DNA of 64,000 nucleotides, taken from the NCBI GenBank assembly GCA_951394045.1, contig OX595990.1:1240001-1304000 (forward strand). Reading direction: 5' to 3'. The translations under genes were made by a program, and so were the position numbers. The notes below the pieces were generated by a model that searched no databases, was not told the origin of the DNA, and saw only the letters and a program-made list of their open reading frames with translations. This document shows, piece by piece, positions 1 through 64,000 of this stretch. The DNA is from Nitzschia sp. DOCU1 (lineage: Eukaryota > Bacillariophyta > Bacillariophyceae > Bacillariales > Bacillariaceae). The stretch's first letter is position 1, and each line of letters starts with the position of its first letter.

Positions 1-265
1 GAAAAGAGTGAGTTTTCCGTGTCGAGTATCCATTTTTGGCGGGAAAAACGTTAGTTCAAGATGACTCATTCGAGCCAAAGGTTGTAAACGACACGTCAGT
101 GAGCACGATGAGGTTTTCCTTGCGATCCTCCAATGATGCATCCCGAGAAAGTTGTTGTTGCCACCATGGTAGGCAACAGCTGGCTTGTGTCTTGTTTGCA
201 TTACGTTAGATTCGACTCAAGCACACACAAGCGAAGTAGCAACTTCTTGTCTTACTTCCTCAATC
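1..265. other. Left edge, upstream of the YggT gene
   Basis: No gene is supported here. The short open frames overlap the 5' region of the YggT-family gene and resemble nothing known. The stretch probably contains that gene's promoter and 5' UTR, but I see no recognisable control element. Confidence 0.5.
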
Positions 266-835
266 ATGTTCTCCAAGAGCCTAATTCTTTCATGCTTGGC
301 CATCTTCGCGGCCACCAGCTCGGTTACGGCGTCCGTGTTCCTTCCCTATGACGCGAAAGTTGTTTCGTTCTCTGGGTCCAGAATTACCAACTCCTACCAA
401 AACAGTGACTTTGGACGACGAGAGCTAACTAGACTGCGCCAATCTTGCTCGACCAACGGGGCCGCCATGGCCATCCCTGGATATGGTATAGCCGAACAAG
501 TCTTTGTGGGTGGTTTCATGAACTTTTTGTCCATTTACAATCTTGTGATTACGGCTCGAATCTTGCTTTCCTGGGTCCCACAAGCCCAAAGCATTGGTGT
601 TCTTCAGCCCGTGTTCCAGATCACGGATCCATACTTGAACTTGTTCCGAGGAATTATTCCTCCAGTATTTGGTTTGGATCTTTCTCCACTCCTCGCGTTT
701 TTCCTTCTCAATGCTCTCACCAGCGCTACCGCTGCCGTTGGGGCGGAAATCACGCCAGAGTTGCAAAAGAAGCTGGGCAAGAAGTACAGTGCTTTTGGAA
801 AGAAGCGAAACACCCTGATCTCCTATGCACCTTAA
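266..835 (+). CDS. YggT-family plastid membrane protein (CCB3/YLMG-like)
   Basis: About 189 aa. The start at 266 is preferred to the upstream in-frame ATG at 185 because it begins directly with a signal peptide (MFSKSLILSCLAIFAATSS) ending near TAS-VF, followed by a transit-like region, as expected for diatom plastid import. The C-terminal half is a YggT domain. It has a first membrane helix (about residues 70-95, ending ARILLSWVPQ), a DPYLNLFRGIIPP linker and a second hydrophobic helix (LSPLLAFFLLNAL). In plants, plastid YggT proteins are CCB3, which acts in covalent haem c(i) attachment to cytochrome b6, and YLMG1, linked to nucleoid and thylakoid organisation. The sequence alone does not separate these two. 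It is convergent with the ELO gene, 339 bp away. No intron is needed. Confidence 0.85.
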   Translation: MFSKSLILSCLAIFAATSSVTASVFLPYDAKVVSFSGSRITNSYQNSDFGRRELTRLRQSCSTNGAAMAIPGYGIAEQVFVGGFMNFLSIYNLVITARILLSWVPQAQSIGVLQPVFQITDPYLNLFRGIIPPVFGLDLSPLLAFFLLNALTSATAAVGAEITPELQKKLGKKYSAFGKKRNTLISYAP

Positions 836-1174
836 GGATCGATTGGTGGCACGGCAAGTAGACGTTTTGCTCCCAACGGAGCGTTATAGTTGGCTTTACG
901 GCCGCCAGGGCAACAACTTTGAACAATAGCTCAACGAGTTCGTACACCATAGACATTTTATTTGTAATCAGACATAGCACTCCTTTTAGAAAAATTCGAG
1001 CGGGAGGCAAACTAGTGAGTATGGGTTTGAACGACTATCCGACTTGTTGCCACCCGAAACGTTTAGTCAGCCTGCCACCTCCGCTTTAGATGAAAATCGA
1101 CCAGATATGTTCTGTGGAACAAATAATTTTTGATTGCTCTGAAGTTTTCGTACACTGTTTTTGCTATTCGTATT
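836..1174. other. Convergent intergenic stretch
   Basis: This separates the 3' ends of the YggT-like and ELO genes. It probably holds both 3' UTRs. I see no gene, repeat or RNA structure in it. Confidence 0.5.
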
Positions 1175-2066
1175 TTAGGCTACTTTCTTTTTCTTGGGCT
1201 TCATGTACGACTGGACGTAAAACTGGGCAAACAAGAAGAACAACGAAAGAATGTATCCAACGTAGGTGGCCGTGATAGGGGTGGACAAATCTTTGCAGCC
1301 ATTGACAAGGAGGTAGGTGCCTTGAGACATCATGGTAACAAATTGGATCATCTGCATCAAAGTAAGATAGGATTTCCACCAGATGGGAAGTGATTTTCCG
1401 GTGGAGGGGTCCTTAGTGTGCATGCAGATAAAATAGTAAGTGTACATGACGGTGTGAATGAAGCCATTCAAAACGATCGTGAGATAAACATCTCCGTCAT
1501 AGAACACATTGGCATTAAGCCAGTAGAAAAGGAAGATGGTAATGTGGTGATAAACGTGCAAGAACGACAGTTGTCTCCACTTTTTCCCAAGGACAATGAA
1601 AATCGTATCCCAGAAGTCCCAAACCTTCGACACGTAAAATAGCCAAAGAAGGTTAGCCATTGCCGGGTTGTCTCTGCTGTAGCCAACACAAGGGGTAACA
1701 GTGTATCCATTACGGTAAGCCACGAAAATCGCCTCAAGGGTCATGTAAGCGCACAGCATAATCTGGGATACATTGTAAATGAATTTGATGGGATACGGGT
1801 CAATTGCTGGCCTATTGGCCATTACTTTCGACCCAATCACCACAAACAAAAAGTAGGCAAGGGCAATGTTGAAGGCAGTGGCAAAGTCCGTCAAGGGCCA
1901 TCCCTGCGAGTGTGAAGTTCGAGAAAATGAGAAAGTGCCAATGACATGTTCACGTAGAAAATGATAGATCTCCATTTACCTTCGTGTACCCGGTGAAGCG
2001 ATCCTCGGGGTCGGACAATTTGATGAGGGTATCCCCGATCGAGTTCAATGTATCAATGTAGCCCAT
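1175..2066 (-). CDS. ELO-family very-long-chain/PUFA fatty acid elongase
   Basis: Two exons on the minus strand, 1980..2066 and 1175..1903, with a 76-nt GT-AG intron, giving 271 aa. The short first exon (MGYIDTLNSIGDTL...) joins in phase to GWPLTDFATAF. The family's diagnostic histidine box HVYHH lies at about residues 145-149. It is followed by the NGFIHTVMYTYYF region seen in PUFA elongases, several membrane helices and a lysine-rich C-terminus (KPKKKKVA) compatible with ER retrieval. Family knowledge: ELO proteins are the ER condensing enzymes (3-ketoacyl-CoA synthases) that add malonyl-CoA-derived C2 units. Length and motifs fit elongases acting on polyunsaturated C18/C20 substrates, but substrate choice cannot be read from sequence. 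Starting at the internal ATG at 1975 would drop the conserved N-terminus and translate part of the intron. Confidence 0.93.
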
Positions 2067-2741
2067 CGTTACCAGTTCCTTGCTAAGAGCAACAAAAAAT
2101 GGAATACCAGTTTGAGGTCGTCGACGACGGCGACGATCGATGAAGGAAAAGACGTGGTGACGAGGTGGGTCGGTCGAGCTCGAGTCACTGTTGAATTACG
2201 TAGCAAGAAGTTGAAAAGTTGCATCCAATAGATCAATGGGTTCCCAGTTACCGATTCGCTTGATTGATTTCATTATTCCCTTAAACATAATGTTTTCGTA
2301 TTCCCGCCTGTTGTTATCAAGTGGTTTTCATCCTTTGATTCGAACATACGCTTGAAAATGTGGTGTCTTTCATTCATTCGGAGTGTTGGATTCGAGTGAA
2401 CGTCAGTAGAATTTGGATGACGTCCTCCTGCCCTTGTCGTCTTGCGTTCCACCCTAAATCATATGATATGACGCGTATACATATCATACATTGTGGCATT
2501 GCATCTCTTATTTGCAATCGTGTGTGTCGAGCGAGTTCGATCTTGCTTGCTTGCATCGCCGCCCGCCTGCCCTGCGCGGACGCCGGGCGGGAAATGGAAG
2601 GTGAGAAACTCGGCCATCATCGAGGAAGAAAGGGGTGTAGAGCATGAATTAGTACTATCGTCCGCACCAGGTAGCATACGATACGATAGCATGTTGTTTT
2701 CGCCCTTACTGACTAGAGATGGTGAAAGGAAGATGGACAAA

Positions 2742-2932
2742 ATGCAGCGGGATAGCGATGGAGAACAAAGAAAGAGGGGATCCTCGTGCTGGTGCTGGGG
2801 TCGTCGTGGTGTTGTCGTCGTGCTGCTGGTGAGGCGCGGAATTACATGATGCAGCGGGATAGCGATGATGAAAAAAAGGAGATCCTACCGGTAGAGGGTG
2901 TCGTGCTGCTGAGATGCAGCGGGATAGCGATG
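2742..2932 (+). repeat. Degenerate tandem repeat with 19-bp core (3 copies)
   Basis: The core ATGCAGCGGGATAGCGATG occurs exactly at 2742-2760, 2849-2867 and 2914-2932. Similarity continues past the core: copies 1 and 3 run on with GAGAACAAAGAAAG / AAGAGCAAAGAAAG and both reach GTGAGGCG. Spacing is uneven (107 and 65 bp), so this looks like an eroding minisatellite or serial local duplication. No function is evident. Confidence 0.75.
2885..2894. repeat. CTACCGGTAG palindrome, copy 1
   Basis: Perfect 10-bp palindrome, one of six exact copies in the window, all outside genes. It sits between copies 2 and 3 of the 19-bp tandem repeat. Confidence 0.6.
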
Positions 2933-3860
2933 AAGAGCAAAGAAAGCGGGGACTCATAGGGTGTCCTCGTGAGGCGAGGAATCTGTTCGCCATCTCCATG
3001 TCCTACTAGAGTTGCTTGTTGTTGTTCGCTGCTGGTGGCTAAAATTTCTCCTGCTGCTAGCCACCATAGAAAAAACTTGGTGGCGGGTGCGGCCGCGAAA
3101 CGGCAAAGAGACTACCTAGTCCTAGTAGAAAGAACGTCAGGCATTGACCCGCTTATTCGTGGGTGTTCTCTGCTGCTTGGTGAAGGAAGATCGCCATGGC
3201 GAAAGGATCCTTCGATGCACCGTAGCAGCCTATGAGTTTCTCCGACTGTCGAATATTCGTAGTGGAGGGCCGTGTGTACTAGTAGTCCATTCAAGAAGCG
3301 CCAGTAACATTCCCCACAACAGGACGGCTGGCGAAGGCGATTAGTCTTACGGTTCGCGCTCTTTCTCTACTAACAGTTCCCTCTCATTTGAAAGCTACAG
3401 GGCGCCACCAAGCTGGGTTCTACCTTTTTTAGGATCGGTGTCAATGATCGAAAACTCCCTCTGGTACCACGACAAAAGTTTCACACTTGCGTAACCTCAA
3501 TTAGCAACAATGCAATCTATTTAAAGTAAATGCATTCCATATGCACGATAATTCTTAAGCCCATCTGCTTGCGAACATCAAACATTCCACCAGCACACAA
3601 TCAAGCGCCCGTGCAACGAAAGCGAAACCTCGGGTCGCCTTCTCAATAGAGGTCGATGGTTCCCAGGACAAGGAATTACAATAAACACGACAAACTTTGC
3701 GAACCGACCGTGCAGGAATGGTGCGCCGGAACCGTCGAAGCCGACTTCTCTACGGTAGATCTGTGAGGCCGCTTCTGCCTACACAGTATTCGCCAGTGTT
3801 GAAAAGCGAGGAAGCAGGTGCTCACAAAATTGGTATGATTAAACCCAGAAACCCTTCACC

Positions 3861-4292
3861 ATGGTTAGTCTGCATTCAAGAAATAGCGTCCACCCACCGA
3901 CCCTTGTACGAAAAAGAAATCCTTCAAGTCAAGAGACAATGAAATTCTATGGGGCGGCCTTGGGGGGCGATTTTACAGCAACAAACAAGAAGTCAAATAA
4001 GATTATGGCTCCTCTTGACGATTCCTCCGAGACCAGCAGCACTCGAGATGACGAGGAATATTTCTCGTTCCCCATCATCGAATGGTGTGGCGAAAATGAG
4101 GAAAGATTAGCGGCGACAAACCAACCACAGTCACGCGAACAACAAGAATACCTCAAATTCGAAGAAGACCGGCTTTATGAAATCATGGTGAGATTACACA
4201 GAACAATGATGCTTGCTAACTTTCACTCTCCTCTGCATCGGTCCATGGCATTCAGCTCGCACTTGTCTTCACTTCAACATGAAGGTGCGTAG
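3861..4292 (+). CDS. Small acidic protein with FPxIEW motif, unknown function
   Basis: 143 aa from the ATG at 3861, or 117 aa from a second well-placed ATG at 3939. There is no known domain. A Ser/Thr/Asp-rich stretch leads into EEYFSFPIIEWCGENEE, a motif shared with the proteins at 5414-6349 and 20248-20988. A helical charged segment (about residues 90-112) follows. The stop codon lies just after AAG|GTGCGT, a good splice-donor match at 4285, so the true C-terminus may be on an unrecognised second exon. The other two family members end in a KR...RSK tail that is absent here, which fits a missing exon. I do not know the function. The motif's repetition is the main reason to believe the gene is real. 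Confidence 0.5.
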   Translation: MVSLHSRNSVHPPTLVRKRNPSSQETMKFYGAALGGDFTATNKKSNKIMAPLDDSSETSSTRDDEEYFSFPIIEWCGENEERLAATNQPQSREQQEYLKFEEDRLYEIMVRLHRTMMLANFHSPLHRSMAFSSHLSSLQHEGA

Positions 4293-5413
4293 ACGAAGAG
4301 CATACTAGGAGGAATCGAAAATTTCAAGATCAAGAACAATCGAGAAGAAGGCAGCACCAACCACAACTTCTTGTCGAACGAGTAGACTGTAAATATGATC
4401 ATAGAATCCTCAGAAAGAACTTACTCCCCTGTGTCACCACCTTCTTGATGATATTAGGAAGCGAACAACAGCTCCTGCTGTTGACATTCAATCCACGAAT
4501 CCTCGTCATAGTAAGTTAGTTGCCTGAAGTTCTCAGGAGGATCGTCCGCCGCCAGCAGTGTCTCCTCTTGTTGAGCGAACAGCAGACCGTGAAGACATCA
4601 GAACGTTGACATGAAAATACCAGCGACAGCATCATTTGTAGTGTAGCAATCTTCGGTATCACATAGTAGGTCGCCCTGACACCGGATAGGTCTTCCGTCA
4701 CACTAGTATGCTAGTAGCATTTGTGGATCATGTTGCTGGTGCTGCTGGTTGTTGTACTCCTAGCTGCTTTAATAGTACTAGTAGTACTAGTAGTATTTAA
4801 TAGTAGTACTAGTACTAGTACTACTAGAGATGGAAAGCAGTACTAGTAGTACTGGTGCTTTCCATTTTCAAGGATCGATGGTGAAATATCCGAGCCTCAC
4901 TGAAGGTCGGATTCTTCCTGCTCTCCAGCTTCTCAATTCTGCTGGCATGTTTCTTCCTAGTAAAGAGAGTCGCCCAACAGTCGAAGCTAGGGATGTGCTA
5001 TGCCATTCCTTGATCGATGGCGCGCTACAAGTTATCTGCAATATCATTGTTCAACAACCACTTAGGATATCCAAAGTCCAGGCTGGCCCGAGTGCTTCAC
5101 AATATGGTCGTGCCATGGATGTTAACCGAGTCACACACTTCATGTTCAACCCCCGAGTACGTGTGTTCTGGCGTCGATGGTGTGTTGGTGTGAGAAACCA
5201 TAGAAGACACCACCACCTCGGAGTCTCGAAGAAAGGTCACGAGTCTTACCAGCAATTCTTCGGGTACCTTGACAGATTTCGGGCAAGCGTCCTATCGCCG
5301 GGGCGCGGTCGTCCTCTACTAGCTAATTGACATTGTCAATGTTATTTGTAAGATACCATTGCAGCAAAATTGTTCTATAATATTTCATCGTGTCCGAGAT
5401 TGGACAGTCTCGT
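4293..5413. other. Intergenic region with hairpin repeat and one doubtful ORF
   Basis: It contains the AGTACT-rich inverted repeat at 4764-4840. A 166-codon open frame (4830-5330, plus) starts inside the repeat, has no recognisable domain and I do not accept it as a gene. The first ~300 bases may hold a second exon or the 3' UTR of the FPxIEW gene upstream. Confidence 0.4.
4764..4840. repeat. AGTACT-rich hairpin repeat bounded by CTGCTTT/AAAGCAG
   Basis: The 77-bp element begins CTGCTTTAATAGTACTAG and ends AAAGCAG, with dense alternating AGTACT/CTAGTA units in between that can fold back on themselves. A second element with nearly the same left end and a cleaner hairpin lies at 36094-36151. 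The shared bounded structure suggests a small dispersed inverted-repeat element rather than a simple microsatellite. Confidence 0.6.
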
Positions 5414-6349
5414 CTAGGTGTCAGCCTGGCAGGAATTGGTGTTTTCGATGAAGCATAGGGAGGCACTGAAAGATTTGCTTCGTTTCAAACACCGTGTCGG
5501 GTGCCCAATTTCAGGGCGACTTCGCTTAGGCCCGATAGAAGGGAGGAAGCGGTGCATTCTCTCGGCCGATCTTTTGTTTCGACTACGCACCTCTGCCGTG
5601 TTCATGGAGTAGCATCTACGAATTCCACTGGCAGCTTTCGCATTTGGGCCAAGCTTCATGGCGCGAATCTCCCCGTCATCTTCAGTATCCCATTCGATCA
5701 CAGGGAAAGGTTCCTCCCGGTTGTATAGGGTTTCTTCCCTGTCCAAAATTTCGCGCAGGGGCTGCAGCAATATGCTCCCGCTGATGATGTTGGAATGTGC
5801 CGTCGACGAGCGATGACACAGAGAACTCGGTTGGCTCTTCTCGCCTTGAGAGGGCAGCGAGAACGATTCCCCAAACGATGAGCCTGCAGTCGAGGAGGTC
5901 TTCGAGCTGTCGTCATTCTCAAGGAGATTCCGGGGCTGGGCCCCAGAGTCTTTCAACCGTGATTGATCGGCCTTGTGCAAAAACGATTGACACAAGTTTT
6001 GAAGGTGTTCCTTCTTCGTGCCACCATAGCTCTGATGCACGTACTGGAGGTTTCTTATTGCCATCAATGGCGCATGCGTGTCAAGCCAGGGGATGGAAAT
6101 GTCAGAGTCGATATGCAATTGTTCAAGGCCCTCGTGAATGGCATTCACTAGTGGTGGGCTTGATGACCTTTCGGGAAGTGAGAAGGCAATTTCGGAAAAG
6201 TCCCCTAACATCGGAAGGCATCGTTGTTTGGACAATGGATCAGTCCTCGGTGCCCCCATGTTGTTGCTAGGTCGTCCTTGGAAACCTTCTTGCCCATGAC
6301 AGGCGGGAGACCGGATAGCTTGAGCTGTTTGTTGTTCGAACACCGCCAT
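5414..6349 (-). CDS. FPxIEW-motif protein with basic tail, unknown function
   Basis: 311 aa in a single exon with no known domain. Order of features: a disordered N-terminus; LGDFSEIAFSLPE (about residue 48); a Ser-rich acidic middle (DDSSKTSSTAGSSFGESF); the acidic motif REEPFPVIEWDTEDDGE (about 217-233); and a basic C-terminal third with KRS, KRSRPE and a final LKRSKSFSASLCFIE. The PFPVIEWDTEDD block followed by an RSK-phi tail is shared with the 20248-20988 protein (AFPSIEWQFDEEDD ... LVRSKHVSCNLSQLE), so the two look like divergent paralogues. Basic clusters suggest nuclear localisation, and clustered serines suggest phosphorylation, but both are inference. The start could also be an internal Met. 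Confidence 0.6.
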   Translation of the reverse strand: MAVFEQQTAQAIRSPACHGQEGFQGRPSNNMGAPRTDPLSKQRCLPMLGDFSEIAFSLPERSSSPPLVNAIHEGLEQLHIDSDISIPWLDTHAPLMAIRNLQYVHQSYGGTKKEHLQNLCQSFLHKADQSRLKDSGAQPRNLLENDDSSKTSSTAGSSFGESFSLPSQGEKSQPSSLCHRSSTAHSNIISGSILLQPLREILDREETLYNREEPFPVIEWDTEDDGEIRAMKLGPNAKAASGIRRCYSMNTAEVRSRNKRSAERMHRFLPSIGPKRSRPEIGHPTRCLKRSKSFSASLCFIENTNSCQADT

Positions 6350-7042
6350 TTCGATAAGACTTTTTGGCAGCCTGTTTACTTTGGATGTCCTTTTTGTCCT
6401 TTCTGTTCTCCAGCGTTTACTTTATGCCATTCTTTGATGGGCAACTCATTTCGAGCCCAATCATAGAAATAATCCACTATGAGTTTCGAAGAACAAGTTC
6501 GGATGTTGCTTTTCGACTTTGTGACCCAAATTCTCGCTGTGCGTCGATTGTGCTAAACAATTTATCGCAGATGCTTTGGGGGCTTAGAAAAAATGACATG
6601 CACTGCATTTAATGACAAATCGAAAAATTAACCCCTTGAGTACCACGAACAGGTCTCAAGTGCGTACTTTTGTAATCGATCTTCTTTGGGCTCACAAAAA
6701 AGACGGATCTTCGCATTCTGTGCAACACAAAGAACCAATTTCTTGTTCCTCGATGTCAAATCTCAACTTACGCTTCCGAACGCAAATAACGTGACATTTC
6801 GTGGCGAACAAGAGAAGGGTTTAAGCCCTTCGCTATTGTGCTGCAGATCGCGTTGTCATCATTCCCACTACCGCATTGCACTGCACGGTGATTCTGATAT
6901 ATTACGAGCAAGCAGAAGTGATCCCATTCATTTATTTGCTGATCTAGTCGTACTCGACGAGTAATTTAGTGTTCTACTGCTAGTGGAGCCACACGGGTAT
7001 CGGTAGGGGGCAGAAGGCCAGCGAAGCGAAAGTATTGGCAGT

Positions 7043-7052
7043 CTACCGGTAG
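7043..7052. repeat. CTACCGGTAG palindrome, copy 2
   Basis: Exact copy in intergenic DNA, with a related degenerate GGTATCGGTAGG about 45 bp upstream. Confidence 0.6.
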
Positions 7053-7578
7053 CCGTACAAATCTATTGTAGCCACTGGAATTCTCAGGTGAAACTGCTGG
7101 GCGCCATATGCTGTTTCTCACGCGGTTTGAGGAAATAAAATCCATTCCTTTGTTTCGCCTCCGTGTTTTCTCAATCAATGAATGAACCGAGATTGGTGAG
7201 CGAAATCCCAAAGATCCCCATGGAGGTGCAGCGGGTACTAGCCATCTGCTGCCATTACCATAATACTTACTATTGCATAGTAGTTAAGGCGAGGCAACGT
7301 ACTAGAGTACTACGCAATTATTCTCTTCTCTAGCACCTATTTTACCTCTCTAGACAATCAAAGAGGTTCGATTTCTTCGTCGCTAGCCAGAACAATTCAC
7401 AAAAAGCCATTATACGCGGCGTTTCTTCACTCTTTTGCCCATCGCCCATCGCCCACCCCCTCGTACTAGAGAACAAGAAGTAGGTGCTGGATGATGATTG
7501 GGCACGAGGATGATGATGATGCGCGACGAGGAGAAAATTGCAGCCGCTCTCTAGCTACCGGTTGGTAGTTAGCTAGCT

Positions 7579-7588
7579 CTACCGGTAG
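7579..7588. repeat. CTACCGGTAG palindrome, copy 3
   Basis: Exact copy, 24 bp after a one-mismatch copy (7555-7564). The two are separated by TAGTTAGCTAGCT, giving a local cluster of nested palindromes. Confidence 0.6.
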
Positions 7589-7816
7589 CTATTTTAGCTT
7601 GGGATCTCCAACGGGACCATTAGATTGTTGTTTCGTTGCAGGTTTCTTGAGCAGCAGGCTGCTTCTTGATCGGCTTGGACGACGGCGGGAACTAGAAATA
7701 GTTGTTCTATTCGAATGAATCGAGTTGACTCGGGAATAATGACGGCTGGCAGGCGGGAGACCCGAGCGCGCGCGTCGTCCTTCTTTTCGGATCGCCTGTT
7801 TCGATGCAAGATTTGG

Positions 7817-8061
7817 TTATCTGAGCTATACGAAATATATATAATATATACGTGGATGTATATGTATTCTGGGACATCTGAGCTGTAAAAAGGGTCATAT
7901 GAGCTGTAAGGCCTGTCCTCCCACCCGTTGGAGCTTCCAAGAACAACTAACATAAGCCCCCAAATGACTTTAGGGCATATGTAAGGTTAGGGTTAGGGTT
8001 TGGGTTTGGGTTGGGGGCTATATTGTATTACAGCTTAGATGACCTTTTTTATAGCTTAGAT
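7817..8061. mobile_element. MITE-like inverted-repeat element with telomere-like core
   Basis: Two 34-bp arms, 7876-7909 and 8028-8061, are inverted copies of each other (29 of 34 positions identical by eye). They start ATCTGAGCTGTAAAAA and ATCTAAGCTATAAAAA when read in the same sense. Within and beside the arms a 12-mer ATCTRAGCTRTA recurs, with an extra direct copy at 7817. An inner inverted pair AGCCCCCAA (7955-7963) / TTGGGGGCT (8011-8019) encloses the TTAGGG/TTTGGG run. There is no coding capacity. I call it a non-autonomous inverted-repeat element by structure only; target-site duplications are not clear. Confidence 0.5.
7985..8017 (+). repeat. Interstitial telomere-like repeat
   Basis: Reads as GGTTAG x2, GGTTTG x2, then GGTTGGGGG. 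It mixes TTAGGG- and TTTGGG-type units and sits in the loop of the inverted-repeat element. Such short interstitial tracts can mark repaired breaks or insertions, but here it may simply be part of the element. Confidence 0.65.
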
Positions 8062-8253
8062 ATTAGGGGTGCTGTTTCGATTCGTGTACTCTTCTCCTCA
8101 ACGGTTCCGACGGAAACACACGATAGAGCACAATGATGGTGGCGACAGTGGCGACGTGATCAATCATTCCTTTGTTGCTTCAGGTAGTAGTGGTAGTAAC
8201 TCTCTTTCTCCTCCCAAACATTCTCGCCGGCCCCATCAGGCCAGACGACGATC

Positions 8254-10049
8254 ATGGCGTATCAAGTGAAGCAAATTCGCTACAAGGTGAGTGACAGTGC
8301 TATTTTAAGATGCAGATTTCCCCGTGTGCCTTTTCTTATGATTACATGTATTACAATCGTGCATGAACAACCACACAGGGTTCCGACGACTATCATATTT
8401 TATTACAAAACGAAAATGGACCTTGCCCTCTTCTTGCCGCGGCCAATTGTTTGATTTTAAGGCGTACCATAACACTGCCGCCAAGTTGTGTGGCGGCCGG
8501 CATGGTCACGATCGACCAGCTCGTCAATATCCTGGCAGAAAAAATTCTGAGCAATACTTCGTCTCATGACGGTCACGACCATCATGTACAAGAAGTCTTG
8601 ACCATCTTTCCTAGTTTACAATTCGGAATGGACGTGAACCCAAAGTTTACTGCTGGACCCACTGGAGTCGAATACACGATGCACTTGAACGCTTTTGATC
8701 TCTTGCATATAGAACTGCTTCATGGATGGTTAATCGAACCAGATGCCGAAGAGTATGATCTTATTGGAAATCAAACATACAATCAGCTGGTCAATATGGT
8801 AATTGAAGGAAATGATGCGGCGACGGCACTACAAAATGCAACCCTAACGCATCACGACGGCGTACCGATATCCCCCGAACATGATGCCTTGTCAACCAAG
8901 GCCACCAAGGGTTCCATTGTGAAACACTTTTTGGATCGATCGTCACATCAATTGACACAATATGGGTTGACTGTCCTGCATGAGTATCTTCAAAATGGAC
9001 AAATGGTGGTCTTTTTCAGAAACAATCACTTTAATACGATGACCAAACACGATGGACTCTTGTATCTCTTGGTGACGGACATTGGGTATGCCAACGTTCC
9101 AAATGTCGTGTTTGAGAAAATTGATGTGATTGATGGCGATACGGAATATGTCGATGGGACGTTTGGATGTCTTCGCGGGCAACAAGGCATGACGGGAGGA
9201 TCAGCAGAAGCGACTTCCGAACCAATGGGCGGCGCCAACGATTTACAGTCTCAAGCAGACTATCAGTTGGCTCTCCAATTGAGTCAAGAGAATAGTTCCT
9301 ATCAACCAGGGCTCCCGCGTCCTGGTACAGCCACACCGTCAAATTTCAATGATGAGATTGAAGCCGCACGCCAGGCAAGTCTGGAAGAATACAATCGACA
9401 ACATCCGGATGCCCCACTACCAATAACGTCGACTCCACCAACTGCTACAAAAAATACTACGACACCGAGAACGAGGGATGTTTCTTCTCAGTTTAGAAGT
9501 TCATTTGAACAGCGAGTGAATCAATTGACGGAAACGATGCGGCAAGCAGGAACGTCCATTACCGAAGTGGCCAATTCCATAATACAACCAGCTCCGCCTT
9601 TAGAGAGAAACACAACAGCGACCGCCACAGCGACGACGGCGACCAGAGCCAGTACGGGAACATTACCATCAAGGACCAATGCTACCTCTGCCGCTAATAA
9701 TAATCCATCCTTGTCGCCTCAGAGACAATCAAAACCACAAATCTCGGCGGCAGTAGCGGCGACATCACCACAAACTCGGTCGCCAGTGAGGGAGACGGTG
9801 GTCACAGGGGTACCTGCTAGACCACCCTCACAGGAACAACAGGATCGCATGTTGGCAATGCAAATACAACAACAAGAAGAACGGGAGCGAGGCAGCGGTG
9901 ACTCGAGGCTGGCAGTGGCGATGGCGCGTAAAGAACGAGAACGAGCAAAGAAACATGCCTCAAGACCGGGTCCTCCACCAGAACGATTGGCAATAGCCCC
10001 GCCGACTTCACGGAATTCTGCGAACAAGGACAATTGTGTCATTAGCTAG
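8254..10049 (+). CDS. MINDY-family K48-specific deubiquitinase with CAAX box
   Basis: Two exons, 8254..8286 and 8379..10049, with a 92-nt GT-AG intron; 567 aa. Exon 1 encodes MAYQVKQIRYK. Exon 2 opens GSDDYHILLQNENGPCPLLA, which is the MINDY catalytic-Cys motif (Cys27). The catalytic His is in FFRNNHFNTMTKH (about His228), and a conserved LYLLVTD follows. After the catalytic domain comes a ubiquitin-interacting helix (DLQSQADYQLALQLSQE, about 299-315), a second similar helix (EIEAARQASLEEY) and a long Thr/Ala/Pro-rich linker. The C-terminus is NCVIS, a CAAX prenylation signal, as reported for animal MINDY-1/2. Family knowledge: MINDY enzymes trim long K48-linked ubiquitin chains. The intron call is firm because it restores the catalytic motif in frame. 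The gene ends 130 bp from the convergent MMAA gene. Confidence 0.95.
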
Positions 10050-10179
10050 GTAGCCCGGATTGACTGTCGGTTAACTAGTAGAGTGTAGTATTGTCACACC
10101 CGAATTCTTAGGGATGAACAAAACTCCGGAGCACAAAACGTAGTAGATATATATATTCTGCAAATATGATTGTTGCAGC

Positions 10180-11436
10180 CTACTTGCTCTTTTCTTGTTG
10201 AATATGCCGAAAGACACCATCGAGAAGCTCTTGTGCAGCTACACGCGGTGTCAAATGACCTAAAAGCATTGCCGACTCGAGAAGGTTTGCCTGCTCTGCT
10301 AGCTCGGGATCTTGTTGCATGCGATGTTGCATCATACGAGTAAATTGTTTCCACATCCAATACTTGGCTTGTTTCTTTCTCTTTTCTTGCCACTTTCCAG
10401 ATGTTTGTAAAAAGTCTTTGTAATCTTGTATACTTTGCCACAATTTATCAAGTCCGTCCTTGGTCACCGAACTTGTCAGTAGTACCCGTGGTTTCCAAAC
10501 TTCGCTGCCATCACCGCTACTGTTGCTCTGCTGTAATACTCGAATGGCCCCTTGATAGTCGGCCGCAGTGGACTTTGCGGTTGCCAGCAAGTTGCCATCG
10601 GCCTTTGTCACTGCCAGAATGTTGGCCAGCTCGACAATGCCCTTTTTGACACCCTGCAGTTCATCACCACCACCTGGCGGTAATAGCAACACGAGAATAT
10701 CCACTGATTCAAACACTTCAATTTCCGATTGTCCCAACCCGACCGTCTCTACCAGAACCAGTGGATATCCCGCGGCTCCCAACGTCGTCACGACATCGTC
10801 CGTATATGCCGCCAGTCCACCCAAGACTCCCGAATTGCTGGACGGACGTACATAGGCACGATCTTGGCGAGAAAGATCTGTCATTCGCGTTTTATCGCCC
10901 AGAATGCTCCCGCCAGAAATGCCCGACGAAGGATCGATACAAACCACTGCCAGCTGTAATTCTGGATCTTGTTGCAACAAGTACATTCCAAAGGCTTCCA
11001 ATAAACTAGATTTGCCAGCGCCGGGTGGCCCCGCAAATCCAACCCGAAGTGTTTTCGGTACGGCGTCCTGAGAAACTTCTGTTTTCGATAACAAGTACGT
11101 CAATAAATAATCACCTTGTTGTTTTTTGGTAAGATTCTTGGATTCCATCAACGTAATAGCGCGACTCAGGGCGACTCGTTTTTGCAACCATTCTTTATTT
11201 TCGGATACAATACATTCAGCCAGTTTTCTCGTTGTCTCTGTCATGGCTTCCCAGCATGCCGTACCAGAAAGAGCCGTGGTGGAAACCCAACAGCGATGTG
11301 GTGTTGTAGTGGTGAATGATGGATTATTCCAAATCGGCGTCGCTTTTGTAGTCAACGACACTGGCATTACTACCCGTCGAAAGGAGGCACAAGAAGCGCC
11401 ACGGCGAACCCATACTGCCGATCGTGAAGTAAACAT
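10180..11436 (-). CDS. MMAA: MMAA/MeaB-type G protein for methylmalonyl-CoA mutase
   Basis: 418 aa. The start at 11436 (MFTSRSAVWVRRGASCASFRR) is chosen over the upstream in-frame ATG at 11511 because it yields an Arg/Ser-rich mitochondrial presequence. The P-loop GPPGAGKSS is at about residues 136-144. Further signature blocks are VCIDPSSGISGGSILGDKTRM, DRAYVRPS, VETVGLGQSE and the guanine motif TKAD. A helical C-terminal region follows, used for dimerisation in the family. MeaB/MMAA proteins are GTPase chaperones that gate adenosylcobalamin loading and protect methylmalonyl-CoA mutase in mitochondria. This implies a B12-dependent propionate/methylmalonate pathway in the organism. Conservation looks complete, so it is probably active. 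Confidence 0.94.
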   Translation of the reverse strand: MFTSRSAVWVRRGASCASFRRVVMPVSLTTKATPIWNNPSFTTTTPHRCWVSTTALSGTACWEAMTETTRKLAECIVSENKEWLQKRVALSRAITLMESKNLTKKQQGDYLLTYLLSKTEVSQDAVPKTLRVGFAGPPGAGKSSLLEAFGMYLLQQDPELQLAVVCIDPSSGISGGSILGDKTRMTDLSRQDRAYVRPSSNSGVLGGLAAYTDDVVTTLGAAGYPLVLVETVGLGQSEIEVFESVDILVLLLPPGGGDELQGVKKGIVELANILAVTKADGNLLATAKSTAADYQGAIRVLQQSNSSGDGSEVWKPRVLLTSSVTKDGLDKLWQSIQDYKDFLQTSGKWQEKRKKQAKYWMWKQFTRMMQHRMQQDPELAEQANLLESAMLLGHLTPRVAAQELLDGVFRHIQQEKSK

Positions 11437-12297
11437 GGTCCAAGGGATCTGATGTTGAATGTTGTGAATAATATGAGTCGATTTAGAGTCTTTTGTAACA
11501 CAACATTCCAATCCGACAAAGCGAACGCAAATGAGGAGATGAGACTGGATGGATGGAGGAGTGGATACGTTGTTGGAAGCGGAACAGCATGCGAGCGCGG
11601 CAAAAAATGAGAACTCCGAAAAAAAGGTGCGCGGGGAGGATGCTGTTTGCTCTCATTCGAGGAGAATCCCCCAAATGAATGACGTCGTCGGTTCTTCATG
11701 ACGTAAGAGCGAGTCAGTCATTCAGCATCCGGGTACCTTTCCTTTCCCTGCGCGGTGTTTTTCGCGCGTTTCCAAGTTGAACTCTCCCATCGTCTGACGT
11801 GTTGTTTGGGATCCGGCGGTAGAAGGAGTGGTGTATGTGCGGGAAAGAACCCACCAATGGGAGACGTTCAAAGCAGCATGTTGATCATTTGGTTTCTCGA
11901 CGATCCAAGGCGTATTTTTGCCATCCAACAAACAATTGCTCAGCGGCACCGAAGGCGGGAGAGGACACGCCGATTACAACACATCAGGTGTTGCTGCGAT
12001 TTCCCATTGAAAGAAGGAAAGAAAGAGCGAAGCTTGATTCGGCGACACAATTGCCTCCAGTGAGTCGTCCTTAACACGTGTGTATCGAGTGGTCAGAATC
12101 GACTTCCGGTTGTTGAGATACAATTCTGTGTTGAGGGAACATTCAGAAGCAAGTCCATTAGAAGTTATCACCGACAAAGACACAATTGCGAAACGAACGA
12201 AAAACCCTGAGAATAAAGTAGAAAGGCAACCTTTCAATCAATTTTACACAACAATCCCTACGAAAGACCAACGAAACCTCTTACACTACTAAACAAC
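11437..12297. other. Divergent promoter region between MMAA and PDZ-PPR genes
   Basis: 861 bp shared by two genes transcribed away from each other. It should contain both promoters. I see no additional gene and no clear motif. A few 60-100 codon frames overlap here without similarity to anything I know. Confidence 0.5.
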
Positions 12298-15200
12298 ATG
12301 GGCCGCTTTGGAGTTGCCCTTGCCATTTTGATCTTGACGGCGGACTTCGGTGGCGTCCATGCCTTTCACAATTTTCAGCCCAAGGCATTAAGCCACGTCC
12401 GGGAAAAGGTCATTACTCGGCGTAATTCTCAACAGGATGTACAACGACAGGTAGCGTCTTCCTCGTCCAGCCAAGAGTTTAATAATCAAAATGGAGAAAT
12501 CATCGGAGAGGCTTTAAACAGTGTGACCAATGCAGCACGGGATTCGATTGCCAGTGTGGTTCGAGACGAACCAGATACTGATGAAGCGAGGATTGCGATG
12601 AAGCAACGACAGGTCCAGCAGAGGACAAAAACTTATATCGTAACACTTCCTCTTGCGTCGTCGTCGATCATCGAAGAGAAAGCACAGGTTCTATCCATGG
12701 GAATGTTACTTTGTCAAGTCAACAAAGGACGCGAATTCGAAGGCCTGGAGCTGGATTTGGATTCTCTCGAGTTTCTGAAGAGTGATGCGATCGTAGAAGA
12801 CGAGAGTGTGGAGCGATTAGACGAACCGGCTCTCTCTCGGCGCATCAGTGGAGACTTTCAGGGCTTGGTGGTATCGTCGGTAACAGTAGAGGGTGCGGCA
12901 TGGACTGCTGGGGTTCGACCAGGAGACATTGTCAAAAGTACCTCAGCCACCGTGGGGTCCCAGCTATGGCCCAAGACTTCGTTGGAAGGCGTACGATCGG
13001 CTATTCAATCACGTAAGGCTGTTGCAGGAAGTATCCAATTGGAGCTCCAGAGACTTGGCGAGGCAGTGGACAATCAGTTCGAGCTGACTCTGGCACGTCC
13101 CATCGGGTTGGAGTTGAAAGGTAAGCATCCAGACTATATGTGTGCGCACAAAAGAGGAACCTCGTTGGCTCAGCCATTTGCAATTTGTAATGCTTGCGCA
13201 ACAGAGACGGAGGATGGTTATGTGGAAGTTACAGGTTTCACGCAGAATGCACCAACACTGGTGCAATATGCAGTGAAAGTGGGCGATCGAGTTGTAGCAG
13301 TGGATTCCTCGTTGGGAGACCGAATGTGGCCCGTGTCAACAGTAGACGGTGTGATCTCTGCGGTCACATCGCGGCTGCCTGGGCAACAAATCACATTTCG
13401 CTTTGAACGTCAAGGCACCATTGACGCTCCAATTACCCCCGAGGCTGCAACGATTCAATCAAAGAGAGTTGCCGCTGGAACTGCAGTGGCACCCGGAGTA
13501 GACCAGGCGGAGCTTTTGAAAAGATGCCGTGATGTCATCAAACGTTACACTGTGGTTGGCGAATCAACCAAGGAAAAATTTGTCAACAAGTATTCTGTAC
13601 CTGGCCTCGTAGCGGACAAAGTAATGGACGCGTTAGCAAGCGCTAGTGCCAAAGTGGATCCAATTACTTTATCGATGATCATGACCGCGTACCTTTCATG
13701 CCGACAGCCGCAAAAGGCGATCGACGCATTTGAAGCTGCTGTCGGAATTCACTCAAACGGTTCAGAGGCAGATGCTACGGTGGTTATTAAAGGAAAGAAC
13801 GATTCTGTTCTATCGCCCAACCTTGCTGCCCTGGATATTTATACGGCCAGTGCTCTACTCAAAGCACATGCGATGAAAGGCGATCTTTCCTCCGTACGGA
13901 GGGTGCTATCGGCTTTGGGCGGGCGGGATGATGCCTTAGTCGACGGTCTCAAAGTAGGAACCTGGCCAGGAACAGGGATGGGTGGGATACTTCAACCCAA
14001 CACCAGGTGCTACAATATTGCGATCTCTGCCCTTGCGGATTCGAAAACAGAGGAAGGTTTTGATCTCGCATTGCAAATCTTTAATACGATGGCGGAACCT
14101 AAACAACAAAGTGGTGTTGCACCCTCCAAGAGTTTGGTTACCTACAACACCATGCTCAACGGGCTTACCGGTTTCGGGCGATTCGACGAGGCAATCGATC
14201 TTTTCTATCATATGAAGAGATCTGGGATCATTCCCGACAAGTTCAGCTACACGTCGTTGGTCAAAGCCATAATAGCCAAGTCCGAGGGCGACATAGAAGA
14301 GTTCTTCTATGATATGAAGGAACAAGGGGTATCCCCAGATCCGATTCTCTTCAATACTGTCATTAAAGCACTTTGCGAACAGAAGAAGATTGTTGCGGCG
14401 AAGAAAATCGTCAGTCGAATGGAGGCTGCCGGAGTAACCCCTGACTCGATGACGTATGGCTTGTTGATGCAAGGTCTCATGGAGACTGGTAACCCCAGTG
14501 CCGCGCTCACGCTTTTCGAAACAGCTTGTGCTGACCGCCGAACTGTTGCTGTGACTGAAAATGTCTACCTTTACACAACTGCCATCAGTGCCGCGGCGGC
14601 GGTTGCTGACCATGAGAGAGCGCTGGAGCTTCTGTCCAGAATGAATGGCATGGGAATCCCTCCAAATTTGAAAACAATGACTGCGCTTGTAGGAGCCTGT
14701 CTAGCATCTGGCGCGCCCGACCTCGCCTATGATATTTATAAACGAATATCAAATCCCGATGGCTACGCGATGTTGCAAGGCATCCGAGCACTTTGCGGCT
14801 TCGGCAAGGCAAGAGATGCATTCGAGATGTTGACTACTCGACAAGCGAGAATTCTCTCTGGAAAGCAACTTATGTTTGCGTACCAAAGCATGATGGAAAG
14901 TTCCTTGCAACGCAGTGATTTCGAAACGGCGAAGATGGTATTTTCCCACATACTGAGTCAAGGCAATATTCCCTCGAAGTCCATCTACGAGACAGTCTTT
15001 GAAAGTCTCAAGCTTTTTCCGAAAAGGAAAGTGGGTGGACTGAGCCCGGTTGTGCACCTCGACGAAGAAAATTCGGCGAAGTTCGAGTTCCTGCTCTTTG
15101 TCTTGGATTCCGTGCTGGCTCGAAATCTTCCCTGTGAAGGACCGCTGTATTCTGCCATTCTATCTTATGGCTCGCAGCTTGGAGGTTTGCCACGGAAAAT

Positions 15201-15468
15201 GGCGTCGTTGCTGGTGTCTGCAAGGTCAGATACTGCAGACATAAAGATGATTGGTGACGCTCAACCGGAAGCGAATAATGTTGTCCACGGGTGGGAAGAA
15301 CTGTTTCTGCGATACGATGATCTACGAGATGAATTGGCAAAGGCGGCTGGCCCCGAAAATCTACCATCGCTCACAGTGAGGGTAAATTCTCGCGACGTGC
15401 CCAAGGTTCTTCGAGCTGAGAAAAGCCTTTCGTACGCAAAGCGGAAACCGAGGAGGCAAGAAGTTTAG
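12298..15468 (+). CDS. Plastid-targeted double-PDZ pentatricopeptide repeat protein
   Basis: 1056 aa, single exon. The N-terminus MGRFGVALAILILTADFGGV then HAFHNF is a signal peptide ending in an A-F junction, typical of diatom plastid precursors. Two PDZ-like domains follow: about 185-255 (VVSSVTVEGAAWTAGVRPGDIV) and 266-371 (VEVTGFTQNAP...YAVKVGDRVV). From about 505 to 820 there are at least seven PPR motifs, for example LVTYNTMLNGLTGFGRFDEA and ILFNTVIKALCEQKKIVAAK, ending GIIPD, GVSPD and GVTPD. The rest is helical. PPR proteins bind organellar RNA and act in processing, stability or translation; PDZ domains bind C-terminal peptides. I infer a plastid RNA factor tethered to a protein partner. 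No SMR or DYW domain is seen. Confidence 0.88.
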   Translation: MGRFGVALAILILTADFGGVHAFHNFQPKALSHVREKVITRRNSQQDVQRQVASSSSSQEFNNQNGEIIGEALNSVTNAARDSIASVVRDEPDTDEARIAMKQRQVQQRTKTYIVTLPLASSSIIEEKAQVLSMGMLLCQVNKGREFEGLELDLDSLEFLKSDAIVEDESVERLDEPALSRRISGDFQGLVVSSVTVEGAAWTAGVRPGDIVKSTSATVGSQLWPKTSLEGVRSAIQSRKAVAGSIQLELQRLGEAVDNQFELTLARPIGLELKGKHPDYMCAHKRGTSLAQPFAICNACATETEDGYVEVTGFTQNAPTLVQYAVKVGDRVVAVDSSLGDRMWPVSTVDGVISAVTSRLPGQQITFRFERQGTIDAPITPEAATIQSKRVAAGTAVAPGVDQAELLKRCRDVIKRYTVVGESTKEKFVNKYSVPGLVADKVMDALASASAKVDPITLSMIMTAYLSCRQPQKAIDAFEAAVGIHSNGSEADATVVIKGKNDSVLSPNLAALDIYTASALLKAHAMKGDLSSVRRVLSALGGRDDALVDGLKVGTWPGTGMGGILQPNTRCYNIAISALADSKTEEGFDLALQIFNTMAEPKQQSGVAPSKSLVTYNTMLNGLTGFGRFDEAIDLFYHMKRSGIIPDKFSYTSLVKAIIAKSEGDIEEFFYDMKEQGVSPDPILFNTVIKALCEQKKIVAAKKIVSRMEAAGVTPDSMTYGLLMQGLMETGNPSAALTLFETACADRRTVAVTENVYLYTTAISAAAAVADHERALELLSRMNGMGIPPNLKTMTALVGACLASGAPDLAYDIYKRISNPDGYAMLQGIRALCGFGKARDAFEMLTTRQARILSGKQLMFAYQSMMESSLQRSDFETAKMVFSHILSQGNIPSKSIYETVFESLKLFPKRKVGGLSPVVHLDEENSAKFEFLLFVLDSVLARNLPCEGPLYSAILSYGSQLGGLPRKMASLLVSARSDTADIKMIGDAQPEANNVVHGWEELFLRYDDLRDELAKAAGPENLPSLTVRVNSRDVPKVLRAEKSLSYAKRKPRRQEV

Positions 15469-15744
15469 AACCTTTCCACACCAGATCCGCGCTACCGCCT
15501 AACATAGAAATAGATTGCTACTGTACTCGGCTCTAGTGATGGCATGCAAAATGAATTCGTCATGTGTGTTCATTTGCTATTTACCTCCGCCAAGTATAGA
15601 CTTCTGACGAACTTCTGCAAGTGTGCATTGCTCTTCCTTTAGATCTCGAGCAGACAGACTCGTAGTATTTACTGATCAGATCGAGCGTCTCAACTAAAGG
15701 TGAATTGGGACCACACCAACGAATGCTGTACACATGTTTCCGTT

Positions 15745-16866
15745 CTATATTCCGAAGCCCTTCTTTTGTTTCCCCTTGTTCGGTTCTTTTTTCGCTTTGC
15801 CTTTTCTTTCGGCAAATCCAGATCCTTTGCTTTTCGATTCAATAGCTGGGAAAGCGCGAACGCTCTTGGCAATTTCTTCCGCCATGAAACGCTCTTCCGG
15901 GTTGTCGCTCACCATGCCTGGTATTTCAAGACAGTCATAAGTGAACTGGAGGGCATCGCGCTCGACTTGTGAAAGGTCCGGATGCCACAAACGAAACATC
16001 AAAATATATCGCATCTTGTCGCTTTCGTTTACTGCATCGTGAATGAGTGACGTATCAAACACCATAACTTTGCCATTGATCCACTCTCGAGTCTCATCGC
16101 CGATAGTGATTCGGCACTTATTCTCACCACTGTATGGAATGTCTACAGCGAGATGCGACGTGAGAACAAAATTTGTAAAGTCGCTGTGCTTCTTAATCTC
16201 AGAAGGCCCGCTCATGCTAGCAAAGAAGACTTCGGTGGCCGGAATGCCGCTGTCGTGCACAGCTCTGGATGTTTTGGGGAATAAATTTACGTTGACGGGG
16301 TCCCAAATTCCTCGATTCATTAGCACTAGTGTCTTCCAACCTTCCCCGTAGGAGCTGGCATCGTCCGTCAAAGCTCCTGCCCAAATATTATTGCCTTCTT
16401 GCTTCAATTTTTTCATATTCGAATTGACAGCATCAAATTCTTTCCGAATCTCAGGATATTTGGATTCAAGATATTGGGCCCAGTCAAAGTCTTCGGAATT
16501 CCAAAATGGAGAGATGGATAGACCTGGAACGTACGAATGACATTCTTGAACCATATCACTCTCATCTTCCTTTCCTGGTTCCCCGACATATTCCTTGTGA
16601 TAGTAATCCTTGTCCAATAATCGCCAAGATGCCAATACTCGTGTAATATCTTTCTCGTCGAAACGCTCCAAGAGTCCCTTCTCGACCATGCCCGCAAAGG
16701 TGTTTGGCGACAGCGGCACACTCGTATCTGGCATTGGATTTGCGGTGACACAGAGTCGATGCGAGCCTTGCTGCATCGGTGTCGACAACCTTGCCTGAAA
16801 AGCGGCGCATCCACCACACAGAACTGCCATGAGAACGGCTGTCGATTTATTCAACGCATTCCTCAT
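15745..16866 (-). CDS. Asp/Asn beta-hydroxylase-like 2-oxoglutarate oxygenase, plastid-targeted
   Basis: 373 aa, single exon. MRNALNKSTAVLMAVLCGGC-AAFQARL is a signal peptide with an A-F junction, so plastid import is predicted. The catalytic domain lies at about 195-310. It shows FFASMSGPSEIKKHSDFTN with the first iron-ligand His, CRITIGDETREWINGKVMVFD, and SLIHDAVNESDKMRYILMF with the second iron-ligand His and the 2-oxoglutarate Arg, ending RLWHPDLS. This is the pattern of the aspartyl/asparaginyl beta-hydroxylase family, which uses a two-His iron site. The substrate is unknown; animal ASPH hydroxylates EGF domains in the ER. The C-terminus is Lys/Gly-rich (KGKQKKGFGI). The 3' end lies 276 bp from the convergent PDZ-PPR gene. 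Confidence 0.85.
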   Translation of the reverse strand: MRNALNKSTAVLMAVLCGGCAAFQARLSTPMQQGSHRLCVTANPMPDTSVPLSPNTFAGMVEKGLLERFDEKDITRVLASWRLLDKDYYHKEYVGEPGKEDESDMVQECHSYVPGLSISPFWNSEDFDWAQYLESKYPEIRKEFDAVNSNMKKLKQEGNNIWAGALTDDASSYGEGWKTLVLMNRGIWDPVNVNLFPKTSRAVHDSGIPATEVFFASMSGPSEIKKHSDFTNFVLTSHLAVDIPYSGENKCRITIGDETREWINGKVMVFDTSLIHDAVNESDKMRYILMFRLWHPDLSQVERDALQFTYDCLEIPGMVSDNPEERFMAEEIAKSVRAFPAIESKSKGSGFAERKGKAKKEPNKGKQKKGFGI

Positions 16867-17292
16867 ACTCGCTCCAGATTATTCCTGTTGCCCTTCCCTG
16901 ACACAGCTTTCCTTTTTCCAATCTTTCCTTTTATGATATGCAACTATAATGTTTGCCAGGGGGGTCAAAGCTTTTCCAGAAACGATGATGACGAACACAA
17001 GTGCCAAAGGTTGTCGAGCAACTACCGGTAGTTCGGATTGTGTGTGCCCGTCACGATAGTGATGACTGGTGACTGACGTTTTGGCGGGACATCGGAAGAT
17101 CGTTGGCGTACCAGTACGCACGACACACAGACCATTTTCAAGAGACGCGCGTCCACAACTGCGCGCATGAGGAGAAAAATACGAGAGATCGCCGATGCAT
17201 CCTCGTCGCCGACGACCATGACGGAAACCAACACATTCGCAACGCACCATAATCTTCTTCAAGGTCATAACGCACATACCAAATAATTCACC
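16867..17292. other. Divergent promoter region with one CTACCGGTAG palindrome
   Basis: 426 bp between two divergently transcribed genes. The palindrome at 17022-17031 is roughly midway, a plausible place for a shared regulatory site, but no function is shown. Nothing else is recognised. Confidence 0.45.
17022..17031. repeat. CTACCGGTAG palindrome, copy 4
   Basis: Exact copy within the extended palindrome AACTACCGGTAGTT, in the divergent promoter region between the hydroxylase-like gene and the small membrane protein gene. Confidence 0.6.
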
Positions 17293-17761
17293 ATGTCGGC
17301 CATCATCGCAAAGTTGACCAACCCTGCTACATACATTTCAGCTTGGAACACCACGGCGCTGAGAGCCCAAGCATACTATCATCCGAATGTGAAGGACAAC
17401 GGGTGAGTTTCGAGGACGGCGAAGGTCCCCCAAATCAGGTCATCGGCTCTCTGGATCGAATGAGTCAAAACCCGTTTTGAACTAATCATCTCTCACTTCA
17501 ATTGTTTCTTCTCTTGACAGTGCCAAGCTTCTGTGGCACACCATGTTGGGAGTCTCTGCTGTGATGTACACTGGAACCTACCTTTCTCGTGTCCGTAAGT
17601 CCCAATTAATCGTTCTTCACTTCCTGGTGAAGTTTCCCCTCTCACGATTGTTTCTTTCTGGTTTTTTGTTCTCAGGCCCTGAAGTGGAACACAACCGAGA
17701 AGTCAAGCGAGTCGCCTTGGCAGAATACTACGAAAGGCATGGAGGATCAGCTCATCATTAG
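17293..17761 (+). CDS. Small single-helix membrane protein, three exons
   Basis: Exons 17293..17402, 17521..17594 and 17676..17761 give 89 aa. Both introns (118 and 81 nt) have GTGAGT/GTAAGT donors and CAG acceptors with pyrimidine tracts, and the phases join cleanly. The protein starts MSAIIAKLTNPATYISAWNT, has one hydrophobic segment (TMLGVSAVMYTGTYLS, about residues 43-58) and a charged tail rich in His/Glu/Arg. Size, one central helix and a charged C-terminus resemble small accessory subunits of mitochondrial respiratory or ATP synthase complexes, but I do not recognise the family. Exon 3 alone forms a longer open frame (17543-17761) that reads through intron 2; it should not be taken as the gene. 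Confidence 0.75.
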
Positions 17762-17976
17762 ATCATTTACGGGGTGTCCAAGTCGGGACAAGATCAGATC
17801 TTGTCTCGATACTGAAAAACTGAAGGGATTATCCTCGGCTAAATATTGGAAAACTCTACTAGACATCAAATGTTACTACTACAGCTTGCAAATGTCGTAC
17901 TTGTAGCATGAGTGTTTGCGATAGAGCTTATTAGTGATGTGGCGCTTTGTTATTTAAAAAGTCTTGAAGAGACAGT

Positions 17977-19071
17977 TCACTGGATTTCAAATCGTGGTCC
18001 AGGCAAGTGTTGAGGGCGGTTACCCGTCAGCTTGATGCGCCGTTGTTTTCTATCAAGATCAGAGACCCAAACTCGCACCCGTTGTCCCCGTTCCATAAAC
18101 TGTGATGGATGACTTCCGTCATCCCAAGATGGATGGTCCATGAAATGCAAAAAACCGTCAACCTCAGCTCCAACTTCAACATATGCGCCATAGTCAGTCA
18201 CTCTCTTGAGTACTCCCCACAATTCATCATCAATTTCAATCTCAGCCAAGGGAATTCTTTCATCGTCGTCGTCTTGTTCAGCCGGGTCCAAATCCAACAT
18301 GGTCAAGTGCATCTTTTTGAGCTCCGGGCTGGTCGATCGAACCTTGACAGTAACTTCGTCTCCAGGTGTAAATACTTGTCGGGGGTGTTCTACGAAAAAG
18401 TCTCGAGTGATTTGGGAAACATGCAAAAGTCCATCGCATTCTGTTCCAACGTCCACATAAACACCATAATCTGTCATCGAAATAACGACACCTGTAACTT
18501 CCAGGCCAGGGAAAAAGGCCGTTAACGGCGCCCTTTCGTCAAAACCAAGTGGCCTTTCGACTCTAGATGCGCGCTTCTTTTCCTGTTGTTGCTTCTTAAA
18601 ATGCATCATCATGCCTGTCGGAAAAGAAAATCGGACAAATTGTCAGTATCACCACACATGCAAAACATTACGCGAAAAGAGCTAGTTATACTCACGTCTC
18701 TTTCTGTCTCTAGCTGGTTCACGCTTTTGCTTGTTAGCGATTGCTTTGGCCTGTCCTCTTTCAACCAGGCGTTGCTTGATCTTTGGGTTGAGGTTTTCCC
18801 AGCGTCGACGACCGGCACCCTTCTCCTGCTCTGAGGAATCGTCGCCTTCCTCTTCTGATTCATCAACGAACAGCACATTCAAATCCCCAGCATCGGCCCT
18901 TTCGTCTAGAAACGTGGTGGGTCGTTCGATATCTTGCGCAACACCCAGGCCTGATCTTGGAGACACTCGTTTGCCCAACGGCTGCAAAAGGGCTGACGTG
19001 AGGGCCGCCAGCAGCAGAAAGAGTCCAGCCGTGTGCGTCAGTGCCGCTGGGCCAAAACCGAATCCAACCAT
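17977..19071 (-). CDS. Plastid-targeted protein with two S1 RNA-binding domains
   Basis: Exons 18696..19071 and 17977..18614 with an 81-nt intron; 337 aa. The N-terminus (MVGFGFGPAALTHTAGLFLL ... TSALLQPLG) reads as a signal peptide plus transit peptide. A Glu/Asp-rich segment and an Arg/Lys-rich helix follow. The C-terminal half holds two S1 OB folds: FFPGLEVTGVVISMTDYGVY...GLLHVSQI, and LWGVLKRVTDYGAYVEV...GFLHFMDH. S1-domain proteins in plastids include ribosomal protein S1-like factors, EF-Ts-type PSRP7 and RNA-stability proteins; there is no EF-Ts domain here. It most likely acts in plastid translation or mRNA handling. The stop is 215 bp from the convergent small-protein gene. Confidence 0.87.
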
Positions 19072-20247
19072 GTCACTAGAGCACGAAAGAATCGACGAAA
19101 CGATTGAATAGCAGCAAGGGGGCTGATTGCGAGCACCTGTGGGCTGTTTAACTTCCTGTTCGCAACAAGAAATTCGTTCTTTGGTTCCTTGAGAGAAATG
19201 GTTCGGAATGGTTGGCGACGGTACGGTGCATGTCGTGTCGCGGCGTAACTTCGTGATGTGGATGATGGGTGGATGATGGGTGGAGAGGCGGACGCTCTGA
19301 TGACGACAGACGGAAAATGGCTCGAATGGATCGGAAAATCTGCGGAGAAATCATGTTCCACGTGGCTACCCGTTTCTACACGGACAAGAAATATGGGAGC
19401 CTACCGGTACCGGTATTTTTGAAGCGAAGGTGCTAAGTTGATAGTGCGTACGATACTCCATGCTGCTTTGACTATGAAAGTAGTAAAAGTTCAGGAGTCG
19501 GAGCTCTCGTCAGATTGCTGGGTACTACTTTTGCTGCTCCGACGAAACGAGCGAAACGAAACCTATTGGATCTTGGGCAACCCACCACTTCACTAGATAT
19601 TTACTCCAGGAGTCACGTCGATCGAAAGGAGAAGGAGGTACGACTCAAGTTGCAAGCTGCATTATTCGTAGGCTTCTAGTAAACGCATGGAACTATTTAG
19701 TATTTGGCGGACGAAGAGCGCTGTAGGAACATCAAGGTTTTTACCTATTAGGAATCAAACTTACTGGGGCTACATCCTAGAATATTGACAGGAGTGGTGT
19801 AGCCTGACCATAGCTTGTATATAGTTGACAAGGGATTTGCCCATGACGTTAAGAACTTGCGCCATGATGCGGCGAAGGCCACTCATTGCGACTTCCAGTT
19901 GCGTTCGGTCTTCGCTGAGGGGCACATCGGAATGCTCCGTTTACTGTGTGGGTTCCCTCGGCCTTTGGCCTTCTTTCCCTTTTACTCTCAGTATCTGAGC
20001 CGGATGAATGGTCATAAAACAAAACAGGCTCAAGCACAGAGTTAGAAACTCGGCTCGAGGATGTTCACAGGTCACAAGAAAGGAGATGAGGCATGTTAGG
20101 TCACCGGAGTCGATAATAAGAAAGTTTCTGCTTGCAGCGAAACTATCAGTGCTTGGGCTTCGCAAGCTTTCCACAATATGTTTTGTTTGTACAACGGGGA
20201 AGCTCGCTCGCCTCAGTAGATATTCACAATTGTTTACAGGAAATGGG
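19072..20247. other. Intergenic region, no gene recognised
   Basis: 1.2 kb upstream of the S1 protein gene and downstream of the 20248-20988 gene. Short frames only. One near-copy of the palindrome family, CTACCGGTACCGGTA, lies at 19401-19415. No RNA gene or element is identified. Confidence 0.45.
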
Positions 20248-20988
20248 TCAGCTGATGCCTTCGAGTTGGGAAAGGTTACAGGAGACATGTTTTGATCGAA
20301 CGAGACCTCTGCATTGCCTTTTGGCCCTCGGGTTATCAATGATATCGTCCAGATCATCTTCGGGAAGTGGAAAGGGGAAACGTCCTATGGTGGGCGGCTC
20401 ACTTTCTTCCGCCTCGTCATCAGCGTTGTCGTCTTCTTCGTCAAACTGCCATTCGATTGATGGAAACGCAATAGATTCCTCAACTGGTTTTGTAGCTTCA
20501 ACAAGATCCGCAAAATCAAATCCCGCCATCAGGGATCTGTTTCGCTTCAGGCTCCTTTGGGGGATCATCCTATTTGATTCGGAAATAGGATAGTGTTTTG
20601 TCTTGCTGTTCAATTTGCACGCAAGCTCAAGTGCTCGTGTAGCAGGGCAATCCTTTGCAGACAGAAATCCCGTGAATGGCATCAACTTGGAGAACGTTTC
20701 CTCTTCGGACTCGGAAACAACCTGATCGCACGCCGATGCCTCGGGCCAAGGCGAGTCCATCTCTTTCGACGCGTTTGTGAAGTCAATCTCAGGAAAGCCA
20801 CCTGGAAACTCCTTAGAGAGAAACTGAGACGGATCAAGGCCCTTGGACAATTGGATGCTTTTGCCGAAGGTTCGATTCATGACTGGAGCCTCGGGTCGAA
20901 AGGGATCAATCGGATGGGATTCGTCCTTGATTATTGACCAGCTTTCATCCCCGACTCCTATCATACACTGTAACGGCGGGAGTAGCAT
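20248..20988 (-). CDS. FPxIEW-motif protein with basic C-terminal tail, unknown function
   Basis: 246 aa, single exon, no known domain. It is acidic and Ser-rich in the first half (ESEEETFSKLMPFTGFLS), then SLKRNRSLMAGFDFADLVE, then VEESIAFPSIEWQFDEEDD (about 167-185), a long Asp/Glu run and a basic end (RAKRQCRGLVRSKHVSCNLS). The FPSIEW block and the RSK tail match the 5414-6349 protein; the FPxIEW block also matches 3861-4292. The shared order is Ser-rich region, FPxIEW-acidic block, KR/RSK tail, so this appears to be a lineage-specific family. A role as a nuclear regulatory or phosphorylation-controlled adaptor is only a guess. Confidence 0.6.
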   Translation of the reverse strand: MLLPPLQCMIGVGDESWSIIKDESHPIDPFRPEAPVMNRTFGKSIQLSKGLDPSQFLSKEFPGGFPEIDFTNASKEMDSPWPEASACDQVVSESEEETFSKLMPFTGFLSAKDCPATRALELACKLNSKTKHYPISESNRMIPQRSLKRNRSLMAGFDFADLVEATKPVEESIAFPSIEWQFDEEDDNADDEAEESEPPTIGRFPFPLPEDDLDDIIDNPRAKRQCRGLVRSKHVSCNLSQLEGIS

Positions 20989-22074
20989 GCATTCAACGGT
21001 GATGGAACCGATTCGATTTCAAGGTGGTGTGAAACAAGATTGTCGCCGATATAGCGGCAGATAAATCGATCCAAGAAGCAGAAGCGGCGGATCTCAAGGC
21101 ATCTGGGTTCGGTGGAGGTATGGAACTTCGGATGCAATTTCCCGATGGAGATAGACTCGAAAGCGAATGAAGTTTGGGAATGGTGGCAAATTGCAGTCCA
21201 GATTGTGTGAGTGCCTGCTCTAAATTACAAATTACGCCTCGTCGATAACCAGGAACCAGAAACACATGGCAAGTAGAATTTTTCGGCGCCAACACGTGGC
21301 GCGAGCACAGAATTTCATTTAACGTGCTGCGAAAAAGATTGTTGAAGAATAGTTCCTTGCATCTTTTGGAACGCTTTGCATGTCCACCCGGTACTTCTGG
21401 CCCTGACGTGGTGGTAGAGAAGGTTGGGAATCCGAACAGCTCACAATATGTAGCGCAATGTCGTCGAATGTCATTGCTGAGTCATAATCTTAGACTCGTT
21501 AACTACCGGTAGCCATTTGCGCGAATTGATAGCAAAATGCCGTAGAAAAGGAAAAAGAAGGATTCTTTAGTAGCGCCATCAAAGTGCGCACTTTGAAATC
21601 TTTCTACGTGGGCCGAAAGGGACATCGTTTTTGACATATGCCCTTTCCAAAGGTTCAAACTGGTGAGTGAACGTGTGAGTCATTCAGCATCCCATTCATA
21701 GTGATATTCGGACTAAAACAGGAAAGGGCACGAACTATTCTTCATTCTACGGAATCTAGTACCAAAAAACAACTGTACCTACCTATGACTAAAATTGTTC
21801 TTGCCTTACGTGGCAGGCAATGCAAGTGCCCTATGCTGGACCTCTTTTCTATTGACACTTTTGGGACTTCATTCGTTGATTGATGGATTCAACTACCAGC
21901 TGGTATCATATCAGCTATTACCGGTAGGCTACAGTGGCACAACAAGACTCGGTGTAATGACGAGGCTTGCACAACTTCGGCGATATTGCTTGATTCTCTG
22001 CTGCAGCGGCCACAGAAGACCATGGCGCCAATAACAATGCTATTACAAGGACGGCGGAACCTTTTGTTTCGCCG
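20989..22074. other. Intergenic region, no gene recognised
   Basis: 1.1 kb between two minus-strand genes. It holds an exact CTACCGGTAG at 21503-21512 and a one-mismatch copy at 21918-21927. Open frames are short and unsupported. Confidence 0.45.
21503..21512. repeat. CTACCGGTAG palindrome, copy 5
   Basis: Exact copy in intergenic DNA, with the near copy TTACCGGTAG about 415 bp downstream. Confidence 0.6.
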
Positions 22075-23646
22075 TCACCTTTTTCCAGTACCAATGATTC
22101 GCCTTCGCACAATGCGCAGGCACTGGGTCTCAGTGTTAACTTGTTCCATGGTTTTCACATTGACATGATAATTGCCTCCAGAAAGATAAACACCGCCAAG
22201 TTCTGGTGGGGAAGCGCCATCAAAAGTTGTTGAACTGCCACCATCAGGTATCCTCATCTTTCTCTGCTCTTGTTGTTGAAAAGCGTCTTCTAGAAGTCTA
22301 GCACTGTTCGGGTCGTAGGTCAGCCACCCCTTGTCGTCCCCGTCAAATTGCCATTCTACAACCTCCTCTGAAGTGGCACCGCCCTGGTCTTCTTGGGCGA
22401 ATTTTGTTGTTGAGGATAGATCCTCTGACGGACTAGTGCTGCTGTTTGGCAATGCTGCTGCTACTGCTGCAACTCGAATGTCAATACCTTGGTTGCACTG
22501 TCGTATCTCATCCATGGTCAATAGGCGGCCACTTGTTGACATTCTATTGGTGCAACGTCGACATGATACGTCGCCATCCACCGCCGCACTACTAGTAGAA
22601 GCAGCGTTGATTTGGTGACAATTTGTACACCACCAGTCTCCTCGTCGAAACGAGGAACCTGCGGCATCTCTTTTCATGGGTGGCATTAGTAGCGTTCCCT
22701 GATCACCATCATGTTGCTTCCCAAGTAGATCTTGGCCGTCATCTTCTTCTAGTAAAGTCTCCTGAATGTCCCAATTTCCCTTGGCATTTCGTTCCAGCAC
22801 ATTGTTGTTGCCTTGTGCTTGGTAAGATACTGGACCCCGTATTCGGATTCCTACCCCATGATTGTCGACAATTTGACAATCCCAAATTGTCAGAGCCGAG
22901 CTCGTTTCCGAGTTGCATCCCATCGATGACACTTCAATGGCTGCCTTGTCGGGATGTAACGTCCCCGAAACATGACAATTATGCAACTCTACCGAAGCAT
23001 TGGCATAGGCATAAATGGCTCGGCCAGCACTGGCAGTGATGCGACTCTCCCACAATTCCAAGCGACAAGCTCCACGAGCACAAAGACCATGAACTCCCGC
23101 TTGATCAATGTGGCACTGAACGAGTTGACAATTGGCTTGACCAAAGCATACCATGGCCGATCGTGACTTTGCTACCAGTTGACACTCTTGCAATCTCACT
23201 GTACTTTTTTGAACGGCCCACACAGCAAACCCAGAGGCAGACTCGATTTTAGAGGATTGTATTTGTGCGCTAGCCTTGTATCGTAGATTGACGGCCGCCC
23301 CAACTTGTTTATGATTGTCCGTTTGTAACGTGTGATGCAAATTCACGTCTTGTACTATCAATCGACTCTTGTTGTTGAGTAAAAATAACGAATGCAAATC
23401 GCCACTTATCGTAGGACTGCCTTGACCCTGTAGAGTCAATGTCTGCTCATTACGCAAACAAATGGTCGTGCTCAGTACCACATCTTGTGTCAAAATGACA
23501 GGGACTTGAGCTTCAATGGCTTGCTGACAAACCTGCGCAAACGTAGGCGAATGAGTAGTGCTGTGGATAGTTTTTGTCGATGAAGATATCGACATGGATG
23601 CCAACGAATCTAGGCATGGAAAGAACAATGGACCATTCATCCTCAA
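22075..23646 (-). CDS. Beta-helix protein with RanBP2-type zinc finger and WWE domain
   Basis: 523 aa, single exon. Residues about 70-290 form short repeats with NLRYKASAQIQSSKIESA-like rungs and recurring small-residue turns, typical of a right-handed parallel beta-helix. Next is a zinc-finger-like block WWCTNCHQIN...CRRCTN, with two C-x2-C pairs and the W/N residues of a RanBP2-type finger although the spacing is long. The C-terminal ~95 residues look like a WWE domain: VVEWQFDGDDKGWLTYD, a LLEDAF helix, then GNYHVNVKTMEQVNTET and RIVRRR. WWE domains bind ADP-ribose polymers or link to ubiquitin ligases. Inference: a scaffold or reader in ADP-ribose/ubiquitin signalling. No catalytic domain is seen. 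Start could be Met1 or Met18. Confidence 0.75.
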   Translation of the reverse strand: MRMNGPLFFPCLDSLASMSISSSTKTIHSTTHSPTFAQVCQQAIEAQVPVILTQDVVLSTTICLRNEQTLTLQGQGSPTISGDLHSLFLLNNKSRLIVQDVNLHHTLQTDNHKQVGAAVNLRYKASAQIQSSKIESASGFAVWAVQKSTVRLQECQLVAKSRSAMVCFGQANCQLVQCHIDQAGVHGLCARGACRLELWESRITASAGRAIYAYANASVELHNCHVSGTLHPDKAAIEVSSMGCNSETSSALTIWDCQIVDNHGVGIRIRGPVSYQAQGNNNVLERNAKGNWDIQETLLEEDDGQDLLGKQHDGDQGTLLMPPMKRDAAGSSFRRGDWWCTNCHQINAASTSSAAVDGDVSCRRCTNRMSTSGRLLTMDEIRQCNQGIDIRVAAVAAALPNSSTSPSEDLSSTTKFAQEDQGGATSEEVVEWQFDGDDKGWLTYDPNSARLLEDAFQQQEQRKMRIPDGGSSTTFDGASPPELGGVYLSGGNYHVNVKTMEQVNTETQCLRIVRRRIIGTGKR

Positions 23647-24253
23647 TGTTGTCGTTGTCTTTGGAACACACGACGCATCATATCAAGTACATTGAGAGGA
23701 GGAGTAGCTTTTGTTTGATGTATAAAGTACCCACCAGTAGTGTAGGTTCTGGGGCATCATCATCATTGTACACAAGTCGTTTTGTGTGGCCATGGTCGCA
23801 ACTCTACAACACACGTCGGTGCGGTACCGGTATCATACACGCCGTCATTGTTTAGTGTCGTTGATTCCCTTCATTCGACTGAATAGTTCAGCCATTCAGA
23901 TCAGTCGACTATGTCGTCTGTTCACCGTCCGAGATGACGTTGCAAGCGTGTGGTTCTACTAGCCGTTGTTGCGCGTCCTTTCAAATAGCAGGGTACCTCA
24001 AAGTCGCAAGGTCGACCATGGCCTTCCGTTTCCGCACCTTTCCTCACAAAACCTTTTGCACCTTTGCCGCCTCTTGTGTCTTGCTACTGCATCTTCAACA
24101 GTAGTAGAATCGTTTGCGAGTGCATAGCGGAAGATTCTTGCTATCGTCAATCACTTGAATTTTCTCTGGTGTCATTTGTGCAATCAAGTCGTTCCTCATT
24201 TGTTGGCAAACGATTCGGAAGACTGTCCAAGAATTTACAATTTCAAAAAAGAG
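23647..24253. other. Divergent promoter region upstream of MYCBP
   Basis: About 600 bp between the divergently oriented WWE and MYCBP genes. It contains GGTACCGGTATC near 23822, related to the palindrome family. No other feature seen. Confidence 0.45.
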
Positions 24254-24796
24254 ATGAGTCGAATGACAACGTATGCCCAGGTAGGTCCCGCATATCGCTC
24301 TAGTAGTACTAGCACAAAATGTGTCATGTTCTCACGTACATGTCTTGTTACATAGCAAGCTGGCGGTGGCAGTAAACAAGACACCCTGTCGAGTATGAGC
24401 AACAATAGCAACAGCAGCACCAACTTGAACAACAATACGGCTGCCAATGGAAACGCGAATACTGCATCGTCTTCCGACTACTCGAAAAAGGAAGAATTTC
24501 GAAGATACCTCGAACAAGCCGGAGTTTTGGATGCCTTGACCAAAGTTTTGGTGGGCTTGTATGAAGAACCCGAACGACCCCAGCATGCTGTGGAATATAT
24601 CAAACGTTATATTGGAGCTCCACCCAATATCGATGTGGAAGGTTTGAAACGTGAAAATGAACAACTCAAGGCGGAATTAGAACAATTGAAACGACAATAT
24701 GGGCTAACAACGACAACAACGGGAAAAATGAACACTAGTGGCGGCGGCGGAGTCAAGGGAGGAAAAAAGGGTGGGGCAACCATGTCGTCGTCATGA
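24254..24796 (+). CDS. MYCBP: MYCBP/AMY-1-like protein
   Basis: Exons 24254..24280 and 24356..24796, 75-nt intron; 155 aa. Exon 1 encodes MSRMTTYAQ. Exon 2 continues QAGGGSKQD and then an Asn/Ser-rich stretch. The core FRRYLEQAGVLDALTKVLVG then LYEEPERPQHAVEYIKRYIG closely matches animal c-Myc-binding protein AMY-1, and is followed by a coiled-coil (LKRENEQLKAELEQLKRQY) and a Gly/Lys-rich tail. In animals AMY-1 binds Myc and A-kinase anchoring proteins, and in ciliated cells it belongs to radial-spoke/AKAP assemblies. A Myc-linked role is unlikely here; an anchoring or ciliary-type role is more plausible. The stop lies 140 bp from the convergent methyltransferase fusion gene. Confidence 0.9.
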
Positions 24797-24936
24797 TGAT
24801 GATTGAATTGACATGAAGACCTGGGGAGTTTATTAGAGAGACGACCACAATGTTCGATAAAGATGAAAAGGTTATTTAGAGAGGGCATGATAGCTAGCTC
24901 GTTCATTCATGATTTGTTCCTAGTAGAAAAAGGATT

Positions 24937-26979
24937 TTACAATTGTTCTTCTTGGCTCGGACCAGGGTTTGAATCGTTGTCCGCACTCGTGCCACCAAAG
25001 TTTGTCTCCCAGTATTGTGCCGAAAGTTTCTCGGGAATGATATCCGCATCTTGTTTGGCAGGCACTTGAATCATCAATTCATCCTGCTGCTGTTGCCATT
25101 GTACTTTATGACAGACGAGACAGAGTTTGTTCTTGATACGGTTACGAATCGATCGTTTCAGCTCGAGGTATTCTCGACGACAATTCATATCGCCCACCAC
25201 TGGATACCCTTGTTGACGCATCCAATAACATATACTGGCGGCGGAAGGATATTCAGTTTGAATACACACCGTGGACAATGAGGATGTCGTTCCATCGGCG
25301 ATTGTAGTGCGCTCCAAGGGGATAATGGTAATCATGGTGGATTCCTGGGGAGTGGCATCACTCGCGTTTTGCTGTTGCTGTTGCTCTCCTGCTGGATGCT
25401 TTCGTTTCTTGGGTTGCCACTTGCGTTGCATCGTCACTGTCATTTGATGCTTTGGGAACCAAGTATCTGGAACTCGTCCATGGACCATTGCCAACAAGGA
25501 ATGTTGAATCGGCGGAGATTGATGATTGTTGTTGTGATTCTGTGCCATGAGGACACACAAGCCAGAACAAGAAGTGTCCAGCTTGGAAAGACTTTCATAG
25601 ACAGCGCCTTTTTGCTGAGAGATTGTAAATTCCAGTGTCCCTGCAAAGGCTCCCTTGGTGCGCATTCCAGAAGGTTTATCGACCACCAAAAAGGGTTCGC
25701 GGCGGTACACAATGCCAAGCACACTTGCGTCGCCGTTGTTGAAAGCAGTTGTTGACGGATGACTACTACTCGCTTCACCCGCTGACTTCAGCACCACAAT
25801 CTTCATACCAGTTTTCAAGATACGGCTCGAATCCAATGCTGGTGTCCCATCAATGAGAATCCTTCCATTCTGAATGGCCGTTTCGGCTTGCTTTTTGGAG
25901 GTAGGTATGTGTTGTTGAAGAAACCAGCGTAGACGTTTTCCATCGCAATGAGAGTCGACTATCAGCTCGTGTTCCTTTTCACCGACCATAGCAGACGCGG
26001 GGCAAGAGACTCGTAGGTTGCTTCGGTTCTTCCCGAGGTCGGCGTTGTGGCTTGGCAAGGAAGTTCCATCCTGTTCGTCTGGGGCCGTGGTCGTCGAAAC
26101 CGATCCAACATTTCTCAATTCGGCTACTTGTGGCATCGCGGGGGCTTTCATGTGATGACTTAATTCGTCTTGGGAAGCAAATCTTGCCCCACATACGGAA
26201 CATGTGGCCTCGTTCCCTTCACTCTTCGTAGTAGTTTCATCCGCTCGTCCATGTGACGTTTCTGTCAATGTAGAAGAAAAGACATAGTGCATGGACCCCG
26301 CCACATTCATATCCGAGGATCCCCCATGATATCGTTCCCCAGCCGTCCGTCGATGTCGATAACCATATCGGCCCAGGAAATGTCGACTCCCCAGTTTGCC
26401 ATTGCGATACCGTCGGGGCGCCGCATGATCCAACGACGCTTCTGCGGGCTCTATATCCACATCCCATACTTGTGCAATGGGAACGGCTGTTGCAATCGTG
26501 CGCAATAATTGCAATCCTTGACGTTGGGCGGCCTCGTCCAATCGCCAGGTTTCTCGTTGCGTGCCACACAAACACACATGCACTAGCTTGGCAACTTGAC
26601 TGGCAGAATAGAGATAATGACACAAGAGCTGGTAGTGACGTGTGGCGTGTGCTGCTTCATCCTGGTCTAGAGAGGCTAATCCTAAATGGGGATGATGAAA
26701 CAAAATCACGTCCCACTTGTTAGGCTGTTGATGCAGTTGCGTGGCATCCACTCCAAACAAAATAGGAATGTTGAGACGTTCGAGTTCTAAAAGTGGCGCG
26801 TCCGGAAAGCACAACAGCAATTTTTCTTGGTTCAAATCCAATACCGAAGCCGTCAATTCCACATGGTTTCCATAGGCTCTGGCCAAGGCTAACGAGAATG
26901 TCAAATCACCATCGCCGACCGTCAAAATCTTCCAATTCTTTGTCATTGAAAAATCGTGAATGATTTTCTGTGTCTCCAC
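24937..26979 (-). CDS. Fusion of BMT5-like rRNA methyltransferase and RluA-type pseudouridine synthase
   Basis: 680 aa in one uninterrupted frame. Residues ~13-235 are a DUF2431/BMT5-like Rossmann methyltransferase: ILTVGDGDLTFSLALA (SAM motif), VILFHHPHLG and a YGYRHRRTAGE block. Residues 260-276 are a C2H2 finger (CSVCGARF...LSHH). Residues ~340-400 are an S4 RNA-binding domain (DGKRLRWFLQQHIPTSKKQA). From ~419 comes an RluA-like synthase: VYRREPFLVVDKPSGMRTKG, then YESLSKLDTSCSGLCVL with the catalytic Asp at 468, then the C-terminal QQGYPVVGDMNC block. Family knowledge: yeast BMT5 makes m3U in 25S rRNA and RluA enzymes convert U to pseudouridine. Inference: one protein makes two modifications or a combined one. 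The usual HRLD is SKLD, so pseudouridine activity needs proof. Confidence 0.85.
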   Translation of the reverse strand: METQKIIHDFSMTKNWKILTVGDGDLTFSLALARAYGNHVELTASVLDLNQEKLLLCFPDAPLLELERLNIPILFGVDATQLHQQPNKWDVILFHHPHLGLASLDQDEAAHATRHYQLLCHYLYSASQVAKLVHVCLCGTQRETWRLDEAAQRQGLQLLRTIATAVPIAQVWDVDIEPAEASLDHAAPRRYRNGKLGSRHFLGRYGYRHRRTAGERYHGGSSDMNVAGSMHYVFSSTLTETSHGRADETTTKSEGNEATCSVCGARFASQDELSHHMKAPAMPQVAELRNVGSVSTTTAPDEQDGTSLPSHNADLGKNRSNLRVSCPASAMVGEKEHELIVDSHCDGKRLRWFLQQHIPTSKKQAETAIQNGRILIDGTPALDSSRILKTGMKIVVLKSAGEASSSHPSTTAFNNGDASVLGIVYRREPFLVVDKPSGMRTKGAFAGTLEFTISQQKGAVYESLSKLDTSCSGLCVLMAQNHNNNHQSPPIQHSLLAMVHGRVPDTWFPKHQMTVTMQRKWQPKKRKHPAGEQQQQQNASDATPQESTMITIIPLERTTIADGTTSSLSTVCIQTEYPSAASICYWMRQQGYPVVGDMNCRREYLELKRSIRNRIKNKLCLVCHKVQWQQQQDELMIQVPAKQDADIIPEKLSAQYWETNFGGTSADNDSNPGPSQEEQL

Positions 26980-27480
26980 AGCGTTTTTCCCTTCATTGCC
27001 ACCTCTCGTCTTATGCCAACATCCTTTGATCTTGTGCTAGTGACACGACAAAGAAAGAAACACAATGGTGGTGCCTTTGTGCAGACAAATAGATAGGATC
27101 TCGAGGTGACTTCTCTCGGCCGTCGTACGTTGCGGGCAGTCGGAGGAGTCGTCAAAGATATGGGTCGCCTCAACGTCCGCCCTTCTCCCGATGAAATCCG
27201 ACACGCGCCTTTTGGGTCGGATAGAACTCGGTGCGAGCCAGCCGGCATTTCGTCGCCTATGTACGCTCACATTTTATTGGCATCCCGGATGGCTTTACAA
27301 GATTCGGGCTGGTGGGATGTCACGCTTTTGCAAATTGCTTTTATTGGTTGGGGTGTGATCTTTCTGCCCTCGCCGCACACGTGAAAGAATGTCATCATGG
27401 AAAAGAAGACAAAAAAGAATTGGTTGTTGAGAATAGCATAGATACTGCAGGTCGTTGCTCCATTCGCTACAGAGACTTGC
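26980..27480. other. Divergent promoter region
   Basis: 501 bp between the fusion gene and the LRR gene. A short open frame reading MGRLNVRPSPDEIRHAPFG from an ATG at 27160 (about 74 codons) could encode a small protein, but there is no supporting similarity and it lies in the likely promoter. I leave it uncalled. Confidence 0.4.
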
Positions 27481-28812
27481 ATGATGGAGCAGCGGAGGCA
27501 ACAGCAACGGGATGAAATCGAGAGACGACAATTGGACCGAAGGATCGCCCGATACTGCCGTCAGGTTTCCTTCCAAATTAACAAGATCAAAGCAAATGAT
27601 CCATCCATCACTTCCCTCGTGGTTGTCCAAGAAGAAGTCATTCCACCGCTCGCAAAGGCCATGAGTCGAAATTCGCACATGACTCGTCTAGAAATATCTT
27701 GCACATGCCTTTACATTGGAGGAGTCGTGGGCCGGATGCTTCAATCGAATACGACGTTACAAGTTTTGAAGATTCGTGGTTGTTATATACCGCCGTTTTC
27801 AGCATGCGCCATGTTTCGGTCACTGAAACAAAATACAACTCTTCAAGAGCTGGATCTCTCCGTCTCCTGGGGAATGTTTGATGATACTACTACTGGAGAC
27901 TTTTACAACAACAAAACGAGCTCGTTGGCTGCACTTGCAGAAACCATTGCTCATTCCACCGGTCTCAAGTCACTCAACCTTCGCAACACGCGAATTGGCT
28001 CGGAACAAGTTCGGGCTATATTGGATGCGCTTGCATTCAACAAGACGTTGGAAAGTTTGGACGTTTCCGAAAACGACGGCATCGGACTGGCTCTTGTCGA
28101 TAGCCTCATTCAGTATCTACCAAACATGCGCCTGCAAGTTCTCAACGCAGAACTCACTGGAATATCCGAGTGCTTGGACCAACAAGAGACTCTGATGCAA
28201 AATCTGGCGACTGCCATGGAAGCCAACAAGAGTTTATGGAAACTCATGGGAATTGTGCTGCACAAGGCCGAGTTCTACACCAGCCCAAAAGAAAGAGCAG
28301 CCCAACTCAAATGTATTGACTACGCTAATACAATGGACTATTACAAGACACGCAACGGGGCTGTTGGAGGTAATTGGCTTTTGATGGAAAAGCGGGATAC
28401 ATTGCCAAATATTCTTGCGGATGTTATGCAAGGTGCTAATCGCTTTGCGAACGACTTGGTATTCTTTTTGCTGCGAGAAAAATGTGATTGGTTAAACACG
28501 ACGACGACGACGACGACGACAACGACAACACGAATGGAGTACAGCGGGACGGCGATATCCTCTCAACGTGCAAAATGTGACAAAAGCCCGAAAGTCACAG
28601 CCCCCTCCATGTCCCAATCAAAGAAGCGTGGCAGAGAAAAGGCTAGTTCAGCAGACTTGCGGGTCGCCAAGAAGGCTGGAAGCAACCAAAGGCGCCTCCA
28701 CCCGGAGAACACGCCACTGCTGACACTACCAGTCTACTATTGCTTTGTCCATGCATCGTGCAAAAGTCTTCCCCGAGGTTGTTGTAGCTTTGAGAGACGA
28801 CGATGCAGATGA
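27481..28812 (+). CDS. Leucine-rich repeat (RNI-like) protein
   Basis: 443 aa. A charged N-terminal helix is followed by RNI-type LRRs from about 60 to 260, for example TTLQVLKIRGC, TTLQELDLSVSWG, TGLKSLNLRNTRIGSEQ and KTLESLDVSENDG. After the repeats comes a segment NILADVMQGANRFANDLVFFLL, then a threonine run coded by an ACG/ACA microsatellite (from 28499), and a basic tail. There is no kinase, NB-ARC or membrane segment. LRR proteins of this kind are numerous in diatoms and mostly unassigned. The frame after about 28720 loses protein-like character, while another frame (MSMHRAKVFPEVVVALRDDD, from 28745) looks better, so a 3' intron or frameshift may alter the true C-terminus. Confidence 0.75.
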   Translation: MMEQRRQQQRDEIERRQLDRRIARYCRQVSFQINKIKANDPSITSLVVVQEEVIPPLAKAMSRNSHMTRLEISCTCLYIGGVVGRMLQSNTTLQVLKIRGCYIPPFSACAMFRSLKQNTTLQELDLSVSWGMFDDTTTGDFYNNKTSSLAALAETIAHSTGLKSLNLRNTRIGSEQVRAILDALAFNKTLESLDVSENDGIGLALVDSLIQYLPNMRLQVLNAELTGISECLDQQETLMQNLATAMEANKSLWKLMGIVLHKAEFYTSPKERAAQLKCIDYANTMDYYKTRNGAVGGNWLLMEKRDTLPNILADVMQGANRFANDLVFFLLREKCDWLNTTTTTTTTTTTRMEYSGTAISSQRAKCDKSPKVTAPSMSQSKKRGREKASSADLRVAKKAGSNQRRLHPENTPLLTLPVYYCFVHASCKSLPRGCCSFERRRCR

Positions 28813-28938
28813 CGTTCTACCTGAAGTTGAGAAGAAGAGTCGGGTTGTCTCATGGGCGCTTCAACCAGATACTACCTGCATCTTCTTGATCGGATGCGAC
28901 TCAAGGGAAGGGAACTTAATCCTTTGTCTATTATACAA

Positions 28939-29829
28939 TTAGGGGTGCCGGGGTTGGAAAAAATGGTCAGCTGATGACAGTACTTCTGTGGGAGTCAAGC
29001 GGCTCGGGCAGCAGAGCAACAAGGCGTTGCGGAAGAAGCCATCCAGATGGGCTCGCTTCGCACGCATGTGGCTTGGAAGCGTATGAAGCATTGAAAAGAG
29101 GAATTCAAAGTGAATTCTGGAATTTCTCTGTGAATCATCATCGTCTTTCATGTGTTTCTGGATTACGCCCATATTGTTCAGAACTGCTATGGTGAACAGT
29201 GTGTTGCCTTCGTTGAGTTGCCCCTCCTGCATTCGCAGAGCAAGGTCATAAAGTTTCAATGCCCGCCGGAAGGATCTTGGGTGTGCGCTTGAGCGAAGCT
29301 TCGTTGACATGTGGTGTACAATGGCAAGATTAAAGATAACAATTGTGCTGCAAATCTCCATGTTTTCTTTAACTCCTGCCCCTTGATTCCACGATTCGTT
29401 GATTTTGATTCCCCTGTTGTAAACGTAGTCATCAATCTCTGTGGTGTCTCCCGGCGAGTGATCAAAGCATGGGACGAGCTGGTCACCAAACTCCATGCAT
29501 TGATCGATTCCACATCGGTTTGTGTTAGACTCTTCTGCACCATCTTGTGGAGAGAGCAAAAGCATTCTTCGATAGATTCTCAGTGCGCCATTCAGCATTT
29601 CGACGGCTGCATGGTCGATCTGACCGGCTTCGATTAGTGATACTGCGCAGTTATTCTTCTGCAACGCATCGTTGTGGTGCAGCGCCATGTCGAATCCAGG
29701 GCGCAAGTACTCGTGGTCCATTGTTACAACATTCAGATCAACCTTCGTTTTGTAATAGCTTCGAAAGCACTCGCATTGATGGGAGGGGCATCGAAAGGGA
29801 AAGTTTCTCTTGATGGGTGATGGGTTCAA
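28939..29829 (-). CDS. TPR-like protein of a repeated family, member 1
   Basis: 296 aa as an open frame; a likelier start is the internal Met at about residue 37 (MDHEYLRPGF). It shows degenerate tetratricopeptide helices: NNCAVSLIEAGQIDHAAVEM, then IVIFNLAIVHHMSTK, RALKLYDLALRM and TIAVLNNMGVIQKHM, ending GFFRNALLLC. The same order with the same spacing occurs in the gene at 32067-33209 (MILFNLALTHHMYAE ... KVYKLAHQLQ ... MATLNNLVVIYRDVGD ... FLLNTAIC), so they are paralogues on the same strand about 3 kb apart. TPR proteins are scaffolds; no partner can be named. The 3' end is 126 bp from the convergent LRR gene. Confidence 0.65.
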   Translation of the reverse strand: MNPSPIKRNFPFRCPSHQCECFRSYYKTKVDLNVVTMDHEYLRPGFDMALHHNDALQKNNCAVSLIEAGQIDHAAVEMLNGALRIYRRMLLLSPQDGAEESNTNRCGIDQCMEFGDQLVPCFDHSPGDTTEIDDYVYNRGIKINESWNQGAGVKENMEICSTIVIFNLAIVHHMSTKLRSSAHPRSFRRALKLYDLALRMQEGQLNEGNTLFTIAVLNNMGVIQKHMKDDDDSQRNSRIHFEFLFSMLHTLPSHMRAKRAHLDGFFRNALLLCCPSRLTPTEVLSSADHFFQPRHP

Positions 29830-30877
29830 CCGGTAGTATTGCCCCAGTTTCGCATTTTGGCTGACGACAGATGAGATGATCGTGCTGATGTGTTTCGATA
29901 TCCCATAGTAAAAACTCCTAAACCCGGTGGGTGATTTCTTTGGGGAATGTTAACAAATTCATTAAGCCCTTGCATGAGACACATGCGCAATCTTCTGGGT
30001 TCAACTTCAAGCTTCGACAGCGCTCAAATTGAACCTTGGAAGGAGATGTGTCGGTTCTGCCGGTAATTGAGCATGCGTGCGTAGTACGTTCTTTCTGCGA
30101 CATCCAGGCGATCATTATCTGGAAGTTCATGGTCACGCTTGGGTTTTTGCACCACGTATTAATGAATGTGTGCTCTCCAATTCTGGTGAGAGAGAGAGAG
30201 AGAGAGAGAGAGACCCCAGTAACACTTGTTTTTGCGAATCATGAAAATGCCCTATCTACTACCGGTGCTTGCACGACTGGTCCAAGAAATAGATAATGAA
30301 CGCATCAAGAAGACCAGCCTCCCTGCAGCCTTTGACATCCCTCCTTCTTGTTGCTTGAGGTGGCACCTGCTCCTTGCGGTCGTCGTCGTCGTCGTCGTGT
30401 GGCGTGAATTTGATCGTAAATGGAGCCGCCGCAAGAAGGGGATTTTTGCATCGTGTTACCTTGTTAAGGTTTTTGGCGAGCGGCGACACCGTTGCTCTCT
30501 AGTAGCTGGAACAAGGTCGATCTTGGATCTTGGTGATGGTATGTAATCAACGGAGAGAATTTCATTTTAGTCGGACTCGTCGAAGGAAAGAAGCTACATT
30601 TTCAATGGTTTTGGGTAATTATCTTGCGCACCACGCCATTCGTTGACACTGTTGTAGGGATCTCTAGACTACCAAGAGTTGCGAGGTTACCGATAGGAAC
30701 TCACCCAACCACAATTGTTAAAGGTTTTCTAATGTACTCCTAAAAAGTCACAGAGCAGAGGTAGTACCCTGCACGAACCCCTCGCATCAAGAGGATTTCA
30801 ATATCAATACGAATATAGTAGTAACCAATTGAACTCTCATAAATGCCGACACCTTCGACAACCCCCCTCTTCCTTGA
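29830..30877. other. Intergenic region with GA microsatellite
   Basis: About 1 kb. It contains (GA)13 at 30188-30213, partial palindrome copies AACCGGTAG (near 29831) and CTACCGGTG (near 30258), and a short GTC run near 30379. No gene is supported. Confidence 0.45.
30188..30213 (+). repeat. GA dinucleotide microsatellite
   Basis: Thirteen consecutive GA units. It probably varies in length between individuals. In plants GA tracts can bind GAGA-type factors, but nothing here shows that. Confidence 0.9.
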
Positions 30878-31585
30878 TTATTTCTTGTTTTTGGACCAAA
30901 ATCGCATCCCAGACGACTCCTTCTTTGCAGGAGCCTCCTCTTTCTTTTCTTCCTCCTTGGGCGCCGGCGGGTCGATGACACGAACAAACTTGCCGCCTGG
31001 GGCCCTCTGCATCTTATAAATAGTCTTCACAAGCCCAGGCATAGTCGTGCTGATTCCGCCAAAGACTTGAAGGCACTTGACTGGTTCCTTTGGAGTCGAC
31101 TCGGGGGCGTCTTGGGCGAGAATCGGAATTCCCAGACTGTAAAGCAATTTACAGTCGAGTTCCACCACAATCCATTCACCCTCGACATTTTCGTAGTATT
31201 CATTGGCGGTCGAAACAAGGTCCTTCTTAAAGACAGTCGCGCGTGTGAACTTTCCGTCGTTCATGTAGGTTGGAGGGAAGTACGGCAGCTTCTTTGCGAC
31301 GGCCTCTTCCCATTTAGCCTTCTGGCACAAGTGAAAGATGGATTCAACATCTGGAGGAGGCGGGGGCGGTGGGGAGTCTGCTGGTAAGGGACAGGCTGTG
31401 TTGCCTGAAGCGGCTGGTTTCTTGTCGTCATTATTATTTGTCGTCGCAGCAGGGCTGGGCGCGTTGGTGGTCGAGCAAGCGGGCGCTGCCCCAGCGCTCA
31501 GTTTGGGTTTATTCGAAAGTGAGCAGGCGGGTGCCGACCCTCCATTAGCCTCCCAGTCAAAATTAGCGTCGTGATACCATCCCAT
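30878..31585 (-). CDS. DUF952-domain protein with proline-rich N-terminus
   Basis: 235 aa from the ATG at 31585 (MGWYHDANFDWEANGG). The in-frame ATG at 31684 would add an unsupported Cys/Phe-rich leader. The N-terminal third is low-complexity Ala/Ser/Asn/Pro with an eight-proline run. The domain spans about 80-195: IFHLCQKAKWEEAVAKK, then YFPPTYMNDGKFTRATVFKK, ANEYYENVEGEWIVVELDCK and CLQVFGGIS. This matches the DUF952 pattern (start IYHI..A.W, then a GFIHCS-like block, then a V-L-D strand). The usual His of the HCS block is replaced (FTRAT), so it is divergent. Function of DUF952 is poorly known. A Lys/Glu-rich tail ends it. It sits between the two TPR-like paralogues on the same strand. Confidence 0.75.
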   Translation of the reverse strand: MGWYHDANFDWEANGGSAPACSLSNKPKLSAGAAPACSTTNAPSPAATTNNNDDKKPAASGNTACPLPADSPPPPPPPDVESIFHLCQKAKWEEAVAKKLPYFPPTYMNDGKFTRATVFKKDLVSTANEYYENVEGEWIVVELDCKLLYSLGIPILAQDAPESTPKEPVKCLQVFGGISTTMPGLVKTIYKMQRAPGGKFVRVIDPPAPKEEEKKEEAPAKKESSGMRFWSKNKK

Positions 31586-32066
31586 GGTGCTTTCGATGTA
31601 TTGTGAACCGTCGTTCGAAGTGATGCTATTGCAAATTGAAGTGAAACCACTTCTGAAAGAAAAATGGCAAAAACAAAAACGCAAACATCGCGATCTTTTT
31701 CCTCCTTCAGGATTCTCTACGACGAAGTACGTAACCTACTTCCGTAATTAGGACACACCACCGAGCTTCCGCTCCCGACCACCAGTCAGTGCATCAACCA
31801 ATATATGTGTACTACATGTGACATTACAGAGGCATGAATAAGGTATCGCTGTCGATGGGCAGTCGAAATAGTCGAAGTACTATTCTTGCATGCATGCTAC
31901 GAGTTCCAGCAATAGGCACCAAACACGTTGTTGAAAGTTTCGACTAATGTAGTAAGGCAGGCGCCAGATGTAAAAAATGGAAGGAGAAAAGTAACAAGAT
32001 GTTGATCTTCGTTGGGATATCGTAGCAGTAGCAGTACTCATTATTCAGGAGTACTAGTGCTAGCAA
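31586..32066. other. Intergenic region, nothing recognised
   Basis: 481 bp between two minus-strand genes. It should include the DUF952 promoter and the 3' UTR of TPR-like member 2. No repeat or RNA is seen. Confidence 0.45.
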
Positions 32067-33209
32067 CTAGGCCACCGGTGCTGCAAAAAGAGGAGGAGTT
32101 TTGATCTTCTTCCTTCTTGTAAGGATACGAGTCGATCGCTTGTCTCCTGTTTGTCCTCGTCGCCGCTCTGATGAGTTCCTGGTAGTAGCCATACTAGAAT
32201 CGCAGATTGCAGTGTTGAGCAGAAAATGATCAAGAAGATACGCGAACTCACTTCTTCCTCTTGAAGATGATAATATGCTTGGTGTAAGCCTCGGCTGCTC
32301 GTGCTGGTGGTGTGGGTATCCTACTGGTTGCAGAGAGCTGTCATTATCATCGCCGCCCCGCCCACCTTCGTTGACCACCACATGCATGATAAGCGACAAG
32401 AGTTTGTCAGAGTATCGCTTTGACATATCATGGTCACCAACGTCTCTGTAGATCACAACCAGATTGTTGAGTGTTGCCATTGAAAACAGAATGTTACCTC
32501 CAAGCTTGGACTCGTTTTGTAATTGATGGGCAAGTTTGTACACTTTGGCTGCCTTGACCAGCATGAGAAGTTGCTCTTGTTCCTTGTCCGGTCGGCGTCG
32601 TTCGTTCGGTTGAAACATTGATTCCGCATACATGTGGTGTGTCAGGGCAAGGTTGAATAATATCATTGCCGCAATCGTAATCGTCCCCGCACGCTGGCTG
32701 TGGTGATAGGGCGACTTCATGGGAGGAATGGCGATGGGACTACGGTAAACAAATTTCGCTGCTTGTTCTTCTATCACCACTTCTTCCCCTGCAGTATTCT
32801 TCTTCTTGCTCTTCAAGTCTTGGGATGTTGATGCAAACTTCTTGCGACTTGCTACCATACATTGGTCTAACTTCACAACAGGGTGGCCGTCCACCGCATC
32901 AGCGGCGTCCTCGTCGCTGCCTGGGCAACCGGCTGTGTTGTGCTCGGGGGACGAAGAAGAATATCCTGAGTCGACGCGAGTGGCGGACAATTGTGGTGCA
33001 GAAGAAGAGATTCTATTCTCTCGAAGCGACGGGGCAAGATGCCAGGCAATCTTCATGGCCTTCTTCTGCTTGAACAAGGCCGCCGATAAATCATTCACGG
33101 CATATCGATATTGGCCTTTTCGAAACTTCTCAATCGCTCGATTATTCTGAAGGATTGCTTCTGCCTGCCAATATGAAAGATCCATGGTGTCGGGGTATGG
33201 TGCCTCCAA
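32067..33209 (-). CDS. TPR-like protein of a repeated family, member 2
   Basis: 380 aa, single exon, starting MEAPYPDTMDLSYWQAEAIL. The first helical pair (AILQNNRAIEKFRKGQYRYA, VNDLSAALFKQKKAMKIAW) is TPR-like. A disordered acidic insert (about 65-150) follows. Then come MILFNLALTHHMYAESMFQ, KAAKVYKLAHQLQNESKLG and MATLNNLVVIYRDVGDHDMS, and a conserved end block FAYLLDHFLLNTAIC. It is a paralogue of 28939-29829 with a longer insert. The tail is basic (RRRGQTGDKRSTRILTRRK), a possible nuclear signal. No catalytic residues can be assigned. Confidence 0.72.
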   Translation of the reverse strand: MEAPYPDTMDLSYWQAEAILQNNRAIEKFRKGQYRYAVNDLSAALFKQKKAMKIAWHLAPSLRENRISSSAPQLSATRVDSGYSSSSPEHNTAGCPGSDEDAADAVDGHPVVKLDQCMVASRKKFASTSQDLKSKKKNTAGEEVVIEEQAAKFVYRSPIAIPPMKSPYHHSQRAGTITIAAMILFNLALTHHMYAESMFQPNERRRPDKEQEQLLMLVKAAKVYKLAHQLQNESKLGGNILFSMATLNNLVVIYRDVGDHDMSKRYSDKLLSLIMHVVVNEGGRGGDDNDSSLQPVGYPHHQHEQPRLTPSILSSSRGRSEFAYLLDHFLLNTAICDSSMATTRNSSERRRGQTGDKRSTRILTRRKKIKTPPLFAAPVA

Positions 33210-33688
33210 CGACGTTGTTGGTAAAGCCTTTTGTTCGTTGTTGCGTTGTCATTTCGTTTTGTCCAGGGGAGGTTTTATTCTGGGATGATGAGAAACCCTA
33301 TTATCCAAAGCACAGAATTGCGAATCCAGCTGAGCATGAAAGCAGTGGGGTTCTCTCGCGTCTGTATTAAGTATTTCGGTGTCTCTGTCGGGAATACTAC
33401 GTAATAAGCCTCGAGTTCCGTTAGTGGCAGAGGTTCGCCGATCGAATTGGCGTCAGACATTAGAACCTTTTTGGGCATAATAATAGCTTCTCTTTCAAGA
33501 AGGGTGGGTTGGTGTGGTTCGCACCTTCGCCTTCTTCTTAGCTGCGGTTAATGAGCTTTCACCGCCACCAACAGTACAGTACACTACTTGTGCATTTTTG
33601 AAGGACCTAACGTAAAGTAAGGTTCGAACCTATCACATATGGACGCCAAAACTCTTCACAGTACCCACCACCACCAGCATCCTCCATA

Positions 33689-33698
33689 CTACCGGTAG
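33689..33698. repeat. CTACCGGTAG palindrome, copy 6
   Basis: Exact copy inside a longer palindrome ATACTACCGGTAGTAT, followed 15 bp later by a partial ATACCGGG. Confidence 0.6.
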
Positions 33699-35045
33699 TA
33701 TGTATACCGGGTTCATACCGTAATGTTCAAATTTCTACCGAAGTAGTTATTATTTACCAGAATCCCCCTTCCCCGTATGTAGCAACCCCGATACGGTCGT
33801 CGTAGTTTGTAGAATTTGCACCGTATCCCATACGTAGATTCTACCGCCATGTCGCCAGAAAAGTAGATATTTTGAGGGCATTTCATCTACTCTAAGGATT
33901 CCTTCCGAGCCCACGTGGCATGCCAAATCATACCGTCATGCACCGTCTACTCACACAAGTCGTGCAGGCGGTATTAACGAATTTCTACACTACTCGAACA
34001 CCTGAAAATGCTCGCGATGCAAACAACAATAACAACACCAATGCACCTGGGCCCATGTGCCAATGCCAGATTCCTGTCACACTTTACTTCGACAGCGGAT
34101 AGAATGCATGCTTTGGCATGATCATGGGATTATAAGCCTTTTCATTTTTGGATTTGCCAAACGAGTTGCATGCCAAAAAGATGCACCAAAAAAGGCGCCC
34201 CCCTCCAGCAGCAAACAACAACCTGCCAGTGAGCTTGAGGTAACAAACCCAAATGCCTTGGCCGGTATGACTGCAGTGCCAATGATTCATTTTGACCCAA
34301 AGAAAAGAAGAAGAAGAAGAAGGACCCAAGCCAGAAAAGAAGAGTTGTTGCAGCCAAGTCCTTTCAACAAAAATTGGAAGAGCAAAAGTGATGAGAGAGG
34401 CTGAAAAAGAAGCTTGGCAGCAGAGTGCAAGAAAAGGTGAAAAAACAATGATGACGACGACCCAATATTAAGGGCAAGGCTTCCACAATGATGTTGCCTA
34501 CTGCGACAATTATCATCAGGTGTCGCTGGACTTGGGGGCGACAGTGTTAGTACAGCAGCAACATCTACATGTACTCAACAAGAATCAGAGAATCCCTCCA
34601 TGCCTGAGTTCAAAGCTGGTCCTGCTCATACTTCTGCTATTCCAGTGCAAGAATTGTCATTGTAGTAGATTCTAGACTTGTTAACTAGTAGTAAAAGGGT
34701 CGACCACACATTTGTGCACTACTAGTAAGTACTAAAATTAAGTCCATCAGTACGTTGCCGCACATTCGACTACCAGGAGCTAGAACATACAGCACAGTAC
34801 TTTATTGTGTACAGTATAGAGTGAAACAGTACCCATGTCAAGAAACAGTTACAGTAGCTAGCTAGAGAATGGTAGCTGTTGGCTATCCGGTCGGTCAACA
34901 TGCGTCGTCTACTTGATTTTTGACTTCTCGATGACTTGGACTCGAACGAATGCTTGTGCGCAGTTTGCAAACCCCTCCGACATAGACGACTGCGGTTTGT
35001 GCTTTAGATAATATGGTAGAGAAAGTTGAGTGTATCGTAGTAATA

Positions 35046-35480
35046 GAGCAGAGAGACTATCGTCGTACTTCCAGCACGGTGTCCTCCTCATTATTCTTGT
35101 TGTACCTGGTATTGTACAATTACTACCACTAACTAACTAACTCAATGATTGCATACGTGTTAAGACTATTCAATACAGTCTCGTATGTGCCTCCAACAAG
35201 GCTTTTACTTCACCTTCTTTTGACCTGTGGGGTGAGCCGCGACAGGGAAGTATGAATTGGCATCATTATCAGATTGCCAAACATAGAATAATATGAAACA
35301 CAACAATCAGTCATCAATCCGGGAGGCTTTTTTCCACACAGGAGGGTGCAGCCTGATAACCCAGTACCCAGCGATGATCTGCGATGATAATCATACACAG
35401 TAGCATCTTGCACCTGGTCTAGCAATTGTCGCAGTACCATGAGCAGAGAGGCTATCGTTGTACTTCCAGCACGGTGTCCT
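35046..35480 (+). repeat. Pair of 40-bp direct repeats
   Basis: 35046-35085 and 35441-35480 differ at two positions by eye (GAGCAGAGAGACTATCGTCG versus GAGCAGAGAGGCTATCGTTG, both followed by TACTTCCAGCACGGTGTCCT). A further shared string TTGTTGTACCTGGTAT follows at different distances. This suggests a segmental duplication that later gained insertions. Confidence 0.7.
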
Positions 35481-36093
35481 GTCCTCCTCTGCACATCTCC
35501 TCCTTCCTGCTGGTGGTGTTATTGTTGTTGTACCTGGTATGATTACTTGAGAGTTCTAGTACTATCATTGCATCATCATGCTAGTACGCGGATCATCATG
35601 ATGCTGTGCTGCCTGCTGGACGAAGTTCTAATTGTGTAATCATGATGGCAGTGCTAGGGGTCTTGTTCTACTACTGCCGGCTTTGCTGCGGAGGATTCTT
35701 CCGTGGGGGGGGGGGGTATTCTTACTCTGGCAGGTAGTAGCAGCCACAGGGACAAGTATGATGCCAGCAGTAGTACATTGTCATCACACCGCCCATGCTG
35801 CTGATTCCTCCCATTATGGTGGGCCTGATTTGCTTGTTGTCGCTGGCCTCTGCCTCCTCATCTCCTCTTTGTTGTTCTCTTGATCCTGGTCTATCCAAGC
35901 GAGGAATGTTCTCGTCATTGTAGTACACCATCATGATGGTGGTGAGGTTCGCAGCCCCCGCTCCTGCACAAGAAGGGAGAACCAGCACCAGCACCATGCC
36001 AGATTTCCTCCACCACTTGCCAGTTCAACATCACCAGATCTTTCTTAACTCCTAGTACCTGGTGCTGAGGCTGCTACCACCCCGGCTTCAGCT

Positions 36094-36151
36094 TGCTTTA
36101 ATAGTACTAGTACTAGTGGTACATACTAGTAGTACTACTACTATTAAAGCA
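36094..36151. repeat. AGTACT hairpin repeat, second copy
   Basis: The left arm TGCTTTAATAGTACTAG... (36094-36117) and right arm ...CTACTATTAAAGCA (36125-36151) are nearly complementary inverted copies around a 7-base loop. Its left end matches the element at 4764-4840, so this is a dispersed hairpin family. It lies about 150 bp from the 3' end of the retroelement relic. Confidence 0.65.
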
Positions 36152-36300
36152 GCAAAAAGTGCACGCTATCCATTTAGCAGCTACCTAGACGATCAGAAAG
36201 GAACAATCTTGCCAAATTGCCAAAGCGATAATGGCTACCTGGAAAGGCAGCTGAGTCTCACGACTCATCCAACTTTTTCACCCATTAGGGATCATCAGCA

Positions 36301-37790
36301 CTAGTCTGCACACCTACAGAGATGATGAAACCAAGCTTTGTGCTTGCTGCATCCCTCATCAATTTTATTGAGTGAGTTCAGGAGGGAGTTGGGCTGCTGC
36401 CAAGATGCTTGAAGTAGAGCAAGTTTTTCTTCTAAGCATAGTTGGCAACTCAAAGTACCAAATGTTTTCATACAACTAATTGCCTTGCCTTGCCATAAAA
36501 TCTCAACTTGCGTAGACTCACAAAGTGTTTGAGGGCTGTACTGGATATGACCTTCCCGGATGTGCACTGCCATGTGTCTGGCATACGTGTTGCTTGCGGC
36601 ATTCCTTTGCACGAGAGCCCGGACACTAGTGCAGTGCTGTTGGAAGCGAGTCTTAATTTTCTGCTGGGTATTGCTGATATAGAATTTGTCGCAAAGACGG
36701 CAACTCAACTTATAGACCACCATGGACTTACGGCAGTTACCACCAAGGCCACAAGCTCCGCCAGTACAATTGCAATCACAGTCCTTGAAATCCTTGCTAT
36801 CCACGCCTTGAAGGAGCTTGGATCAAAGATCCTGCTGGATGAGCTCCCTGAGGTTGGAAAATCTCTTGTACGACATTGAAAAATGCAGCCACTACAGTCC
36901 AAATCTCGCACACATCTGTTTAATAATCCTGTGGATTGGGTATGACCAAAGGAAGGAGAACCCAATGCAGAAAAACACCTTCCATCTCCAGCCGGATCTT
37001 CGAGCTTCACCCTGAGCAGCCTCCGTGGCAGCCTGTTGTTTGAGCTCTTTCAATCGGGGGAAGAGGGTGGGTGCAGTTCCAGAACAAAGTAAAGCCTCAG
37101 CATGGTCCGGATAAAGGCAATCCACACAAGTGTAGCGGGACAACCCAGGAATGCTAGTGAGGGTTGCCAGTCACGAGGTGACACCCTTACTTACTGCACG
37201 GAACACATGCGGGGGATGAGTTGACGATGAGTTCAAATACGGGAGGACCTGATTGGGTTTAAGCCCAACTTTGAATCCTACAGCTGGTTTGGTTCACGCC
37301 AGAACATCAAAATGTTGAGGTAGTGAAACTCTGTGAATGATTCACTTGCGTTTGAAATCTTTGCAGCCATCGATCCAACATAGCAGGTGTCTTCAGGCCC
37401 CTGAAGACAACAAAACCATCATCATGATATATGCCATCAAATAGGCACCCAGAAAAGAGTGAGCATGATTCTTCAAGCAAATAACTTGCTACAAAGTCAG
37501 CCAGCCATGCTGATTCGAAACCTCCAATAGTAAGACCTTTGGATTTGATTGGGACATCACCATCGTACTCATAATACTTGTCCTGATATGTGAGGAGGGT
37601 CCATGACCCATTCCAAACTTGATCATTTCAGTGGCACGCTCTTCTGCAGGGATAGCAGCAGTGTAGTGATCAACTGCCTTCTTTACCATTCCAAAACTAA
37701 TGCTTGGGTACATCGCTTCAACATCTAGCGACATAATCGTTGCATCAGTCGACGAGAAGCAGATACTACTACTATGTTGTGTGTCGCTGG
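36301..37790 (-). mobile_element. Decayed Penelope-like retroelement (RT plus GIY-YIG endonuclease)
   Basis: On the minus strand, RT motif A reads SLDVEAMYPSI (near 37,730) and, after a frame change, GLTIGGFESAWLADF and the catalytic YHDD (near 37,420). Further down there is a frame with an in-frame stop (YKRFSNLREL..., near 36,860), then an open 167-codon stretch (36301-36804) with a Cys-rich segment CDCNCTGG...C and a GIY-YIG-like start VYKLSCRLCDKFYIS, then QQHC. An RT followed by a Cys-rich linker and GIY-YIG nuclease is the Penelope-like architecture. At least one frameshift and one stop make it non-functional. The N-terminal part, terminal repeats and target-site duplication are not identified, so ends are approximate. 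Confidence 0.75.
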
Positions 37791-38243
37791 GCGGCTGTAA
37801 AGCCTACCGCAAGGCAAATGACAATATGGCAGTAGATCATTGAATTCTTTGTTTGTGATCCTTCACTCCTACATTCTAGAGTTGTATTTCCGGGCACTTC
37901 ATCATCGTTGACTTGCTTTACTAATGTTCAAGACCGTACTACTCTATAGTTTATTCGATTGAATCGAGGATGTCTGTCCGGTTTCCGTCGCAAGCGCTTT
38001 GAAACGTGGGGATGAAGCCGCCCCCTATCCACAAAAAACATCGACGATGAAGTCATGTGGTGACGAGAAGGATCCTTACTTTGAATGATTTGGGTGGTTT
38101 ACCATACCTGGTATTCCAGATTGCATAAGCACAATTTCCTCGAGCCCATTGCAGTCCTGCTACACCCCGCTCCGCTGCTCCTATAGTACCGCTGATACGA
38201 TTCCAAGATCTTTGGGTGAAGTTCCTTGCTGCGTAAGAACAAC
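37791..38243. other. Upstream region of the IGPD gene
   Basis: 450 bp. It may contain the promoter and possibly a short upstream exon: a stop codon lies at 38217-38219 in the IGPD frame, and an AG at 38220-38221 could serve as acceptor. I find no convincing targeting exon, so the protein as called lacks a plastid presequence. Confidence 0.4.
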
Positions 38244-39533
38244 ATGACGACATTGAACTCCTTCTCCATCTCCAACCTCAAAGTGGTCGACGAGGCCAAA
38301 GCGGGGGTTCCTCTCCTCACGGGCATTGGATTCTTTGATCACATGTTGGATCAATTCAACTCTCATGCTCAAATCGGCGTTGGTCTCAAAGTGGATTTAA
38401 CAGGCAGCAGTGACGATAATACAGAGAACAAGAATCGTTGGGCCACTACGAATCAAGTGCAATTGTGTGAGGCAGTGGGCACGGCACTCGGTGCGGCCAT
38501 GTATATGGACTTGAAGTTGGAGTCGCAGCCGGATGACGCGGAATCGAGATTTTGTTGCCCTTTGGACGAGGCGCTGGTAGAATGCGTCATTCGAAAATCG
38601 CAAGGGTCAGGAGGTTTACAGTACAATCTTGCACCCTATGGAAGTTACCCCAAAGGCAAGGGTCGGAGCAAGATTGGACAATGGGAGACTTTTTCCATGG
38701 AAACTTTCTGGGCATCTTTGGCAACAAACGCCAAGTTGGATGTATCCTTTCAAAAGATTCGAGGAAACAATGGGCATCACATTGTAGAATCGTCCTTCAA
38801 GGCCTTTTCACGAGCCATGCGACAATACTTGGATTCTCCCACAATCTATGATGTGGGGAGTGAAAATGATCAGGCCAGTGTGGCACTGGCACGTGAGGCC
38901 AAAGTGGAGCGATCCACCAAAGAAACGTCCATTTCCGTCCATTTGCTACTCAATGGATCTAGTCAAGATACCTTGGTAGAAACGGGCATTCCCGTCCTGG
39001 ACGAATTCTTTACGGTGCTTGCACAACATGCCAATATGACTTTGAAAATTAAATGCAGTGGAGACCTCTGGGTGGATGATCACCATTCCGCCGAAGATGT
39101 GAGCATCGCCGTGGGACAATGTTTGACCGAAGCGTTGGGTACCAAGGCCGGGTTGAATCGCATGGGACTCGCCAGCGCACAGTGTGGTGAAGCAAACGTA
39201 GAAGTGACCATGGATTTGAGCAATCGCCCCTATCTGGGCCATGATTTACACGAAACACTGAGTCAAAACGAATACGTGGATCCTGATACCAATGGCGGAA
39301 AGGCTCCTCTGTGTTGTGAAATGTTTGAGCATGTCCTTGACTCGCTGGTCATGAATGGTCGAATGACGGTGCACATTGTTGAAACAAAATCGTCAAGTGG
39401 CGCACCGTCGTCTGTGAGGGACACGGTCATGGCAACAGCCGAAGCCTTTGGAAAAGCCTTGGGCGTTTGTGCCATGGTGGACAAACGACGTGCTGGACAA
39501 ACCGCTAGCAGCAAGGGAACTCTGTCCGTATAA
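38244..39533 (+). CDS. Double-length imidazoleglycerol-phosphate dehydratase with split active site
   Basis: 429 aa, no intron or stop; the ATG at 38244 has good context. IGPD makes imidazole-acetol phosphate in histidine synthesis; usual length ~195 aa. Here two IGPD units are fused. Unit 1 (about 7-199) has TGIGFFDHM (His33), PLDE and GHHIVESSFK (His178, His179, Glu182, Lys186), but its first HHxxE slot reads TTNQV and the SGRP and EH motifs are gone. Unit 2 (about 219-429) has RSTKET (223-228), DDHHSAED (His280, His281, Glu284), GLNRMG, SNRPYL (Arg328), EMFEHV (His363) and the terminal SSKGTL, but FFDHM reads VLDEF and its second HHxxE is SSVRD. The losses are complementary, so a full site must combine both units. 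No targeting peptide is visible. Confidence 0.92.
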   Translation: MTTLNSFSISNLKVVDEAKAGVPLLTGIGFFDHMLDQFNSHAQIGVGLKVDLTGSSDDNTENKNRWATTNQVQLCEAVGTALGAAMYMDLKLESQPDDAESRFCCPLDEALVECVIRKSQGSGGLQYNLAPYGSYPKGKGRSKIGQWETFSMETFWASLATNAKLDVSFQKIRGNNGHHIVESSFKAFSRAMRQYLDSPTIYDVGSENDQASVALAREAKVERSTKETSISVHLLLNGSSQDTLVETGIPVLDEFFTVLAQHANMTLKIKCSGDLWVDDHHSAEDVSIAVGQCLTEALGTKAGLNRMGLASAQCGEANVEVTMDLSNRPYLGHDLHETLSQNEYVDPDTNGGKAPLCCEMFEHVLDSLVMNGRMTVHIVETKSSSGAPSSVRDTVMATAEAFGKALGVCAMVDKRRAGQTASSKGTLSV

Positions 39534-39873
39534 GGCAATAAACAGCCTGTGATTATTCATTATGATGAGCTAAAAAACTGTTACAAATCCACGCCAGCAA
39601 ATCTTTAGATGGTAGTAGAGAAGGCCTGATTGTTCCAAGTACTACAAATACTGTCTACCTCCAACATAAGGCTACTGAGACCAAAGGGCTGTCGGCGAGT
39701 CAGTGCATTTTGTACATGTCCATAGTCTTTTTCCGATAACGAGGCCGTGAAGACATCCTTTCGCCTTGTGCTCGGCGGCATTGGTCATCAATGGTAGAGC
39801 GCCGAGCCGCGTTGCAGCTCCGCTCATCGACCCATCGACCAAACAAAGTAAAAGGCTGTTCCATTCAAATCGA
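39534..39873. other. Convergent intergenic stretch
   Basis: 340 bp between convergent genes. A short stem-like piece near 39,770-39,820 (GGCGGCATTGGTCATCAATG) was considered as a tRNA and rejected. Nothing else is seen. Confidence 0.45.
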
Positions 39874-40821
39874 TTACCCCACTGCTGTCACATCGTTTTG
39901 CATTATCATGCCTGGCAAACGACCTGTCTTGGCATATGCCATTGCCACTGCCAGCGATGCAAGTGACTGCAGCCCAACGAATCGATGTTGTGCAATAGCC
40001 TCATGTAGTTGCGTTTCACCGAGAGAAATGACATTCATATTACTGTCTTGTTGTGGTTGTCTCAACTTCCAAATATACGTATACATGTAACCGCTCAACT
40101 CTCCCGCATCCACATCACCATCCAAATGCAAGAGCGGAATACGTCCCAAGAACATCCAATGCTCCTTGGCAATCGGAGGCACATGCCCCTCCTTCATGCC
40201 TTCATAGTCCTGAATTCGTAATAAACTAGACGGAATTCCAAAGGCATCCTGGACGACCCTCTGAGCAGCATACCAAGGACTGACATCATCTCCTCCTAAA
40301 CTGGCAAAATGATAAAGATCGGGCGGTCCTTCTTGTGGATCCTTGGGGGGTGGCCACAAAATTGGTCCTTGTACCAGTTGGAGCTTGGTGTGATTGTTGT
40401 GACGAGACGTGGGCATCCATAATGTAGTCGAATAGTGATCTTTGACTGGTACGAACCACCATTTTTCGCTCGTGTCCACCACAATGATTTGAACCAAATC
40501 GCGTTGGACCCATACCAACTGTCCGGTCGATTCCCATTGAATGCATTTTGCCACTGGCGTTTCTCCCAGAATACGTGACGGTGGTCTCCAATGCTGCGAT
40601 TCGACCCACTTTTCTCCTTGTAAAGAAGGATCTTGATATAACCACAATTGCAAATTCAGAATAAAAAGTGGCACCAAGATGAGGATGCCAGCACTGATCC
40701 AGAGTGGTCCTCTACGAATGGCCGGTCGGCGGTGTTGCGATGGGCCGTGATGATGAAGTAGAGAAGAATCACGATGATGTGCAGCGTCCAGATTGGAACG
40801 GGGTCGTAGCGGTGATATCAT
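39874..40821 (-). CDS. Type II membrane protein, possibly a degenerate Nudix fold
   Basis: 315 aa, single exon. A basic, His-rich N-terminus (cytoplasmic by the positive-inside rule) precedes one membrane helix (LWISAGILILVPLFILNLQL, about 41-60). The lumenal or external part has beta-rich segments (CIQWESTGQLVWVQRDL, KWWFVPVKDHYSTTLW), a GGDDVSPWYAAQRVVQDAFGI block (about 195-215) and YMYTYIWKLRQ. The AAQRVVQDAFGI piece resembles the end of a Nudix box (AAxREUxEExGU), but the catalytic glutamates are missing and the GG-to-R spacing is short. If related, it would be a pseudoenzyme. I am not sure of the family. The gene is convergent with IGPD. Confidence 0.6.
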   Translation of the reverse strand: MISPLRPRSNLDAAHHRDSSLLHHHGPSQHRRPAIRRGPLWISAGILILVPLFILNLQLWLYQDPSLQGEKWVESQHWRPPSRILGETPVAKCIQWESTGQLVWVQRDLVQIIVVDTSEKWWFVPVKDHYSTTLWMPTSRHNNHTKLQLVQGPILWPPPKDPQEGPPDLYHFASLGGDDVSPWYAAQRVVQDAFGIPSSLLRIQDYEGMKEGHVPPIAKEHWMFLGRIPLLHLDGDVDAGELSGYMYTYIWKLRQPQQDSNMNVISLGETQLHEAIAQHRFVGLQSLASLAVAMAYAKTGRLPGMIMQNDVTAVG

Positions 40822-41738
40822 CGTTGTGATGTGCTTTTCTCGTATGAATGTTGGGGGAGACGACTTACGTTGTAGATGGCATCATCCATTCATTGTCGAT
40901 GTGTCATTTTTGAGATATGCATTCAAAGGATGGAAGGGATGCGTCGCATGCCGAGCTCCCTCCAAACCGAGTATGCCGGCCTTGGCTCCACCGATCGGCA
41001 TGCTACAGTCACGTGGACTGCAGTAGTTTGTCTACAGAAGAAACCAAATTTGGAAAATTGGCGGGAGTATCTTTTCGACTAGATGGACTTTTGTGCAGTC
41101 TGTCGGTTGTCCTCCTTCATAAAAAGTTGATCCGATGACGCACGGACGAGAGATCCGTTCTCCTTGCGCTTCCGTCGAGATCCATCTAAGATACTCAAAC
41201 GAGAGAATGATATTGGCTTGGCAAACCAAGGCATCTACTTAGCTTTCGAAAGAGTACTTACTCGCGATGTTATCGCTGAAGAGGTGGAAGCAGTTCGAAT
41301 CGAATCGTGTTCAATGTCGGGTATGGGGATGGACAAAACCGAATCGACAAGATGGACCCAAAACTGGGGGTGGACAGACCTGGCTCGCATCTCGCACCAT
41401 CATCGTCCGTGATCAGGCACGCGCGCGTGCGTTTCTCGTCTGATTTCGTTCGGGGTCGGAGGTCTCGAGGTGGTCGCGAGGATTTTCCCGCTGCGTCCTC
41501 TCCCTTTTGCCGATGAAAGCGCTCGGATATGCATGGGTCTCACGCCATCGCCGGTATTGATGGGGTTGTCATAGACGCCCACTTACTCTGGACGGGTCTG
41601 ATCTGAACGCTCTCTACTCTGGCTGTTAATTCCTTGTTTGAGGGTCTGGTGGGGTGGAGTTTCCATATTGGACATAAAGTTTGTTGGATCACGAGGTTAC
41701 AGGAGCACATAAAGTTACAAAATACACCAACCTCAACA
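40822..41738. other. Divergent promoter region
   Basis: About 900 bp between the membrane-protein gene and the KIX-like gene, with only short unsupported frames. The KIX-like frame stays open upstream to 41634, but that part looks like 5' UTR. Confidence 0.45.
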
Positions 41739-44348
41739 ATGTCAGGAAACAACATGGAATCGCTCCTGATGGGAGATGATTCGTCTTCGGGGGAATCTGA
41801 TGGAGAAGAGCAAGTTAATGTGCCAGCTGGAGGAACAGCAGCTTCGGCTGTCGCTGCCATGCCAGCCCCTGCTCCAGCGCCACCACCACAACAGGCAGCA
41901 CCACCTCCAGCTCCCGCCCCCAGTGGCGGGGGAAGCAGCCAGTTGGATCAGATGGCAAGGCTAAAAAGTTTGTATCAAAATCAGCCGAAACGAACAGGAA
42001 CCCCCTCTAGTGGAGCCAGCACTCCTCAATCAAACAACCTATCAGCTCCAGCCCCACAACAGCAGATGCACCCTCCGCCACAACACCAGGCAGCTGCACC
42101 AACGGCGGTTCGTCCATTGATGCCCAACAGGCCTCACACTATGCCACAACAGCAGCAACCACATGTTCAGCAGCAGCCACCTCATTATCAGCAACAGCAA
42201 CAGTACCAACAGCCTCGTCCGAGTAGTACTGCGGTTCAGGGAGGGGGTGTTATGGGGCATCGCGGTTCTTCGTCGTCCGCTCCGTCAGGTACTACCCCCA
42301 TGGGTGTCCCGGATCCCTTTGCCCCGACACCACTCCATCGCATCAAGGAGCGGCATCAACAACAGCAGCAGCGACAACCACCGCCCCACCAGCAGCAACA
42401 GCTCCCACCCCAGCAACAACCACAATATCATCGGCCGCAGCAACCACTTCCTCAACAGCCGCCCCAGCAGCAAGTTCTTCCAGGAGGGCCACCTGCTCCC
42501 GTACTCAATCAGGACCGTGCCGCAATGGAGCGAGAATTACGTCGCCAGAAGGAAAAGTTTCTCATGTTTACCCGTGTACTGATCAAGTACCTGGAACAAA
42601 AAGATCCAAAAATGCATCAAGATGCCAAACTGATTATTAAAGACTGTGCGGAGCGCAACAAACGGCAAGAACCAGGATACGAAAGTGTTACTGCAGCTAT
42701 GAAGAGTAGGCTCAAGGCACTGGTGGGAGATAATTATTGGAAACGTGCAGAAGCATACCTGAAGCACTTTTTGGAACAAAAAAAGGCGGCCTCTGCTGGT
42801 GCAGGTGGAAGCAGTAGTGCCAACAGTGCAGCTATGGACAGTGCCAGTGGAGCAACAGCAGTCAGCGGGGCGTCGTCTAGCAATGCAGCGCGATCTGCTC
42901 AACAACAACAGCAAGCGCAGCAGCAGCGCTTGGCACAAGAGAAGCAGCGCAAGATGCAGCAGGCCAAGGCAGCCAAGCAACAGCAGCAGCAGCAACAACA
43001 ACAGCAACAACAAGAGGCCAGTGGCGCTTCGTCTTCGGCGGCTCCGGTGGCTGCCCCAACGTTGCAACAAGTGCAACAAGATATCGCCAAGCAAAAAGCC
43101 AAACTTACCACTGGAGGCAAAGGAGTTGGTGGCAAGGGCGCATCCGTAGGCAAGAAGCAAGTCAAACGCAAGTCCAGTACTGGAGCTTCAAGCGCACGCA
43201 AGTCGACTTCTGGAGCTTCCTCCCCGAGTGGTGCAGCCACTCCCACAGCGGCCGCTGTTCAAAAGGCTGCCGCTGTCGCCGCAGCCGTTGCTGCTACTGC
43301 TGTGGACCCCGAAACTTTGCCACCCCGCGAATACAACGATCTCATGGAATTGGTGGATCATGCAATTGATTACGATTGGACTACGGCTGGACTTTTGTTG
43401 GGATCGTCCAAGGCAGATCTGCAACTGACAGAGGAACAGCACAAGTTGTTGTACGGGGAGACGACCGCCAAACCCCCAGATGAGGCGCCGGTATCAGGTC
43501 CACGTCCGGGGTGGGGAACTCGTAATGTTGTTTCAGCCCGGACTGCATGGGCGATCGTACGGTTGCGAGAGCACAAGCATCGCTCCTCCCAGCAACAGGC
43601 GCCTGTGGTGGGTGATGCTGGGTTGACCTTGCCTCAAACTTCAGGGACGCTTGGTAGTACTGCGTCGTCGGCTGGTACCAAAGTGGCTGAGGAGCAAGAC
43701 ACGTCATGGGTCAATGAGGAAAAGGCCGAACAAGACGCAACACTGGCCATATTATCGGAGGGTACTGAGATATTTCTCAAGGGGGTTTTGGAGAAGGCCA
43801 TTCAGAGTGCTCGCCAACGCCAAAATCTCGATGGAATCCGACTGTGGCATCAGCAGTTCCTCAAAAACAACAACAAGAAGAAGAATTCTTCTGAAACCAA
43901 TGGCAAAGGTGACAACGGAAACGACGACGAGAAAAACAATGACAGTAAGCCGGCACTTTCTTTGCGCCTGGGATGCGATGTCGAACGACAGCAAGCTCAA
44001 GCTGCTGGCAATGCCGCCATGACGGTCAAACGCATGGAGCAAGCATTGGAACGCCAATCCGGCGTACCCGCTCGGGCTCGGGTATTGCAAGGGGAAACCT
44101 TGGACGAAGCCACGAGCATGGCCGATTTGGCATTGCGCCCGCAACTCGCCAATGGGGCGGATACGGCCGACTACCACGGTAAGCGACGGTTTGAAGTTTA
44201 CGGCGGCAAGGACGCGGCGGAGCCACCCTTGGGACGAGTCCCAAAGAAAGCCATGCTCGAGGTTATTGATGTCATGATGGGATCTAATGTGACGGAACCG
44301 ATCGGGCGCCACCGAGCGAGCAATGCCGCCACGTCTATTTACTTCTAG
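41739..44348 (+). CDS. Glutamine-rich transcriptional coactivator-like protein with KIX-like domain
   Basis: 869 aa from the ATG at 41739 (MSGNNMESLLMGDDSSS). The in-frame upstream ATG at 41634 would add an unlikely leader. Order: acidic start, Pro/Gln-rich region (about 45-260, CAG/CAA-coded), a helical domain at about 270-350 (EKFLMFTRVLIKYLEQKDPK, then IIKDCAERNKRQEPGYESV, then YWKRAEAYLKHFL), a second Q-run (about 395-425), Ala-rich linkers, a conserved block at about 525-610 (YNDLMELVDHAIDYDWTTAG, then GWGTRNVVSARTAWAIVRL) and a conserved end (KRRFEVYGGKD...VPKKAMLEVIDVMMG). The three-helix block resembles KIX domains of Mediator/CBP-type coactivators, so a nuclear transcription role is likely, but the exact complex is unknown. 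It ends 82 bp from the convergent USP48-like gene. Confidence 0.72.
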   Translation: MSGNNMESLLMGDDSSSGESDGEEQVNVPAGGTAASAVAAMPAPAPAPPPQQAAPPPAPAPSGGGSSQLDQMARLKSLYQNQPKRTGTPSSGASTPQSNNLSAPAPQQQMHPPPQHQAAAPTAVRPLMPNRPHTMPQQQQPHVQQQPPHYQQQQQYQQPRPSSTAVQGGGVMGHRGSSSSAPSGTTPMGVPDPFAPTPLHRIKERHQQQQQRQPPPHQQQQLPPQQQPQYHRPQQPLPQQPPQQQVLPGGPPAPVLNQDRAAMERELRRQKEKFLMFTRVLIKYLEQKDPKMHQDAKLIIKDCAERNKRQEPGYESVTAAMKSRLKALVGDNYWKRAEAYLKHFLEQKKAASAGAGGSSSANSAAMDSASGATAVSGASSSNAARSAQQQQQAQQQRLAQEKQRKMQQAKAAKQQQQQQQQQQQQEASGASSSAAPVAAPTLQQVQQDIAKQKAKLTTGGKGVGGKGASVGKKQVKRKSSTGASSARKSTSGASSPSGAATPTAAAVQKAAAVAAAVAATAVDPETLPPREYNDLMELVDHAIDYDWTTAGLLLGSSKADLQLTEEQHKLLYGETTAKPPDEAPVSGPRPGWGTRNVVSARTAWAIVRLREHKHRSSQQQAPVVGDAGLTLPQTSGTLGSTASSAGTKVAEEQDTSWVNEEKAEQDATLAILSEGTEIFLKGVLEKAIQSARQRQNLDGIRLWHQQFLKNNNKKKNSSETNGKGDNGNDDEKNNDSKPALSLRLGCDVERQQAQAAGNAAMTVKRMEQALERQSGVPARARVLQGETLDEATSMADLALRPQLANGADTADYHGKRRFEVYGGKDAAEPPLGRVPKKAMLEVIDVMMGSNVTEPIGRHRASNAATSIYF

Positions 44349-44430
44349 AGTCGTCTTACTAAACCCGAGCACAAAATAAGGTCAACTCCTCTATTAAAAA
44401 AGCGAGTAGGGTATCCAATAAAAGTTCGTC

Positions 44431-47400
44431 CTATCCCATGGAACCATCTCCATCGTCCAAATACTTGGCGAAGGCGGCATCCAGCAGGGAGGTCACATCT
44501 TGCTCATCTGGGTTTTCACCGCAGGCCCAATAGGCGGCTTCCCACGCTTTGTTAGGGTCTGCTTTCTGCGGCCTAAGCGCGCTTTCCAGTCTCTCAAAGA
44601 CTTTTTCGACCCTCGTGAAACTAGAATCATCCGCATCTTTTGGTGACTCCTTGTCGCGTTTTGCTTTGAATGTTGGGCTTGAGTTCAAGACCTTGTCATC
44701 ATCGGAACTGTCGTTGTCATCGTCATCGCTTAACACCATTTGGTGCACGTTGTTGTTGCTACTGCTGTTGTTGTTCGAGGAGTAGGATGGTCGCGACGAT
44801 GGTGAGTCGTCCGCCACCATTCTAGGCCGAGGGTGTGGCTCCTTTTGATTGTCCTCATCAGAAATGGTGGAGGCTTCAGGCTGGCCTTGTATTTCGCAAT
44901 CATCGTCTCCGTTGGAGTTGTTGCTCGCCGGCGATGGCCGAGGCGCTCCTGATTGCAGCAACGTCCCTCGAAATCCGCGCTCGGATTGTCGACTTCTCTT
45001 GGGCGCCGTAGCGGCTGCAGAGCCTGAAACTCTAACATTATTTGTTTCGGGAGCCTCGTCCCACGTGTTTGTAAGCTGCACCAGTTCCATCACCAGAGTT
45101 TCATGGTAACTAGCGTCCTCAGAGTCGCCAGGTCCTTGGCAGAACAAAATGATTGCGTGCTTCTTCGAGTCAAAATGTTCATCATCCGGCCTTGCGTCAC
45201 GCAATCTGGAAATCAGTGATTCAAGGGAAGGCTCCATTTTGTCGGCTTTACTTGGGTCTGCCTTCATTACAGTCGCCTTCTCAAATGCGGGGGTTAGGAC
45301 TAGAAAAACTTTTCTAAAGCTGCACAAGATGTTTGTTTCTTCGCACAGTCGTAGAAGAATCGCGGCAAGATTGTAGTTCAACCCAATTTGCACTGAATAT
45401 TCGTTGATCAACACACCGCAAGGATATGCTGCTTTTCGTTTTCTGCTTGATCGCCGAAGATCACTAGGCTCAATATCATGTTGAATAGCTGCGGCATCCT
45501 GAAGAGACTCTAACATTTCCTCTTCAGTAGCCGAGTTTTTAAGCCAGAAAATACGAATCGGGAACAAACTCCTTTTCTTTTGGTCTTCGTCGTCAGACTC
45601 CACCATGATGGCATCGAACGCACCAGATCCCCTGCTGGGATTTGACTGTTTTGCAGCAGGCTTCGTGTCGCCAGAGCTGTCAAGAGAGATACTTTCGATC
45701 CTGTCATCGTCTTTCTCGTCCAAAACAAGCAGCGGGGCGCACTCCACTGTACAGCTTTCGTGAGCGCATATCCCGGGCTGCACGGAACATGTCTTCACCG
45801 ATCCGTCTAAAGCTATCTTCATGATATTGTTCTCACCGTCTTCCTCTTCGCTAAGGCGAGTCCGAATAGTGGGATGATGGGCACCAACAGCGTTGCGTAT
45901 GTGCTTGATGAAAGCCTTCTCTTCGTCGATGACAATTGGACTGCCCATAAAGCTGGGATTCAGGCCGCCATCTGCTCGCAAAATTCGGAGCAGGGTAGCC
46001 AGAGATTGAATGTAAGCCAAGTATTCGTCACGCCCAACACCAACAATATAATCAGCGAGCGTGATTGACGTCGTACTGCCGTCCGTGTTCGAGGATGTGC
46101 CAAGAAGTGCGTGCTTAATAACCATGTGATGTTCAGAACAAGTAAAAGACCGTATGCTTCCAACCAGCTTGTCCACTGGCTCGTTCTCAAAGTCAAGGAC
46201 GACTTTGTGAAGGCTTGGAAAAACAAGGTTTTCAACGTGCGCTCTGAGCTCGTCACAATTATCCCCCTTGAGCTTCTGTGCATTCGAAAGCGTCCTCACG
46301 GCCACGCGCCACCGCTTGAGATCGGCTTTGTGAAGCAAACGACAACCATTGGCTCCATTTGCATGGTTCAAAATCTCCTTATCGCGAGAAAGATTACGTT
46401 TCCCGTCTAGAAGAGTCTTTAGGTCGGCTTTCTCCCGGGTATTTAAAGCCCAGGCTTGAAGAGCTTCTCGCAGATCTTCCACGGAAGCTTTCTCCGTTCT
46501 ACACCTTAGGCAGCCTTGGCTCTCCACGCCTGCTTCATTCTTGCCATTCTTCAGCTCTCGTTTCATTCTGTGCTCGGTAGCACGTGGAAAGAATTTCTTG
46601 ACGAGCTTCCAAACTCTCGGGCCCACGTATCGAACCTGCGATTTCTTGTACATGGAATTGCAGTTGCCATGAGAACCTGACCAGGGGTGAGAGGAGGCGT
46701 CCGAAGCTTTTTTCTGGAAAATAAGGCTCACTTACAGGTAATATTGGAATTAAAATACTCGTCAGGGCAGTCATCGGGCGATTTGTGAGGGTTGGCAAAC
46801 TTTGTGGTGCCATCTTTTGTAACGTAGTACCTGGCTATTGGAGAAAGATCGATGTCTCCCAATCCTTCGTAAGGCAAGGCATAGATGCCCCCGCATTCGA
46901 CCTTAGAAGCCGTTCTCATCACTGATGCAACGAGCTTTCGAAATTTCGTCGCTGTTTGTCGCGAAAGAACGTAAACATACTTATCTTCCTCGCATATAGG
47001 CTCCTCTCCCTCCTTATATTCGGCCGGAACGTCCTCGCCCTTCTTGGTGTCGAAAGCGTCATACAGCTCCTTCGCCGCCCTTAATAGTTCTAGCCTTTCC
47101 GCGAGCTCTTCCCGATACGAGGCGGAACATTCCTGACAGAACAAATTATTGCCAGGCGTGATCTTGCATTCATCGATGTCATTTCGGTTTTCCTCTGTCG
47201 GCTTGTAATCGTGGTTCACTATGGCCTTCTCTCCTTGAAGTAGCGAAATGAGAGCCTCATACATTGGTCGCGGCAGGAGTTTTCCCTTTCTCGCCATTTT
47301 TGGACACATGTACCGGTGATTACAAAGAAAGGACGAGTGTCTTAAAACTGGAACTGTCGAAGATTCTAAAGCGCCGTCCAAATCCAGGTCGAGCCGACAC

Positions 47401-50284
47401 TGAAAATATGGCCTGAGGAATTCTGTTGAGACCCACACCCCGCCGTCGTCGTTGGCTTCGTTTTTACCCCGAACCAGGGCATGTGCAGTCGGTATCATGT
47501 ATTTACGGATCCCCAATTTTCTGCGATTTAGTCGGTCAGATATCTGAGCGTCATGGAAACACAATCTTTGATAGGCAATTAAGAAGTTGGGAATGATGAG
47601 TGATACAAGCTCTTCACAAAATTCCAGCTGCCGACAGCAAATACTTACTCAGAAAGTATCCGGAACATTTTTTTCCGTTCGTCAGTGACATCGCCCAGAA
47701 CTTCTCCCGGGTTGGGGCAGTTTTGGAGGAGCTGCTCTCGTACCACTATGGCATCCTTAGCCGTCATCGCGAGATAATCCTGATCAACATAGTACATATT
47801 GTAAGCATCCTGGCTGCCAGAGGGCGTCGACGATTTTTCCTTCCTGTTGTTAGCATCCATTGGCTCTGGGACTGCTTCGGGATCGTAGCTGCACGTCGGC
47901 CCATCAGGGAGCAGCTTGACGTTTTCATCGTTGAATTCAAACCACATGCCCGTCAACCAGTCCAGTGCCTCCGCCACGTAGTGGCCACTATAAGCAGAGT
48001 TGCCTTGGTGTCTCATGATGGCACAAAGGAAGTATTTCTTTGTCGTTGCACCTGTTTGTACAGCAAGTGTCCTGGGCAGAAGAACCTTGTCGGAAACTTT
48101 CTTTTTTACAAACTTTTCTCGGTCAAACACATAGCGGGAGAGTTGAACATTGAGGACAGGAGGGAGCTCGGCCAACTTGAGACTTCGTTTGGCGTCTCGC
48201 TTGCAGTCGCATTGGCTGCAGAAATATCGGTTTTCACCATCCAAAATCTCAGTGCAAAGGTACTGATCCAAGCAATACTGAACATCGGTGTCGACGTTCT
48301 TGCCTGCAGAGACGGCAAACGCCTCTTCGATGGTACCCGTCTTCTTTGCGTTGTCGCCCTTGGGTGGCTTCACAATGGGGAGATTGAGATCCATGAATCC
48401 CTCACTTCGCTCCGACGTCGAACCACAGGTCATGCAAACAGTCTCATAGGTAGTCAAACCATGAAAGATCTTATTCAGCAGGTTCCTCAAATCGCCCTCA
48501 CATTGTTGAAACGACTCGTCCATTCGATCGAACAAAAGTCTAGCAAATTCGTTGGGATCTTGTTGCTCGTGATGTTCCAACCCCAAGGAATTGGAAAAGT
48601 CCAAAGTTGTAAGCTTACAGTGTCCACCCAAGAACATTTCTGCCAGTAGCTTCTGAAGTTTGCTCATGACGGAATTCATTTGGTGACTTTCATCGACCAT
48701 GCGCCAGGAAAAAATTCCATTCAAAAAGGTCAGATTTTGCGCCAAACACTGAAGCTGGGTATTCAGATAACACGTCGCACCCAAATTCGATATCCCCGGT
48801 GGCATGGAAAGAGAGGTACGATCGTCTGCAAGGACTTTCTCATCCGCCACAGGATTGACGAATTGTAAATGCTGGTGCCAATCCTTGAGAATTTTCATGT
48901 ACTTATCAACAGTCAAACGCTCGCCATCGTCCTCGTCGACCGACAAAGGTTCCACCCGCAGCATTCGGTGAATATAAGAACGCAGTGAAGCAGTGTCAAC
49001 TTCCACAGAATGACGTGCTGCTTTGAGGGCGTCGCGGGTTTCTTCGGCAAACGTAATGGCGCTCAATTCTTGTTGGGGAATTGCAGACGTTGTGAAGATA
49101 TCCGCTGGATTCTCGTCCGTCACAGCATTTGTGCTAGCCTTGAGCAAAGGAGAACTCCAAGGTACACTGCTTGAATTGGCTTTCTTTTTCCGGGCAATGG
49201 GAGTTTCTCGGTTGTCTCCGTTAAATTCAAAAGGATCCGAGCTGTCGCTATCTCGTGCAGGATCCCTAAACACGCTGCGTTTTCTGGGCGTTGGCTTTAC
49301 TTCTTCGATATCCACAATTTCCACGGGTGACGACTTCTTATTGGCTGTTGTTGCTCCTGAAGAAGAAATGGATTCTCCTACCACTTGAACTTCATCATCG
49401 TCATCGTTTTCCTTCCTCTTCTTGATTACCTTCCCCGCGGCCGTCTTTAAGAACTTTGCTACCGTCGGTGGTGAACCTTTGCGCTCGGGTGGTAAGGCTT
49501 CATTCAGTGCGCGACATCGCTCTTCCATGACATCATTGACGACCCCACCAAGAGTAGCTAAACACAGTGGGTTGAAATCGCAAGGACACGCAAAATCCTT
49601 CCCTTCTGGTCGAACTCCTACAGTAAAGAGTTCCTGCACGGTAGTCTCCTTCTCGTCACTGGACGACAAGCTACGCTTTCGCTTTTTGTTATTGGAGGCT
49701 GATTTCTTGGCTCGTTCCTCCAAGAGCGTTCGTGTCCACTCTTTCAAGGACGGACAAGCACAATTGCCAACGTGACGAACCATGACCTGAGGATCCAACA
49801 GTGCTGGATCTTCGAGAGGTTCCGGTGGTAGCGTCCCCCATTCACACGCATTCCATGGTGTCGTAATGGTCGTACCAATCTCCAATGACTGTTCTCGTGC
49901 CATGATTCCTCGGTAGGGATCTTGATGAATTTCATACTCGGCCACATTCATGAGATTTTCCAGTTCTAGCTCTCCCGGAGCTGGCGTCGTACTGCTAGAT
50001 GACTTGGCAGTACTAGCAGTCGTACTTTCCACCGAAGTTCCACTTCGTAGGCGGCGTCGACCCGACTCTACCGCCTGGGTGGTCGTTTCTAGGACGGACT
50101 TGACCGCCAGTTGGAGGCGCTTGCCAGTTTGAGCCAGAAACGACCCTTCTTCAAACCCCGATTGAAATTGTTTTAAACAGTCTAGTGCTTGTTCGGCAGC
50201 TTCCACGGCACTGTCTCGCGAAAAGGCGTCATCATTCTGGCTGGGCGGATCCACTTCTACGGGAGAGTCCATAGACGACGACAT
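44431..50284 (-). CDS. USP48-like ubiquitin-specific protease, three exons
   Basis: Exons 47649..50284, 46736..47565 and 44431..46676; 1903 aa. The USP domain starts at about 495: PPGISNLGATCYLNTQLQ (catalytic Cys505), CMTCGS and YFCSQC zinc-ribbon pairs, and AYSGHYVAEAL (catalytic His768) followed by FEFNDENV. The DUSP-like C-terminal modules match the USP48 pattern of C-x-H-x repeats: FLCNHRYMCP, NLFCQECSASY, and across intron 2 ITC|SHGNCNSMYKKSQVR. Intron 1 (83 nt) uses a GTAAGT donor and an AAG acceptor; intron 2 is only 59 nt. USP48 in animals is nuclear, cleaving ubiquitin from H2A and signalling proteins; Lys/Arg clusters at about 200 and 285-295 suggest a nuclear location here. The intron 2 join is strongly supported; intron 1 less so. 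Confidence 0.85.
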
Positions 50285-50811
50285 GTTGACAAAATAACCG
50301 ACTCGCTAGTGGCGGCAAATAATACTCTAGCCAGGCGTCGGTGGTGGTAATGGCAAAACTCCGACTTTAAGATATCACTGATGAACCCCACAAGAACTGC
50401 CGCACTCTGTAGCAATGTGCGAGGCCTGTGGGTGTGAAATGCAACAACTAGTTAGCGACACTTGCGTCTATTACCACTCGCCGTTTAGCATCGCTTTGTT
50501 TGCGATGCCTTCACTCTGCGGTCATGGTCGCTTCGCATCAATCTCGAGCAGCAAGCTGTTTTGGCAGTTGGCTACCCGGCGCGCGCGGGAAGGATCTTTT
50601 CGTTTTCGGTATCGGATTTTGACGGACAGACAAACGGCGCGTGAAGGACGGCGAGTCCTTCTTACTCAGTCAGTTTTAGAACGCATGTAGCTCTTCTCTC
50701 CTAGCTAGCGAGAGAATTTTAGAGAGGGCTGCATCTTCTACCCACTTCTACTTGGCGGAAGGGTGATGGCTAGGCTAAATAGAAGTCAGCATGCCCGCAA
50801 AAGGTAACTAC
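50285..50811. other. Intergenic region, nothing recognised
   Basis: 527 bp between two minus-strand genes. It contains the upstream region of the USP48-like gene. No element identified. Confidence 0.45.
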
Positions 50812-52926
50812 CTATGTAAAGGGGGTTAAATCATCATTCTCCACTCGCAAGATGCTGTCCTTGGGTAGCTTTTTGATCAAGTCGTCCAGGGCCACTCGGA
50901 CATGGTGATCGCGGATATGTTTGGGAATAATAGGCGCGCTGCCGGTAATAAAGACTGTCGAGTTTCTTGCTCGAAGAAGCGGTAGGCCTTCAAAAGAATC
51001 CTCAGCGTCCAATGACAGAGTGTTGTTTGATTCATTCTCCACCAGGCTTCCTTCCAGCGTCACCACGGTCTTGTACTCGGGATGACTCACAAATGGATAG
51101 CTTCCAAAAGTAACATTGGGATGGTTTTTAACGGCTTCATTCAAAACATCCACAATGGCGGCCTCGTCAATTTTGAGGACTACCTTGTAGGCAGCGCTGC
51201 GTTCCAGCTGGGACGAAAGATAGGCGGCCACGTTTTGAATCTTCTTGGCAAAGAATTCTGGTACTCCAGGCAAAATAAAAATATTGCGACATTGCAGGAT
51301 AGGCCAGTCGTCATCAGAATCTGACAAATACCGGAGTTTGGCATTGGAGGGAAGAGTCGCCATTTTGATCTGAGCAGGGGTCAGTGGCTCGTCGTTGCCA
51401 TTATTCATTTTGGATTTCAAAAGTTCCGCCATTTCTTCGTGGAGAATCATAGGACGGTCCAACGATGCCGCCACACTCTTGATGGTCACATCATCATGCG
51501 TCGGGCCGACGCCGCCGGATGTAATAATGACATCGACTTCATTTTGCAAACGTCGAATGTCTTTTACAATTTCCGCTTGATCATCCGAAACGACAACGAC
51601 GCGGCTCAATTTGACGCATTCTTTTCGTAGTGCCTTGGCAGCCGCGTTGGTATTCTGATCCAATGTCAGTCCTTTTAAGATTTCATCGCCAATAATGAGA
51701 ATACCAACTGTCTTTTGATCATTGGCACCGTCATCCATGGAAAACTCAGAGCTATCGTTGGAAGGTACCGAATCGATGACGGATCGAGCCTCCAGCTGGC
51801 CTGCAATGGACAAGGCGTCTGGAGACGGCCTTTTCTTTTTGTCCGGCTTCTTGTCCTTCTTGCTGATACGACCCGCCCGTTCTTGATCCCAGTCACGAAG
51901 CATATACGCCGGCCAGAATTTTGGAAAGGTCGATTCCTCACCTTCCGTCGTTGGTCCTCGTGCTACAGCCAAGGCTGGACACGGTAGCGTATCTTTGGTA
52001 GTCCCGAGGCTCGTGTATCCTTGATCATACAAAGAACAATAGGGAAGTTGAAAGAGCCGCAAGAAATGCCACACGTGGCCATAATTCCACTCAAGAACAG
52101 GATTCACACGCATAAATGGAGGCATCCAGTGTGATGATGGGGCAAAAAAGTCCTGACCAACTGCGTTTGGATCCGAACTTCGTGTGCCCAGTACAAACGC
52201 CATGGGGAATGTCACATTGCAACCCGGCAGATAGTTGTTGTCAACGAGAATTTTCAGACCGTCGGCAAACTTGACCCCTTCCTCAAATGCAACCATATCC
52301 AAATCATAGTCATGGACGCTCTGATGAAGAAAATCAATAACTTCTGGGAACTCATCGGGATGATTGAAGTACACCACTCGGGGACGGACAATCGAGATTT
52401 GTTGTTGGTCACCTGACGAATGTATGGTGTCGTTGTAGTGCTTGGCATGGGCTGCTCGTACTAAATGCAAAATCACAACAGCATCTTTGCCACCATTGAA
52501 TGAACATATCACAGATCTAGGCCCATAAAGACGATATGCATGGTCCAGAGTGTTCAAGGCCACCTTGATCCCAGGATGGACATAAGAATCACTGCAACTC
52601 GTGAGTTGCTCGTAGAGCTTCAGCGACTCCTGAAACTGTTCGTTCGACCATGTGGGTCTGTCATCCAAATGAGGTTTATAGTCATCCGAAGTGGCAGGAA
52701 TCACTCTCCAATTTGGGGCTGTTAAGGTGGTCATTTCATGCTCCACCTGGATCGATGCCGATAACTTTCTTCCCACCAAGAAATTGGGGAACGACCAACC
52801 TGGTTGCTGCTTCCCCGATCGGAATGGACTAAATGCTTGACCTACCACTGGCGAGAACAGCAAAAACAGTACCACTTGTGCAATTGATTTTCGACACAAA
52901 GCAGCAGTAGGAAAGGTTCGATCCAT
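50812..52926 (-). CDS. FAD synthase: PAPS-reductase-like domain plus MoaB/Mog domain
   Basis: 704 aa from the ATG at 52926, chosen because it starts a signal peptide (MDRTFPTAALCRKSIAQVVL...) ending GQAFSPF, an A-F plastid junction; the ATG at 53061 adds an unlikely leader. The N-terminal adenylyltransferase domain has SFNGGKD at 142-148, PRVVYFNHPDEFPEV and a C-terminal LEWNYGHVWHFLRLFQLPYC then GYTSLGTTKDT, the FAD-synthase form of the PAPS-reductase fold. A Lys-rich linker follows. The MoaB/Mog-like domain is at about 406-655 (VGILIIGDEILKGLTLDQNT, ITSGGVGPTHDD). The reaction is FMN + ATP to FAD + PPi; in human FLAD1 the Mog-like domain acts as FAD hydrolase and comes first. Here the order is reversed. 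Plastid FAD supply is the likely role. Confidence 0.9.
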   Translation of the reverse strand: MDRTFPTAALCRKSIAQVVLFLLFSPVVGQAFSPFRSGKQQPGWSFPNFLVGRKLSASIQVEHEMTTLTAPNWRVIPATSDDYKPHLDDRPTWSNEQFQESLKLYEQLTSCSDSYVHPGIKVALNTLDHAYRLYGPRSVICSFNGGKDAVVILHLVRAAHAKHYNDTIHSSGDQQQISIVRPRVVYFNHPDEFPEVIDFLHQSVHDYDLDMVAFEEGVKFADGLKILVDNNYLPGCNVTFPMAFVLGTRSSDPNAVGQDFFAPSSHWMPPFMRVNPVLEWNYGHVWHFLRLFQLPYCSLYDQGYTSLGTTKDTLPCPALAVARGPTTEGEESTFPKFWPAYMLRDWDQERAGRISKKDKKPDKKKRPSPDALSIAGQLEARSVIDSVPSNDSSEFSMDDGANDQKTVGILIIGDEILKGLTLDQNTNAAAKALRKECVKLSRVVVVSDDQAEIVKDIRRLQNEVDVIITSGGVGPTHDDVTIKSVAASLDRPMILHEEMAELLKSKMNNGNDEPLTPAQIKMATLPSNAKLRYLSDSDDDWPILQCRNIFILPGVPEFFAKKIQNVAAYLSSQLERSAAYKVVLKIDEAAIVDVLNEAVKNHPNVTFGSYPFVSHPEYKTVVTLEGSLVENESNNTLSLDAEDSFEGLPLLRARNSTVFITGSAPIIPKHIRDHHVRVALDDLIKKLPKDSILRVENDDLTPFT

Positions 52927-53569
52927 AGCCGTAACGATTGAGGGTGTTCTTGGCGTGGCTGGGCTATTGGTGGAAACGTCTTCAGAAAAATTCTGGGATG
53001 TGCAAACGGCCACAGTTTCTCGTCCCCAAAGAAATAATAACTTTACTCTCCTTTTCAGCAACTGCGGTTCATATAGGCACAGCTATCTATAGGGCGCTTT
53101 CAACGGAGATCGATGGAATGGAGATCTCCAGGAGTAGTTGTGTTGCAACACAGAGAGATCTTTCGACATCTCGTTTCGCCCGCGCTGCGGCGGCATCGGC
53201 GTTTTTGCGGCGCGCCCCGCGAAGGTTATTTGATGCCACATGCTCACATAGGTATGCATTGTGGTACAATGGATAACTATACTGAACTCACTGCAGTCAA
53301 AAAATCTTGCATCCCGCTACTGCAACTACCTAGCTAGCAAAGAGTCTATCGATATTCTACTTGCTTGCAGGAAAAGACCACCTGTCAAGGAGAATACATT
53401 GTTCACTCCCTTGTAGACTACACTGTAGTAGCTAGTGTTATAAAGCACGAAATGTTCCAGAAGTATATGGGCGAATATCGCTATTCTTGCTAGTAGAGTA
53501 CATGATGATTCGATACTAGACATTATGATAATACTATTCGGCAACTCAACCAGACGACGGTGGACTGAC
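52927..53569. other. Intergenic region, nothing recognised
   Basis: About 640 bp between two minus-strand genes. The open frame of the FAD synthase extends upstream to 53061 but that part is probably 5' UTR. No repeat of note. Confidence 0.45.
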
Positions 53570-54280
53570 TTATTCCTCAATGTAGATGATGCGGCACTCA
53601 TCTAGATCCTGAAAGCAACGGAATGGACCCTTGCGGAGCTCGTCGCACAAGGTAGTCTCTAATTTCTGAACGATAATGGCATTGTCCTTCAAGGCACGGC
53701 GGTCATTCGCACATAATTTGCAGGACGTCTCTACTAGAGCCCACATGTCAAACCATTTGACTCGACCGCCTCTTCTCTTCAGAGCACGACCGTCCTGATC
53801 GTTCTGGTAAAGACGTCGCTCATCGTTCAACACGTCTTCTACCACAAAGGAGCGTAGACGCGGAAAAGATTCATCCAAAGAAGACGAGGAATCATTTGGA
53901 TCATTGGCAGAACCAAATAGGATTTGGTTAAAGACTCGAACCCAAGTGTCTTCAAAGTAAATGATTTCCTCTGGAGTGAGATCGTCGACGTTGACATTGA
54001 GCAAGGTGGTTCGAACTTGCAAAGTAAAGCGGCGGGCCTTCTCGTTGGAGTTCTCGTCGAACGAGGGAGTGGGTGCTGAAGCGATGGAGGTCAATCCTCG
54101 GAGCCAACGCTGGTCGACTTCTTGTGGCTCATCCGACGGGGCTGGGGTGCCATCGTGGTGTGGTCGAGACAAGACAGCTCGTGGCCAAACGGCCAAAGCA
54201 ATGAGGATGATAGAAAAGAGCTCCACGGTGTTGTGGTTTTGTTGGAACAAGAAGTGCGTGCTATCCAATTTGGCTTGCAT
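53570..54280 (-). CDS. Secreted or single-pass membrane protein, unknown
   Basis: 236 aa, single exon. A hydrophobic segment near the N-terminus (VELFSIILIALAVWPRAVLS, about 19-38) is a signal peptide or anchor. The rest is soluble and charged with LTPEEIIYFEDTWVRVFNQI (about 100-119), WFDMWALVETSCKLC and a final CDELRKGPFRCFQDLDECRI. Five cysteines in the last third may form disulphides. I do not recognise the family; acidic low-complexity (NDSSSSLDES) separates two globular pieces. Its gene is divergent from CDC20 with about 610 bp between. Confidence 0.65.
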   Translation of the reverse strand: MQAKLDSTHFLFQQNHNTVELFSIILIALAVWPRAVLSRPHHDGTPAPSDEPQEVDQRWLRGLTSIASAPTPSFDENSNEKARRFTLQVRTTLLNVNVDDLTPEEIIYFEDTWVRVFNQILFGSANDPNDSSSSLDESFPRLRSFVVEDVLNDERRLYQNDQDGRALKRRGGRVKWFDMWALVETSCKLCANDRRALKDNAIIVQKLETTLCDELRKGPFRCFQDLDECRIIYIEE

Positions 54281-54892
54281 GTAATTTGTGAGGGGAAAGT
54301 GGTGCTATCAACTGCATGATGATGAAAGTTTGCCTCAAAAAGTGACGGTTGTGGATCCCAAATTGGAAATTCCCGTTAGAGTCCCGAAACTTCTTTCACA
54401 CTTTGATGGTACATGACTGTATTTGCCGAAACGGAAATGAATCATCACCGTTGTTTGGATGTCCATTCCTCGGCCGTTTCGTTTTCCGCACCAACCGTCT
54501 CATCATCGTCGGTTTCTTTGTGACACAGATCGGTTGCTTGTATTTTCGGATTCTTTGTGAGATGGCCTCTCTCGCTTTTGGCGCGAACAGCGGCAGATCG
54601 TGGAAAGAAACCGTAACACATGAACAATGACTTCTTCGACCAACAATGATATGCCTTTTCCGACATCAGGCTTATTTCTATCGCGCTCGCCGGCCAAAAT
54701 TTGTATGTGGAAGGTATTCAATCGCCGATTCCTTCATTCCGCAGAGAGGGGCCACATCTTTCCACGCTGAAGATCATTCTTGGCATCACAACATCATCAT
54801 TGTCATCGCCACTTTGCAGTTTGCACCTTGTTCTCCCATCACTCTTCGTACAATACTGCAATTCGCATCTAGTCCTTCTATCAAACTTGACA
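54281..54892. other. Divergent promoter region upstream of CDC20
   Basis: About 610 bp. The CDC20 frame remains open back to 54701, so upstream Met codons exist, but the leader is hydrophobic and unlike the family. Probably promoter and 5' UTR. No cell-cycle box is claimed. Confidence 0.45.
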
Positions 54893-56611
54893 ATGACCGA
54901 AAAGCTTGCCGTATCTCAATACCCTTCCATTGTGAAAACACCACCTCGTCCGTCCAGGAAGCGCAACAGCAATCTGGTTTCGTGCACGTCGCCATTTCGA
55001 ACGCCGACAAAGACTCCTGCTCGAAGTCTTCGCAAAGGAAAGCCTTCCACTGCTGCTCGACCGAGCCCTTCTCCTTCTATTGTGAGAACACCGTCGCAAC
55101 GCAACGTGACTCCAAGCTCTTCGACGAACAGCAGTAACCATGGCGACCGCTTCATTCCTTCTCGCCGAGCAATGAACATGGACCTTTGTCGGCGTGCCTT
55201 GTTGAGCGAAGAGAAGATGGAGGAACTTGATGGAACAGCAGGCAGTCCAAGCACCGAAGAAAAGAAGCTTCAAACTCCTATCGAAACGCCCATTCAAAAG
55301 GAGTACAAGCGTCGAATGCTCAGTTCACTTTGCAACGTTCCACTCGATCGATTGACAGAAAATGCCGAGCCCAAGGGTCTCCTTTCCTACAGTCACCGAG
55401 AAAACTCCGATCCTTCTCTTGGCGCCTTTGCTCAAAGATTGTCGTCGATTCACAGGGAAGATCCGTTTGCCCACGATACGCTCCGTGTATTGCAGCAATT
55501 CGAGAGTTCCGAGGCCGTTAACGCCTGTGCTACAAACCACAACGACGCCGTCAATCGACGAATTCCCTCACAGCCTTCTCGTATTTTGGATGCTCCCGAT
55601 CTTGTGGATGACTATTATCTCAATCTCATTAGCTGGAGCGAGGACAACATCCTGGCAGTTGCCTTGGCGCATTGCGTGTACCTGTGGAACGCTGCCACGG
55701 GCGAGATTCAGCATTTAGCCACGGTGACTGGCAATGATGACTATGTCACTTCCGTCTCGTGGTGCACCATGCCTGGTCACTCCAAATACATTGCCATTGG
55801 CACCAATTCGAATACCATACAGTTGTGGGATGCTCAAGCTATCAAAAGAGTCCGTACTTTGTATGGACATTCGGGTCGGGTGGCATCGCTAGCGTGGAAC
55901 CAACATTGGTTGACTTCGGGTGGCCGAGACTCGTTGATTCTTCAGCACGATGTCCGGGCTCCTGCTCACTTGGTGTCCAAGTATCGTGCGCATGAGCAAG
56001 AAGTGTGCGGTCTCAAGTGGAATGACGAAGGCACATGCCTTGCCAGTGGCGGAAATGAAAACTTTTTGTGCATTTGGGATTCGACCATGTCGGCAGTCAT
56101 TCGCAATCGACGAAACAATGGACCCTTTTCGACGACGGATGTTGCTCCACGACTTGTACTCAAGCAACACAAGGCAGCTGTCAAGGCTTTGGATTGGTGT
56201 CCATTCCGCCGTGGCCTCTTGGCTAGTGGTGGTGGCACGGCCGATCGAACCATCAAACTCTGGAACTCCAACAGTGGAGCCATGCTCAAATCCCTAGACA
56301 CGGGATCTCAAGTCTGTGCTCTTGTTTGGAGCAAGCACCAACGCGAATTGTGTAGCTCCCATGGATTTTCGGAAAATCAGTTGATTCTTTGGAAGTTTGG
56401 CAATGGCTGCAACTTGACCAAAGTCAAAGAATTGACCGGCCACACGTCCCGTGTACTCAGTCTGGCATGCAGCCCCGATGGAAGCACGGTGGTATCTGCT
56501 GCTGGTGATGAATCACTTCGATTTTGGAATATCTTTGGCAATCCTCCCAGCCGACGCTCCTCGGTGCTACCCATGGGAGAGTTGTCCTTTGGCATGCCAT
56601 CCATTCGATGA
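54893..56611 (+). CDS. CDC20: CDC20-type WD40 activator of the anaphase-promoting complex
   Basis: 572 aa from the ATG at 54893 (MTEKLAVSQYPSIVKTPPRP). The N-terminal region is rich in TP and SP sites. The C-box is DRFIPSRRAMNMD (about 87-99). KEYKRRMLSSLCNVPLDRL corresponds to the family's helical KxY block. RILDAPDLVDDYYLNLISWS opens a seven-bladed WD40 propeller (for example NTIQLWDAQ, RTIKLWNSNSG, SLRFWNIFG). The last residues are SIR, the Ile-Arg tail that docks on APC3. Family knowledge: CDC20 recruits D-box and KEN-box substrates to APC/C and triggers anaphase; CDH1/FZR is the related alternative. The C-box context and Met-rich block fit CDC20 better, but CDH1 is not excluded. Confidence 0.92.
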   Translation: MTEKLAVSQYPSIVKTPPRPSRKRNSNLVSCTSPFRTPTKTPARSLRKGKPSTAARPSPSPSIVRTPSQRNVTPSSSTNSSNHGDRFIPSRRAMNMDLCRRALLSEEKMEELDGTAGSPSTEEKKLQTPIETPIQKEYKRRMLSSLCNVPLDRLTENAEPKGLLSYSHRENSDPSLGAFAQRLSSIHREDPFAHDTLRVLQQFESSEAVNACATNHNDAVNRRIPSQPSRILDAPDLVDDYYLNLISWSEDNILAVALAHCVYLWNAATGEIQHLATVTGNDDYVTSVSWCTMPGHSKYIAIGTNSNTIQLWDAQAIKRVRTLYGHSGRVASLAWNQHWLTSGGRDSLILQHDVRAPAHLVSKYRAHEQEVCGLKWNDEGTCLASGGNENFLCIWDSTMSAVIRNRRNNGPFSTTDVAPRLVLKQHKAAVKALDWCPFRRGLLASGGGTADRTIKLWNSNSGAMLKSLDTGSQVCALVWSKHQRELCSSHGFSENQLILWKFGNGCNLTKVKELTGHTSRVLSLACSPDGSTVVSAAGDESLRFWNIFGNPPSRRSSVLPMGELSFGMPSIR

Positions 56612-57071
56612 TGACGAAGAGCGGCAATAGCGTACCTGGTACACTCAACGACGATATGGCAACCGTTACTACTTCAATCTTCCTTTTTAAACCCCAAGTT
56701 AACATTTGACTAGAACCTTTTTTCACTTTGAAATCATCTATCTACACCAACAATACTTTTAGACTAACTAGAGAAGGATATTAGTATAGCCCAAGCATGT
56801 CGACGCGCGCTCGGACGTGCGAAAATCGATTTTGTCGACGGTCGAATGAATCGATCACATCATGACGTCATCTAACAAAGAGCCTTTTCACGACGACCAC
56901 GCAACAACCTCATCATCATCACCGCCGAAGCATGGCCGCGTTGTTCCTGATCATCCAACCACTTCTACTCGAACAACACTAATTCTGTAACTCTCGTTAC
57001 GATCGACAAAAGCTCTCCTCCTAAACGAAAGAGAAACAAGGTAGCGAAACGCATCACAAGAAAAGCCAAGA
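56612..57071. other. Intergenic region, nothing recognised
   Basis: 460 bp between two plus-strand genes, probably the CDC20 3' UTR and the promoter of the next gene. A CGTCGACG-rich part near 56,800 is the only compositional feature. Confidence 0.45.
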
Positions 57072-57584
57072 ATGCCTACCACGAAACAGTGCGTGCAAAG
57101 ATCTCTTGGGGCCATCGTGCCGCGATACGGCACCGGAGGACCAGCGATTCTTCGATCTACCAACTCCGGATCTACTACTACTCGGGCGTATAGCGCCAGT
57201 CGAATGAGGAACATGGCAAATAGTAAACGACCCCGAGTGCACACGTCCTCCTCTTCCGGCAGCGTGGAAGGCGTGTTTTACACACCCAAGGGTGTCCGAC
57301 CTACTTCTTTGGACATGGGACGATATGGATTGTCTCGACTCAATTATGCAACACTCGAGCCACCTGTATGGACAGTTCCACCTCATCCGCCCACCAAATC
57401 TATAACGGAAAAAGTTCTGTTTCCATTGACGATTGTCTTGACTGGCGCGGTTGTGGTTTGGGCGTACTTGAATCCGGAAGAAGACGACATGCGAGAGTAT
57501 TGGAAGCGAGTGGAAAGTGGTCAGATTCTAGTGGAAGATGATGATGATGACGATGATGATTGGGATGATGAAGAGGAAGAGTAG
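57072..57584 (+). CDS. Small single-pass membrane protein with acidic tail, probable organelle protein
   Basis: 170 aa, single exon. The N-terminus (MPTTKQCVQRSLGAIVPRYG...) is basic and hydroxylated, like a mitochondrial presequence. Then VEGVFYTPKGVRPTSLDMGR and YATLEPPVWTVPPHPP precede one membrane helix (LFPLTIVLTGAVVVWAYL, about 117-134). After it lies EDDMREYWKRVESGQ and a run of Asp/Glu coded by GATGAT repeats. This resembles a small inner-membrane subunit or assembly factor, but I do not recognise it. There is no cysteine motif of the CX9C type. Confidence 0.7.
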   Translation: MPTTKQCVQRSLGAIVPRYGTGGPAILRSTNSGSTTTRAYSASRMRNMANSKRPRVHTSSSSGSVEGVFYTPKGVRPTSLDMGRYGLSRLNYATLEPPVWTVPPHPPTKSITEKVLFPLTIVLTGAVVVWAYLNPEEDDMREYWKRVESGQILVEDDDDDDDDWDDEEEE

Positions 57585-58689
57585 GCTTATGACGGGGTAG
57601 TTGCAAATGATGGAGGGTGTCATTTTTTGCCCCGTCAGTGATCTGGGCTTGCCTCACATGCATATCGTTCCCATCGTGCAGTATACTAGCGTCGATAGAC
57701 AGGCGGGTCCCACAGCAGTATGACTACAGGAGACGGTCGAATCATGTTTTTAAAATAAAAATCTTGGTCCAATGATTCCTCACATCACATCTAGATATTG
57801 CACTACAGTAGCAATTCACAAAGGAGTTGCATGAATGCAACTCCTCGAGCAGCAACCAGTCTGGGAGTATGACACTCCACAACAGAGACACAACCCACTG
57901 CAAATGTTCTGTTGGAGCTTCTAGAGAACGAACAAAGCAGTCAAAGATCTCGTCGTGGGAATATCATAGCCAGCGGAAAGAAGCTAAACTCCAACAACTA
58001 GTTCCCACAATCGTTCTGAACATTTATTGCTAGATTGGATTGCTACTCCAGCTGGGATAAATGCTAGCTAGTAAAGGGAGGACGGCGAAGGAGTTGAGTT
58101 GAAGGCAAACAGAAAAATTTCTACTCCGAAGAAGTAGTGTACCGGTAGTGAAATTCCAATAATTGCTAGTAGCCGCATTCGCTCAGACTTGAATGAACTG
58201 CAATGAGGCATGAATAAATCTTGAATCTTGGTTGTACCGTTGAAACATGGGTGGTAGCAAATTCTGTGTCGTTACGTTGAATATGGTAGATTTTCTACAC
58301 GGCATTTGAAATACTTAGGCGTAGCTTCGTTAACTAATGCGAGGTAGCGAGCCTTTCAATATGATGTGAGATTTTAACCAACATTTATGTACATTTGACA
58401 TTGTGGAGTGTCGCAGCATTGTCGAATAAGAATATTGAAAAATTGCCCCGTGGCGTTACAGGCGCGTGGGAGTCGAATGGAGTCGCGGAGGCATCGCGAC
58501 GAGAGTCATGCAACTGGGAGTAGTAGTCGCTTTCTTGGCACACACTCGGAGACTTTAAATCCTCCCACAATTTTACGAACCCACATGAGAAGAAAGCATT
58601 GGAAATCCTCACTTTGTTGGATACCCCGCCTTGAAAGCAATCACGACTAATATACCAGATAACTGGCCCTCCAAACACACACTTTCATA
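57585..58689. other. Intergenic region with a perfect short inverted repeat
   Basis: 1.1 kb. At 57823-57844 a perfect 10-bp inverted repeat GGAGTTGCAT/ATGCAACTCC has a 2-base loop. A near copy of the palindrome family, GTACCGGTAG, is at 58139-58148. No gene is supported; frames below 100 codons look random. Confidence 0.45.
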
Positions 58690-59373
58690 ATGACTATGTT
58701 TCCCTCACCCACAACACCCAAGCGTGTGCGTGTTCCAAGTGCCGAAAGTTACAACAACGACACAGCAGCAACAATGATGGATTGTGAAGACAGCTGTTCA
58801 TGCGGCGAAAACGCAATGACAACCCCTATCCGCTATCCAACCTTTCTGGATGATACACCTGCATTGGATCGTGTCACCAGGGACTCTCTCCTTGTTATTC
58901 CTTCGCACATCAGTGCCTTTCCTCAAGACGCGGCCGCAAGTTCCCTTCCGGTGTTAACAACAAGCCTTCTCAAAACTTCCAACCACCCCACCAACAGTGG
59001 CCGCAATCCATGGAACTCCCCAGATTCTCTGGAGCGTCAGAATGGAGCTCATCATCGAATCATAATGATGGTTCCTCCACCACCTCCTCCACCTCCCCGT
59101 CGAATCCGCATTGCCAGCATTGAAAACTTCCATCCGACTCCAATGCTAGGCAGCCAGAACTGCTTTTCGGAGTGCGACTATCACGACGATGCTTCTAACC
59201 AGAAGCGATTCATGATGGATTGCAAGGAAAACGACTTGGATGAGTATCCTCGTTTGTACAAGAAACCCAAGCTTGCCATGAAGCGAGGTAACTACTACAC
59301 TCTTGCTCATGACAAGTCATTGAATATCCAGCACCAGCCGCCATTGTTTGCTGCGACTTCACTCATCTCGTAA
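58690..59373 (+). CDS. Proline-rich nuclear-type protein, unknown
   Basis: 227 aa, single exon, starting MTMFPSPTTPKRVRVPSAES. It is Ser/Pro/Asn-rich and mostly disordered, with an eight-proline run (about 129-136) followed by RRIRIASIENFHPTPMLGSQ and, near the end, PRLYKKPKLAMKRGNYY. Two KR-type clusters suggest nuclear import. Its composition recalls the FPxIEW proteins, but the FPxIEW motif is absent, so I keep it apart. No domain is recognised. Confidence 0.55.
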   Translation: MTMFPSPTTPKRVRVPSAESYNNDTAATMMDCEDSCSCGENAMTTPIRYPTFLDDTPALDRVTRDSLLVIPSHISAFPQDAAASSLPVLTTSLLKTSNHPTNSGRNPWNSPDSLERQNGAHHRIIMMVPPPPPPPPRRIRIASIENFHPTPMLGSQNCFSECDYHDDASNQKRFMMDCKENDLDEYPRLYKKPKLAMKRGNYYTLAHDKSLNIQHQPPLFAATSLIS

Positions 59374-60580
59374 TAAGAGACGAGGTCACTTCTACTCTGG
59401 GGCAGAAAGAGCAACGATTGCTTTTTTGCCACCGGTTCTACAGTCACGAGACTACTACACCTTTCATCATCATCACCACTACCACTCAATCATCATTTTA
59501 GATGAAGAAGCAGATCGCAAGAGTTGCAACATCATCATTAACATCATCATGCCTCTGAAGAGGCTAACAACATCTACTAATAACTCATAAACCCTTAACG
59601 AGAAGAAGCGTTACTCTACTCTAGACTTTGAATCGTCCTACTAGCTAACTAACAGAGGGGCGCTACATTACTAGTGCTACTAGTATCGGCGCTACTAGAG
59701 AGTAGTACCAAGAAGCTAATCCAAGATTACTACGACGTAGCAAACGAGAGTTCTTCCACTGTTTTACCGCTCGGAGCCTGACTAAACTCCATGACCTAGC
59801 AAAAGCTTCTCAACAATCCAAAGAACAAGAGCAGATTTTTGGAACGTTCTTCTGCTGGGCGTGCCGCTTCTTCAAGCACCCGTGCTGCTGCTGGTGCTGC
59901 TGACGTGCACGAAATGACAGTATCTTTCGACTTTTTGCGGGTTTCACCATTCATCCAAAGTACAGTGCACGTGTCATGCTAATAAGTAAGAGCAGAAAGG
60001 GCAGTATGTTAGAGGAAGAGAAACCATTGGCATCGGGGAAGCTGTATCCATCTGCTGTAGGCTCGAGAGAAGATCGAGAGACGACGGTGGGGATTCGAAG
60101 CTTCTCAAGGAAAGAACTATATAATGCACCTATGTTATTATCCAATGCAAGTATGTAATAATATTAGTGATATCTATTCCAAGTGTCTGTGCGACTCATT
60201 CGACTGATGTTGTGCCATGACCGCCCATTTGTGGTAACGAATTCACGTGGAAGTCAACGCACACACGCAATCACGTGCCAGCGGTTCTGAGGTTGATGGT
60301 GGATGTACGTAGTAGCAGGAAGCTTGCCTTTTTCGCATCTGACTGACACCTCTTAGTTCATCAAGCTTTTGATCTTTTCAAAGCTGATTCTTGGACACGA
60401 AAAAGACAATACTAGAAGGATTTGAGCTTTTCGGGTTGTTCTAGAGCTGTTAGTCTGCGGGTCCAGTTATATTTTGTTCGGTTCTACTGACTGATCTTCC
60501 CGAGGCCAATCACCGCAAGTTCCGACTCGTTTTCTCCTAATAAAACGAGATCCACCCCTCCTTACTGATACACCATCATC
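59374..60580. other. Intergenic region, nothing recognised
   Basis: 1.2 kb between two plus-strand genes. It contains CAT/ATC-rich stretches (59466-59551) and CTAGT-rich pieces (59638-59710). The AMPK beta promoter should lie close to 60,580. Confidence 0.45.
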
Positions 60581-61513
60581 ATGGGAAATCAACAGCCTAT
60601 CAATGGAGGCGCACCAGGGGGAGCACCACCAGGTGATGATCGACAACGGGGTGTTATGCCGCCTGGTGGCTATGGTGGATATGGAATGCCTCCAGGCGCC
60701 GGAGGCGGATACGGAGCGGATCACTCCCAGCAGCAACAACAGCAAATGAAACGGTCCGGAAGCGATGCTTCGATGACATTATTGGACCAGGAAAAAACTC
60801 AAGCTGCCATAGCAGCGTCGGGCAGTTCTGCTGGGATTGAGAACTGGCTGGATGATGATACGGTACCAACAGTGTTTCGGTGGGAGCACGGTGGTAGACA
60901 GGTGTACATTACTGGAACTTTCAATGGGTGGTCGCGTCAGATTCCAATGCATCGGTCCGGTAATGATTTCACTTATATTCATAACTTGAAACGAGGAAAG
61001 CATGCTTTCAAGTTCATTGTGGACGATGAATGGCGATTTGCTCCAGACCAACCCACTGTAGCAGACATTGAAGGCCGCATCAACAACTTTATTGACGTTA
61101 CCGATTTCAAGGCCTACACGGGAGACCGAGAATTCGAAAAGGAAAAGGCTGCGGCAGAGTATGGATATGTGGGAGGAGAGGAGCCCGAGGCCGAAAAGTC
61201 GGGGGACAGTGACGGATCGGACACTATGGGCAATCGTCCAGACAAGGACGGAGAAGTCTTTTCTCACAACATGCCTGACTTGGATGATTATACCAAAGAA
61301 CCGCCTCCTCTCCCTCCTCACTTGCGCCATATTATTCTGAATAAACCCCCACAGCTACAAGATACAGCCGCACTGCCAGTACCGCAACACGTCGCTTTGA
61401 ATCATCTGTACTGCACGGCGATCAAGGATAACATGATGGTCTTGGGGATAACGCAGCGCTTCAAAACAAAGTTTGTGACAACTGTTTACTACTCTCCATG
61501 TTCAAGCAAATAA
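60581..61513 (+). CDS. AMPK/SnRK1 beta subunit
   Basis: 310 aa, single exon. It begins MGNQQP with Gly2, an N-myristoylation context as in AMPK beta subunits. A Gly/Pro/Gln-rich stretch leads to a CBM48 glycogen-binding domain at about 95-175: VFRWEHGGRQVYITGTFNGW, KRGKHAFKFIVDDEWRF and NNFIDV. The C-terminal ASC domain runs from about 225: DYTKEPPPLPPHLRHIIL, then HVALNHLYCTAIKDNMMVLG and TQRFKTKFVTTVYYSP. Family knowledge: the beta subunit holds the catalytic alpha and the nucleotide-sensing gamma subunits together and tethers the kinase to glycogen or membranes. Both domains are complete, so a working energy-sensing kinase complex is expected. Confidence 0.94.
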   Translation: MGNQQPINGGAPGGAPPGDDRQRGVMPPGGYGGYGMPPGAGGGYGADHSQQQQQQMKRSGSDASMTLLDQEKTQAAIAASGSSAGIENWLDDDTVPTVFRWEHGGRQVYITGTFNGWSRQIPMHRSGNDFTYIHNLKRGKHAFKFIVDDEWRFAPDQPTVADIEGRINNFIDVTDFKAYTGDREFEKEKAAAEYGYVGGEEPEAEKSGDSDGSDTMGNRPDKDGEVFSHNMPDLDDYTKEPPPLPPHLRHIILNKPPQLQDTAALPVPQHVALNHLYCTAIKDNMMVLGITQRFKTKFVTTVYYSPCSSK

Positions 61514-61713
61514 TAACATGTTCTGATAAACCTTTGGATATTAGACTCCTACAGGACTTGCAGTGCGTCGTAGCCACCTTCATCCCTCATTCTATCCACG
61601 TGGTTTAGTACAAAAACTGAGCTGGTACTCTAATAGTATTTGACATGTGATTCTAGTCTCTAGAAGTGACTTATTTTTGCGTGAAAACGGTGGGTTCATC
61701 GTATCCAACCACT

Positions 61714-62253
61714 TTACATGTCATCACCACCCCTTCTGGATCCTCCTCGACCGCCGCCGCCAAAACCACGGCCGCCACCTCCGCCAAAGCCATTATCCTG
61801 GTACATACGCGGCATTCGAGGGGCACCTTGCACGTAAGCACCCATGGGTCCTGTCACATTCTCCGCTTTAGCTTTTCCGCTTCCATCCTTGGTGACGGAA
61901 TATTCCACAGCTTCGCCATCCTGGAAAGCAGCAAAAAGGAAATTCGTTAGTTCGATTGTTGCGGAAAAGACATGCAATATAAAGGAAATTTTCGACAATC
62001 TTAAGGGTACAACGAACCACCATGTACTCACCGCCAAAGAACGGAAGCCTTCAGCATGGATAGCTGTTTGATGCACAAAAATGTCTTCAGTACCGTCGTC
62101 TGGAACAATAAAGCCAAAGCCCTTCTTGGTGTCAAACCACTTGACAGTGCCAGTGGAAATTACATTCGAGAAACACCGGATCGCGCCTATATTGCTCAAT
62201 CGAGCAATAGGGGTGGCACGGAAGACCAACGATGATGCAAAACAACGAAACAT
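61714..62253 (-). CDS. Organellar cold-shock domain protein with glycine-rich tail
   Basis: Exons 62032..62253 and 61714..61920, with a 111-nt intron; 142 aa. The start at 62253 ([20 protein letters not shown]) yields a mitochondrial-type presequence; the upstream frame to 62340 is likely UTR. The cold-shock domain spans about 35-100: [20 protein letters not shown] (RNP1) and [10 protein letters not shown] (RNP2), then across the intron [22 protein letters not shown]. The tail is RG/GGR-rich ([18 protein letters not shown]). CSD proteins bind single-stranded RNA or DNA and act as chaperones. Targeting to mitochondria is a prediction. The stop is 200 bp from the convergent AMPK beta gene. Confidence 0.9.
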
Positions 62254-62668
62254 GATGTCGAACGAGAAAAGTATGGATTGCAATAGCAACAATAGCCACA
62301 GCCATCCAATATCCATCGAAGAGGAAGGAACAGCTGCCACGGACCGGTTGGAGGTTTGACGAAGATTTCATTTTCGACTAATGCGACCGGGACGATGGGG
62401 ATGGGGTCCTCTGTCCGGCGCGCTTCCTCCACGTGTCGGAACAAGCTGAAGCAAAAGGATCGCGGCGCGCGCTCCGAGTTTGGCGGTATTCTTGTTGGCA
62501 GATCCTCCAAAATCGGACGGCTCTCGTTGTTGTCGGCGGCACATAAACATCGGATGTCATCGTCCTGATCTATTAGCAATACTTCACGCAGATATTTGTG
62601 AGAGTTGCTACTACATAGAAGTAGAGATTACGACCTTGACTACAATTTGAAGGTCGATTGTTATAACC
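62254..62668. other. Divergent promoter region
   Basis: 415 bp between the cold-shock gene and the right-edge plastid protein gene. Only short frames are present, and the region likely carries both promoters. Confidence 0.45.
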
Positions 62669-64000
62669 ATGAAATTCTCTCATTTTGCCTTATTGGCTGC
62701 CATCTTGAATTCGTCGGATGCATTTGTGGTACCAACCCCAAAGATCTACAATGCAGTTGCCACCGCCCCAAAATTTGAAAACAACTTGCCTTCTACTGCT
62801 TGTTTCGGCAAAGCCAACGATGAAGTCAGTCATGGAAATGAGGAGCGTCGCCCAGGAAAGCTGCGACGCCTTATCCGAAGAACGAAACGTTCCCTGGCGT
62901 TTGTGGCTTTGGCTTCATCAGCGGTCATGGGGGCAATGCCCCAAGTAGCCCAGGCATCTGCCCCAGTAATGGCAATGCCCAAGGCGGATGCTCGGGATCC
63001 ACTCACAGACGCCTTAGAGAACCATCAAAGGGCTATGCAGGTCCAAGCGCAGAACGAGTTGCTACGAGTCAATGCAGAAGCCAGAAAGGTGGAGGCTGAA
63101 CAGGGACCGGCTGCCCGTGAAAAGTTTGAAGCGGACTACAAGGCAAACCAGGAAAAGATGGCTCAAGAACGTTTGGATGGCATTAAGAAGCTCAAGAATG
63201 ACTTGCTGGATCAGGGAATCTGTCCCTTTACGGATATGGAGGGCCAAAGACAGGTGTTCAAGGCCGAGAAGGGATTGGATCCTGCCGAAGTCGCTGGTAC
63301 GCGCTTTTATGTCGAAAAGGAGTACGCAGCGAAAGGGTCCAAGCAAAGCTATGCATACCAAAAGCAAGCGCACAGGGAAATGATCAAGGCTATGGTCGAG
63401 GACATGAAAAATCGTGGCATGGATCCATTGGACTACTTTGAAAAACATCAGGATAAGATTGCTGGCATCCTAGAGTTGCCTACGGCTCAGGCGGTAACGT
63501 TGGCAAACAAGTATAAAGCCAACCTTGAGGAGTATGGTCAGATTTCACCCCCAAAGGAAGGCGAAATGAGCGTCAAAGAGCAGCTGGCAAAGAGTGGAGG
63601 CAAGAAGGACTCCACTCAGAAGGCGGAGGCACAACGCCTGAAGGCAGAAGCAAAGGCGAAGGCGGCTGCTGAGAAGGCCGCCACCAAAGAAAAGGCAAGA
63701 GCAGAAAAAGAGAAAGCAAAGGCCGAGGCTAAAGCTGAGAAAGAAGCCGCAAAGCAAGAAAAGGAGGCGGCGAAAGCAGCTGCTGCGGCCGCTGCCTCTG
63801 CTGCTGCAGCTGCGGTAGCCCCAGGCGAAGTAGCCGCATCCGCGGTCTCTGAGTCCATCGACGGTGCAACATCTACGTCCGAAACGGAGACAGTTATAGA
63901 TGAATCATCGATCGAGGGTGAAGGGGTTGGCCTCGAGGAATCCGCCAAGGAAGAGATTTCTGTTCCGTCCAAGAAATCGTCGAAAGGCCTCCCGATCTTG
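62669..64000 (+). CDS. Plastid (probably thylakoid-lumen) protein, truncated at the window edge
   Basis: At least 444 codons, open to the right edge. Three targeting signals are in series: a signal peptide MKFSHFALLAAILNSSDAF with an A-F junction, a basic Ser/Asn-rich transit region, and at about residues 68-101 an RR-containing hydrophobic segment (RRTKRSLAFVALASSAVMGA...) ending QASA, like a Tat or Sec lumen-transfer signal. The mature part is helical and charged: DALENHQRAMQVQAQNEL, then LLDQGICPFTDMEGQ and AYQKQAHREMIKAMVEDM. After residue 300 a long Lys/Ala/Glu coiled-coil-like repeat (KAEAKAKAAAEKAATKEK) is followed by an Ala run and an acidic Ser/Glu stretch. I do not recognise the family. 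The C-terminus and stop are outside the window. Confidence 0.8.
   Translation, partial: MKFSHFALLAAILNSSDAFVVPTPKIYNAVATAPKFENNLPSTACFGKANDEVSHGNEERRPGKLRRLIRRTKRSLAFVALASSAVMGAMPQVAQASAPVMAMPKADARDPLTDALENHQRAMQVQAQNELLRVNAEARKVEAEQGPAAREKFEADYKANQEKMAQERLDGIKKLKNDLLDQGICPFTDMEGQRQVFKAEKGLDPAEVAGTRFYVEKEYAAKGSKQSYAYQKQAHREMIKAMVEDMKNRGMDPLDYFEKHQDKIAGILELPTAQAVTLANKYKANLEEYGQISPPKEGEMSVKEQLAKSGGKKDSTQKAEAQRLKAEAKAKAAAEKAATKEKARAEKEKAKAEAKAEKEAAKQEKEAAKAAAAAAASAAAAAVAPGEVAASAVSESIDGATSTSETETVIDESSIEGEGVGLEESAKEEISVPSKKSSKGLPIL

Follow-up and report, generated by a model that had tools for sequence, protein, structure and literature searches.

Can one polypeptide made of two units of imidazoleglycerol-phosphate dehydratase (IGPD), an enzyme of histidine synthesis, neither of which holds the whole catalytic apparatus, work as an IGPD, and how would its active sites be put together? 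This question is raised by a gene of 429 codons plus stop at positions 38244-39533 of the window (the whole analysed stretch of 64,000 nucleotides from Nitzschia sp. DOCU1), on whose + strand all features of the gene described below are located.

The gene and its divided motifs

The frame is open from end to end and intronless. The Pfam IGPD profile (PF00475) matches the 429-aa protein in two stretches, with a total score of 203.2 bits against a cut-off of 27, and in a profile search of the genome each unit scored above the cut-off on its own (E-values of 2.6e-22 and 4.3e-34 for units 1 and 2, respectively) and spanned the complete 144-position profile. Both units have the IGPD fold, in agreement with the initial annotation, which had recognized two IGPD units in one 429-codon frame. 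Thirteen NCBIfam HisB equivalog models also match the protein, every one of them under its cut-off, the nearest with a score of 181.5 vs 189. Neither unit is a canonical subunit, defined by the presence of both (D/N)xHHxxE motifs within a single unit of about 200 aa: unit 1 has only the second and unit 2 only the first. Summed over the two units, the metal ligands and catalytic residues of canonical IGPD form a full set.

Unit 1 (residues 1-197; 38244-38834), the putative chain-A half of the active site, lacks a C-loop and has a short N-terminal strand. It is connected by an ordered linker (residues 198-214; 38835-38885) to unit 2 (residues 215-429; 38886-39530), which would supply the A' and C parts. 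The order of the linker is indicated by AlphaFold2 pLDDT, with block means of 95 across residues 191-220, and the same models predicted a fixed arrangement of the two units (pTM of 0.91 and 0.90), from which the A/A' contact may be absent altogether.

The catalytic motifs are divided between the units as follows. Unit 1 keeps D32-H33-M34, Q37 and H41 (38337-38366), where H33, Q37 and H41 correspond to Arabidopsis H47, Q51 and H55; D108-E109 (38565-38570), with Asp108 as the chain-A acid holding the Mn2 water; and N176-x-H178-H179-x-x-E182-x-x-x-K186 (38769-38801), namely, the second HHxxE and Lys177. It has lost RxTKET, the first HHxxE (NRWATTN in the remnant at residues 64-70; 38433-38453), SGRP (QGSG instead) and the EH His (METFW instead), T154 (38703-38705) occupying the position of the Mn2 ligand His145. 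Unit 2 keeps R223-S-T-K-E227-T (38910-38927), in which E227 represents the catalytic Glu21; the first HHxxE, D278-D-H280-H281-x-x-E284-D (39075-39098); the phosphate-binding chain-C residue R306 (Arg99; 39159-39161); N327-R328-P329 (39222-39230), containing Arg121 of chain C; the Mn2 ligand H363 (His145; 39330-39332); and the C-loop S422-S-K424-G-T-L-S (39507-39527) with Ser199 and Lys201, also of chain C. In the unit-2 remnant of LDHM...H (residues 252-262; 38997-39029) the DHM His is replaced by E254, i.e., His47 is lost, and H262 (His55) is retained, while the second HHxxE and its Lys are lost at residues 390-398 (39411-39437).

This division bears out the initial annotation, according to which unit 1 retains FFDHM and the second HHxxE with its Lys, has lost RxTKET, the first HHxxE, SGRP and the EH motif, and is mirrored by a unit 2 that retains the complementary set and has lost FFDHM and the second HHxxE. 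The reciprocity extends further, to Asp108, retained by unit 1 only, and to the C-terminal loop, retained by unit 2 only.

Three other positions are of note. At residue 308 (39165-39167), where canonical IGPD has the Gly of NRFG, the relatives mostly have NRMW, with Trp in 104 of the 118 rows, and this protein retains the Gly. The unit-1 residue R102 (38547-38549) is conserved in 114 of 118 rows, and R141 (38664-38666), also in unit 1, is invariant in 62 rows; neither has an apparent canonical counterpart, and both are possibly part of the contact between units 1 and 2 or of a dead site. The 118 rows used for residues 308 and R102 come from the best 120 of 2,346 matches plus the query.

Double-length relatives and their origin

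The initial annotation had proposed that double-length IGPDs be looked for in other genomes, and 199 further ones were found, in diatoms and in a second clade. Of the 121 rows formed by the query and the best 120 of 2,346 matches to the 429-aa protein, 118 are at least 395 aa long and hence of double length. The unit-2 half used as a query (best 120 of 123 matches) led to remoter doubles. Seven of these, once aligned, served as the query of a third search (best 120 of 1,773), which contributed 85 new proteins, 82 of which were at least 395 aa long. Since only the best 120 matches per protein search were taken, doubles extend at least as far into other lineages as seen here.

Apart from scattered relics, all 200 double-length proteins that were aligned, this one included, show the reciprocal pattern. 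Residues were tabulated for 198 of them, leaving out P0242 and P0243, whose gene models appear to leave the reading frame around Asp108. The equivalents of His169, His170, Glu173 and Lys177 are each found in unit 1 of 198/198 proteins and in unit 2 of none. His47 (H33 in this protein) is retained by unit 1 in 195/198, the remaining three being gaps, and by unit 2 in 2/198; His55 occurs in 198/198 first units and 11/198 second units, so that it is reciprocal in most relatives, H262 placing this protein among the 11 exceptions; and Asp108 is present in 198/198 and 5/198 (6 gaps), respectively, its unit-2 equivalent (residue 315) having been located by a gapless match of unit-1 LDEA to unit-2 CGEA. 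Gln51 (Q37) is found in unit 1 of all 200 doubles. Conversely, His73, His74 and Glu77 are each present in unit 2 of 198/198 proteins and in unit 1 of 40, 1 and 1 (10 gaps), respectively; His145 in 198/198 second and 7/198 first units; and Arg99 and Arg121 each in 198/198 second units, with 32/198 (25 gaps) and 2/198 (71 gaps) in unit 1. Ser199 and Lys201 are each retained by unit 2 in 197/198 (one gap), unit 1 having no C-loop, and Glu21 (E227) by unit 2 in 200/200, a Glu being found at the loosely aligned place of unit 1 in 13/200. As far as the eight metal ligands are concerned, 150 of the 200 doubles are perfectly reciprocal, with every ligand in the unit where it is expected and none in the other unit. 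The other 50 comprise 47 with wrong-side relics (one relic in 45, two in 2) and 3 gapped at His47, one of which also has two relics.

The control consisted of 87 single-unit IGPDs, namely, the Arabidopsis protein, nine proteins from the unit-2 search and 77 of 80 prokaryote loci, three loci with short translations having been left out. In all 87, Glu21, His47, His55, His73, His74, Glu77, Arg99, Arg121, His169, His170, Glu173, Lys177, Ser199 and Lys201 are held in one and the same unit, with the qualification that the 77 loci were found by a pattern over the first HHxxE, whose conservation there reflects selection and is not an independent test. Asp108 is present in 84/87. The His145 position varies among the singles (58 Glu, 26 His and 3 Asp) and was therefore not used as an all-or-none control. 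Since the kept residues are found in 195-198 of 198 doubles, while 87/87 single-unit IGPDs hold both sets in one unit, the reciprocal pattern is not a product of chance.

The named diatoms among the matches listed include Cylindrotheca, Nitzschia, Pseudo-nitzschia (Psemu1 code), Seminavis, Thalassiosira, Skeletonema, Cyclotella, Mediolabrus and a few truncated names such as Chaet..., and the doubles listed also include one from the dinoflagellate Effrenium voratum (P0304). In the tree of the 198 doubles, 142 rows make up one clade, in which all named members are diatoms and the window's protein is placed with sequences of Cylindrotheca and Nitzschia. Effrenium belongs to a second clade, of 54 rows, and two long rows fall outside both. 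Clusters within the 54-row clade reach 351 member sequences. As judged from these sequences, the double gene is not a diatom oddity and occupies at least two deep clades. Eight of the best 120 rows (of 2,346 matches) bear mmetsp tags, which denote a transcriptome project, so that doubles are transcribed in relatives. Sixteen proteins consisting of unit 2 only (P0122-P0137) were considered as separate genes and rejected, as they look like pieces of intron-split or cut doubles: in nine of them the unit-1 stretch ESSFKAFSRAL lies at the start or close to it, and the remaining seven begin further on, in the linker or at unit 2. In P0124-P0126, P0128, P0129, P0131, P0133, P0134 and P0137 an intron seems to interrupt the gene within the unit-1 HHxxE, in which case gene callers give a unit-2 protein starting at ESSFKAF.

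For the origin of the doubled gene, 16 of the 200 doubles were cut into units and analysed with 20 singles. The first units formed a group set off by a branch with 100/100 support, as did the second units, and members from the diatoms and the second clade occur in each group, which implies that the doubled gene predates the split of these clades or was passed between them. Subfunctionalisation of the two units may have followed either a tandem duplication or the fusion of two unlike IGPDs, e.g., of endosymbiont and host, the present-day mechanism being the same under both. Fusion is consistent with the free tree, in which the second units join a yeast sequence (90/92), the first units lie apart on a long branch and the two are not united, but a common clade of first and second units was not rejected (p-AU 0.372) and the placement of the long-branched first units is unsafe. 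We regard fusion as a serious contender, with the chances nonetheless somewhat against it.

A predicted composite active site

In the Acanthamoeba IGPD structure, each active site lies between three subunits. Mn1 is bound there by H67 of A' and by H40, H162 and E166 of A, and Mn2 by H66, E70 and H138 of A' and H163 of A; chain A also provides K170 and H48, its D101 steadies the metal water, and R92, R114, S191 and K193 come from chain C (PMC6029752). A three-chain site is likewise given in the Arabidopsis (PMC4509728) and Medicago (PMC10978614) papers. With the residues mapped by motif, the Acanthamoeba numbers being 7 or 8 lower than the Arabidopsis ones, all 15 labelled residues fit a single scheme, in which unit 1 corresponds to the chain-A set and unit 2 to the A' and C sets. 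The proposal of the initial annotation that each unit keeps the residues it donates to one shared site therefore agrees with the chain labels of PMC6029752. A random reciprocal loss would give this split in an estimated 1 of 128 cases (2 in 2^8, assuming about eight independent motif blocks), and conservation across two deep clades is stronger evidence than this estimate.

One printed label differs. A figure legend in PMC4509728 reads 'Glu21A and Glu173A', i.e., it puts the catalytic Glu21 on chain A, in which case unit 1 should hold it, and unit 1 does not. When the halves of ordinary IGPDs were aligned with each other as profiles, Glu21 paired with Glu109 and Lys20 with Asp108 (probability of 94.7 with the 87-row control and 96.0 with an 89-row set that includes two rows from the window itself). 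As Asp108 lies on chain A together with the second HHxxE, the internal pseudo-2-fold would put Glu21 with the first HHxxE, on A'. From this internal repeat and the invariance of Glu21 in unit 2, we argue that the residue would be contributed by A' or C, contrary to the printed legend.

The protein is thus very probably an IGPD, built as a pseudo-heterodimer with a composite single-chain site formed from complementary units. The two kinds of neighbour found in the homo-oligomer would here be joined as halves of a single chain. Unit 1, acting as chain A, would contribute the DHM His, the Asp holding the metal-bound water, and the second HHxxE together with the Lys. In the role of A' and C, unit 2 would bring the catalytic Glu, the EH His and the first HHxxE as well as the closing C-loop and the two phosphate-binding Args. 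Each contact between a first and a second unit would then carry one complete dimanganese site, the site on the mirror side being stripped of metal ligands, provided that the kept residues meet as in canonical IGPD and that the enzyme is active, both of which we infer.

It could be supposed that catalysis resides in unit 2 and that unit 1 is a degenerate passenger with a structural or regulatory role. The faster divergence of unit 1 would fit, mean identity to this protein over 197 rows being 51% for the first and 60% for the second units, with the latter higher in 190. On the other hand, unit 2 is without its own second-HHxxE ligands in every tabulated double and unit 1 has precisely those in every one, and as a mere passenger would not be expected to retain just the missing metal ligands, this explanation is improbable.

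An oligomer would still be needed by the composite enzyme, because C would be unit 2 of another chain, and with three chains per site a lone chain of units 1 and 2 should be inactive. The likeliest form would be the old cage, now of 12 chains, in which 12 sites would be live and 12 dead, and we lean slightly towards such a twelve-chain, twelve-site particle; the halving of the site number depends on the particle following the known lattice, as we infer here. If the step from A to C is a 3-fold one, at most eight of the 12 sites could be live. A tetrahedral cage of 12 double chains, with trimers of first and of second units alternating at its corners, 12 live sites and dead sites serving as regulator pockets, is conceivable though rather doubtful, and regulatory use of the dead sites, taken by itself, is speculation. 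Such pockets, released from catalysis in the diatoms and in the second deep clade, would provide IGPD with a control, of which none has been reported so far according to PMC10978614.

The genomic context bears on whether the protein has IGPD activity at all. A six-frame search of the assembly (52.08 Mb, 63 contigs) gave two IGPD matches, both within 38244-39533, and a bacterial IGPD query, at E-values up to 10, matched only stretches of this frame. A separate normal IGPD, which according to the initial annotation would have spoken against the shared site, was therefore found neither by profile nor by bacterial query in the 63 contigs, and a further copy could still be hidden in assembly gaps; HisG and HisD are encoded elsewhere in the same assembly. 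In Phaeodactylum tricornutum and T. pseudonana, two IGPD ORFs and one gene, respectively, have been listed, with no mention of a double unit in the accessible text (PMC3901274), and the two ORFs of the former, which may be two doubles or the halves of one, mean that not every diatom need depend on one gene. Also encoded in the window are a PPR-repeat protein (12298-15468), an Asp/Asn beta-hydroxylase (15745-16866), a BMT5-like methyltransferase with S4 (24937-26979) and a ubiquitin C-terminal hydrolase (47645-50284), none with an evident link to histidine synthesis.

Under a further explanation, IGPD chemistry has been lost from both units and the protein serves another role, e.g., as a moonlighting metal protein. 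IGPD activity is a prediction, and the protein stays under the cut-offs of all 13 NCBIfam HisB models that it matched; yet the metal, phosphate and acid-base residues are complete across the two units in nearly all 200 doubles, and no other IGPD was found in an assembly that has HisG and HisD, which makes such a role very improbable. Finally, an assembly or annotation artefact joining two loci, also foreseen in the initial annotation, is very unlikely, given the single open frame, the protein P0002, which is encoded on a 1,624-base contig of another assembly and is 100% identical over the full length, relatives from several sources that share the layout (199 other doubles with the same unit order) and the lack of any finding in its favour.

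Relation to known systems

The doubled gene is a real, conserved and mechanistically telling IGPD variant. No description of a double IGPD was found among the titles and abstract openings from a literature search covering IGPD, including that of diatoms, with subscription papers and preprints mostly outside its reach. The sequence network of PMC10978614 includes only sequences of 180-390 residues, and length filters of this kind may in part explain why surveys missed the double form. If the composite reading holds, a natural symmetric homo-oligomer has been broken into complementary halves on one chain and kept so in the sampled diatoms and beyond. Such a protein would offer single-chain control over which site gets built, as a change in one unit would affect one side of the live site. 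IGPD has been studied as a target for herbicides, and in its algal form the number of sites per unit would be halved. The doubled form would also make testable the need of IGPD for a 24-unit shell, called unclear in PMC10978614.

Canonical IGPD (PF00475; plant HISN5, yeast HIS3, bacterial HisB) is a homo-24-mer of 432 symmetry with 24 dimanganese sites. The double protein resembles it in the fold of each unit, in the total set of metal, phosphate and acid-base residues and in the presence of two other pathway genes, and differs in having two dissimilar units per chain, which carry one half of the catalytic set apiece, and a predicted single site for every two units, where the canonical enzyme has one for each. 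Bifunctional HisB, a histidinol-phosphatase fused to IGPD (PMC10978614), is likewise a fusion containing an IGPD unit, but its partner is a different enzyme, whereas here both partners are IGPDs and neither is complete. The ordinary IGPD unit itself arose through an ancient internal duplication of a half-domain, dated before LUCA in PMC7284861, where HHxxE is reported in both half-domains of all 535 aligned IGPDs. That event and the present one are both gene elongations in the same protein, in which the old repeat is still visible; unlike the former, the latter is a later doubling of the whole unit, seen in diatoms, a dinoflagellate and other relatives. A functional parallel is provided by the C1 and C2 units of mammalian adenylyl cyclase, tandem homologous units that share one live and one degenerate site. 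The two systems work alike but are unrelated, and two units suffice in the cyclase, while IGPD needs a third chain.
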